From contig JAAZKM010000169.1 in the NCBI GenBank assembly GCA_012799835.1, forward strand, positions 1 through 38,292: a DNA stretch of 38,292 nt, written 5' to 3'. Below, piece after piece: positions 1-38,292 of the stretch. Origin of the DNA: Candidatus Methanofastidiosia archaeon (GTDB taxonomy: Archaea; Methanobacteriota_B; Thermococci; Methanofastidiosales; Methanofastidiosaceae). The notes under the pieces were generated by a model. The model saw nothing but the letters and a program-made list of their open reading frames with translations, searched no databases and was not told the origin of the DNA. Position numbers and translations under genes: made by a program. The first letter of the stretch is position 1. Every line of letters begins with the position of its first letter.

Positions 1-27
1 GAAAATCAAAGGATTGATGACCTATGA
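1..27 (+). CDS. 3' end of an upstream gene (possible ECF transporter subunit)
   Basis: Only the last eight codons are in the window, ending in ENQRIDDL and a TGA that overlaps the ATG of the next gene (ATGA). The overlap implies an upstream gene in the same operon. Since the next two genes are an ECF ATPase and an S component and no T component is seen, an EcfT-type membrane protein is a reasonable guess. That is inference from context only, because eight residues cannot identify a family. Confidence 0.35.
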   Translation, partial: ENQRIDDL

Positions 28-1676
28 TTGAGTTTAAAGATTTTTCGTTTTACTACCCTAATTGTAAGATTCCTTCACTTGACAAAATTAATGTTATTAT
101 AGAGGAGGGTGAATTCCTTGTCATTACAGGCCCATCTGGTGGCGGGAAGTCTACATTTTTAAGATCGATAAATGGTCTAATACCAAATTTTTATGGTGGA
201 AAAATAAGCGGTGAAGTTTTAGTTAAAGGAAAGAATGTCTCAAAAACTCCTACAAATCAGATGTCAGAGATTGTTGGAATGGTATTCCAAGATCCTGAAA
301 ATCAATTAGTCTCAAATCAGGTTGAAAGGGAAATTGCCTTTGGAATGGAAAATCTTTGTTTTTCAAAAGAGATAATGAAAAAGAGGATAGAAGAGTCTCT
401 TGATGCAGTAAATATTTCAAGACTTAGGGACAAAACAATTCAAGAGTTGTCTGGAGGGGAAAAGCAAAAAGTAGCCATAGCTTCTGCACTTGCAACGCAT
501 CCAGAAGTACTATTGCTAGATGAGCCGACATCTGAGCTTGATCCAGGTAGTGCCGAGAGTGTCTTAAATGTCATAGAAAAAATAAATGATGAACTCGGCC
601 TAACAATCATTCTAGTTGAGCATAGGTTAGAGAGAGTTATCCACCATGTGGATAGGATGTTAATGATTGATAGCGGCAAGATTCTCTACGATGGTAGTCC
701 GAGAAAACTCAAATCAAATAATGTTAAAGATTGGAAGGTTGGGATGCCGCCTGTGACAAGGCTCGCCTTGAATTTTGAAAAGGAGATGGTGAATAATGGG
801 ATGCCGCTTACAGTAAAGGAAGCAAGACTATCTCTAAAAGAAGTATTAACTACTCCAAAAAACAAAATTACATGGGAGAAAAAAGAAAGCTCAAAAAGAG
901 TAACACTTTCCATGGACAAGGTATTCTTTTCATATGATGGAGAAAAAGATGTTTTAAAAGATATCTCATTTAATGTTTTTGAAGGCGATATGATCGCCCT
1001 TATGGGAAAGAATGCAAGTGGAAAGACGACACTTGTAAAGCTAATGAATGGACTTATTAAACCAAGAAAAGGCAAGATCCTCCTATTTGGTAAGAAAATA
1101 AGTGATTACTCATTAGAGGAATTGATACAAAAGGTAGGTATAGTGTTCCAAGACCCCAATCTTCATCTTTTCAATGACACTGTCCAGAAGGAAGTTGAAT
1201 TTGTTTTAAGAAATCTCAAGGTTGATGAGAATCTTATTAAAAAGAAAACTGAAGAAATATTAAAGTATTTTAAAATCTATCAATATAAGGATAGCTACCC
1301 TCATGATTTGTCTGGTGGAGAGAGGCAACGGGTCGCTTTGGCTTCTGTTTTAGTATCTGATCCTGAAATACTAATATTAGATGAGCCTACAAGAGGTATG
1401 GATTATTATTTGAAAAGAGAGCTAATAAGCTATTTGAGGGAAAAGGCAAAGACGGCAATAATGATAACCCACGATATAGAAACTGCAGCAGAATTTTCAG
1501 ATAGGGTAATTCTGCTAAGTGAAGGCAACATAATCTCTGATGGAAATAAAAGAGATGTACTTTCCAAAGCGCTTCTCTTCTCCCCCCAGATAAATAGGCT
1601 AATCCAACCCTATGTGAAATTTGGCATACCAGACGATACTCTAACTGTTGAAGAGGCTTTAGAGGTGATTGGATAA
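24..1676 (+). CDS. ECF-type transporter ATPase, two fused ABC domains
   Basis: This 550-residue protein has two complete ABC ATPase domains in tandem, as in the EcfA/EcfA' pair of energy-coupling-factor vitamin transporters. Domain 1 has Walker A GPSGGGKST (residues 36-44), a VFQDPENQ Q-loop, signature LSGGEKQ, Walker B LLLDEPTSELD and H-loop VEHR. Domain 2, from about residue 300, has GKNASGKTT, VFQDPN, LSGGERQR, ILILDEPTRGMD and THD. The FQDP-type Q-loops and preference for small-solute ECF systems resemble CbiO/YkoD proteins. It starts at an ATG overlapping the previous stop and is followed by an S component. The position beside cobalamin genes suggests uptake of cobalamin or a precursor such as cobinamide, but the substrate is inferred. 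Confidence 0.85.
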   Translation: MIEFKDFSFYYPNCKIPSLDKINVIIEEGEFLVITGPSGGGKSTFLRSINGLIPNFYGGKISGEVLVKGKNVSKTPTNQMSEIVGMVFQDPENQLVSNQVEREIAFGMENLCFSKEIMKKRIEESLDAVNISRLRDKTIQELSGGEKQKVAIASALATHPEVLLLDEPTSELDPGSAESVLNVIEKINDELGLTIILVEHRLERVIHHVDRMLMIDSGKILYDGSPRKLKSNNVKDWKVGMPPVTRLALNFEKEMVNNGMPLTVKEARLSLKEVLTTPKNKITWEKKESSKRVTLSMDKVFFSYDGEKDVLKDISFNVFEGDMIALMGKNASGKTTLVKLMNGLIKPRKGKILLFGKKISDYSLEELIQKVGIVFQDPNLHLFNDTVQKEVEFVLRNLKVDENLIKKKTEEILKYFKIYQYKDSYPHDLSGGERQRVALASVLVSDPEILILDEPTRGMDYYLKRELISYLREKAKTAIMITHDIETAAEFSDRVILLSEGNIISDGNKRDVLSKALLFSPQINRLIQPYVKFGIPDDTLTVEEALEVIG

Positions 1677-1822
1677 AGCTAAATGATGTCTTTCCCTTAG
1701 TATTCATCGCGATTGGAATCGCACTCTTTGGCGGTGGACTGCTATATGATGACTCTAGGATAATAGTTAAATTATGGCCATATGAAATAATTGGGATACT
1801 TATATTTGTTATACTAGCATTT

Positions 1823-2368
1823 GTGTATCAGTTTGAAAAAAAAGAGTTTAGTACAAAACAGCTTACCTTAATTGCTATGCTTTCTGGAATGTCAGCAGTG
1901 CTAAGAGTACCATTTTCTAACTTTCAGGGAATTCAGCCTTGTACAACGCTCATAATCTGCTCCGGACTTGTGTATGGCCCAATAGCAGGATTCTTTGTCG
2001 GAGCTCTAACTCCGTTTGTTTCTAATTTTTTTCTAGGCCATGGGCCTTGGACGCCATTGCAGATGATGGCTTGGGGATTACCAGGGCTCACTGCAGGATA
2101 TATCGGTAAAAAAAAAATTGATTTTAGGTTAATCATAGTATTCTCAATTGTGTGGGGAGTTCTATATGGCTGGATAATGAATATATGGCACTTTGCATTC
2201 TTTGTAAAACCCCACACTTTTGAAACATTTATCAGAACATATGTATTGAGTATCGGCTGGGATGTTTGTCATGCAATTGGAAATGGCATGTTCACTGCAA
2301 TAATAGGAGAACGTACAATAAAAATATTAACGCGTTACAAAAATAGATTTTCAATAGAAAGAATATAA
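1823..2368 (+). CDS. ECF transporter S component-like membrane protein, start uncertain
   Basis: A hydrophobic protein with about five membrane segments (181 residues from the GTG at 1823). It contains GLVYGPIAGFFVGALTP and WGLPGLTAGYIGKK, the substrate-binding layout of ECF S components related to cobalamin/queuosine-type members. It lies just after the ECF ATPase. The same frame is open back to 1652 and reads as two more hydrophobic segments (around FIAIGIALFGGGLLY and IIGILIFVILAF). That stretch has no ATG, GTG or TTG before 1823. The true protein probably starts near the ATPase stop at a non-standard codon, or a frameshift is present. The vitamin specificity is inferred from its neighbours. 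Confidence 0.7.
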   Translation: MYQFEKKEFSTKQLTLIAMLSGMSAVLRVPFSNFQGIQPCTTLIICSGLVYGPIAGFFVGALTPFVSNFFLGHGPWTPLQMMAWGLPGLTAGYIGKKKIDFRLIIVFSIVWGVLYGWIMNIWHFAFFVKPHTFETFIRTYVLSIGWDVCHAIGNGMFTAIIGERTIKILTRYKNRFSIERI

Positions 2369-2400
2369 TATTTCTTATTCCGTACGTATGAAAGAAAATA

Positions 2401-2419
2401 TTATAAGGCTCTTAATATA
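2401..2419 (+). promoter_or_regulatory. Putative TATA region before cobD
   Basis: Two TATA-like stretches (TTATAAGG at 2401-2408 and CTTAATATA at 2411-2419) lie about 28-45 bases before the GTG start at 2447. They fall in the only non-coding gap between the ECF genes and the cob operon, so a separate promoter with a very short or absent leader is plausible. This rests on position and composition only. Confidence 0.35.
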
Positions 2420-2446
2420 GGATTAGACTAACATTAGAGTGATATA

Positions 2447-3520
2447 GTGACATATAAAAAAAAGTTAGAAGAACTAAGTAAAATTCCTCAGGTAGTTCAT
2501 GGAGGGAAAAAAAATAGTGAAGATAAATTAGATTTTTCCTCAAATATTAATCCTCATGGCCCTCCCAAAATATTGATAGATTTACTTAATGCCAATATTA
2601 CTAAAAATAAGATAAGTGAATATCCTGACAATTCTCTAATAAATTTAAAAAAATCTCTTGCTGAATATGTTGGCGTAAATCAAAATCAAATAATCCCATC
2701 TAATGGGTCACTTGAGTTCATAAAATTATTTGCTGATACTTTTGTTGAACCAAAATCAGAAGTTATTATACCATCGCCATCTTTCGGAGAATATGAAAAG
2801 CTTGTCCTAATAAAGGGAGGTACCCCAACAAGCGTTTCTCTAAAAAAAGGCCAGATTAATATTGATGAAATTTTAAGAAAAATAAGCGATAGAACATCGT
2901 GTATTTTCTTGACCAATCCAAATAATCCATATGGTACAGTTGTTAAAAAGAAAGGCCTGATTGATTTAGTTGAAATATTAAATAAAAAAGATATACCAAT
3001 TTTGATTGATGAGGCATTCATTGAATTCTCCGAAGAGAACTCACTTGTTTCACTCACAAATTCATTTGATAATTTAATAGTATCCCGTTCTCTTACGAAA
3101 ATAATAGGTGTTGCAGGAATCAGACTAGGATTTGGGGTTTCATCAGAAAGAGTTTCAAAGGTTCTTGATAACATGAGGTTAACCTGGAATATCAATGCAT
3201 TTGCAAAAATAATTGGTGAAAATATTATAAAATGCACTGATTTTGTCAATGAAACGATTTTATCAATTTCAAAAGAAAGAGAGTTTTTATTCGAAAGATT
3301 AAAAGCGTTGGAACTAAAAGTCTATCCTTCAAATGCCAACTTTTTATTCATTGAAATAGATGATTCTCCAAATATAAAATCTCAATTGTATGAAAAAGGT
3401 ATCCTCGTACGGGACTGCTCTAGCTTTAGAGGCATTGACAGTGGCATCAGGATAGCAGTTAGAACTAGAAAAGAAAACGAGATTCTTATAGGGGCTTTGG
3501 CGGAGTTATTGCATGGATAA
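2447..3520 (+). CDS. cobD: L-threonine-O-3-phosphate decarboxylase (CobD-type)
   Basis: A fold-type I PLP aminotransferase-like enzyme of 357 residues, the usual length. In cobalamin synthesis CobD decarboxylates L-threonine phosphate to (R)-1-aminopropan-2-ol phosphate, which CbiB attaches to the corrin ring. Visible marks are HGG near residue 19, FSSNINPHGPP, FLTNPNNPYGT, the PLP-oxygen binding LIDEAFIEF, the Schiff-base lysine K218 in SRSLTK, and GIRLGFG. HisC (histidinol-phosphate aminotransferase) is a close relative. The N-terminal HGG/SSNINPxGPP pattern and the overlap with cbiB favour CobD. The start is a GTG without a strong Shine-Dalgarno sequence. Confidence 0.88.
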   Translation: MTYKKKLEELSKIPQVVHGGKKNSEDKLDFSSNINPHGPPKILIDLLNANITKNKISEYPDNSLINLKKSLAEYVGVNQNQIIPSNGSLEFIKLFADTFVEPKSEVIIPSPSFGEYEKLVLIKGGTPTSVSLKKGQINIDEILRKISDRTSCIFLTNPNNPYGTVVKKKGLIDLVEILNKKDIPILIDEAFIEFSEENSLVSLTNSFDNLIVSRSLTKIIGVAGIRLGFGVSSERVSKVLDNMRLTWNINAFAKIIGENIIKCTDFVNETILSISKEREFLFERLKALELKVYPSNANFLFIEIDDSPNIKSQLYEKGILVRDCSSFRGIDSGIRIAVRTRKENEILIGALAELLHG

Positions 3521-4460
3521 ATTGATACTTGCTTCAATTATCATTTCAGCACTTATTTATGATTTTATCATTGGAGAAAAACCGCTTTTTATCCACCCAA
3601 CGATATTATTTGGAAAATTTATCAGCTGTTTTGAGAAAAAATTTTGGAAAAACTCTATTCTGATGGGTGGCCTTCTTACATTTTTTACAATTCTAATTGC
3701 ATTATCAATAGGATTCATCCTGAATTTGATCTATATCCATACTCCAATCTATATTTTCTTCCCAATAGCTGTATTTATCTTAAAAAGTACCTTTTCAATA
3801 AATGAGATGGGAAGGGCTACAAAGCGAATAATTACTCCACTGGATAAAAATGATTTAGACGGTGCTAGAAAGAATCTTTCTTTCATCGTTTCAAGAGATA
3901 CAAAAAAGCTTGACAGATATCACATCCTATCAGGAAACCTTGAATGTATTGGAGAATCATTTATTGACAGCATTGTATCCCCCCTCTTTTTTTTCATGAT
4001 ATTTGGTTTTTATGGGTGCCTAGTATTTAGAGCTGTAAATACACTTGACTCAATGGTTGGGTATAAAAATGAGAGGTATATTTTATTTGGAAAAATTTCA
4101 GCAAGATTAGACGATGTTTTAAACTTTATTCCTTCACGAATTGGCGTTTTAATTACCTTATTCTGTTCTTTGATTTTTAACTATTCTTTAAAAAGATCAT
4201 TTGAAATCTACCGAAAATACCATAATACAACTGAAAGTCCAAACTCCGGCCATATAATGTCCTTATATGCCGGAATATTCGGCGTTAAACTTGAAAAAAA
4301 GGGCTATTATACCATAGGCGATGGGATTGATTTTGAAGATACATTAATAGTGAGAAAAGCTTTAAAATTGTATTTCCTATCAACTATGGTATCATTTGCA
4401 TTAGTTTTAATTATGATATGCCTATTGCCACTACCACTTAAAGTTGGGGGATTCACATGA
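3513..4460 (+). CDS. cbiB: Adenosylcobinamide-phosphate synthase CbiB
   Basis: A 315-residue membrane protein of the CbiB/CobD(Pseudomonas) family, which couples aminopropanol phosphate to adenosylcobyric acid to give adenosylcobinamide phosphate. Typical stretches include GEKPLFIHPTILFGKFI near the N-terminus, LSFIVSRDTKKLD, GESFIDSIVSPLFF, RAVNTLDSMVGYKNERY, ARLDDVLNFIPSRI, and GHIMSLYAGIFGVKLEK with a following YTIGDG. About five hydrophobic segments are present. The gene overlaps cobD by 8 bases and the next gene by 4 (ATGA), consistent with one translationally coupled operon. Confidence 0.95.
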   Translation: MDKLILASIIISALIYDFIIGEKPLFIHPTILFGKFISCFEKKFWKNSILMGGLLTFFTILIALSIGFILNLIYIHTPIYIFFPIAVFILKSTFSINEMGRATKRIITPLDKNDLDGARKNLSFIVSRDTKKLDRYHILSGNLECIGESFIDSIVSPLFFFMIFGFYGCLVFRAVNTLDSMVGYKNERYILFGKISARLDDVLNFIPSRIGVLITLFCSLIFNYSLKRSFEIYRKYHNTTESPNSGHIMSLYAGIFGVKLEKKGYYTIGDGIDFEDTLIVRKALKLYFLSTMVSFALVLIMICLLPLPLKVGGFT

Positions 4461-5572
4461 AAATATTGAAGGAAAAGAGTTTTCTTTCTGGCAAAGTAAA
4501 ACTTAGAATTTATGATGATTTCTTTGTAGTTGAGTCAGATGAATCCCTTAAGACCTATAGCTCTGCAATCCTCGGAGGGGGCAAGAAATTTACCAGAACA
4601 TTTATTGGGAAAAAAGTAGAAAAAAACTATATTTCTGAAAATCCTGAAAAAGATCTTCAGGAAATAGAAAAGAAAATAGGAGCAATAGATTCAGTTGGAA
4701 TGATGACAGCATGTGATGTAAAGAATTTATTTATCAAAGAAGAAAATAATGTTTTAGTTTTTCTCACTGCAGGTGTTTCTAATGCTTCCTTAGCAGGTGA
4801 AATGACTTCTGTTTTAACACCCTGCACAATAAATATCTATGCAATAATAGATGCCAATTTAGAGGAAGAGGCGTATGTAGGGGGGATTATAACAATGACT
4901 GAAGCTAAGACCCGGGCGCTACTTGATCTTGACATAAGAAGCGTTAATTCTTACAGAAATGCTACAGGTACAACTACAGATTCCGCTTTAATTGCATCAA
5001 CTGGAAATGGCAAAAAAGAAAGGTACATGTCAACTGGAACGAAAATAGGGAAAACACTAGGGGAACTTGTATATGAAGGAGTTTATAATTCTCTGGTAGT
5101 GTATGATAAAAATAATCCTCAGAGAAGTTTGGCATCTAGGCTTAGGGAGAGGGGTATTATTTTAGAGGATATCATAAAAGCAGAAATGGAGCTTTTCATT
5201 GACAATGATGATATAACTAGAGATGAGTTCAAGTCATTATTCCAAAATGAACTTGAATACTATCTTAAGGAAACTAACGTTTCTTCACTTATTATTGCGG
5301 GTTTGAGGGCAGAGGAAGATGGATATAGAGGAATAATTCCAGGACTTCCAAAAAGTGAGTTTGAAAAAGACCCCATTCATTTAATCGCTGACGAGGCCAT
5401 AGGGGACGCAATAGCATCATATATTGGAGGATATAGAGGGATATTTGAGTTTAGAAGAGTTGAAAGGATTAAACCTGGTATAATAGGCGGGCTTGGACCA
5501 TTTATGGACGATGCTTTGGGCGGGCTCATTGCAGGAATTTCATCAAAAATATTTCAGAGGATAAATAGATGA
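4457..5572 (+). CDS. cbiS: Bifunctional adenosylcobinamide amidohydrolase / alpha-ribazole phosphatase (CbiZ-CobZ fusion, CbiS)
   Basis: 371 residues in two parts. The N-terminal about 220 residues match CbiZ, which cleaves the aminopropanol arm of imported incomplete corrinoids so they re-enter the pathway as cobyric acid. Marks are VGMMTACDVKN, FLTAGVSNA, INIYAIIDANL, TEAKTRALLDL and the threonine-rich ATGTTTDSALIAS. The C-terminal about 140 residues resemble the PgpA-like CobZ phosphatase of archaea (IADEAIGDAIASYIGG, then FMDDALGGLIAGI), which removes phosphate from alpha-ribazole phosphate. This architecture was described as CbiS in Methanopyrus kandleri. The gene sits between cbiB and cobS with ATGA overlaps on both sides, so salvage and nucleotide-loop steps are made together. 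Confidence 0.88.
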   Translation: MKILKEKSFLSGKVKLRIYDDFFVVESDESLKTYSSAILGGGKKFTRTFIGKKVEKNYISENPEKDLQEIEKKIGAIDSVGMMTACDVKNLFIKEENNVLVFLTAGVSNASLAGEMTSVLTPCTINIYAIIDANLEEEAYVGGIITMTEAKTRALLDLDIRSVNSYRNATGTTTDSALIASTGNGKKERYMSTGTKIGKTLGELVYEGVYNSLVVYDKNNPQRSLASRLRERGIILEDIIKAEMELFIDNDDITRDEFKSLFQNELEYYLKETNVSSLIIAGLRAEEDGYRGIIPGLPKSEFEKDPIHLIADEAIGDAIASYIGGYRGIFEFRRVERIKPGIIGGLGPFMDDALGGLIAGISSKIFQRINR

Positions 5573-6309
5573 TTAGAAATTTCCTTGACCTTCTTGCGTT
5601 TTCATCAATTTTACCTTTAGGACGCAACAGAACAATAGAAGGTGCAGCCAAAAGCGCTTTTCTATACCCATTGATAGGTTTAATTATTGGATTAATATCC
5701 GCATCAATAGTGTATTTATTGTCATACCTCCCCTCAAGAATGTTTTTCTCAATTTTGAGTGTCTTTTTTATTTTGTTATTAGAAGGATTTAATCATATCG
5801 ATGGCGCAGTTGATATGGGTGATGCCCTTTTTGTTAGAGATAAAAGTAGAAGAGCAGAGGTTATGAAGGATAGGTTCATAGGCACAGGTTCAATTCTTTC
5901 TGGATTTTTTACAGTATTTTTGCTCATAGCAGCATTTTATGAAATAAAGTCGTTTGAGAGAATTGCTATTTTTCAATATGTCCTTTTAGCAGAATTTCTA
6001 TCCAGAACTTGTGCTTGTTTTCTTTTAAGACTTGGAAAACCCCTAAATAAAGGGATGGGGCTCCTTTTTATAAGAGAGATGAAGCCTTCAAAATTCATTT
6101 TTTCTCTAATATTGGCCTTTGTTATTTCAATGTTATTTGGGATTAAAGGAATTTTATCTTTCTTAGTCTTAGTTCTTTTCTCGTTTATTTACCTATTATT
6201 TGTTAAAAAAGAATTTGGTTTTATGAATGGAGATCTGATTGGTTCGGGAATAGAATTTTCTAGGATAGCGATACTTGTCTTTTTGATATTTTCACGGTGG
6301 ATTTTATGA
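5569..6309 (+). CDS. cobS: Adenosylcobinamide-GDP ribazoletransferase (cobalamin synthase)
   Basis: A 246-residue integral membrane enzyme that joins adenosylcobinamide-GDP and alpha-ribazole (or its phosphate) to complete cobalamin. The family signature is visible as EGFNHIDGAVDMGDALF, followed by DKSRRAEVMKDRFIGTGS, with the acidic Mg-binding residues in place. About six hydrophobic segments follow the pattern of CobS. It overlaps cbiS by 4 bases at the start and cobY by 4 bases at the end. Confidence 0.94.
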   Translation: MIRNFLDLLAFSSILPLGRNRTIEGAAKSAFLYPLIGLIIGLISASIVYLLSYLPSRMFFSILSVFFILLLEGFNHIDGAVDMGDALFVRDKSRRAEVMKDRFIGTGSILSGFFTVFLLIAAFYEIKSFERIAIFQYVLLAEFLSRTCACFLLRLGKPLNKGMGLLFIREMKPSKFIFSLILAFVISMLFGIKGILSFLVLVLFSFIYLLFVKKEFGFMNGDLIGSGIEFSRIAILVFLIFSRWIL

Positions 6310-6908
6310 AAGCACTAGTTATGTGTGGGGGTAAAGGAGAAAGATTTTCCTTATTTGAGGAAAAATTACTGTCCCAATACAGAGGCAACCCAATCATAAA
6401 GCATGTTGTCGATACTTTGATTGGCTCTGATAAAATTGAAAAAGTATTTTTACTAGTTTCAGATAATTCTCCAAATACAAAGGAATACCTAATTAATGAA
6501 TATGGGTCCAACAAGCATATTTCAATTATTAGAACTTCTGGCATTGGATTCATCGAAGATATGGCATGGGCAGTAAATGAGAAAAAACTTTTTGAGCCAC
6601 TATTAATTGTTTCTGGAGATCTTCCTTTAATTTCTAGATCTATAATTCTAGATATATTGGAACTTTATAGAAAAGTGAATAAACCTGCACTTTCTTTGAT
6701 GATTCCAAAAAAATTAATGAAAGAATTTTCAGTCACATCCTACTTCATACATAATGGCATTGAAGTTGTACCTCTTGGGATAAACATTATTGATGGAAAA
6801 TTGATAAATGGGCCAATGGAAGAGGAGATAATAATTTTAGAAAACATAAAAGAATATCCGAATATAAATACAAAAAAAGATTTGGATATATTAAATAGAA
6901 GTTATTAA
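6306..6908 (+). CDS. cobY: GTP:adenosylcobinamide-phosphate guanylyltransferase CobY
   Basis: A nucleotidyltransferase of 200 residues, the size of archaeal CobY, which replaces bacterial CobU and makes adenosylcobinamide-GDP. The N-terminus KALVMCGGKGERF is the GTP-binding loop. LIVSGDLPLIS carries the metal-binding aspartate. I chose the ATG at 6306 because it overlaps the cobS stop as ATGA, like the preceding junctions; a GTG three codons upstream is possible. The gene ends in a 4-base tail-to-tail overlap with cobT on the other strand. MobA-like enzymes are relatives, but the context settles the call. Confidence 0.9.
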   Translation: MKALVMCGGKGERFSLFEEKLLSQYRGNPIIKHVVDTLIGSDKIEKVFLLVSDNSPNTKEYLINEYGSNKHISIIRTSGIGFIEDMAWAVNEKKLFEPLLIVSGDLPLISRSIILDILELYRKVNKPALSLMIPKKLMKEFSVTSYFIHNGIEVVPLGINIIDGKLINGPMEEEIIILENIKEYPNINTKKDLDILNRSY

Positions 6909-7948
6909 TTCTTTTTTGAAACGCCGGCATCGTCAAAAGTAGCCATTTCGTTTAATAGTTTCAGTGACATTTCGCAGATTGAAATGCCTATTACAGCACC
7001 AGTACCTTCTCCAAGTCTCATATCCAGTTCAAACAACGGTTTTTTTTTCATCTGCTCAAGCATCTTAATATGGCCTATCTCAACAGAGTTATGAGAGGGT
7101 ATTATATAGCCAGATACATTTGAATTCATCTTGGAAGCAATCAGTGCAGCAGATGTTGATATGAAGCCATCTATTACTACAGGTGTCCTTTTCATAGCTG
7201 CTGCTAGTACTACCCCCACAAGCCCACCTATTTCATATCCTCCTATCTTTGATAGAACGTCAATTGGGTCATTTTTATCAGGTTTGTTTAATTCTATTGA
7301 TTTTTTGATTATTCTTACCTTGTTTTTGTATGCCTCGTCGCCAACACCGGTACCTCTCCCAGTAACATCTTCAACGGGGGCATCTGTAAAAACAGATGCT
7401 ATTGCAGAAGAAGGTGTAGTGTTTCCAATCCCCATTTCTCCAATACCAATTATGTCATATGGGCCGAATTGATTGAATATTTCTATTCCATAGTTAATTG
7501 ATTTAATTGCATTTTCCCTTGTCATTGCGGGTCCCTTGCAGAAGTTATTTGTTCCATATCCAACTTTTTTTATAATGACTCTGTCAGAGAATATATCTTC
7601 AGCAACACCAAGATCTGCAACTATAAGTTCTGCACCTATAGCTTTAGATAGAACATTGATCGCAGCTCCACCCCTTACAAAATTGTAGACCATCTGAGCT
7701 GTTACAGTTTTTGGATACGCAGAAACTCCTTCATCAGTAATCCCATGATCCCCTGCAAATGTGAATATTGCCTTTTTTGAAATAGAAGGATTTGAAGTCT
7801 CTTTCATTCCGGCAATTTCCTTTGCTAACTCTTCGAGCCTACCAAGGCTTCCAGGTGGTTTTGTAAGATTATCTAATTTCTTCTGAGTTTTTTCCATAGA
7901 ATCTTTGTCTATTGGTTTAATTTTGCCAATTATCTCCTCATAATTCAT
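6905..7948 (-). CDS. cobT: Nicotinate-nucleotide:dimethylbenzimidazole phosphoribosyltransferase CobT (bacterial type)
   Basis: 347 residues, the length of bacterial CobT, which activates the lower-ligand base by transferring phosphoribose from nicotinate mononucleotide to give alpha-ribazole phosphate. Motifs are NLTKPPGSLGRLEELA, FAGDHGITDEGVSAYP, GEMGIGNTTPSSAI, GRGTGVGD, IIPSHNSVE and RLGEGTGAVI, where E314 corresponds to the catalytic glutamate. The ATG at 7948 is preceded by a good ribosome site (AAGGAGA, minus strand, about 7952-7958). It forms a two-gene minus-strand unit with cobA. Many archaea carry a divergent CobT-like protein instead, so this close match to the bacterial form suggests transfer. 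Confidence 0.93.
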   Translation of the reverse strand: MNYEEIIGKIKPIDKDSMEKTQKKLDNLTKPPGSLGRLEELAKEIAGMKETSNPSISKKAIFTFAGDHGITDEGVSAYPKTVTAQMVYNFVRGGAAINVLSKAIGAELIVADLGVAEDIFSDRVIIKKVGYGTNNFCKGPAMTRENAIKSINYGIEIFNQFGPYDIIGIGEMGIGNTTPSSAIASVFTDAPVEDVTGRGTGVGDEAYKNKVRIIKKSIELNKPDKNDPIDVLSKIGGYEIGGLVGVVLAAAMKRTPVVIDGFISTSAALIASKMNSNVSGYIIPSHNSVEIGHIKMLEQMKKKPLFELDMRLGEGTGAVIGISICEMSLKLLNEMATFDDAGVSKKN

Positions 7949-8000
7949 AATATCTCCTTGAATGCCGTTTTTTCATAAATGGTCTGCAATTCGGTAATTA

Positions 8001-8519
8001 TTACAAATCAATACCTTTTCTTGAATGAATCCCTTGTGTATAAGGGTGTTTAATTTCTCTTATTTCTGAAACCAAATCTGCCATATCAATAATAGTTTTT
8101 GGAGCACCCCTTCCCGTCAAAACAACTTCAACTTTTTCATGCTTATTTTTAAGTAATTCTATAAGGCTATTTAATGGAATTAATTTAAACATCAATGCAA
8201 CAAGAACTTCATCTAGAATAACTAGATCGTATTGGGTACCTGCTAAAACCTTTTTTGCAAATTCTAAACCTTGCACAGCTAAATCAACATCTATGTTTTC
8301 GGGATTTTCATAAGATACGAAAGTTGGCCTACCAAATGATTTTATTTCAATATTGTCTATTTTTTCTACAGAAAAATATTCGCCATAAGCATTTCCCTGC
8401 TTCATGAACTGTATAATCATTACCTTTAATCCTCTACCAGATGCTCTCATGGCAAGCCCAAATGCGGCTGTTGTTTTACCTTTTCCATTACCAGTATAAA
8501 TTTGAATTAGTCCTGTCAT
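8001..8519 (-). CDS. cobA: Corrinoid adenosyltransferase CobA/BtuR
   Basis: A 172-residue P-loop protein that transfers the adenosyl group from ATP to Co(I) corrinoids. The N-terminus has YTGNGKGKTTAAFGLAMRA (P-loop at residues 10-17), then IIQFMKQGNAYGE, a Walker B-like DLVILDEVLVAL and VVLTGRGAP, all typical of the CobA/BtuR/CobO family. It is transcribed with cobT and divergently from cbiA. A TATA-like sequence (8545-8554 on the complementary strand) about 30 bases before the ATG, with no clear Shine-Dalgarno, suggests leaderless translation. Confidence 0.95.
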   Translation of the reverse strand: MTGLIQIYTGNGKGKTTAAFGLAMRASGRGLKVMIIQFMKQGNAYGEYFSVEKIDNIEIKSFGRPTFVSYENPENIDVDLAVQGLEFAKKVLAGTQYDLVILDEVLVALMFKLIPLNSLIELLKNKHEKVEVVLTGRGAPKTIIDMADLVSEIREIKHPYTQGIHSRKGIDL

Positions 8520-8834
8520 AAAATTATTTTCTTGAATTCTCTTTCTATTTAAAAAATATTCGGTCTACAGGGAATTTGAAAACTACTTGATATGAATATA
8601 TATTTACGTAAATCTAAATATTAATCCCTCTTGGATTTACTAAATCAATTGACTGGTATTTTTGAAATCAAAGAGAGGATAAAGATGTCAAAAACAGATA
8701 AATTGCTTTCAGAGGGGGGAACAAATTTAGTTTAACATCTCTTTAAATGTGTGGGATAATATTATTCCTAATTTTTTTTATATCATGAATTAAATTACGA
8801 TAATCTTATAATAAAATAAATTTAAAATCAAACT
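8520..8834. promoter_or_regulatory. Divergent cobA/cbiA promoter region with two palindromes
   Basis: This 315-base gap separates divergent cobA and cbiA. TATA-like elements face both ways: CTATTTAAAA at 8545-8554 (read on the minus strand, for cobA) and CTTATAATAA at 8807-8816 (for cbiA). Each is close to 25-30 bases from its start codon. Two palindromes lie between them: a perfect 12-base ATTTACGTAAAT at 8602-8613, and GATTTA-C-TAAATC at 8634-8646. They are candidate operators for a shared regulator. No long reading frame is present. Confidence 0.5.
8685..8735 (+). CDS. Very short ORF (16 codons), possible leader peptide or gene remnant
   Basis: ATG-initiated frame reading MSKTDKLLSEGGTNLV then stop, with a Shine-Dalgarno-like GAGAGG six bases before the ATG (8673-8678). 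It lies in the cobA/cbiA gap and has no recognisable family. It could be a leader peptide, the broken 5' end of a lost gene, or chance. The good ribosome-binding site is the only reason it is listed. Confidence 0.2.
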   Translation: MSKTDKLLSEGGTNLV

Positions 8835-10190
8835 ATGAAAATTCCACGTTTCGTAATTGCTGGTGAGCGAAGTGGAGTGGGTAAATCTCTTATTACAACA
8901 GGAATACTTCTATCATTAAAGGAAAGAGGCCTTTCTGTCCAGCCTTTCAAAGTGGGCCCAGATTTTCTTGACCCAATGCATCACAATATCGTGACTGGAA
9001 ATAAATCACGAAACTTGGACACATGGATGTTTGAAGAGTCTATTCTAGAAATTTTTCTAAAAGCATCAGAAAAAAAGGATATTTCAGTCATAGAGGGCGT
9101 AATGGGTTTTTATGATGGGATAGATGGAGTAAATGAAAAGGGGAGTACAGCCCACCTATCAAAATTATTAAAATCCCCGGTCATTTTAGTTTTAGATTCA
9201 AGAGGGTCTGCCAGAAGTCTTGGTGCAATTGCTATGGGATTCCAGAAATATGATCCTGATGTAAACATAGCTGGAGTTATATTCAATAATATTGGAAGCG
9301 ATAAACATCTAAATTATCTAAAGCAGTCATTAAGAGGGGTCGAGTGTCTTGGAGGCATACCTCGTGTTAAAGAGGAAATTTTATATTCAAGACATTTGGG
9401 CCTAGTTCCTCCTGATGAGTTATATAATCCAGAAAAATATGAAATAATTAAAGGTTTAGTCCAAGATAATGTTAACATAGACAGATTAATTGAAATTTCA
9501 AAAAATGCCGAAGAGCTTGAGTATACAGGTAGATCCTTATTTGGTAAAGAGGACAAAAAAATTAAAATTGGAGTTGCATTTGATAGTGCCTTCAATTTTT
9601 ATTATTGGGATAACTTTGAAATCCTAAAATCTTATGGTGCTGATATCGAATTCTTTTCCCCTCTCACAGGAAAACTCCCTGATGTTGATGGCATTTACAT
9701 GGGCGGGGGATATCCAGAGATATTTGCAAAAGAACTTGAAGCTAATAAGTCATCAATGGCAACTGTAAGGGAAAAATCTGAGGATGAAATGCCAATATAT
9801 GCGGAATGTGGCAGCCTAATGTACCTCTGCAAGAGACTAGTAAATCTAGATGGCAAGTCCTTTAAGATGGTAGGAATCTTTGACGCTGATATTGAAATGA
9901 CCGAAAGAAGACAAGCCCTAGGTTATGCAGAAGTAAAGGTCACCAAGGACAATATACTTTCTAAAAATAATGATATAATCAGGGGTCACGAGTTTCACTA
10001 TTCAAGAGTATCAAGCTTAAATGAAGATAACTTCGCATATGAGATGAAAAGAGGAGTTGGCATTCAAGATGGGAAGGATGGCTTAGTATCAAAAAAAACC
10101 ATTGCCTCTTATTTGCATATCCACTTTGCCACATCTCCAGAGATCCCACAAAAATTTATTAGTAGTTGTTTAAAGTATAGCAAGAAATAA
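8835..10190 (+). CDS. cbiA: Cobyrinate a,c-diamide synthase CbiA
   Basis: 451 residues: an N-terminal ATP-dependent synthetase domain with P-loop GERSGVGKS (residues 9-17), KVGPDFLDPMHH, NLDTWMF and IEGVMGFYDG, and a C-terminal class I glutaminase domain. The nucleophile is C325 in ECGSLMYL, with HEFHYSR and a histidine in HIHFATSPE near the end. It amidates the a and c side chains of cobyrinate using glutamine. CfbB, which does the same on nickel-sirohydrochlorin for coenzyme F430, is a close homologue. The position at the head of the corrin-ring operon, directly before cbiP, favours CbiA, but a dual or CfbB role cannot be excluded from sequence alone. Confidence 0.85.
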   Translation: MKIPRFVIAGERSGVGKSLITTGILLSLKERGLSVQPFKVGPDFLDPMHHNIVTGNKSRNLDTWMFEESILEIFLKASEKKDISVIEGVMGFYDGIDGVNEKGSTAHLSKLLKSPVILVLDSRGSARSLGAIAMGFQKYDPDVNIAGVIFNNIGSDKHLNYLKQSLRGVECLGGIPRVKEEILYSRHLGLVPPDELYNPEKYEIIKGLVQDNVNIDRLIEISKNAEELEYTGRSLFGKEDKKIKIGVAFDSAFNFYYWDNFEILKSYGADIEFFSPLTGKLPDVDGIYMGGGYPEIFAKELEANKSSMATVREKSEDEMPIYAECGSLMYLCKRLVNLDGKSFKMVGIFDADIEMTERRQALGYAEVKVTKDNILSKNNDIIRGHEFHYSRVSSLNEDNFAYEMKRGVGIQDGKDGLVSKKTIASYLHIHFATSPEIPQKFISSCLKYSKK

Positions 10191-10202
10191 ACTAGGGTAA
10201 AA

Positions 10203-12032
10203 ATGTCTCAAGAAAATTTGACTGAAGAAGTAAAAAAACAATTTAAAAACGGGATTATTGGCAGTAACAGAAGCTGTGAGTATTATCCCTGTCACTTTGA
10301 TGGTCAAGATTGTACATTTTGCTATTGTCCTTTTTATCGCTGCAATGATCCTTTTCTCGGAAAAGAAATAACCTCTAAAAAAGGAAATAAAATATGGAGC
10401 TGCAAAGATTGTTTCTGGATACATAGAAATGATATTGCAAAGAAATGCTTTGAGTTATTAGAAGATGAATACTTTAATTGTTCTGAAGATGAAATTCTCT
10501 CGATAAAAAAAACAATTGAAACATCACACCATAAATATGCCAAAACTATCATGATATTGGGAGCCACCTCTGGCGCAGGTAAATCTTTAACAGTTGCGGC
10601 CCTGTGCAGGATTCTATCAAACAGAGGTTATAAGGTAGCCCCCTTTAAATCCCAAAACATGTCACTTAACTCCTTTGTGACTGAATTCGGAGAAGAAATT
10701 GCAAGCATCCAAGATCTCCAAGCAAAGGCTGCAAGGATTAAACCTAGGGCATACATGAATCCTATCCTGTTGAAACCGAAAAAGGACAACGTATCTCAAG
10801 TTGTAATTGAGGGGAAACCTTACAAAGATATGGACGTTGAAGAGTATTATTCCTTTACAAGGTCAAAAGGCCTTGAAATTGTAAGGAGCAATCTCCATTT
10901 TCTTAGAAGATTAAATGATGTCGTTGTAATCGAAGGAGCAGGAAGTCCGACAGAAATTAACATAAGGGATAGTGAAATAGCAAATATGAAAACTGCGGAG
11001 ATTGCAGACGCTCCATGTATATTAGTTGTCAATATAGAATGGGGTGGATCTTTTGCATATATCTATGGAACATTGAACTTACTTCATGATAAAGATAGGA
11101 AACGGTTCAAAGGAGTAATAATAAATAATCTAAGGGGAGATAAATCTTCTCTTCATAACGGAATAGAAGAAATTGAAAGATTAGTCGGTGTCCCAGTTTT
11201 GGGCATTGTTCCACATATAGAGCTTAATCTTCCAATGGAAGATTCAATGTTTATAAAGTCAGAAGAGATGGACAGTTCAAAAATTTTAATAGGTGTAATC
11301 AAACTTCCAAGGATATCTAATTTTACAGATTTTGATGCACTAGATTTAGAGAAAAATGTTTCAGTGATTTTTATTGATGATCCAACAAAAGTCAAGAAGG
11401 TCGATGCAATTATTATCCCAGGAACTAAAAATACCGTTGAAGATTTAAAATGGTTAAAACAAAAAGGATTCTTTGAATCAATAAAAAAAAGGTCAGGCTC
11501 TATCCCCATAATTGGAATATGTGGCGGATACCAAATGCTTGGTAAAAAAATTATTGACAAAGGCATGGAAGGCGAAGGCGAAGCAGAGTACGAAGGCCTG
11601 GATCTTCTAGATGTTTCTACTTACTTTGACTTATATGATAAAAAAACTGTACAGGTGAATGGTAAAGTCCTCGAAGAATACAGAGTAGGGGATGGCCTTG
11701 TCCGAGGCTATGAAATCCATACAGGTAAAACAATAACACATGGAAATAAACCAATTTTTCAAATATACGATGTTAACGGGACACATTTTGAAGGTTGCAT
11801 AGATACTAATCTCAAAGTAATGGGAACATATATACATGGCATATTTGATTTACCTTCATTTAGAAAATATTTTTTAAGTTTGATATCTAAGAAAATAGAT
11901 ACAACTAAAGAGACATACTTTGACTATAATCATGTAATAGATTTAAGCCTTGAGAAGCTAGCGAAAACTTTTGAAGAAAATATAGATATGCATCAACTTT
12001 GCACTATTATTGGCTTGGAGGATTCACCATGA
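10203..12032 (+). CDS. cbiP: Cobyric acid synthase CbiP with N-terminal Cys-rich domain
   Basis: At 609 residues this is about 110 longer than ordinary CbiP/CobQ. The extra N-terminus is a Cys-rich module with C25, C30, C37, C40, C42, C47, C67, C70 and H74 (motifs CEYYPCH, CTFCYCPFY, CKDCFWIH), like the cysteine-rich small domain (Pfam PF04071 as I recall it). It probably binds metal. The synthetase domain has P-loop GATSGAGKS at 120-128, FKSQNMSLNSF and IEGAGSPTEIN. The glutaminase domain has C440 in GICGGYQMLG, GYEIHTG and GTYIHGIFD. CbiP amidates the b, d, e and g side chains. It starts 12 bases after cbiA and ends in an ATGA overlap with the next gene. Confidence 0.92.
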   Translation: MSQENLTEEVKKQFKNGIIGSNRSCEYYPCHFDGQDCTFCYCPFYRCNDPFLGKEITSKKGNKIWSCKDCFWIHRNDIAKKCFELLEDEYFNCSEDEILSIKKTIETSHHKYAKTIMILGATSGAGKSLTVAALCRILSNRGYKVAPFKSQNMSLNSFVTEFGEEIASIQDLQAKAARIKPRAYMNPILLKPKKDNVSQVVIEGKPYKDMDVEEYYSFTRSKGLEIVRSNLHFLRRLNDVVVIEGAGSPTEINIRDSEIANMKTAEIADAPCILVVNIEWGGSFAYIYGTLNLLHDKDRKRFKGVIINNLRGDKSSLHNGIEEIERLVGVPVLGIVPHIELNLPMEDSMFIKSEEMDSSKILIGVIKLPRISNFTDFDALDLEKNVSVIFIDDPTKVKKVDAIIIPGTKNTVEDLKWLKQKGFFESIKKRSGSIPIIGICGGYQMLGKKIIDKGMEGEGEAEYEGLDLLDVSTYFDLYDKKTVQVNGKVLEEYRVGDGLVRGYEIHTGKTITHGNKPIFQIYDVNGTHFEGCIDTNLKVMGTYIHGIFDLPSFRKYFLSLISKKIDTTKETYFDYNHVIDLSLEKLAKTFEENIDMHQLCTIIGLEDSP

Positions 12033-12889
12033 GCTTATCCTTAATGGTCCAGGCAGCAACATCAGGAGCTGGGAAAAGTATTCTAACAGCTTTATTATGT
12101 AGGTATTTTTATAAAAAAGGATTTTCAGTTGCACCATTCAAAGCTCAAAATTTATCCCTAAACTCCTTCATCACAGATAAAGGCCATGAAATAAGCATAT
12201 CCCAGAGTTTCCAAGCATGGGTTTCTAACATAGAACCTGAATATGATATGAATCCAATTCTACTAAAGCCAAAGGGGAATAGTTCATATCAGATTATTCT
12301 TAAAGGAAAACCATTGGGGGATTTTAAGAAATCTGAAATGGAAAACATTAGAGCGGAATTATTAAAGGAAATACATGACTGCTACTTAAATCTTTCAAAA
12401 AAATATGACATAGTCATTTGTGAGGGGTCAGGTTCACCTGTTGAGATTAATATTTCCAAGTATGACATAGCTAATATGAAAACAGCAGAAATCACAAAAT
12501 CCCCAGTAATTATTGTTGGCGATATAGATATCGGTGGAGTATTCGCCGGATTGTATGGAACTTTTTCTCTTCTCCCCGCCGAACATAAGAAATATGTTAA
12601 AGGATTTATAATTAATAAATTTAGAGGAGAACGTTCCATACTGGCAAGCGGAATAATCCAACTTGAAAAAATAACTAGGGTGCCTACCTTGGGCGTGTTG
12701 TCTTACCATAATTTTATGTTCCCTGAAGAGGATAGTCTGGGTATGAAAAATATTTCCTCACAAATAAACTGTAATACAGAGGATATCAGAAATATTTGGA
12801 TTGAAAATATTGATAACTTTTTATATTTATCACAAAAAGAACTTAATTACAAAATGATTGAAGATATATTAAATAATGGCTTGAGTTGA
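12029..12889 (+). CDS. CbiP-like synthetase domain protein lacking the glutaminase domain
   Basis: 286 residues matching only the ATP-binding half of CbiP: P-loop AATSGAGKS (9-17), FKAQNLSLNSF, QAWVSNIEPEYDMNPILLK, CEGSGSPVEINIS, DIANMKTAEI, DIDIGGVFAGLYGT and FRGERSIL. Homology stops around TRVPTLGVLSY. The last about 60 residues show no class I glutaminase motif and no nucleophile cysteine. The start at 12029 overlaps the cbiP stop as ATGA and has GGAGG just upstream. It is a tandem partial duplication next to full-length cbiP. It may assist amidation using a partner's glutaminase, bind a different substrate, or be regulatory. The function is not known. Confidence 0.8.
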   Translation: MSLSLMVQAATSGAGKSILTALLCRYFYKKGFSVAPFKAQNLSLNSFITDKGHEISISQSFQAWVSNIEPEYDMNPILLKPKGNSSYQIILKGKPLGDFKKSEMENIRAELLKEIHDCYLNLSKKYDIVICEGSGSPVEINISKYDIANMKTAEITKSPVIIVGDIDIGGVFAGLYGTFSLLPAEHKKYVKGFIINKFRGERSILASGIIQLEKITRVPTLGVLSYHNFMFPEEDSLGMKNISSQINCNTEDIRNIWIENIDNFLYLSQKELNYKMIEDILNNGLS

Positions 12890-12894
12890 ACAAA

Positions 12895-13518
12895 ATGATT
12901 GAATTTGAAAAGGATCCTGTTAAAATTGAAAAAAAGAGTTTTGAAATAATTACAAAAGAGTTAGGAGATATTAAATTTGAAGAAAGTCATGGTAAAGTTA
13001 TAAAGAGAGTCATACATACAACGGCCGACTTTGAGTATGCAAGTATTATTAAGATAAGCGAAGGGGCCATTGACAATGCTATTGAATCTCTGAAAAAAGG
13101 ATCTTATATTTATACTGATACAAAAATGGCTTCGGAAGGAATAAACAAAAGAATTCTCTCAAAGTTTGGTGGCAAGGTATTATGCTACGTAAGTGATGAT
13201 GACGTTATTGAAGAATCAAGATCAAAAGGCGTAACTAGATCTATGGCAGCAATGGAAAAGGCAATACTCAACGATAAGATAAAGATATTTGTAAATGGAA
13301 ATGCACCCACGGCTCTTTTTACACTTATCGATGCAATTAATTCAAAGAAATTATTCCCCGACCTTATCGTCGGGGTACCAGTTGGTTTTGTTGGTGCAGC
13401 GGAGTCAAAAGAAGCTTTGATTAAAACTAAAGTTCCATATATAACAACTCTTGGTCGTAAAGGTGGAAGCACAGTTGGAGCAGCAATAATTAATGCCTTG
13501 CTTTACATGATAGAGTAA
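12895..13518 (+). CDS. cbiC: Cobalt-precorrin-8 methylmutase CbiC
   Basis: About 207 residues, normal for CbiC/CobH, which moves a methyl group from C11 to C12 to give cobyrinate. The catalytic histidine lies in RVIHTTADFEYA (H41 with this start). Further marks are TDTKMASEGI, SRSMAAMEKA-like GVTRSMAAMEKA, GNAPTALFTL, IVGVPVGFVGAAESK and GRKGGSTVGAAIINALL. The ATG at 12895 is used here. A TTG at 12886 that overlaps the preceding stop (TTGA) is equally possible and adds three residues. Confidence 0.95.
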   Translation: MIEFEKDPVKIEKKSFEIITKELGDIKFEESHGKVIKRVIHTTADFEYASIIKISEGAIDNAIESLKKGSYIYTDTKMASEGINKRILSKFGGKVLCYVSDDDVIEESRSKGVTRSMAAMEKAILNDKIKIFVNGNAPTALFTLIDAINSKKLFPDLIVGVPVGFVGAAESKEALIKTKVPYITTLGRKGGSTVGAAIINALLYMIE

Positions 13519-13531
13519 TCCAGGTATTCCT

Positions 13532-14647
13532 ATGGAAAAGTTTATTATAAAGAACGGTAAGAAATTAAGATATGGTTATACTACTGGCACATGTGCGGCT
13601 GCAGCATCAAAAGCGGCAGCTTTTATGCTATTTAGTAACAAGAAGATTAATCAAGTTTCAATTGTAACTCCAAAAGGATGGGATTTATCTCTAGATCTGC
13701 ATAATATTATCATAGAAAAAGATTCAGTGGCCTGCTGCGTTATTAAAGATGCAGGTGATGACCCTGATGTTACAAATAGATTAGAAATATGCGCGAGAGT
13801 CAAAAAAGCTGAAAATGGGATTACAATTACAGGTGGAAAAGGAGTTGGAAAAGTAACTAAAAAAGGCCTTTCAATACCTGTTGGTAGTTATGCAATAAAT
13901 CCTGTGCCGTTAAAAATGATTCGTGAATCAGTCTCAGAGATATTACCTAACGATTGTGGGATTAAGATAGAAATATTTGTCCCAAAGGGTGAAGAAGTTT
14001 CAAAAAAAACATTTAATCCGGATCTTGGGATAGTTGGTGGTATATCTATTATTGGCACCTCAGGGATAGTAGAGCCAATGTCAGAAGAGGCACTGAAGGA
14101 AGCTATTATACTTGAAATATCCATCCTAAAAGAGGAAGGAGAAAAAAATATTATATTTGTCCCAGGAAATTATGGTATTAATTTTCTAAAGAAAGAGCTA
14201 AATCTCGATAAAATACCTTCTGTAAAAATAAGTAACTTTGTTGGAGACATGCTGGACAAAGCTTGTGAATTTGGTATTGAAAAAATCCTCTTAGTGGGGC
14301 ATATTGGTAAACTTGTAAAGGTGGCATCAGGCTCCTTTAACACACACAGCAAAATAACTGATTCGAGGATGGAAACACTTGCTGCAAATTGTGCCTTAAT
14401 TAAATGTGACACAAGATTAATTAAAGAAATCATGGAGAGTAACACTACCGAAGAGGCAGTTGATTACATATTAAAGGATGGATTAAAAGATGTTTTCAAT
14501 ATACTGGCCGAGAAGATATCAGAAAGATGCACTAAACGTACACAAAATAAAATTGAAGTTAGTTGCGTCATATATTCCTTAAAACACGGTTTGCTGGGTA
14601 TGAGTAAAAATGCAGAAAACATGATAGAAGGGTTCAAAGTGGTATGA
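13532..14647 (+). CDS. cbiD: Cobalt-precorrin-5B C1-methyltransferase CbiD
   Basis: 371 residues with the CbiD signature LRYGYTTGTCAAAASKAAA at the N-terminus, then KDAGDDPDVTNRLEI, ITGGKGVGKVTKKGLSIPVG, AINPVPLKMI, GIVGGISIIGTSGIVEPMSE, FVPGNYG, NFVGDMLDKACEFG and VGHIGKLVKVASG. CbiD adds the C1 methyl group in the anaerobic route. It is 13 bases after cbiC and overlaps cbiE by 4 bases. Confidence 0.96.
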   Translation: MEKFIIKNGKKLRYGYTTGTCAAAASKAAAFMLFSNKKINQVSIVTPKGWDLSLDLHNIIIEKDSVACCVIKDAGDDPDVTNRLEICARVKKAENGITITGGKGVGKVTKKGLSIPVGSYAINPVPLKMIRESVSEILPNDCGIKIEIFVPKGEEVSKKTFNPDLGIVGGISIIGTSGIVEPMSEEALKEAIILEISILKEEGEKNIIFVPGNYGINFLKKELNLDKIPSVKISNFVGDMLDKACEFGIEKILLVGHIGKLVKVASGSFNTHSKITDSRMETLAANCALIKCDTRLIKEIMESNTTEEAVDYILKDGLKDVFNILAEKISERCTKRTQNKIEVSCVIYSLKHGLLGMSKNAENMIEGFKVV

Positions 14648-15270
14648 TGAATAAAATATATGTTGTTGGGGGCGGGCCTGGAAATATTGATTATATTATC
14701 CCCATAGCAATGAAAAAAATCAAAGAAGCAGATATCGTAGTTGGTGGAAAAAGAATTTTGGATTCAATTGACATCAAAGGAAAAGAAATCTTCATCATAA
14801 AAAATAATTTGAACGATGTCATTGAATTCATAAAGAAAAATTACATTGATAAAAAATTAGTTGTAATACTCTCAGGCGATCCAGGATTTTATGGGATGTT
14901 GGAGTATCTAAAAAGATATTTTGGTAAAGAAATGCTTGATGTAATCCCCGGTATATCTTCTATCCAGTATCTATTCTCCAAAATAGGTGAATCCTGGAAT
15001 GATTCGTTTTTTTGTAGTCTTCATGGTAGGGACGTTGATATAGTAGATATAGTTAAAAAAAATAGGAAAGTTGGAGTTCTAATGGATAACAAGATGAAAC
15101 CTGAAATAGTGGCCCAAATATTACTTGATGCAGGCATTAAAGAAAAAACAATATATTTAGGTCAAGATCTTTCCTATGAAAATGAGAAAATCATTGTTGG
15201 TACAGTTATTGATATTTCAAAAATTACAAGTGATGGGTTAAGTGCAATGGTGATAATTGATGGCGTTTAA
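14644..15270 (+). CDS. cbiE: Cobalt-precorrin-7 C5-methyltransferase CbiE
   Basis: A 208-residue tetrapyrrole methylase. The N-terminal glycine loop is VVGGGPGNIDYI, followed by SGDPGFYGMLEYL and VIPGISSIQYLFSKIGESWND, then FCSLHGRD, the pattern of CbiE rather than the other ring methylases. It methylates C5. Aerobic organisms fuse this domain to CbiT as CobL; here the two are separate but overlap by 11 bases. The ATG at 14644 overlaps the cbiD stop; a second ATG follows at 14647. Confidence 0.93.
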   Translation: MMNKIYVVGGGPGNIDYIIPIAMKKIKEADIVVGGKRILDSIDIKGKEIFIIKNNLNDVIEFIKKNYIDKKLVVILSGDPGFYGMLEYLKRYFGKEMLDVIPGISSIQYLFSKIGESWNDSFFCSLHGRDVDIVDIVKKNRKVGVLMDNKMKPEIVAQILLDAGIKEKTIYLGQDLSYENEKIIVGTVIDISKITSDGLSAMVIIDGV

Positions 15271-15853
15271 TTGGAACTTCCGAACAGCAGGTATCCCAGA
15301 TGAAAATTTTTCTAGTGATAACTCACCAATAACAAAGGAAGAAATCAGGGTATTGGCACTATCAAAATTAAGACTTAAAGAGGATAGTAATATTCTAGAC
15401 ATAGGGGCCGGCACAGGTTCAATTTCGATTGAGGCAGCACTAATTTCAAATAAGGGATTGGTATATTCCATTGAGATGAAAAAAGAAAGAATAGGTACAA
15501 TTGAAAAAAATGTAAATTACTTTGGAATAAAGAACATTACTATTATACAAGGGGTAGCACCCGATAGCTTGTCCACCGTTCCAAGCATAGACAGGGCATT
15601 GATAGGGGGGAGTGGCGGAAAGTTAAATGAGATATTTGACTGGCTTCACCTTAATTTAAAATCAGAAGGTCGTTTGGTGATACTAGCAATAACCCTCGAA
15701 ACTCTTTCTCAATCGCTTGAACTTATTAGGAATGGGGACTATGAAGATATTGAAATATGTCATGTTTTTGTATCTAAAGGAAAAAACATTGGGAAACTTA
15801 CCATGATGGAAAGCAGAAATCCAATTTTCATAATCTCTGCAACGAGGAAATAA
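15260..15853 (+). CDS. cbiT: Cobalt-precorrin-6B C15-methyltransferase (decarboxylating) CbiT
   Basis: A 197-residue class I methyltransferase that methylates C15 and decarboxylates the C12 acetate. The start NWNFRTAGIPDENF followed by PITKEEIRVLALSKLRL is characteristic of CbiT. The SAM motif is LDIGAGTGSISIEAA, then VYSIEMKKERI and the glycine-rich RALIGGSGGKLNEIF. I used the ATG at 15260, inside the end of cbiE. A TTG one codon upstream is possible. Confidence 0.94.
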   Translation: MAFNWNFRTAGIPDENFSSDNSPITKEEIRVLALSKLRLKEDSNILDIGAGTGSISIEAALISNKGLVYSIEMKKERIGTIEKNVNYFGIKNITIIQGVAPDSLSTVPSIDRALIGGSGGKLNEIFDWLHLNLKSEGRLVILAITLETLSQSLELIRNGDYEDIEICHVFVSKGKNIGKLTMMESRNPIFIISATRK

Positions 15854-15854
15854 A

Positions 15855-16565
15855 ATGAAAGGAAAATTATATGGTATTGGTGTAGGCCCTGGAGACCCTG
15901 ATCTTATTACGATAAAGGCTGTAAATACACTAAAAACTGTTGGTGCCGTAATTTCTCCAGAATCTTCAAAGAACAAGGGCAGTGTTGCGTATGAGATTGC
16001 GAAGAAATATCTAAGGGACGACGTCGAAATAATCTACCTTACTTTTCCTATGAGTTACGAAGAGGACAAATTAAAATCAATTTGGGAAAAAAATGCAAAT
16101 ATAATTGAATCTGAAATTAATAAAGGAAAAATTCTTGCATTTATAACGCTGGGGGACCCTACAATCTATAGCACTTATTCTTATATGCTTGAATATTTGA
16201 AAAAAAGGGATATAGAAATTGAAACTATACCGGGGATAACTTCTTTCTGCGCAATTTGTAGTAGAATCAATACGCCACTTGCCTCCGGTAACGAGACAAT
16301 AGCAATAATACCTGTTACAAAAGAATCTTCAGGTTTTATTTTTAACTCTATTAAGGATTTTGATAATATTGTGCTTATGAAACCATCCGCTAATTCTGTT
16401 TTAATAGCTGAAATTATAGAATCACTAAACTTAACTGGAAATTTTATACTTGCCCAAAAAATAGGGACAAAGGAAGAAAAGATTTCTAATAAATTGGGGG
16501 ATATCAAAAACGATATACCCTACTTATCTTCAATCATAATAAAAAAGAAGGGATTTATTGACTAA
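15855..16565 (+). CDS. cbiL: Cobalt-factor II C20-methyltransferase CbiL
   Basis: A 236-residue tetrapyrrole methylase with GIGVGPGDPDLITIKAV at the N-terminus, ISPESSKNKGSVAYEIAKKYL, LTFPMSYEEDKLKSIWEKNA, TLGDPTIYSTYSYMLEYL and TIPGITSFCAICSRINTPLASGN split across the active site. The long region with MSYEED before the second motif is typical of the C20 methylase CobI/CbiL. It acts first among the ring methylations after cobalt insertion. It begins one base after the cbiT stop and overlaps cbiF by 8 bases. Confidence 0.94.
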   Translation: MKGKLYGIGVGPGDPDLITIKAVNTLKTVGAVISPESSKNKGSVAYEIAKKYLRDDVEIIYLTFPMSYEEDKLKSIWEKNANIIESEINKGKILAFITLGDPTIYSTYSYMLEYLKKRDIEIETIPGITSFCAICSRINTPLASGNETIAIIPVTKESSGFIFNSIKDFDNIVLMKPSANSVLIAEIIESLNLTGNFILAQKIGTKEEKISNKLGDIKNDIPYLSSIIIKKKGFID

Positions 16566-17313
16566 AGTATTTTTTATTGGTGCTGGCCCAGGAGACCCTG
16601 ACCTAATAACTATAAAAGGTAAAAAGATAATAGATAGTGCCGACGTTATTATATATGCCGGGTCTTTAGTGAATAAAGAAATACTTAGCAGTAGGAAGTC
16701 TGATTCTTTAGTCTATGATAGTGCAATGATGAATCTTGAAGAAATTATAGACGTCATCAAAAAAAATGTCTTAGAGGGTAAAGTAGTTGCAAGGGTTCAC
16801 ACGGGAGACCCAAGTATATATGGTGCAATAAAGGAGCAGATGGACCTTTTAGAGGAAGATGGGATTGAATATGAAGTTATACCTGGTGTAAGTTCATTTG
16901 TTGCAGCAGCCGCAGTTTTGAAAAAGGAATTTACTTTACCAAATGTTTCACAGACCATTATCTGTACCCGAATAAGTGGGAGAACAGAGGTTCCTGAGAA
17001 GGAAGACTTAGAAAAACTATCTTCACATAGGGCATCAATGGCAATATTTTTATCAGTTTCTATGATTGAAGATGTTGTAAAAAAACTTTTAAAAAATTAT
17101 GATGGTTCAACCCCCGTTGCAGTTGTTTACAAAGCCACATGGAAGGATCAAAAAATTCTGGGAGGGACTCTGGGGAATATTGTTGGCATTGTAAAAAAAG
17201 CCGGGATTAAGAAGACTGCAATTATACTAGTTGGAGACTTTTTATCTTCCGATTATGAAAGGTCAAAACTCTATGATAAATCCTTTAGCCACGAATATAG
17301 GGGTGCTACTTAA
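16558..17313 (+). CDS. cbiF: Cobalt-precorrin-4 C11-methyltransferase CbiF
   Basis: A 251-residue tetrapyrrole methylase. Typical CbiF/CobM marks are FIGAGPGDPDLITIKG, IYAGSLVNKEIL, VARVHTGDPSIYGAIKEQM, VIPGVSSFVAAAAVLKKEFTLP, SQTIICTRISGRTEVPE and VVYKATWKDQKILGGTL. It starts at a TTG inside the end of cbiL. It adds the C11 methyl before ring opening by CbiG, its downstream neighbour. Confidence 0.95.
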   Translation: MTKVFFIGAGPGDPDLITIKGKKIIDSADVIIYAGSLVNKEILSSRKSDSLVYDSAMMNLEEIIDVIKKNVLEGKVVARVHTGDPSIYGAIKEQMDLLEEDGIEYEVIPGVSSFVAAAAVLKKEFTLPNVSQTIICTRISGRTEVPEKEDLEKLSSHRASMAIFLSVSMIEDVVKKLLKNYDGSTPVAVVYKATWKDQKILGGTLGNIVGIVKKAGIKKTAIILVGDFLSSDYERSKLYDKSFSHEYRGAT

Positions 17314-18339
17314 GTGAGATGGGCAGTCATTACTCTGACAAAAGGAGCTCTTGAACTTGGTTTAAAAATAAAAAGTGTAATTGATAATGTTGACCTTTAT
17401 AGTAATCCCAAATGGAGTTCAGATCAATCAAGGCCAACAGGCAGCAATTTTAATGAGTTTATTTCTAAAATATTTCATGAATATGATATCCTAGTTTTTA
17501 TCATGGCATCAGGTATAGTGGTTCGTTCAATAGCTAATCTAATTATTAATAAAACTCAAGATCCAGGAATCCTAGTCATGGATGAAAAAGGAAAATATGT
17601 CATAAGCTTATTGTCTGGGCATCTGGGCGGGGCCAATGATGCCGCAAGACTTCTCTCAGAAAAAATAGGTTCTGAACCTGTAATCACAACAGCCTCCGAT
17701 GTAATTGGATCCATGGCAGTTGATAATCTTGCAATGCTCTTGGGCTGTGAAATTGATAACATGAACACTGCCAAAGAGATCACTTCTAATATTGTAAACG
17801 GTTATAAGATTGGAATTTTTACAGAGATACCAATTAATTTCTCTATTCCTGATAATATCAAAAAAATCAATAACTTGGAAGAAATAGATGAATACTCTGG
17901 AATTATAATTGTTTCAAATAAAATCATAAGTGTGCCAAAACCACACGTTAGATTAGTTCCAAAAAACATAGTATTGGGGCTTGGTGCAAAGAAAGGCATA
18001 TTGGCCGAAAGTATTATTTCTGCAATAAAAAATGAATTAGAAGCTAACAATATTGACCCGAGAAGCATTAAAAAAATTGCAACTATAGATATTAAAAAAG
18101 AAGATAAAGGTCTATCCGATGCTGTTAAATATTTTAACTTGTCTTTAGAATATATCAAAAAAGAAGATATCTTAAAAATAGAAGATAAGTTTGAAAAGTC
18201 GGATTTTGTTAAAAAATCGATTGGCGTTGGGGCAGTTTGTGAACCCGTGGCGTACCTGTCTTCTAGTAAGAAAGGCAGATTTATCTCAAAAAAGAAATCT
18301 TATGATGGCATAACAATAGCTATCTGGGGGGAAATATGA
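17314..18339 (+). CDS. cbiG: Cobalt-precorrin-5A hydrolase CbiG
   Basis: 341 residues. CbiG opens the delta-lactone ring and releases the extruded C20 fragment as acetaldehyde. The N-terminal and central parts have LVFIMASGIVVRSIANLI, DPGILVMDEKGKYVISLLSGHLGGANDAARLL and PVITTASDVIGSMAVDNLA. The C-terminal part begins with LGLGAKKGILAESI and has SIGVGAVCEPVAYLSS. It begins at GTG immediately after the cbiF TAA and overlaps cbiH by 4 bases. Confidence 0.95.
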   Translation: MRWAVITLTKGALELGLKIKSVIDNVDLYSNPKWSSDQSRPTGSNFNEFISKIFHEYDILVFIMASGIVVRSIANLIINKTQDPGILVMDEKGKYVISLLSGHLGGANDAARLLSEKIGSEPVITTASDVIGSMAVDNLAMLLGCEIDNMNTAKEITSNIVNGYKIGIFTEIPINFSIPDNIKKINNLEEIDEYSGIIIVSNKIISVPKPHVRLVPKNIVLGLGAKKGILAESIISAIKNELEANNIDPRSIKKIATIDIKKEDKGLSDAVKYFNLSLEYIKKEDILKIEDKFEKSDFVKKSIGVGAVCEPVAYLSSSKKGRFISKKKSYDGITIAIWGEI

Positions 18340-19070
18340 AAGGTAAAATATTTGTTGTTGGGATAGGGCCAGGTGATTATGACTACCTCACCACAAGAGC
18401 CAAGAATTCCTTAAAAGATTCTGATATTATAGTTGGTTATTCGAGTTATATAAAATTAATCAAACCTTTTTTCCCAGAAAAAGAATATATTTCTTCTGGG
18501 ATGACTAAGGAAGTAGAAAGATGTAATCAGTGTATTGATTATGCAAAAGAGGGAAAAGTAGTTTCTTTAATAAGTAGTGGTGACCCCGGCATTTATGGGA
18601 TGGCTGGAATACTACTTGAGCTTATTACAAAAACAAAAGAAGAGATTTATGTTGAGGTAGTTCCGGGAGTTACATCTTATCTCGCTGCAGCATCGTTATT
18701 GGGTTCACCAATTACGGAAGATCATGTTGTGATTAGCCTCAGCGACCTTTTAATTCCATGGGAGATAATAGAAAATCGAATCCATTGTGCTGGAAAAGGT
18801 GATTTTGTCATCTGCATCTATAATCCAAAAAGCAAAGGAAGAAGAGAGCAGATATTCAAGACGAGAGAAATTCTATTGTCCTATAAGGATCTTAATACTC
18901 CCGTGGGGATAGTTAAAAATGCAATGAGAGATGGTCAAAAAGTTATTATCACAGACATCAATGAAATGCTTGAACATGAAATTGACATGAGCACACTGAT
19001 AATTATAGGAAACTCCAGAACATATGTAAAGGATAATTTCATGATAACCCCAAGAGGATATAACATATGA
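18336..19070 (+). CDS. cbiH: Cobalt-factor III C17-methyltransferase CbiH
   Basis: A 244-residue tetrapyrrole methylase that methylates C17 and contracts the ring. Marks are VGIGPGDYDYLTTRAKNSL, IVGYSSYIKLIKPF, GMTKEVERCNQCIDYA, LISSGDPGIYGMAGILLEL, VVPGVTSYLAAASLLGSPITEDH, ISLSDLLIPWE, CIYNPKSKGRREQIF and IIGNSRTYV. It overlaps both neighbours by 4 bases. No ferredoxin-like extension is present, so it is the short form. Confidence 0.96.
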   Translation: MKGKIFVVGIGPGDYDYLTTRAKNSLKDSDIIVGYSSYIKLIKPFFPEKEYISSGMTKEVERCNQCIDYAKEGKVVSLISSGDPGIYGMAGILLELITKTKEEIYVEVVPGVTSYLAAASLLGSPITEDHVVISLSDLLIPWEIIENRIHCAGKGDFVICIYNPKSKGRREQIFKTREILLSYKDLNTPVGIVKNAMRDGQKVIITDINEMLEHEIDMSTLIIIGNSRTYVKDNFMITPRGYNI

Positions 19071-19816
19071 TTCTTTTAATAGGCGGGACAAAGGATGGAA
19101 GGGATTTAGCTAAAGATATCCTAAACAGCAATTTTAAGGTACTTGCCAGTACCGCTACAAAGTATGGTAAAGATCTATTGGGAGAACACCCAAATTTAAC
19201 TGTTATTTATGGAAAAAAGGACTATAATGATATGATTGGTGTAATTGAGCACAATAATATCAAATGCATTGTTGATGCGAGCCATCCATATGCAGAGAAT
19301 ATATCAAGAACTGCAATTAAGGTGGCCAAGGATAAAAACATCCCTTATCTTAGATATGAGAGATTAGAAACTGAGATTAGTGGAGTAGTGAGAGTAAAAA
19401 GTTATAATGAGGCTGCAGAGGTGTTAAAGGATACGACTGGCAATATAATGCTTACAATTGGAAGCAATAATCTTGAAGTATTTTCTAAACTTGGTATAAA
19501 TAGACTTTTTGTAAGGGTTTTACCTTCGTCAGTCGTTTTGGAAAAATGTGAAAAACTTGGATTTTCCCCTAAAAATATAATTGCTATTCAAGGACCTTTT
19601 TTTAAAGAGTTTAACAGAGAAATTTACAGGCAATTTGACATTGAATTTGTGGTAACTAAAGATGGCGGAGAAGAGGGCGGGACTAGAAACAAAATTGAAG
19701 CTGCAATTGAAGATGGCATTAAAGTGATATTGATTGAAAGACCCAAGATATATTACGGTGCCATATATTCAGAAAAATCAAAGATAATAGACAGATTAAA
19801 TAATCTTTGTTTATAA
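19067..19816 (+). CDS. cbiJ: Cobalt-precorrin-6A reductase CbiJ
   Basis: A 249-residue NAD(P)H-dependent reductase of the CbiJ/CobK family, which reduces the C18-C19 double bond of the macrocycle. Marks are ILLIGGTKDGRDLAKDI, VIYGKKDYNDMIGVIE, CIVDASHPYAENISRTA, IPYLRYER, IMLTIGSNNLEVF, FVRVLPSSVVLEKCEKLGF, AIQGPF and TKDGGEEGGTRNKIEAA. It is the last gene of the corrin-ring operon; a promoter region follows. Confidence 0.95.
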   Translation: MILLIGGTKDGRDLAKDILNSNFKVLASTATKYGKDLLGEHPNLTVIYGKKDYNDMIGVIEHNNIKCIVDASHPYAENISRTAIKVAKDKNIPYLRYERLETEISGVVRVKSYNEAAEVLKDTTGNIMLTIGSNNLEVFSKLGINRLFVRVLPSSVVLEKCEKLGFSPKNIIAIQGPFFKEFNREIYRQFDIEFVVTKDGGEEGGTRNKIEAAIEDGIKVILIERPKIYYGAIYSEKSKIIDRLNNLCL

Positions 19817-19843
19817 AATGAATTCTTACCAATAACCAATATA

Positions 19844-19894
19844 TTTATAAATAAAAAATGTTGTTATTTGTTAATGGATGGTGTCACCATCCAT
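19844..19894 (+). promoter_or_regulatory. cbiM promoter with palindromic operator
   Basis: A TATA box TTTATAAATA at 19844-19853 is followed, near the expected transcription start, by a perfect inverted repeat at 19874-19894. The arms are ATGGATGGTG and its complement around a single central T. It is followed directly by the ribosome site AAAGGAGG (19895-19902) and the cbiM ATG at 19910. A repressor bound here would block initiation of the cobalt importer operon. Nearly the same palindrome occurs at 29211-29229. A hairpin in the mRNA just before the ribosome site is an alternative reading. Confidence 0.7.
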
Positions 19895-19909
19895 AAAGGA
19901 GGAAAATAA

Positions 19910-20611
19910 ATGCATATAATGGAAGGATTTCTACCATCTCCTTGGTGGATTATTTGGTTTGTTTTGGCAGTTCCATTTATAATATATGGAATCTATCAAA
20001 TCAATAAGTTAGTCAAGCAAAACAGAGAAATATTGCCACTATTGGCTGTAGCAGGTGCTTACATATTTGTCTTATCTTCGCTGAAACTACCCTCGGTCAC
20101 TGGCAGTTGTTCACACCCTACAGGAACAGCACTAGGAGCAATTATTTTTGGTCCATTCGTAACTGCGGTCTTGTCTTTCATATCTTTGATATACCAAGCA
20201 TTATTTTTGGCTCATGGAGGATTTACAACACTCGGGGCAAACACATTTTCGATGGGTATAGTTGGCCCTATATTTGGATATATTATCTATAAAGCACTAA
20301 TGAAGGTCAAAATCAACTTTTACATAGCCGCTTTTTTTGCTGCAACATTTGCTGACTGGTTTACGTATGTAATGACCTCAATTCAACTCGCCTTGGCATT
20401 TCCTGCTGCAGAAGGTGGATTCATGACTTCATTTGCTTCTTTCGCCACAGTATTTGCCGTTACACAAGTACCACTTGCTTTAATGGAAGGTGTTCTCACT
20501 GCACTACTTTTAAAGTATGTTTTACAGGTTAGATCAGATATACTCGTAAAGATGAAGGTAATGCCAAAAGAAACAGTAAAAGAAGTATTAGGCAGAGGTG
20601 CAAAAGCATGA
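19910..20611 (+). CDS. cbiM: Cobalt ECF transporter substrate-specific subunit CbiM
   Basis: A 233-residue membrane protein beginning MHIMEGFLP, whose N-terminal amine and His2 bind the metal in CbiM/NikM. Further marks are SSLKLPSVTGSCSHPTGTALGAIIFGP, QALFLAHGGFTTLGANTFSMGIVGP, ATFADWFTYVMTSIQLALAFP and TQVPLALMEGVLTALL. Together with cbiN, cbiQ and cbiO it forms a cobalt importer. CbiM rather than NikM is favoured by the separate small CbiN that follows and by the cobalamin genes. A strong ribosome site precedes the ATG. Confidence 0.95.
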   Translation: MHIMEGFLPSPWWIIWFVLAVPFIIYGIYQINKLVKQNREILPLLAVAGAYIFVLSSLKLPSVTGSCSHPTGTALGAIIFGPFVTAVLSFISLIYQALFLAHGGFTTLGANTFSMGIVGPIFGYIIYKALMKVKINFYIAAFFAATFADWFTYVMTSIQLALAFPAAEGGFMTSFASFATVFAVTQVPLALMEGVLTALLLKYVLQVRSDILVKMKVMPKETVKEVLGRGAKA

Positions 20612-20877
20612 AAGGAGAAATAATAGCAATTATCTCAATCCTAATATTTGCAGTTGCATTTGTAGTTGTATCTTCAACCGGCAGTTTTGAATGGGGCGGA
20701 GCTGACGATGAGGCTGGGGATGTAATTGCTGAGTTAAATCCAGAATTTGAACCTATAGTACAACCTTTATGGGAACCGCCAAGCGGAGAGATTGAAAGTT
20801 TATTCTTTAGTCTCCAGGCAGCCATAGGTGGACTAATAATAGGGTATTTCCTAGGATTTTACAAAGGCAAACAATAA
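20608..20877 (+). CDS. cbiN: Cobalt transport protein CbiN
   Basis: An 89-residue protein with two membrane helices (about residues 5-22 and 68-84) flanking an acidic outside loop containing WGGADDEAGDVI and PLWEPPSGEIESLFFSLQA, the usual CbiN layout. CbiN binds CbiM and is needed for cobalt loading. It overlaps cbiM by 4 bases. Confidence 0.93.
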   Translation: MKGEIIAIISILIFAVAFVVVSSTGSFEWGGADDEAGDVIAELNPEFEPIVQPLWEPPSGEIESLFFSLQAAIGGLIIGYFLGFYKGKQ

Positions 20878-20901
20878 AAATGGCATTAAGGTGTACAATC
20901 T

Positions 20902-21693
20902 GTGCATACGATATTAGAAGACTATGCCATAATTAGCCCACTTAGATACAAAAATGCTGAGCTTAAAGTATTGCTGGCCTTGTCTTCTATGATAATAGGG
21001 GTAATGTCCACATCACCAGTTACTCCTATTATTATTTCACTTTTTTTTGGTTTAGCGATTATATATCTCAATAAAGTACCTGTCAAAATTTATCTTAAGT
21101 TATTATTAATACCAGGTACTTTTTTGATATTTGGAATTTTAATTATATTATTCTTTTTTGGAACAGGCCCCGATATTATTTCATTTAATATCTTTAATTA
21201 TAAATTATCAATAACTATGGGGGGGCTGAATATGGCGGTCCTTGTTTTTTCACGCTCAATTTCTGGACTGAGTTGCCTTTACTTCTTATCCCTGTCTACA
21301 CCTGTAACACATCTATTTTATGTTTTAAAAGAGTTAAAATTACCTGAAATATTTATTGAATTATCCATGCTGATATATAGGTATATATTTGTATTCTTGG
21401 ATTTGGCAATGAAAATGGAAGATGCTCAAAATATGAGAATGGGATACATCTCTTTTAAGAATTGGATGCATTCTCTTGCCATACTTGCAAGCACATTATT
21501 TATACGGACTTGGGATCAAGGGGAAAAGCTTTACATTGCCATGAATTCAAGATGCTATGATGGAAAAATATCTATTTTTAAAGACACCAAACCTATATCT
21601 TTGAGAGAAGCAGTGGTGTCAATATTGTATCTTTTATTTATAATAATCTTAACATATACTACGAGAAATGTGGGAATTGGAGTGATTTTATGA
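20902..21693 (+). CDS. cbiQ: Cobalt ECF transporter T component CbiQ
   Basis: A 263-residue transmembrane coupling protein with about five helices. The N-terminus HTILEDYAIISPLRYKNAELKVLLAL in pieces, RSISGLSCLYFLSLSTPVTHLFYVLKEL, and the coupling motif AQNMRMGYISFKNW are characteristic of CbiQ. The start is GTG at 20902, with AAGGTG about eight bases upstream. It overlaps cbiO by 4 bases. Confidence 0.93.
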   Translation: MHTILEDYAIISPLRYKNAELKVLLALSSMIIGVMSTSPVTPIIISLFFGLAIIYLNKVPVKIYLKLLLIPGTFLIFGILIILFFFGTGPDIISFNIFNYKLSITMGGLNMAVLVFSRSISGLSCLYFLSLSTPVTHLFYVLKELKLPEIFIELSMLIYRYIFVFLDLAMKMEDAQNMRMGYISFKNWMHSLAILASTLFIRTWDQGEKLYIAMNSRCYDGKISIFKDTKPISLREAVVSILYLLFIIILTYTTRNVGIGVIL

Positions 21694-23006
21694 CTAATCC
21701 TATCATTGTAGCTAAAAACGTCAGATATACTTATGGAGATGGGTTTGAGGCCCTCAAGGGGGTAAATATCAGAATAGAGGCAGGTAAAAAAATATCCTTT
21801 GTAGGCCCAAACGGAGCTGGAAAATCCACTCTTTTTTTAATGTTTAATGGGATTCATGCCCCAACTGAAGGAGAGATTATATTTAATGGAGAAAAAATGA
21901 AATATAGCAGTAAAAATCTAGTTGAAATCAGAAAAAGAGTTGGGATGGTATTCCAAAATCCGGATGATCAACTTTTTGCACCAACTCTCTATCAGGACGT
22001 GGCGTTTGGCCCTATGAATCTTGGATGGGATGAAGATAAGGTTAAAAAGTACACTGAATTGGCTTTGGATTATGTTGATCTCCTCCATATAAAAGAAAAA
22101 TCCCCTCATCATTTAAGTGGTGGCCAAAAGAAAAGAGCTGCAATAGCAGGCATACTTGTAATGGAACCTGACATCATCGTTTTGGACGAGCCACTGTCTA
22201 ATCTTGACCCTAGAGGCGCCAATGAAGTTATGGACATACTAAATGAGCTCAATAGCTACGGCAAAACAATAATAATTTCTACCCATGATATCGAGCTGGC
22301 TTATCAATGGTCTGATTACGTTTATTTAATGGCTGACGGAAAGATAGTTGGCCAGGGAACTCCAGATACGCTGTTTAAAGAAAAGGAACTAATTAAAAAA
22401 ACACATCTTAAAACTCCCCTTATAATTCAGATATATAATGAACTTGTAAATAGAAATTTAGCCACAGACGGCAAAACTCCGAAAAATCTTTTGGAATTAG
22501 TCGGTTTCTTAAAACCTTCTAATTTAAAGTGGAGGAAGATTTCTTCAGACAAAAAAGTTGGGGATCTAGTTGAGTTTAACGATGTTCCAAATGATCACTA
22601 CTTTAAGAAGGGAACTGTTTTTTATAAGTCCCAAGATAACAATGCAATTATTGAGTTCCACAATCATCAGAATATTGGAAGAATATATATCTATAATACT
22701 GATTTTTATGACTTTCAAGAAGTCCAGAATATTATCGGTGAATATAAGATCCAATATGTGGGAGCAATGGGCTCTAAAAGCAAATCTATTTGTAGCAAGG
22801 ACAATATTAGCCTTGATGTAACTTCCAACGTTATTGATAAATCTATTTTGACTTCATTGTCTGGAAAACAATGCCTTATCCTTACAAGCGGAGGGATGGT
22901 AGGACATACTGAAAAACGAATAAAATCATTTGTCAATGAAACTTCCCTTGTTATAGAATGCAGAGTTATTAACAGTAGAGAAATACTAAGCAAGTCATTG
23001 TGGTAG
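21690..23006 (+). CDS. cbiO: Cobalt transporter ATPase CbiO with C-terminal extension
   Basis: 438 residues. The first about 275 form a standard CbiO ATPase: Walker A GPNGAGKST (39-47), MVFQNPDDQLFAPTLYQDVAFGP in two parts, signature LSGGQKKRAAIAG, Walker B IIVLDEPLSNLDP and STHDIELAYQW. It powers cobalt uptake through CbiMNQ. The remaining about 160 residues are additional to ordinary CbiO. They include YVGAMGSKSK, LDVTSNVIDKSIL and CLILTSGGMVGHTEKRI, which look like an ordered alpha/beta domain, possibly a sensor that limits uptake. I do not recognise its family. The codons and base composition do not differ obviously from the ATPase part. Confidence 0.9.
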   Translation: MTNPIIVAKNVRYTYGDGFEALKGVNIRIEAGKKISFVGPNGAGKSTLFLMFNGIHAPTEGEIIFNGEKMKYSSKNLVEIRKRVGMVFQNPDDQLFAPTLYQDVAFGPMNLGWDEDKVKKYTELALDYVDLLHIKEKSPHHLSGGQKKRAAIAGILVMEPDIIVLDEPLSNLDPRGANEVMDILNELNSYGKTIIISTHDIELAYQWSDYVYLMADGKIVGQGTPDTLFKEKELIKKTHLKTPLIIQIYNELVNRNLATDGKTPKNLLELVGFLKPSNLKWRKISSDKKVGDLVEFNDVPNDHYFKKGTVFYKSQDNNAIIEFHNHQNIGRIYIYNTDFYDFQEVQNIIGEYKIQYVGAMGSKSKSICSKDNISLDVTSNVIDKSILTSLSGKQCLILTSGGMVGHTEKRIKSFVNETSLVIECRVINSREILSKSLW

Positions 23007-23104
23007 TTTATCAATCTTTTGATTTTTTAAACGATATATTGAACAAAGAGCTAGCTCTAATGAACAATGATAAGGTCAGAAGATCATATCCCCTACCAGG
23101 AATC

Positions 23105-23800
23105 TTTCATCAGATTTGTAACAACTGTAAGGACAGTCTGCGGGCTAAGGTGTAGGTAGACCAAAGGCTTTCTTCAAGCTATATCCAAGTATTCACCTAA
23201 GATCAAGTCGGCAGACTACGCCACCATCTGACGGAGAATACTTCAGATGAAATTTGAGCTTGAGGTGATAGAAGATGTTTCAGAGCTTACTGTGGTAAGC
23301 GACAGCACCGGATTTAAGATGACTGATGCCGGGAGCTGGATAAACTACCTCTACGGGAAAAATAAGAACTACCTAAAGGCGCATGCTGCCATCGACGCTA
23401 AGACAGGAAAACTAATCGGTATAGTTGTTACAGATAGAGATGCCCACGATAGCTAAATGAGCATTTTTTAGCTGATGGGGTAGCTTTCAAAGTTCTTATA
23501 GCAGACGGAGCCTACGACACAAGAAACATGGTTGATATTGCCGCTAAAAAGAATGCAGTTCAATAATAAAGATACAAAAAAATGTCTCAACACGCCCCTT
23601 AGGTCGCCTCTGCGTGCTAAGTCAATGTGGGAAGTGAAAAAGATTGGCTAGATTTCATGGAAAGAGAAATACGAATATGACAAGCGGTGGCGCATAGAAT
23701 CATATTTCTCTGCGGTCAAGCGCTCATTTGGCGAAGGAACTACCGCCAAACGATTTGACATGGCACAAAAGGAAGTGATGATGAATTTCTGCTGATGACC
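23105..23800 (+). pseudogene. Decayed DDE transposase of an IS5/IS4-like element
   Basis: Fragments of one transposase appear in order but broken by stops and frame changes. KYSPKIKSADYATI is followed by a stop where the next residue would be Trp. Then a frame from 23247 to 23456 gives VVSDSTGFKM and KAHAAIDAKTGKLIG. Then come LIADGAYDTRNMVDIAAKK, and KYEYDKRWRIESYFSAVKRSFG. The D in DSTG, the D in ADGAYD and the E in RIESYF fit the DDE triad with a Y-R-E-K signature of IS4/IS5-type enzymes. The stretch is visibly richer in G+C than its surroundings. No intact terminal inverted repeats could be defined by eye. Confidence 0.8.
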
Positions 23801-24101
23801 AACTGCAACAGCTAGTGTAAAGCTAAAGGTAAAGAAAGGGCAAGTTAGAGATAATTGTCGTTTGTTTGGAATTATTCAACAAAGCATATATTTATAGAAA
23901 AAGACTATAACTGCATTGATTAATTATATCCTCCTTACTCAGAAATAGAGAAGGAAAATAACTTAGATTTTACAAAGAATTTTGACAATTAGTATATCAA
24001 GTAAAGCTAGAAACAGAATCAATGCTGCAATTGAAAAATTTATCAAGTGTTATTAAAGATAGATTTTATAAAAATAGTAGCACGTATCAAAAAAACGTAA
24101 T
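23801..24101. other. Non-coding stretch after the transposase remnant
   Basis: Nothing coding is convincing here. The part to about 23850 is likely the tail of the mobile element. A TATA-like CATATATTTATAG lies near 23884-23896 without a gene at the right distance. The frame open from 24022 reads into the next gene, but it is not supported as coding upstream of the promoter at 24102. Confidence 0.4.
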
Positions 24102-24128
24102 ACTTATAAATAGAATACTTATTCTATT
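24102..24128 (+). promoter_or_regulatory. Promoter and palindromic operator of the first BtuF-like gene
   Basis: A TATA box ACTTATAAAT (24102-24111) overlaps a perfect inverted repeat at 24109-24128, with arms AATAGAATA and complement around CT. The expected start of transcription is near 24130, and a strong ribosome site GGAGG follows at 24133-24137. The arrangement suggests repression of the transporter operon by a dimeric regulator. This palindrome differs from the one at cbiM. Confidence 0.55.
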
Positions 24129-24162
24129 TGGCGGAGGTGTTTTTATCAAAAATAAAAAAATG

Positions 24163-25260
24163 TGTGCAAATATTTTTATTATTGCAGTGTTAGTAGCTGC
24201 AATGTTTTTGTCAGCAGGATGCACTAGCAACACAACGGATACTTCACAAAAAACAATGAAAATAACCGATTCGCTCGGACGAGAAGTAACTGTACCTGTA
24301 AATCCAACTAAAGTAATTTGTTCAGGTTCAGGGTGCCTAAGGTACCTAACTTATCTACAAGCTCACGATAAAATAGTCGGTGTAGATGACATTGAAAAAG
24401 GAACTTCTAAGTTTGATGCAAGACCATATGCAATTGCAAATAGACAATTTAGAGACTACCCAATATTTGGAGAGTTTCGTGGAAAAGACGATCCCGAAAA
24501 AATAATTGCTTTGAATCCCCAAATAATATTCAAAGTTCAAACAACAATTGAAGATGCCGATAAACTTCAAACTAAAACTGGAATTCCAGTAGTTGCATTA
24601 AACTATGGAGATCTTGGTAAAAATAGGAGTGAAATGTATAAAACCTGGCGAATTATGGCAAAAGTAATGAACAAAGAAGCTAGAGTAGAAGAAGTAATAT
24701 CCTTCTTTGATAAGGGGATTGAAGATTTAAACAACAGGACAAAGGATGTACCTGAATCCCAGAGAAAATCAGTATACATTGGTGGAGTGGCGAGGGCAGG
24801 CCCACACGGTTTACATTCAACAGAGCCAGGTTACCCCCCATTTATCTTTGTAAATGCAAATAACGTTGCTTCAGCATTGGGGAGCCAAGGAACAGAAGTT
24901 GCTAAAGAAAAGATAGTAGAGTGGGATCCGGACATACTATTTGTTGATATTGCTACAATACAATTAGAAACAGATACAGCAATTGATGAATTGAAAAAGG
25001 ACTCAGCATATAAAAAATTAAGTGCCGTAAAATCTGGAGAAGTCTACGCAGTGATACCCTATAATTGGTATAATGCAAATCAAGGATCAGTTTTAGCTGA
25101 TGCTTACTTCGTCGGAAAAGTTATTTATCCAGAAAAATTCTCAGATATAGATCCAGTTAAAAAAGCAGACGAAATTTATACATTTTTATTTGGTAAAGCT
25201 GTGTTTAGTGAATTAAACTCTGAGTTCAATAATATAGGCTTTAAAAAATTAGATATATGA
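24163..25260 (+). CDS. ABC transporter substrate-binding lipoprotein (BtuF/FecB family)
   Basis: A periplasmic-binding-type protein of the cobalamin/iron-chelate class. It has a lipoprotein signal peptide with lipobox LSAGC (lipidated Cys at residue 21 of this start), then ITDSLGREVTVPVNPTKVI, DKIVGVDDIEKG, PEKIIALNPQIIF and WDPDILFVDIA, with a C-terminal VIYPEKFSDIDP. ATG 24163 is used. However, the ribosome site at 24133-24137 points to an ATC at 24145, which would add IKNKKM-like charged residues that suit a signal peptide. The frame's ATG at 24022 lies before the promoter and is unlikely. The ligand is unknown: corrinoid, haem, siderophore or another metal chelate are all possible. It heads an operon with the permease and ATPase that follow. 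Confidence 0.85.
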   Translation, partial: CANIFIIAVLVAAMFLSAGCTSNTTDTSQKTMKITDSLGREVTVPVNPTKVICSGSGCLRYLTYLQAHDKIVGVDDIEKGTSKFDARPYAIANRQFRDYPIFGEFRGKDDPEKIIALNPQIIFKVQTTIEDADKLQTKTGIPVVALNYGDLGKNRSEMYKTWRIMAKVMNKEARVEEVISFFDKGIEDLNNRTKDVPESQRKSVYIGGVARAGPHGLHSTEPGYPPFIFVNANNVASALGSQGTEVAKEKIVEWDPDILFVDIATIQLETDTAIDELKKDSAYKKLSAVKSGEVYAVIPYNWYNANQGSVLADAYFVGKVIYPEKFSDIDPVKKADEIYTFLFGKAVFSELNSEFNNIGFKKLDI

Positions 25261-25292
25261 TGTCTAGTAAACCTAGACATTTTTATTTTTTT
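25260..25292 (+). terminator. Hairpin with T-run between binding protein and permease
   Basis: A perfect 8-base stem (ATGTCTAG and complement at 25260-25267 and 25273-25280, loop TAAAC) is followed directly by a run of T with one A (25281-25292). It begins at the stop codon of the binding-protein gene. It looks like an intrinsic-type terminator or attenuator that would make more binding protein than permease. It could instead protect the 3' end of a processed transcript. Confidence 0.6.
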
Positions 25293-25309
25293 ACAAAGGG
25301 AGGAATAAG

Positions 25310-26380
25310 ATGCACTTAAATGAATCGGAATTGCCAGAAGGATATCTTAATTATGTATGGAAAAAAATGATTTTTTTAATTGGTAGTTTATTATTCTTAA
25401 TATTTTCAATTGCATTTTCTGTCTCTGTGGGGGCAGTAAACATACCATTACCTGAGGTTTTTAAAGTTTTAATTGGTAATGCCCAGTCTAGTACTTGGCA
25501 TACAATTATATGGAATATTCGTTTACCTCAGGCTTTAACGGGAGTAGCTGCTGGGATTGGACTCGGTGTTGCGGGTGTTGCAATGCAATCGATTTTAAGG
25601 AATCCATTGGCATCTCCATTTACCCTAGGAATTTCTAACGCCGGGGCATTTGGTGCAGCATTTTCTGTGATGATTTTGGGTACAGGAACTATGCGTAGTA
25701 GAGCTATGGATGCCATAGTAATCAATAATCCATATACCACAACTATAGTTGCATTTATCTTTTGTCTACTTGCAACTGCGTTCATATTGGGAATAGCCCA
25801 TATGAAAAAAGCTTCACCTGAAGTAATGATCTTAGCAGGAGTAGCTTTATCGTCCCTATTTACAGCAGGAACAATGTTTCTTCAATTCTTTGCCGATGAT
25901 GTGCAGTTAGCAGCTGTTGTTTTTTGGTCTTTTGGTGATGTTGCAAGAGCCGATTGGCGAGAATTAAGCATAATATCAATTGTAGTAATATTGGCCGCAA
26001 TATACTTTTTCATAAATAGATGGAACTATAATGCAATTGACGCAGGTGATGACACTGCTTTAGGTTTAGGCGTAGATGTCACAAGAATTCGCCTAATAGG
26101 GATGATTGTTTCCTCTCTTGTTACTGCAGTTATTGTAGCTTTCCTTGGTGTTATTGGATTTGTAGGGCTTGTATGTCCGCATATAGTAAGAATCTTAATC
26201 GGTGACGACAATCGTTTTCTAATACCAGGGTCTATCCTAATGGGAGGTATACTATTGTCACTTTCTGATACTGCAGCCAGATTGATAGTTGCCCCACATG
26301 TTTTACCTGTAGCAATTTTAACAGCATTTATGGGTGCACCAATTTTTATCTTCCTATTGATAAAAGGAGGAAGAAGATGA
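25310..26380 (+). CDS. ABC transporter permease (BtuC/FecCD family)
   Basis: 356 residues with about nine to ten hydrophobic helices. The FecCD hallmarks are IRLPQALTGVAAGIGLGVAGVAMQ, ILRNPLASPFTLGISNAGAFGAA and FLGVIGFVGLVCPHIVRILIGDDNR in pieces, and LPVAILTAFMGAPIFIFLLIK. The conserved GxxxPHIxR cytoplasmic loop couples to the ATPase. It follows the hairpin, has GGGAGG as ribosome site, and overlaps the ATPase gene as ATGA. Confidence 0.92.
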   Translation: MHLNESELPEGYLNYVWKKMIFLIGSLLFLIFSIAFSVSVGAVNIPLPEVFKVLIGNAQSSTWHTIIWNIRLPQALTGVAAGIGLGVAGVAMQSILRNPLASPFTLGISNAGAFGAAFSVMILGTGTMRSRAMDAIVINNPYTTTIVAFIFCLLATAFILGIAHMKKASPEVMILAGVALSSLFTAGTMFLQFFADDVQLAAVVFWSFGDVARADWRELSIISIVVILAAIYFFINRWNYNAIDAGDDTALGLGVDVTRIRLIGMIVSSLVTAVIVAFLGVIGFVGLVCPHIVRILIGDDNRFLIPGSILMGGILLSLSDTAARLIVAPHVLPVAILTAFMGAPIFIFLLIKGGRR

Positions 26381-27153
26381 TGCTTGAAATATCTAATTTA
26401 AAATTTAGTTATAAAAATAAAGAAATATTCAATCAAATAGACTTTAATTTAGAGTCGAATGAAATTTTAAGTATATTAGGCCCAAATGGCGTGGGCAAAA
26501 CTACACTTCTCAAATGCATAAATAGAATTCTAAGGCCACAAGGTGGAAGTATACTGGTAGAGAATCAAGATATTATGAATATTAAAAGAATAGAAATAGC
26601 AAAGAAGTTAGGTTATGTTCCACAAAGAAACGAAACTGTAAGGATAACTGTATTTGATGCCATCTTACTTGGTAGGAAACCCCATATAAAGTGGGATGTA
26701 TCTAACAAGGATATTTCATTAGTTAACTCTGCCATGAAAAAATTAAACATGGAAGATCTCTCTTTAAGGTATTTAGATGAGTTAAGTGGTGGAGAATTAC
26801 AAAAAGTCGGAATAGCCAGAGCAATAGTTCAAGAGCCAAAAATACTATTATTGGATGAACCTACATCAAGTCTAGATCTTAAAAATCAGCAGGAAATACT
26901 GTACCTCTTATCAGAAATTGTGGATGGACATGATGTATCAGTTATAATGACAATGCATGATATTAATTCCGCCCTAAGATTTTCAGACAAATTCATCTTT
27001 TTAAAAGGGGGAATGATTGATTCAGTTGGAGGCCACGATATAATTACTCCAAAATTAATTAAAGAAGTATATGGTGTGGATGTCTATATTAAGGAGCACG
27101 ATGGCTACCCGTTTGTTATTCCAGTGGGGAGGAAAAATAATGGAGCATATTAA
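26377..27153 (+). CDS. ABC transporter ATPase (BtuD/FecE family)
   Basis: 258 residues with Walker A GPNGVGKTT (35-43), Q-loop YVPQRNE, FDAILLGRKPHIKW (the LLGRxPH feature of FecE/BtuD-type ATPases), signature LSGGELQKVGIARA, Walker B ILLLDEPTSSLDL and MHDINSALRF. It energises uptake through the preceding permease. Its end overlaps the next gene by 14 bases, which ties the TsaA-FmdE protein to this transporter operon. Confidence 0.93.
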   Translation: MMLEISNLKFSYKNKEIFNQIDFNLESNEILSILGPNGVGKTTLLKCINRILRPQGGSILVENQDIMNIKRIEIAKKLGYVPQRNETVRITVFDAILLGRKPHIKWDVSNKDISLVNSAMKKLNMEDLSLRYLDELSGGELQKVGIARAIVQEPKILLLDEPTSSLDLKNQQEILYLLSEIVDGHDVSVIMTMHDINSALRFSDKFIFLKGGMIDSVGGHDIITPKLIKEVYGVDVYIKEHDGYPFVIPVGRKNNGAY

Positions 27154-28237
27154 AAAGATAGGAACAGTAAAAAATAATTTTAGGGAGCAAGTAGACCCAA
27201 ATATATTAAGAAAGACAGAGAGTACAATCATAGTAGACAAAGATTTTGAAGATGGACTATATAAGATAGAGGAGAGCAGATATCTCCAGGTAATGTTTGT
27301 TTTTCATCTTTCTAAAGATTTTGAACTTATTGGCCCTAGGTATGGGGGCGAAGTAAAAGGTGTTTTTGCTTCTAGAAGCCCACGAAGGCCGACAAATATA
27401 GGCCTAACTACGGTAGAGCTATTGGAAAGAAAAGGTAACGAGCTTCTAGTAAAGGGACTTGACGCAATCGATGGAACACCTGTTATTGATATAAAACCGT
27501 ACTCTGCTTTTCTTGATGAAAAGGGTCAAGAAGCTGAAAATCTAAGCTACCTAAAAAACAATCCAAGATCAGAAATAACTAGGTACATTGCTGAGAATGA
27601 TTTAGAAAAACTACTCATTACGGCAGGAACAATTCATGGCCACTATTGCCCGGGATTATCCCTTGGAGTTAGGGCAAGCGCTTATCTGATGAATGAAATC
27701 AAAGAAATTTCAGATGGGATGGAAGAAGTAATCGCTATTGTTGAAGCAAATAATTGCATGTCAGATGGCGTCCAATATGTTACTGGATGTACATTTGGAA
27801 ATAATGCCCTTATTTATCGGGATTTTGGAAAAAATGCCGTAACACTATCTAGAAGAGATGGCAATGGGATAAGAGTTTCTGTTAATCCTGATTACAGAAA
27901 TGGTCTTGAAAAAAACTTTCCTGAGTATTTTGAATTATTTAATAAAGTAGTAAGAGATAGGGCTGGAAACGAAGAAGATTATTCTTTATTTAAACAATAT
28001 GGAAAAGAGGTCTCGTTTAACATGCTTAAAATGGACTTTGATAGCCTTTTTTCAATAAAAAAAGTGAAGGCAGATATCCCAGAATATGCCCCAATATATG
28101 ATAGCATTTTATGTGATTGTTGTAAGGAAAACGTAATGGCTACAAGGATATCTAAAAGCAACGGAGGAAATTATTGCTATCCTTGTTCAAAGAGCAGATA
28201 TAATAAATTAACTGGGGACGGAATAAGAATAAGATAA
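27140..28237 (+). CDS. TsaA-like domain fused to FmdE-like domain and zinc finger
   Basis: A 365-residue protein with three parts. Residues about 1-125 are a TsaA/TrmO-like SAM-binding barrel, with SRSPRRPTNIGLTTVELL at 78-95 and GLDAIDGTPVIDIKPY. Residues about 150-300 are an FmdE domain, with HGHYCPGLSLGVRA (H166, H168, C170), NNCMSDG (C206) and GCTFGN (C217). Residues 325-349 form a treble-clef-type zinc finger (CDCC and CYPC). FmdE proteins were first tied to molybdenum formylmethanofuran dehydrogenase. TsaA relatives methylate tRNA t6A in bacteria. The ATG at 27140 is backed by GGGGAGG and lies within the ATPase gene's end. Its role with an ABC importer is unknown; a part in handling an imported metal or chelate is inferred. 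Confidence 0.85.
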   Translation: MEHIKKIGTVKNNFREQVDPNILRKTESTIIVDKDFEDGLYKIEESRYLQVMFVFHLSKDFELIGPRYGGEVKGVFASRSPRRPTNIGLTTVELLERKGNELLVKGLDAIDGTPVIDIKPYSAFLDEKGQEAENLSYLKNNPRSEITRYIAENDLEKLLITAGTIHGHYCPGLSLGVRASAYLMNEIKEISDGMEEVIAIVEANNCMSDGVQYVTGCTFGNNALIYRDFGKNAVTLSRRDGNGIRVSVNPDYRNGLEKNFPEYFELFNKVVRDRAGNEEDYSLFKQYGKEVSFNMLKMDFDSLFSIKKVKADIPEYAPIYDSILCDCCKENVMATRISKSNGGNYCYPCSKSRYNKLTGDGIRIR

Positions 28238-28277
28238 CTTTGATAAAAATCTATCTATAGAGTTAGAAGGTTGAAAC

Positions 28278-28838
28278 ATGATTAAAGATAATAAAAATGC
28301 AGGAAATTTGATAGTAAGGCCGATTGGTATTGTAAGAAATAACAATAATGAACCCTCCCTTGTTGCCGGAAATGAGGGAATAAAGATGAAGGAACAGAAC
28401 AAAGCCAATATGAAACAAATTCGTCAAATCAATGAGGAAATATCAGAAATTATTATTGATAATGATATCATAGATATCCTTGAAGGGGTTGAAAAATATT
28501 CCCATCTTATAATTTTATACTGGGCCCATAAAGTTCCAGAGCAAAGTCGATCTTTGACAAAAGTACATCCTATGGGAAGAGAATGTTTTTCAAAGGTAGG
28601 TATATTTGCCACATGTAGCCCTGCAAGACCAAATCCTATACTTATGACTGTTGTCCGTTTGCATGGTATAAGAGGGAATGTTTTAGAGGTTACGGGGCTG
28701 GATGCGGTCGATGGTAGTCCTGTAGTTGATATCAAACCGTATGTTAGAAACTTTTACCCTGAGGACAAAATATCTATACCTGAATGGATGCAGCAAATTC
28801 ATAAGGAATTTGAAGAGAATTCTTTTAAAAATTCTTAA
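28278..28838 (+). CDS. TsaA/TrmO-family protein
   Basis: 186 residues of the TsaA (YaeB/TrmO, UPF0066) family: VRPIGIVRNN at the start, IDILEGVEKYSHLIILYWAH, FATCSPARPNPILMTVVRL and GLDAVDGSPVVDIKPYV, the two motifs that line the SAM site. E. coli TrmO N6-methylates t6A in tRNA-Thr; archaeal members are largely uncharacterised. It follows the TsaA-FmdE gene by 40 bases with its own ribosome site. Two TsaA proteins side by side in a transporter operon argue for a function other than routine tRNA modification, though this is inference. Confidence 0.88.
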   Translation: MIKDNKNAGNLIVRPIGIVRNNNNEPSLVAGNEGIKMKEQNKANMKQIRQINEEISEIIIDNDIIDILEGVEKYSHLIILYWAHKVPEQSRSLTKVHPMGRECFSKVGIFATCSPARPNPILMTVVRLHGIRGNVLEVTGLDAVDGSPVVDIKPYVRNFYPEDKISIPEWMQQIHKEFEENSFKNS

Positions 28839-28844
28839 TTATTT

Positions 28845-28979
28845 TTATTCTTTATGGGGAATAGTTTTACTTTTGCAGAAGTAGCAAATATGATCTTTTA
28901 CAGGATATAGGTAACACTTACATTTTGGGCAGTACTCTCTGATGTCCTTTGGAAAATTTATCGTGATTTCATTCTTCAA
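28845..28979 (-). CDS. Small zinc-ribbon-like protein (44 aa)
   Basis: A TTG-initiated frame of 44 residues with a good ribosome site (AGAGGT, minus strand) about eight bases upstream. It reads NFPKDIREYCPKCKCYL then HICYFCKSK, giving CPKC and CYFC pairs of a zinc ribbon. The REYCPKCK stretch is reminiscent of ribosomal protein L44e, but the protein is far too short to be that. It is convergent with the tsaA-like gene, six bases away, and lies downstream of another tiny Cys-rich gene on the same strand. The function is unknown. Confidence 0.6.
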   Translation of the reverse strand: MKNEITINFPKDIREYCPKCKCYLYPVKDHICYFCKSKTIPHKE

Positions 28980-29065
28980 TGGTAATTACCTCTTGTGTTT
29001 TGCATTGTGGTAAGAATTATAGTTTATTTATTAACTTTTTCATTGTTTATATTACTTTTATCATC

Positions 29066-29209
29066 CTAATCCATAATAAAGATAGCCTCTCTATTTTTGT
29101 GAAAATCAGTTAATTCCAATTGAGAGATGCATTTTTCAAAACAATCTTCGCAGATAATATAAGTCCTCTTATTTAATTCACACTTACAGATAATACATTT
29201 ATTGTTCAT
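29066..29209 (-). CDS. Small Cys-rich protein (47 aa) behind a cbiM-type operator
   Basis: An ATG-initiated frame of 47 residues beginning MNNKCIICKCELNKRTYIICEDCFEKC. Its cysteines fall as CIICKC and CEDC-F-E-K-C, a compact zinc- or other metal-binding pattern. The rest is polar and ends in IFIMD. It is probably cotranscribed with the 44-residue zinc-ribbon gene 86 bases downstream. A TATA-like sequence and a palindrome nearly identical to that of cbiM lie immediately upstream, which supports it as a real, regulated gene. No family is recognised. Confidence 0.6.
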   Translation of the reverse strand: MNNKCIICKCELNKRTYIICEDCFEKCISQLELTDFHKNREAIFIMD

Positions 29210-29210
29210 A

Positions 29211-29243
29211 TGGATGGCGTCACCATCCAAGTATATAAATATT
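29211..29243 (-). promoter_or_regulatory. Promoter and operator of the small Cys-rich genes
   Basis: The inverted repeat at 29211-29229 has arms TGGATGGCG and CACCATCCA around a central T, one mismatch from perfect. It matches the cbiM operator at 19874-19894 in 18 of the 19 shared positions. On the minus strand an ATTTATATA-like TATA element (about 29234-29243) precedes it and the ATG at 29209 follows directly. A regulator bound here would sit between TATA box and start codon, as at cbiM. The divergent binding-protein gene at 29358 could also be affected. Confidence 0.65.
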
Positions 29244-29285
29244 TCGATGAGTAAATAGTCCTTTAACTATATATTAAACCATAAA

Positions 29286-29338
29286 CTTTATAAATAATTA
29301 ATAACACGTTTTCTAAATTAGTGCTACTATAATAACAC
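29286..29338 (+). promoter_or_regulatory. Promoter of the second binding-protein operon with direct repeats
   Basis: A TATA box CTTTATAAAT at 29286-29295 predicts transcription from near 29316. Two copies of ATAACAC (29301-29307 and 29332-29338) flank that point, 31 bases apart or about three helical turns. An inverted pair TTAGTG/CACTAA overlaps the second copy. These are possible regulator sites. AAGGAG at 29347-29352 is the ribosome site of the next gene. Confidence 0.4.
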
Positions 29339-29357
29339 TAAAAATTAAGGAGATTCT

Positions 29358-30509
29358 ATGAAAAACAAAAATAATATTTTGATTACTATGGTGATTTTAT
29401 TTTTAACATTTAGTTTTTTAGGATGTGTACAAAATACCAGTTCACCACAGAAGATTGCCATGAAAGAAATAGTTGATATGAGAGGAGTGACGGTGACGAT
29501 TCCCTCTGACCCTCAAAGAGTTGTTATTGTTGATAAAGGCTTCATAACACAAAACATAGTTGCTTTGGGCGTCCAAGATAAAATAGTTGCAAGTGGTGGA
29601 ATGTTATCTTCAGAAAATGAAAAAGCAGAAGATAGGGACAGTTTATATCTATTTCCTAAGATAATAGAGCTTCCAAATGTAGGCTATACCTTTGGGGGGT
29701 TCAATTTTGAAACTCTAATATCTGTAAAACCTGATTTAGTCCTTTGGGCAAACTCAGAATATATTAAAGACAATGAAATAACTAAAGAAGCAATGGATAG
29801 AATTGAAAATGAACTTAAAATACCCATTGTAGTAATTAATACCCCCGGAGCGTATAGCAATCCTACAATGAATACCCAATATGAAGGAATTATAATATTA
29901 GGAAAAGTATTTAATAAGGAAAAACGTGCCAAAGAAATACATGACATTACTAAGAAATATGTGGACATGGTATATAATAGAACTAAGGACATCAAAGATT
30001 CTGAAAAGCCATCTGTGATGTATATTGGACTGAAAACAGATGATAGTATAGGTGCCGTTTGGGGTAAGAATTACGGAGACGCAAAGTTTGCAGAAGAAAT
30101 ATGCAACATAAAAAATGTATATGGGGAATCCAAATCACAATTAATGTCAGCAGAGCAGATAATTACCATGAATCCAGATGTGATCATACTTGCTACCAAC
30201 TCTATATTGCCTGATATCAACATATTAAGTACAGCCCCTAAATATAAACCATTGCAGAATGTCAACGCTGTAAAAAATAGAAGAATAGGTTCTTTTGGCC
30301 TTTTGACTTGGTGGGGAGACTTTAAACTTGACTATCCTACAATATTACTTATATCTGCAAAAACTGTATATCCTGAAAAATTCAGTGATATAAAGGTTAA
30401 CAAATGGGTTAATGACTACCACAAAGAGCTCTATGGATTAAACGATAATCAAGCACAGAGACTAAAGGAAATTCAACTTTTAGACTGGATGGACTCAAAT
30501 GACTTTTAA
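29358..30509 (+). CDS. ABC transporter substrate-binding lipoprotein, second set (BtuF/FecB family)
   Basis: 383 residues. The signal peptide has a lysine-rich start (MKNKNN), a hydrophobic core and lipobox SFLGC with lipidated C23. The mature part shows IVDMRGVTVTIPSDPQRVVIV, IVALGVQDKIVASGG, FETLISVKPDLVLWA, ITMNPDVIILATN and VYPEKFSDIKVNKW, as in chelate-binding proteins. It resembles the first set (about 24.2-25.3 kb) in family but differs widely in sequence, so it probably has another ligand. It overlaps the methyltransferase gene by 11 bases. Confidence 0.87.
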   Translation: MKNKNNILITMVILFLTFSFLGCVQNTSSPQKIAMKEIVDMRGVTVTIPSDPQRVVIVDKGFITQNIVALGVQDKIVASGGMLSSENEKAEDRDSLYLFPKIIELPNVGYTFGGFNFETLISVKPDLVLWANSEYIKDNEITKEAMDRIENELKIPIVVINTPGAYSNPTMNTQYEGIIILGKVFNKEKRAKEIHDITKKYVDMVYNRTKDIKDSEKPSVMYIGLKTDDSIGAVWGKNYGDAKFAEEICNIKNVYGESKSQLMSAEQIITMNPDVIILATNSILPDINILSTAPKYKPLQNVNAVKNRRIGSFGLLTWWGDFKLDYPTILLISAKTVYPEKFSDIKVNKWVNDYHKELYGLNDNQAQRLKEIQLLDWMDSNDF

Positions 30510-31344
30510 TCGGGGAACTTTGTCAAACTATATTGATTGGAATTCCATTTGGAATAAAACAATCAATTTTTCTTTTCCAGAAAATGAAAATGAAAGGAAT
30601 TATTATAATGATAAAAGACGTGCTGAAGCATACGATAACTCAAAATTAATAAAGGAAGATGGGGAAAAAAGGGCAAAAGAACTTAATTTTGATAAAAATT
30701 ACTCTGTGCTTGATATAGGCGCTGGCCCGGGGGTATTAGCAGTTCCTTTAGCAAGATATGTGAAGAAGGTAACTGTTGTTGAGCCCTCTCAATCAATGAT
30801 TGATCTTCTAAAAAAACATATCGTAGAAGAAAGATTGACAAACATCGAAATCTTTCAATCGAAATGGGAGAATTTTGACACAGCTAAAATAGAAAAACAT
30901 GACATTGTTATAGCTTCTTATTCTCTTCTTATGCAAAATATTAAGGAGTCATTACTTAAAATGGAAGATTGCTCCAATAAAGAAGTTATCCTGTATTGGT
31001 TTTCTGGGGTCACTTCTTGGGAGAAGTTGTACATGGATTTGTATCAAAAAATATATGGCAGCAACTATACACCCTCACCTAAATGTAATGTTATTTATAA
31101 TGTTCTCTATGATATGGGAAGATCTCCAAATATTACTGTGCTAAAGGGTACATCATTTCCAAAAATATATGATAGCATTGATCAAGCAATATCTGACTTA
31201 AAACTCCGTCTAAGAATATCTGATTCTAAAAATGACAAATATCTTGCTGAGTATATAGAAACAAAATTCAATAAATCAAATGGAAAATACATATGGGATG
31301 ATGATACAGTTTATGTCCAAATTAAATGGCAGCATGTGGAATAG
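30499..31344 (+). CDS. Class I SAM-dependent methyltransferase within an ABC transporter operon
   Basis: 281 residues. The SAM-binding site is VLDIGAGPGVLAVPLARYV at about residues 70-88, followed by VTVVEPSQSMIDLLKKH and DIVIASYSLLMQNI. The N-terminal IDWNSIWNKT and the long C-terminal part with YWFSGVTSWEKLY are unlike ring methylases or RNA methylases I know. The gene lies between binding protein and permease, overlapping the former by 11 bases, so it belongs to the transport operon. Modification of the imported ligand is a plausible but unproven role. Confidence 0.83.
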   Translation: MTFNRGTLSNYIDWNSIWNKTINFSFPENENERNYYNDKRRAEAYDNSKLIKEDGEKRAKELNFDKNYSVLDIGAGPGVLAVPLARYVKKVTVVEPSQSMIDLLKKHIVEERLTNIEIFQSKWENFDTAKIEKHDIVIASYSLLMQNIKESLLKMEDCSNKEVILYWFSGVTSWEKLYMDLYQKIYGSNYTPSPKCNVIYNVLYDMGRSPNITVLKGTSFPKIYDSIDQAISDLKLRLRISDSKNDKYLAEYIETKFNKSNGKYIWDDDTVYVQIKWQHVE

Positions 31345-31356
31345 AGGAGGTATTGA

Positions 31357-32373
31357 ATGATTTCAGATAACAAGACAAAAAGCACATTCCTAATTACCTC
31401 TTTAATTTTTCTTATATTAGGGATGGTTGTAGCCGTAACTCGAGGATCTTTTAACATTCCCATATTAGATGTATTTCAAGCAATTATCTATAAAATAGGA
31501 ATAGGAACAGTTCCATCGTTAGACAATGAGATTGTTGTGTGGCAGATAAGGCTTCCTAGAATCTTCTTATCCGTCATTGTTGGCGTAGCACTAGCAACTG
31601 CAGGAACAACTTATCAAGGAGTATTCAGAAATCCTCTTGTGGAGCCATACCTTTTGGGCGTATCTTCCGCTGCTGCATTTGGGGCTGCAATATCAATTGT
31701 TCTTCATTTAAGCTTTTTATCCATGCAACTAACTTCATTTGTGTTCGGGATGATTGCGATGATTTTTGCATATTCTCTTGCCACAGTTAAAAAGGAAACG
31801 CCGTTGATTAATCTTATACTCTCTGGAATAATTGTGAGTGCTATATTTTCTGCAGGCCTTTCATATTTAAAAATGACCGCAGGTTTTAGAGAGTTACGTG
31901 ATTTGGTATTTTGGTTGATGGGTGGATTTTATACTGCGAAGTGGGGTGATGTCGGACTACTTTCTGTTTTAATAACTATATCCTTTATTCTATTGTGGAG
32001 TCTCGCTTGGAAGTTAAATGTGCTGACAATGGGAGATCAGGAAGCTCAGTCTCTGGGAGTATCCGTCAAAAAGGTAAAGGCTGTAAGCATAGTACTGTCT
32101 ACGTTTATTACTTCAATAGCTATTGGAACTGTTGGGATAATTGCTTGGGTGGGACTAGTTATTCCTCATATGGCAAGAATGACAATCGGCCCAGATCATC
32201 GTTATTTGATACCTGCTTCCGCTATAATGGGAGGATTATTTTTAGTGATATGTGATACTTTAGCCAGAACTTTAACTTTTGGTGAGATTCCTATCAGTAT
32301 TTTGACTTCAGTAATTGCCGCACCATATTTGATTATTCTAGTTAGAAAAAATAGAAATCTTTACTTTGGGTGA
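31357..32373 (+). CDS. ABC transporter permease, second set (BtuC/FecCD family)
   Basis: 338 residues with the FecCD layout: IVVWQIRLPRIFLSVIVGVALA, TTYQGVFRNPLVEPYLLGVSSAA, a Gly-rich helix region, GIIAWVGLVIPHMARMTIGPDHR split around the coupling helix, and GEIPISILTSVIAAPYLIILVRK. GAGGAGG precedes the ATG. It differs clearly from the first permease in this window, so the two sets are not a recent duplication. Confidence 0.92.
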   Translation: MISDNKTKSTFLITSLIFLILGMVVAVTRGSFNIPILDVFQAIIYKIGIGTVPSLDNEIVVWQIRLPRIFLSVIVGVALATAGTTYQGVFRNPLVEPYLLGVSSAAAFGAAISIVLHLSFLSMQLTSFVFGMIAMIFAYSLATVKKETPLINLILSGIIVSAIFSAGLSYLKMTAGFRELRDLVFWLMGGFYTAKWGDVGLLSVLITISFILLWSLAWKLNVLTMGDQEAQSLGVSVKKVKAVSIVLSTFITSIAIGTVGIIAWVGLVIPHMARMTIGPDHRYLIPASAIMGGLFLVICDTLARTLTFGEIPISILTSVIAAPYLIILVRKNRNLYFG

Positions 32374-32378
32374 TAGAA

Positions 32379-33143
32379 ATGATTAAAATAAATAATTTAT
32401 CCTTTAATTACGGAACTTTGAAAGTATTAAAGGATATCACATTTAATTTAGAAAAGGGAAAATTATGCGCCCTATTTGGTCCTAACGGTTCTGGTAAGTC
32501 TACCTTGCTCAAATGTTTAGCTGGCCTCAATAAAACTAATGATGGAAATATACTGATAAATGGAGAAGTACTGAATAATTTTAATCCCAAAGAATTGGCT
32601 AAAATTATTTCTTATGTGCCACAGGAACATAAGCCGCCTTTTCCATTTAAAGTAAGAGAAATAGTTTTGATGGGACGAACTCCACATCTAGGAGGATTTT
32701 TTAATCCTTCAAAAATTGATTTAGACTTTACAGAATACTCAATGAATACTATCGGCATAACTAATATTGCCGATAGGTATTACACTGAGCTAAGCGGAGG
32801 ACAGCGACAGTTGGTTCTTTTAGCTAGATCGTTTGCACAAAACACCCCTATAATGTTGCTAGATGAGCCTACTTCGGCCCTTGATTTTAGAAATCAAATA
32901 AATATCTGGAAAACTCTAAAGCTATTGACATCTAAAGGTAAAACTGTAGTGGTCTGTACACATGATCCAAACTATGTATCATGGTTTTGTGATACTGTGG
33001 CTTTTATTGACAAAGGAGCTCTGATTGGATATGGGAATGCAAAAGAAGTAATGGATAACGACATACTAAAATTATTATATGGGGATATATGTTCAATAGA
33101 ATCAATTTTAGACATGAAAGTTATAGTTCCATCTATTTCTTGA
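32379..33143 (+). CDS. ABC transporter ATPase, second set (BtuD/FecE family)
   Basis: About 254 residues with Walker A GPNGSGKST, Q-loop YVPQEHKPPFPF, VLMGRTPHLGGFF, signature LSGGQRQLVLLARSFAQ, Walker B IMLLDEPTSALDF and CTHDPNYVSWFC. The ATG at 32379 is preferred because GGGTGA lies five bases upstream. A GTG at 32370 overlapping the permease stop would add three residues. It closes the second importer operon. Confidence 0.92.
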   Translation: MIKINNLSFNYGTLKVLKDITFNLEKGKLCALFGPNGSGKSTLLKCLAGLNKTNDGNILINGEVLNNFNPKELAKIISYVPQEHKPPFPFKVREIVLMGRTPHLGGFFNPSKIDLDFTEYSMNTIGITNIADRYYTELSGGQRQLVLLARSFAQNTPIMLLDEPTSALDFRNQINIWKTLKLLTSKGKTVVVCTHDPNYVSWFCDTVAFIDKGALIGYGNAKEVMDNDILKLLYGDICSIESILDMKVIVPSIS

Positions 33144-33283
33144 GTTGCTTGAAATATCAAAGCTAATATGTGCATATTTAACTTGCTGCATACTTTGACG
33201 ATAAAGATTAAATCTCATACAATGCTTAGTGCAAATTAGGAATAAGCATCACTTGGATAGGATTATACTGCAAAATAATATTA

Positions 33284-33301
33284 TGGGAAAAGTTTATATA
33301 T
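33284..33301 (+). promoter_or_regulatory. Promoter of tRNA-Phe
   Basis: A purine-rich BRE-like GGGAAAAG (33284-33291) followed by TTTATATAT (33293-33301) is centred about 35 bases before the mature tRNA 5' end, as expected for an archaeal tRNA with a short leader. Confidence 0.65.
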
Positions 33302-33331
33302 TATCCAAAAGATTCACTTTTTATTAGCTAA

Positions 33332-33406
33332 GCCGCGGTCGCCTAGCCTGGGAGGGCGCCAGACTGAAGATCTGGTATTCCGCTGGTTCAAATCCGGCCC
33401 GCGGCA
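33332..33406 (+). tRNA. tRNA-Phe (anticodon GAA)
   Basis: A full cloverleaf can be folded. The acceptor stem GCCGCGG (33332-33338) pairs with CCGCGGC (33399-33405), with discriminator A at 33406. The D stem is GCCT with GGGC. The anticodon stem CCAGA/TCTGG surrounds loop CTGAAGA, giving anticodon GAA at 33366-33368. The T stem GCTGG/CCGGC surrounds TTCAAAT. No CCA is encoded and no intron is present. CTCTTTTT downstream is a likely termination site. Confidence 0.95.
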
Positions 33407-33599
33407 CTCTTTTTACAAACTAATGCCCAATCTATTTTTCTGAGTTTGGACATACTTTGTTTAAAATACTTAAAAAAAATAGTTTTAATGATTCTTCTAA
33501 TTCTAGAATAATGCAGAATACTATGATCTTAGTATAAGGATCTCAGAGATACCATCATTTCAATATAAATTATACAATAAAGCATACGTTTTAACAAAG

Positions 33600-33609
33600 T
33601 TTATAAATT
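33600..33609 (+). promoter_or_regulatory. TATA box of the leaderless thrC gene
   Basis: TTTATAAATT preceded by an A-rich BRE-like AACAAAG is centred about 26 bases before the ATG at 33630. That places transcription start at or within a base or two of the start codon. No Shine-Dalgarno sequence precedes the ATG, supporting leaderless translation. Confidence 0.65.
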
Positions 33610-33629
33610 ACAACATAAATGCATAGTTC

Positions 33630-35012
33630 ATGGGCGGGATTAGTTACTACAGTACCAATAGAAATATCAACGAAGCTGGATTTACCCCATTTAAAGACCT
33701 TGTCAGTTTTAAAGATGCCCTCATGATGGGACAAGCGCCAGACGCAGGGCTATTTATGCCTGAGAGAATGCCTAATTTTTCAAGAGGGGAAATTGAGGAT
33801 CTAAGGGGAAAGAGATACTTTGAAATTGCCCATACTGTATTGGAAAAATTTCTTTATGCAGATATAGATTCTGATTATTTACTTAGTATATGTAAGGAAG
33901 CATATAACTTCAAAGTTCCAATTGAGAAGGTACATGACAGAAAATATTTATTGAGACTTGATCAGGGGCCAACTGCATCATTTAAAGATTTTGCAGCAAG
34001 AATGATGGCTCGTCTAATGGGGGCCCTTAAAGATGAAAACAAACAATTGAATATATTGGTTGCAACTTCGGGGGATACAGGTAGTGCTGTTGGAGAAGCA
34101 TTCAAAGGAGTTAGTGGAATTAATGTATTTATATTATACCCTGAAGGTGAAGTATCAGGTAGACAGAAAAAACAACTTGATACAATAGGGGGAAATATCA
34201 CAGCTCTTGCTGTTAACGGTAAATTTGATGATTGTCAGAATCTTGTAAAGATAGCATTTCAAGACAAAGATTTAGAGTGTTTGAACTTGACATCTGCAAA
34301 TTCTATCAATATTGGTAGAATTCTCCCTCAAATCATCTATTATTTTTATGCATATCTTGAGAAATCAGAAGAAGGGGAAAAAATTTTAATATCTGTTCCA
34401 TCCGGTAACTTTGGCAATTCTCTAGGATGTGAATTTGGAAGAAGAATGGGCCTGCCTATTCACAAACTCATAATGGCTGTAAATGAAAATGACGAATTTC
34501 CTAAATATTTAGATCAAGGAGTATATCAAAAACTTTCTCCTTCTAAAGCATGTATTTCAAGTGCAATGAATGTCGGTCATCCTTCAAATTTGGCTAGATT
34601 TTTTGACTTATATGGTGGAACTATTGATAAATCGGGGAGAGTTTTGAAATATCCGGACATAAAAAAAATGAAAACTAATATTTTTTCAGTTAGCATTTCA
34701 AATCAAAAGACAAGGGAAACAATAAAAAATGTTTATGATAAGTATGGTGTAATCCTAGAGCCTCATGGGGCTGTTGGTTGGGCTGGACTTGAAGCATTTC
34801 ACCGAGATAGCGGAGATTTCCCACTATGTGTTTCTTTAGAAACAGCACACCCTGCAAAGTTCCCTGAAGAGATCAATTCACTTTTAGGATTTGAACCTGA
34901 ACTTCCAGCGTCAATGAAAGATGTTGATAGAAGACACGGCTGTCCAGTAAAAATAGAAAATGATTATACCCAATTAAAAAATTTCTTAAAATCAACAATA
35001 GATAATAAATAA
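33630..35012 (+). CDS. thrC: Threonine synthase
   Basis: 460 residues, a PLP enzyme that converts O-phosphohomoserine to threonine. It is the longer bacterial/fungal class: TPFKDLVSFKDALMMGQAPDAGLFMPE in pieces near the start, DQGPTASFKDFAARMMARLM with the PLP lysine K119, ATSGDTGSAVGEAF, ILYPEGEVSGRQKKQLDTIGG split, NSINIGRILPQ, PSGNFGNSLG and EPHGAVGWAGLEAF. It is a single gene behind its own promoter. Threonine phosphate is the source of the cobalamin aminopropanol arm, but I see no evidence of joint control with the cob genes. Confidence 0.94.
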   Translation: MGGISYYSTNRNINEAGFTPFKDLVSFKDALMMGQAPDAGLFMPERMPNFSRGEIEDLRGKRYFEIAHTVLEKFLYADIDSDYLLSICKEAYNFKVPIEKVHDRKYLLRLDQGPTASFKDFAARMMARLMGALKDENKQLNILVATSGDTGSAVGEAFKGVSGINVFILYPEGEVSGRQKKQLDTIGGNITALAVNGKFDDCQNLVKIAFQDKDLECLNLTSANSINIGRILPQIIYYFYAYLEKSEEGEKILISVPSGNFGNSLGCEFGRRMGLPIHKLIMAVNENDEFPKYLDQGVYQKLSPSKACISSAMNVGHPSNLARFFDLYGGTIDKSGRVLKYPDIKKMKTNIFSVSISNQKTRETIKNVYDKYGVILEPHGAVGWAGLEAFHRDSGDFPLCVSLETAHPAKFPEEINSLLGFEPELPASMKDVDRRHGCPVKIENDYTQLKNFLKSTIDNK

Positions 35013-35065
35013 CATTCCAACTATTACTATTTTTATCATATCTTACAGAAATTTTATTTTTTATT

Positions 35066-35083
35066 ACCGCAATGTTTAAATGG
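35066..35083 (+). promoter_or_regulatory. Putative promoter of the hydrogenase operon
   Basis: TGTTTAAATGG, preceded by ACCGCAA, is centred about 40 bases before the frhA ATG. It predicts a short leader that still contains the ribosome site GGAGG (35107-35111). It is the only TATA-like element close enough in the thrC-frhA gap that leaves room for that site. Confidence 0.4.
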
Positions 35084-35117
35084 ATATATTATTGAATATA
35101 TTTTATGGAGGAATAGT

Positions 35118-36350
35118 ATGGAAAGCACAGGGGAACGAACTGTAATCCTTAATCCAACAACTAGGCACGAGGGACATGCGAAATTAGTTCTTCATGTAGA
35201 TGACGAAGGGATAGTTGAGAGGGCATATTACATATCGACAACAATGGTACGAAGTTTCGAGTCATTGACCTTGGGAAGAACTTATGAATTTACCCCTAGA
35301 GCTTCAATGAGAATATGTGGATTATGTCCAATATCCCATGCAGAAGCGTCATGTCAGGCGATTGAGGGTGCTTTTGATCTGGAAATACCTGAAGACGCCT
35401 TGATATTGAGAGAGATTTTAGGTTTAGCAAGTAAAATGCAAGACCATGCGCTTCATCAGTTTCTTATTCTTAACGATATAGTTGATGATGAAAAAATAAA
35501 AAACGAATCAATTGAAAGAATCCAAGAATTACGAAGAATTGGACAAAAAATGAAAGATATTGTAGGTGGAGAAGCGATACATCCTTCTAATTATTGTGTT
35601 GGGGGATTTCGTACTAACATTAGCAAAAGAGCGGCTGCAAGCTTGTATAGGCTTGTTAGAAAATATGAGAAAAATGCACATTTGCAAAAAGATTTGATTA
35701 TAGAATCAATAGAGAAGAAACTCGAAAATCTTCCAAATAATATAGGAACCTCTAACTCAAGTATTCTCGCCACCCATATGACCTATGGCGATAGAAAAGA
35801 AATTAATATTGAGGCAATCAGAGAGGTAATTCCATCTAGATTTTATGGAAAAGACGAAGAAGGTAGAACTACCAATACAATGATACCACTATACTATGGA
35901 GAAACAGTTGAAACTGGCCCAAGAGCAAGATTCATTAAATTCAAAAGATTTTCCGGGGACTCTGCATTATATATCAATGTTGCTAGGGCTAGGGAGATGT
36001 TAGTCATGGTGTATAGGGCTGAGGAATTACTTGATCAGCTAGATGTTAATGGCAAGACAAAACCTGAACACATAAATGTTAAGGAAGGGGAAGGCATAGG
36101 CGTCTATGAAGCACCAAGAGGTACGTTAATTCATATGGCAAAAACAGATCAGAATGGGATTATGAAAGACTATAAAATAATATCGCCAACAACATGGAAT
36201 ATACCAACAATAGGAAAGACTATAGAAGGTTCACCACAAGAGTATGCTGAAGTCATAATGAGATCTTTTGATCCTTGCCTTGATTGTGCAACTCATTGTA
36301 TAGTTGTCAAAGATATAGAAGGCAAGATTATCGAAAGGAGGTACTTATAA
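35118..36350 (+). CDS. frhA: Coenzyme F420-reducing hydrogenase large subunit FrhA
   Basis: 410 residues, close to the usual size of FrhA, the catalytic [NiFe] subunit that splits H2 in F420-reducing hydrogenase. The nickel ligands are C67 and C70 in RICGLCPISHAE and C387 and C390 in DPCLDCATH. The residues after H393 form a 17-residue tail of the kind removed by the maturation protease once nickel is in. The N-terminal NPTTRHEGHAKL fits the group 3a family. The operon order frhA-frhD-frhG/B matches methanogens. A related non-F420 group 3 enzyme is less likely, because FrhB follows. Confidence 0.92.
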   Translation: MESTGERTVILNPTTRHEGHAKLVLHVDDEGIVERAYYISTTMVRSFESLTLGRTYEFTPRASMRICGLCPISHAEASCQAIEGAFDLEIPEDALILREILGLASKMQDHALHQFLILNDIVDDEKIKNESIERIQELRRIGQKMKDIVGGEAIHPSNYCVGGFRTNISKRAAASLYRLVRKYEKNAHLQKDLIIESIEKKLENLPNNIGTSNSSILATHMTYGDRKEINIEAIREVIPSRFYGKDEEGRTTNTMIPLYYGETVETGPRARFIKFKRFSGDSALYINVARAREMLVMVYRAEELLDQLDVNGKTKPEHINVKEGEGIGVYEAPRGTLIHMAKTDQNGIMKDYKIISPTTWNIPTIGKTIEGSPQEYAEVIMRSFDPCLDCATHCIVVKDIEGKIIERRYL

Positions 36351-36826
36351 TGAAGTACCTAACAAAAGAGAATCTTATCTTGGGGTGTGGTAATCCCCTT
36401 TTTGGTGATGATGGGTTTGGGCCAGAATTTATTAGAAAGCTAAAAGATGAAAAAATTGAGACTAAATACAATAATCTTGCAGTAATTGATTGTGGCTCTG
36501 GAATATCTCCTTTTTTAAATCTTATTAATAACTCGAAACATAAAATTAAGAATCTATACATAATTGACTGTGGGGATTTTAAAGGAAAGCTTGGAGATGT
36601 ATTGGTATTGGATGGAAAAAATATAGCTTATGAAGACTTCATTAAATCATCACATGGCATGGCTATTTCTCACGAAATAAATAATTTTTCTTCTAATGTT
36701 AAGCTAATATTAGTTCAAGGAGATGTCAATCCCGACAATATGAAACTTAAAATGAGCCAAAACGTTATGGATGCCATTAATAAAGTCCAAAAAATTGTTA
36801 TTTCTTTTATGGAGGATTCACAATGA
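36350..36826 (+). CDS. frhD: Hydrogenase maturation protease FrhD
   Basis: 158 residues from the ATG at 36350, whose A is the last base of the frhA stop and which follows GGAGGT at 36337-36342. An upstream in-frame ATG at 36284 is out of context inside frhA. The motif LILGCGNPLFGDDGFGPEFI carries the nickel-sensing Asp of HyaD/HycI-type proteases. Further marks are VIDCGSGISPFLNLI and YIIDCGDFKGKLGDV, and a histidine in SHGMAISHEINNF. It cleaves the C-terminal tail of FrhA. It overlaps the next gene as ATGA. Confidence 0.9.
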   Translation: MKYLTKENLILGCGNPLFGDDGFGPEFIRKLKDEKIETKYNNLAVIDCGSGISPFLNLINNSKHKIKNLYIIDCGDFKGKLGDVLVLDGKNIAYEDFIKSSHGMAISHEINNFSSNVKLILVQGDVNPDNMKLKMSQNVMDAINKVQKIVISFMEDSQ

Positions 36827-38292
36827 AACCAAAAATTGGGGTGTTTCAGTTAGCTTCGTGCACCGGATGCCTTTTATCTCATTTGGACACGGGCAATATC
36901 ATTTCATTTCTTAATGATTATGATGTAAAATATTATCCTTTGGTAATGGATGCTAGAGAAATCCCAGAGGAATTAGATTTGGCGGTATTTGAAGGAGCAG
37001 TAGGAACTATTGAAAAGGGACACATGAAGCTTGTAACAGAGATTAGACAGAAATCAAAGAAAGTTGCAGCCCTAGGGGCATGTGCCGTAACTACAGGAAT
37101 ATTAGTACATTCTGCAGGGAATCAAATGCCTATGCCGGAGACTGATGCATTTTTACCAGTTAGTGAAATAATAAAAGTAGACTATGCAATACCAGGATGC
37201 CCTCCAAGCCCTGAGATCATTGAAAAATTCTTTGATGCTTTCTTGAAAAAAGATGAGTTGTACCTTCAAGCATTTACTAACATTGAGGAAAATTCAGAAG
37301 TGAATGTTAGATACATAACACAAAGGGCTTTATGTATCTCATGTGGGCTTTGCGCAGCTGTATGTCCTACACTTGCATTATCTGACATAGAAGGTAAACC
37401 TGTCTTAAGAGACGAAATATGTGTAAAATGTGGAGAATGTAGATTCCAGTGTCCAAGAAGCTATATGCCTCTAGATTACATAAATGAAACTATCTTTAAA
37501 GGAGAAAGCACATCTACAGACGAATATCTTGGAAAATATATTTCAGTATATACAGTTCGAGCTGTTAATCAGGAAATATTAAAACGCGCACAAGGTGGCG
37601 GGGCTACAACTGCACTTATGAATTACTGCCTTGATTCAAGAATAATTGATGGTATTTTAACAGGCAGCAAGGATAAAGAAAAATACTGGCTTGCAAGATC
37701 TGCCATAGTAACAAACTATGATGAACTACTCCAAACAACTGGGACAACATACAATCTTTGCCCAACATTAAATTTACTTAAAGATGCAGCAACTTCTAAC
37801 TATCTTAAAAACATAGCTATAGTTGGACTCCCATGTGTCCACCAAGCAATTAGGAAACTTGAAATATACCCCCTATCCCTTAGAAGTGTAGTTGATAAAA
37901 TTTCTCTTAGAATTGGATTATTTTGTACCCATAATTTTAGATACAATGCAATGATAAAAATGATGGAAGAGTTAGGGGAAATAAGAGCCGAAGATACGTA
38001 CAAAATTGATATAGGTGCAGGCAATTACACTATTTATTCAGTTTCTGGGGATATCCAAAAAATACCTATAGATGTAGTAAGGGAATATGAGCAAGAGAGT
38101 TGTTCAATTTGCCCTGACTTTACTTCCGAACTTTCTGACATTTCAATTGGATCAATTGGGGCTCCAGAAGGATGGAATACTGTTATAGTGCGAACTGAAA
38201 TAGGCAAAAAGGTATTCGAAGCTGCGGCTAATGAAGGTTACATAGAGATAGGCAAGGAAGATAAGATCCCTCTTGATTTAGAAATAGTAAAA
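36823..38292 (+). CDS. Fused F420-reducing hydrogenase small subunit and F420-binding subunit (FrhG-FrhB), 3' end cut by window
   Basis: One uninterrupted frame of 490 codons runs off the window. Residues 1-230 are FrhG. The proximal cluster ligands are C13 and C16 (ASCTGC), C87 (GACAV) and C126 (PGCPPSPE), with D52 aligned with a conserved Asp. Two ferredoxin clusters are C171-C174-C177-C181 and C200-C203-C206-C210. Residues about 237 onward match FrhB: RAQGGGATTALM, TTGTTYNLCP, VGLPCVHQAIRKL (C318), KIDIGAGNY, CSICPDF (C407, C410) and GSIGAPEGWNTVIVRTEIG. FrhB carries FAD, a 4Fe-4S cluster and the F420 site. In known methanogens frhG and frhB are separate genes. I translated the junction codon by codon and saw no stop. 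Confidence 0.88.
   Translation, partial: MKPKIGVFQLASCTGCLLSHLDTGNIISFLNDYDVKYYPLVMDAREIPEELDLAVFEGAVGTIEKGHMKLVTEIRQKSKKVAALGACAVTTGILVHSAGNQMPMPETDAFLPVSEIIKVDYAIPGCPPSPEIIEKFFDAFLKKDELYLQAFTNIEENSEVNVRYITQRALCISCGLCAAVCPTLALSDIEGKPVLRDEICVKCGECRFQCPRSYMPLDYINETIFKGESTSTDEYLGKYISVYTVRAVNQEILKRAQGGGATTALMNYCLDSRIIDGILTGSKDKEKYWLARSAIVTNYDELLQTTGTTYNLCPTLNLLKDAATSNYLKNIAIVGLPCVHQAIRKLEIYPLSLRSVVDKISLRIGLFCTHNFRYNAMIKMMEELGEIRAEDTYKIDIGAGNYTIYSVSGDIQKIPIDVVREYEQESCSICPDFTSELSDISIGSIGAPEGWNTVIVRTEIGKKVFEAAANEGYIEIGKEDKIPLDLEIVK

Follow-up and report, generated by a model that had tools for sequence, protein, structure and literature searches.

Can the small and flavin subunits of an F420-type [NiFe] hydrogenase be carried on one polypeptide in Methanofastidiosum, an uncultured methyl-reducing methanogen whose electron flow has been inferred solely from genomes, and what kind of enzyme would result? 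The question is raised by the last three genes of a 38292-bp contig, one of a 1.94-Mb draft genome; the window analysed here is this entire contig. The relevant features are as follows.

35118..36350, + strand: frhA, [NiFe] large subunit, 410 aa (TIGR03295 494 bits, cut-off 392.5; frhD and frhGB adjoin it in all complete related loci)
36350..36826, + strand: frhD, hydrogenase maturation protease, 158 aa (TIGR00072 76 bits, cut-off 47.45)
36823..38292, + strand: frhGB, small (gamma) subunit fused to the flavin (beta) subunit, starting with ATG; 490 of about 516 codons, truncated by the contig end
36823..37473, + strand: FrhG domain of frhGB, residues 1-217 (profile match; cluster cysteines)
37459..37527, + strand: linker, residues 213-235, from the FrhG end to the FrhB start (junction comparison, pN/pS, pLDDT)
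37528..38292, + strand: FrhB domain, residues 236-490 (profile match; [4Fe-4S] ligands retained)
38011..38025, + strand: loop IGAGN, residues 397-401, replacing the canonical IGKGK near F420 (FrhB comparison)

As read from the sequence, the frhA stop and the frhD ATG overlap by 1 nt and the frhD stop and the frhGB start by 4 nt, overlaps that resemble those of a co-translated operon. The frhGB frame runs for 490 codons without a stop to the last base of the contig, and since complete homologues in the genus have 514-516 aa, about 26 residues are absent here. The FrhG profile TIGR03294 aligns to residues 3-217 (E 9e-59) and the FrhB profiles to residues 234-489 (NF006807, E 2e-86; TIGR03289, E 3e-73). 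Neither a stop nor a frameshift lies between the two matches, and the junction reads around SYMPLDYINETIFK...EYLGK. The original prediction, which placed both subunits in one open frame from 36823, is thus confirmed. The domains detected are Oxidored_q6 (13-136), Fer4 domains, FrhB_FdhB_N (242-320) and FrhB_FdhB_C (329-480), and the computed mass of a complete relative is 57.6 kDa. Elsewhere in the window, positions 24-23006 hold a cobalamin (possibly also F430) biosynthesis cluster with CobD-like, CbiS-like, CfbB/CobB, CbiD and CbiG genes and a CobQ extended at its N-terminus by about 113 aa, flanked at both ends by ECF-type cobalt transporter ATPases; a methyltransferase-like ORF (30499-31344) lies within an apparent iron/cobalamin ABC transporter operon (29358-33143).

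The frhA-frhD-frhGB locus is a variant of the group 3a [NiFe] hydrogenase, not a new kind of enzyme. FrhA of the relatives scores 460-491 bits with TIGR03295. The small-subunit half falls below the equivalog cut-off of TIGR03294 (199 bits here and 195-219 in complete relatives vs 245.5; the control L099 reaches 415), with a match covering model positions 2-222 of 228. In complete relatives the flavin half is likewise below the cut-off of TIGR03289 (267-304 bits vs 331.5; control 500) and above that of the subfamily model NF006807 (312-329 bits vs 269). The protease gives 86 bits with the frhD model TIGR00130, under its cut-off of 134.95. Models for the F420-non-reducing Mvh/Vhu type (group 3c) missed their cut-offs (VhuG 87 bits vs 450, VhuA 150 vs 800), as did the model for the F420H2 dehydrogenase subunit FpoF/FqoF (NF040616, 144 bits vs 475).

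Given that the ORF comes from a draft metagenome assembly and reaches the contig end, a sequencing or assembly artefact, in which a lost stop or a frameshift joined two genes, has to be considered. We searched related genomes for the same architecture, as the original prediction had proposed. The complete protein is present, at 86-95% identity, in eight further genomes of the genus; near-identical loci belong to Candidatus Methanofastidiosum methylothiophilum and Methanofastidiosum sp. Four genomes of a sister family, f4, carry it at about 50% identity (the copy on L048 ends at a contig edge); relatives at 46-51% identity include archaeon NM3 as well as MAGs labelled Methanofastidiosia or Methanomicrobia. 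Here family f1 is equated with Methanofastidiosaceae and f4 with the NM3 family, partly on PMC9635834; f5 would correspond to Thermococcaceae, and f3 is apparently Theionarchaea-like. Wherever contigs of the genus and of the NM3 family show it, the gene order is frhA-frhD-frhGB. Because the same unbroken frame recurs in these eight and four genomes, making 13 separate assemblies with the present one, chance or a lost stop is excluded as its source. The linker also speaks against an artefact: pN/pS is 0.050 over residues 213-235, compared with 0.070 in the FrhG part and 0.067 in the FrhB part, synonymous differences at the junction being as dense as elsewhere and replacements scarce. Judged from this codon comparison, the junction and both domains are subject to the same purifying selection. 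Taken together, the probability that the fusion is artefactual is negligible. An internal translation start for FrhB was also considered and rejected: on this contig there is no in-frame ATG, GTG or TTG between residues 216 and 262, which makes separate initiation unlikely.

To define the distribution of the fusion, we examined nearby genomes and then archaea at large. Of 23 nearby genomes, 12 gave an FrhA score exceeding the curated cut-off, and each of the 12 has the fusion. G004 (genus g1, 99% complete) has neither frhA nor frhGB, and retains CofD and NpdG; its CofE matches are split across two contigs. In G017, frhA and the FrhB half are present only as fragments at contig ends, and the contig of G019 starts within frhD. 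Among about 900 archaeal genomes, no FrhA-linked FrhG-FrhB fusion was found outside the Methanofastidiosum/NM3 clade, so the fusion as a general methanogen trait was rejected; since the survey scored the best few candidates per genome and the largest phylum was sampled, rare fusions could have been missed. All other methanogens sampled have frhG and frhB as separate genes, in agreement with the order frhA-frhD-frhG-frhB that the prediction gave for described methanogens; the same holds for Thermococcaceae. Elsewhere the two genes are adjacent, often in one frame split by a single stop. Outside the taxonomic order to which Methanofastidiosum belongs, all strong matches to FrhG and FrhB in one frame in this survey contain at least one stop, usually exactly one, with the exception of an FrhA-less protein of G530. 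In many Methanobacteriaceae-like genomes (L099, L104, L113, L116, L117, L118) the single stop is mostly TAG, at a short conserved spacing. A plasmid search returned mainly FrhB-family paralogues and weak small-subunit matches.

The spacing at the junction indicates how the two genes were joined. The stretch separating the final ferredoxin CPR from the FrhB motif LGxY measures 22 residues in the genus and about 13 in L049; Methanothermobacter-like loci have CPR, 14 residues, a stop and then the FrhB start MVLGTY. In the fused protein, the end of FrhG thus runs almost straight into the beginning of FrhB; the most likely origin is that the stop separating neighboring frhG and frhB was lost. FrhA-linked fused proteins form one clade in both the FrhG tree (100/98) and the FrhB tree (100/100). 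With both halves in single clades, one ancestral fusion is the simplest explanation, most likely in an ancestor shared by Methanofastidiosum and the NM3 family.

Fusions of FrhG-like and FrhB domains without FrhA complicate this scenario. They occur in family f3 (L050:6166-7824, L051:1813-3540, L052:890-2494) and in G530 (L114:1914-6405), where the fusion gene directly follows NuoB-, NuoC-, NuoD- and NuoI-like genes. The NuoD-like protein has two CxxC motifs and an MnhF-like gene also lies in the neighbourhood; the L114 locus could possibly encode an F420-coupled membrane hydrogenase. Family f3 genomes have two such fused paralogues, with no frhA beside them. The existence of these proteins might suggest that the fused state is ancestral and was split in other lineages. 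Consistent with this, forcing all fused FrhB domains into one clade was not rejected (p-AU 0.086), so that one old fusion and two independent ones are both possible. In the best trees, however, FrhA-less and FrhA-linked fusions belong to different clades, the former being distinct in the FrhG tree (100/99) and more weakly so in the FrhB tree (93/57); moreover, Thermococcaceae and all other sampled methanogens have two distinct genes, frhG and frhB. We therefore consider ancestral fusion improbable and favor a single, lineage-specific origin of the FrhA-linked form.

To see how the fused chain might fold, we modeled a 516-aa relative (L038) with AlphaFold2, using an alignment of 75 rows that combined fused proteins with separate FrhG, FrhB and Fer4-FrhB proteins. 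The model, linker included, has a pLDDT of 89.2 and a pTM of 0.90, with block means of 90, 80 and 92 across residues 211-240; an alignment of 12 rows gave a pLDDT of 46. In Foldseek searches, the FrhB half matched Methanothermococcus FrhB (9r51_B, TM 0.96, rmsd 1.5) and the FrhG half matched 4omf_G (TM 0.85), the fused chain as modeled thus retaining both known folds. The ferredoxin and FrhB parts jointly aligned over 357 columns with 8riu_B, the F420-reducing CODH component, itself a single chain (TM 0.85), and this suggests that the covalent link yields an arrangement already used in Fer4-FrhB proteins; as such proteins were in the alignment, this arrangement may partly be inherited from them.

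All cluster ligands expected of both subunits are invariant across the fused proteins. In the FrhG half these are C13, C16, C87 and C126 of the proximal cluster, including a Cys at the position of Asp60 in M. marburgensis, and the ferredoxin cysteines C171, C174, C177, C181, C200, C203, C206 and C210. In the FrhB half, the [4Fe-4S] ligands C338, C368, C427 and C430 correspond to M. marburgensis FrhB C104, C134, C192 and C195, the cluster cysteines described in PMC3591093. The acceptor pocket is remodeled. The IGKGK loop sits at the F420 ring, its binding of phosphate having been suggested but not proven (PMC3591093), and it is replaced in all 12 fused proteins, by IGAGN in the genus and by IGAGS, IGVGN or ISAGT in the NM3 family. 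K165 and K167 are consequently lost in 12/12, whereas separate FrhB proteins keep K167 in 21/21 and K165 in 20/21 cases. D25, M135, E136 and P139 are also replaced in all 12, position 139 being Arg in every one, and in the genus Thr takes the place of K75, which lies next to FAD.

Such remodeling raises the possibility that the hydrogenase reduces something other than ordinary F420, namely a protein (e.g. thioredoxin reductase), NAD(P) or a modified deazaflavin. Thermococcaceae FrhB shows partly similar losses (D25S, I28A, no IGKGK), and a search of two Thermococcaceae genomes found no CofD. In addition, G004 keeps CofD and NpdG without this hydrogenase, implying that F420 has other uses. On the other hand, CofD, CofE and NpdG are present in fused-protein genomes; loop positions vary in other FrhB-family proteins too; and Arg 139 could substitute for the lost loop charge. 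The closeness of cofE to frhGB in one NM3-family genome also favors F420: at L047:5209-5964 (- strand), this gene, which encodes F420-0:L-glutamate ligase, follows frhGB on the same strand at a distance of about 440 bp. F420 as substrate, assumed in the original prediction, is therefore favored by the presence of the F420 genes and called into question by the replaced lysine loop and pocket residues. With F420 synthesis genes and NpdG present, F420 is still the likeliest acceptor on this circumstantial, sequence-based evidence, and an alternative acceptor is unlikely, if far from negligible. We hold equally doubtful the broader proposal that subunit fusion accompanied acceptor-site remodeling in a lineage-specific group 3a-type enzyme passing H2 electrons to an acceptor other than ordinary F420.

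The reading we favor, and regard as probable, is a cytosolic group 3a-type enzyme with the small and flavin subunits in one chain, F420 as the likeliest acceptor and a fusion of single origin. From these comparisons we infer the activity, direction, acceptor and assembly benefit of frhGB. H2 would be split at the NiFe center of FrhA and electrons would pass through the proximal cluster and two ferredoxin clusters of the FrhG half to the [4Fe-4S] cluster and FAD, both in the FrhB half, from which hydride would be transferred to a soluble acceptor, most likely F420. Reduced F420 could feed NpdG (F420H2:NADP reductase) for biosynthesis. The original prediction held that fusion would fix the two subunits in a one-to-one ratio and join the electron path to FAD. 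In standard Frh, FrhA, FrhB and FrhG already form a 1:1:1 heterotrimer in which the electron chain is continuous and the cofactors are about 10 A apart (PMC3591093), so that the fusion fixes an existing ratio and adds no new ratio, redox center or electron path. As fusion would oblige the FrhG and FrhB modules to assemble together, the most likely gain is an enforced joint assembly of the electron-transfer module with the flavin module.

We found no description of an FrhG-FrhB fusion in the open-licence literature, in line with the prediction's statement that no published example was known; its novelty in print is provisional. PMC11237513, a survey of archaeal fusions, lists several from Methanofastidiosa and also Fsr, with no reference to FrhG-FrhB in the relevant passages. 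PMC9012536 deals with ANME paralogues of FrhB and contains nothing on FrhG, and PMC7302380 describes Mvh/Hdr and Ehb in the Methanofastidiosum group without mentioning Frh. A natural single-chain FrhGB alters the annotation of the Methanofastidiosum F420-type hydrogenase, which could be reported as missing, or as having one subunit only, because both halves score under standard equivalog cut-offs. It also indicates that frhG and frhB, neighbors that in other methanogens are often separated by a single stop codon, can fuse and stay fused, and the replaced loop raises the testable question of whether F420 is still served by the fused hydrogenase.

Among known systems, the FrhA-less fusions (L050, L051, L052, L114) resemble frhGB in combining a small-subunit-like domain, ferredoxin and FrhB in one chain. 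They differ in being about 30% identical and in a separate clade, in having largely canonical F420-pocket residues (D25, M135, E136 and the basic loop are retained) and in lacking frhA/frhD neighbors, the G530 copy adjoining group 4-like hydrogenase genes. FpoF/FqoF, the F420-reducing CODH component 8riu and the N-terminal half of Fsr share a ferredoxin domain covalently N-terminal to FrhB, with a matching predicted arrangement; unlike frhGB, they have no hydrogenase small-subunit domain and are not beside FrhA. Thermococcus FrhAGB is likewise an A-G-B hydrogenase whose FrhB is without the IGKGK lysines, but its frhG and frhB are separate and no frhD lies between frhA and frhG. The closest counterpart is group 3a FrhABG (PDB 3zfs, 4omf, 6qgr, 9r51), with which frhGB shares the order frhA, frhD, frhG, frhB, the cluster ligands and the folds, and from which it differs in forming one chain, in the replacement of IGKGK and other F420-pocket residues and in having Cys for M. 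marburgensis Asp60.
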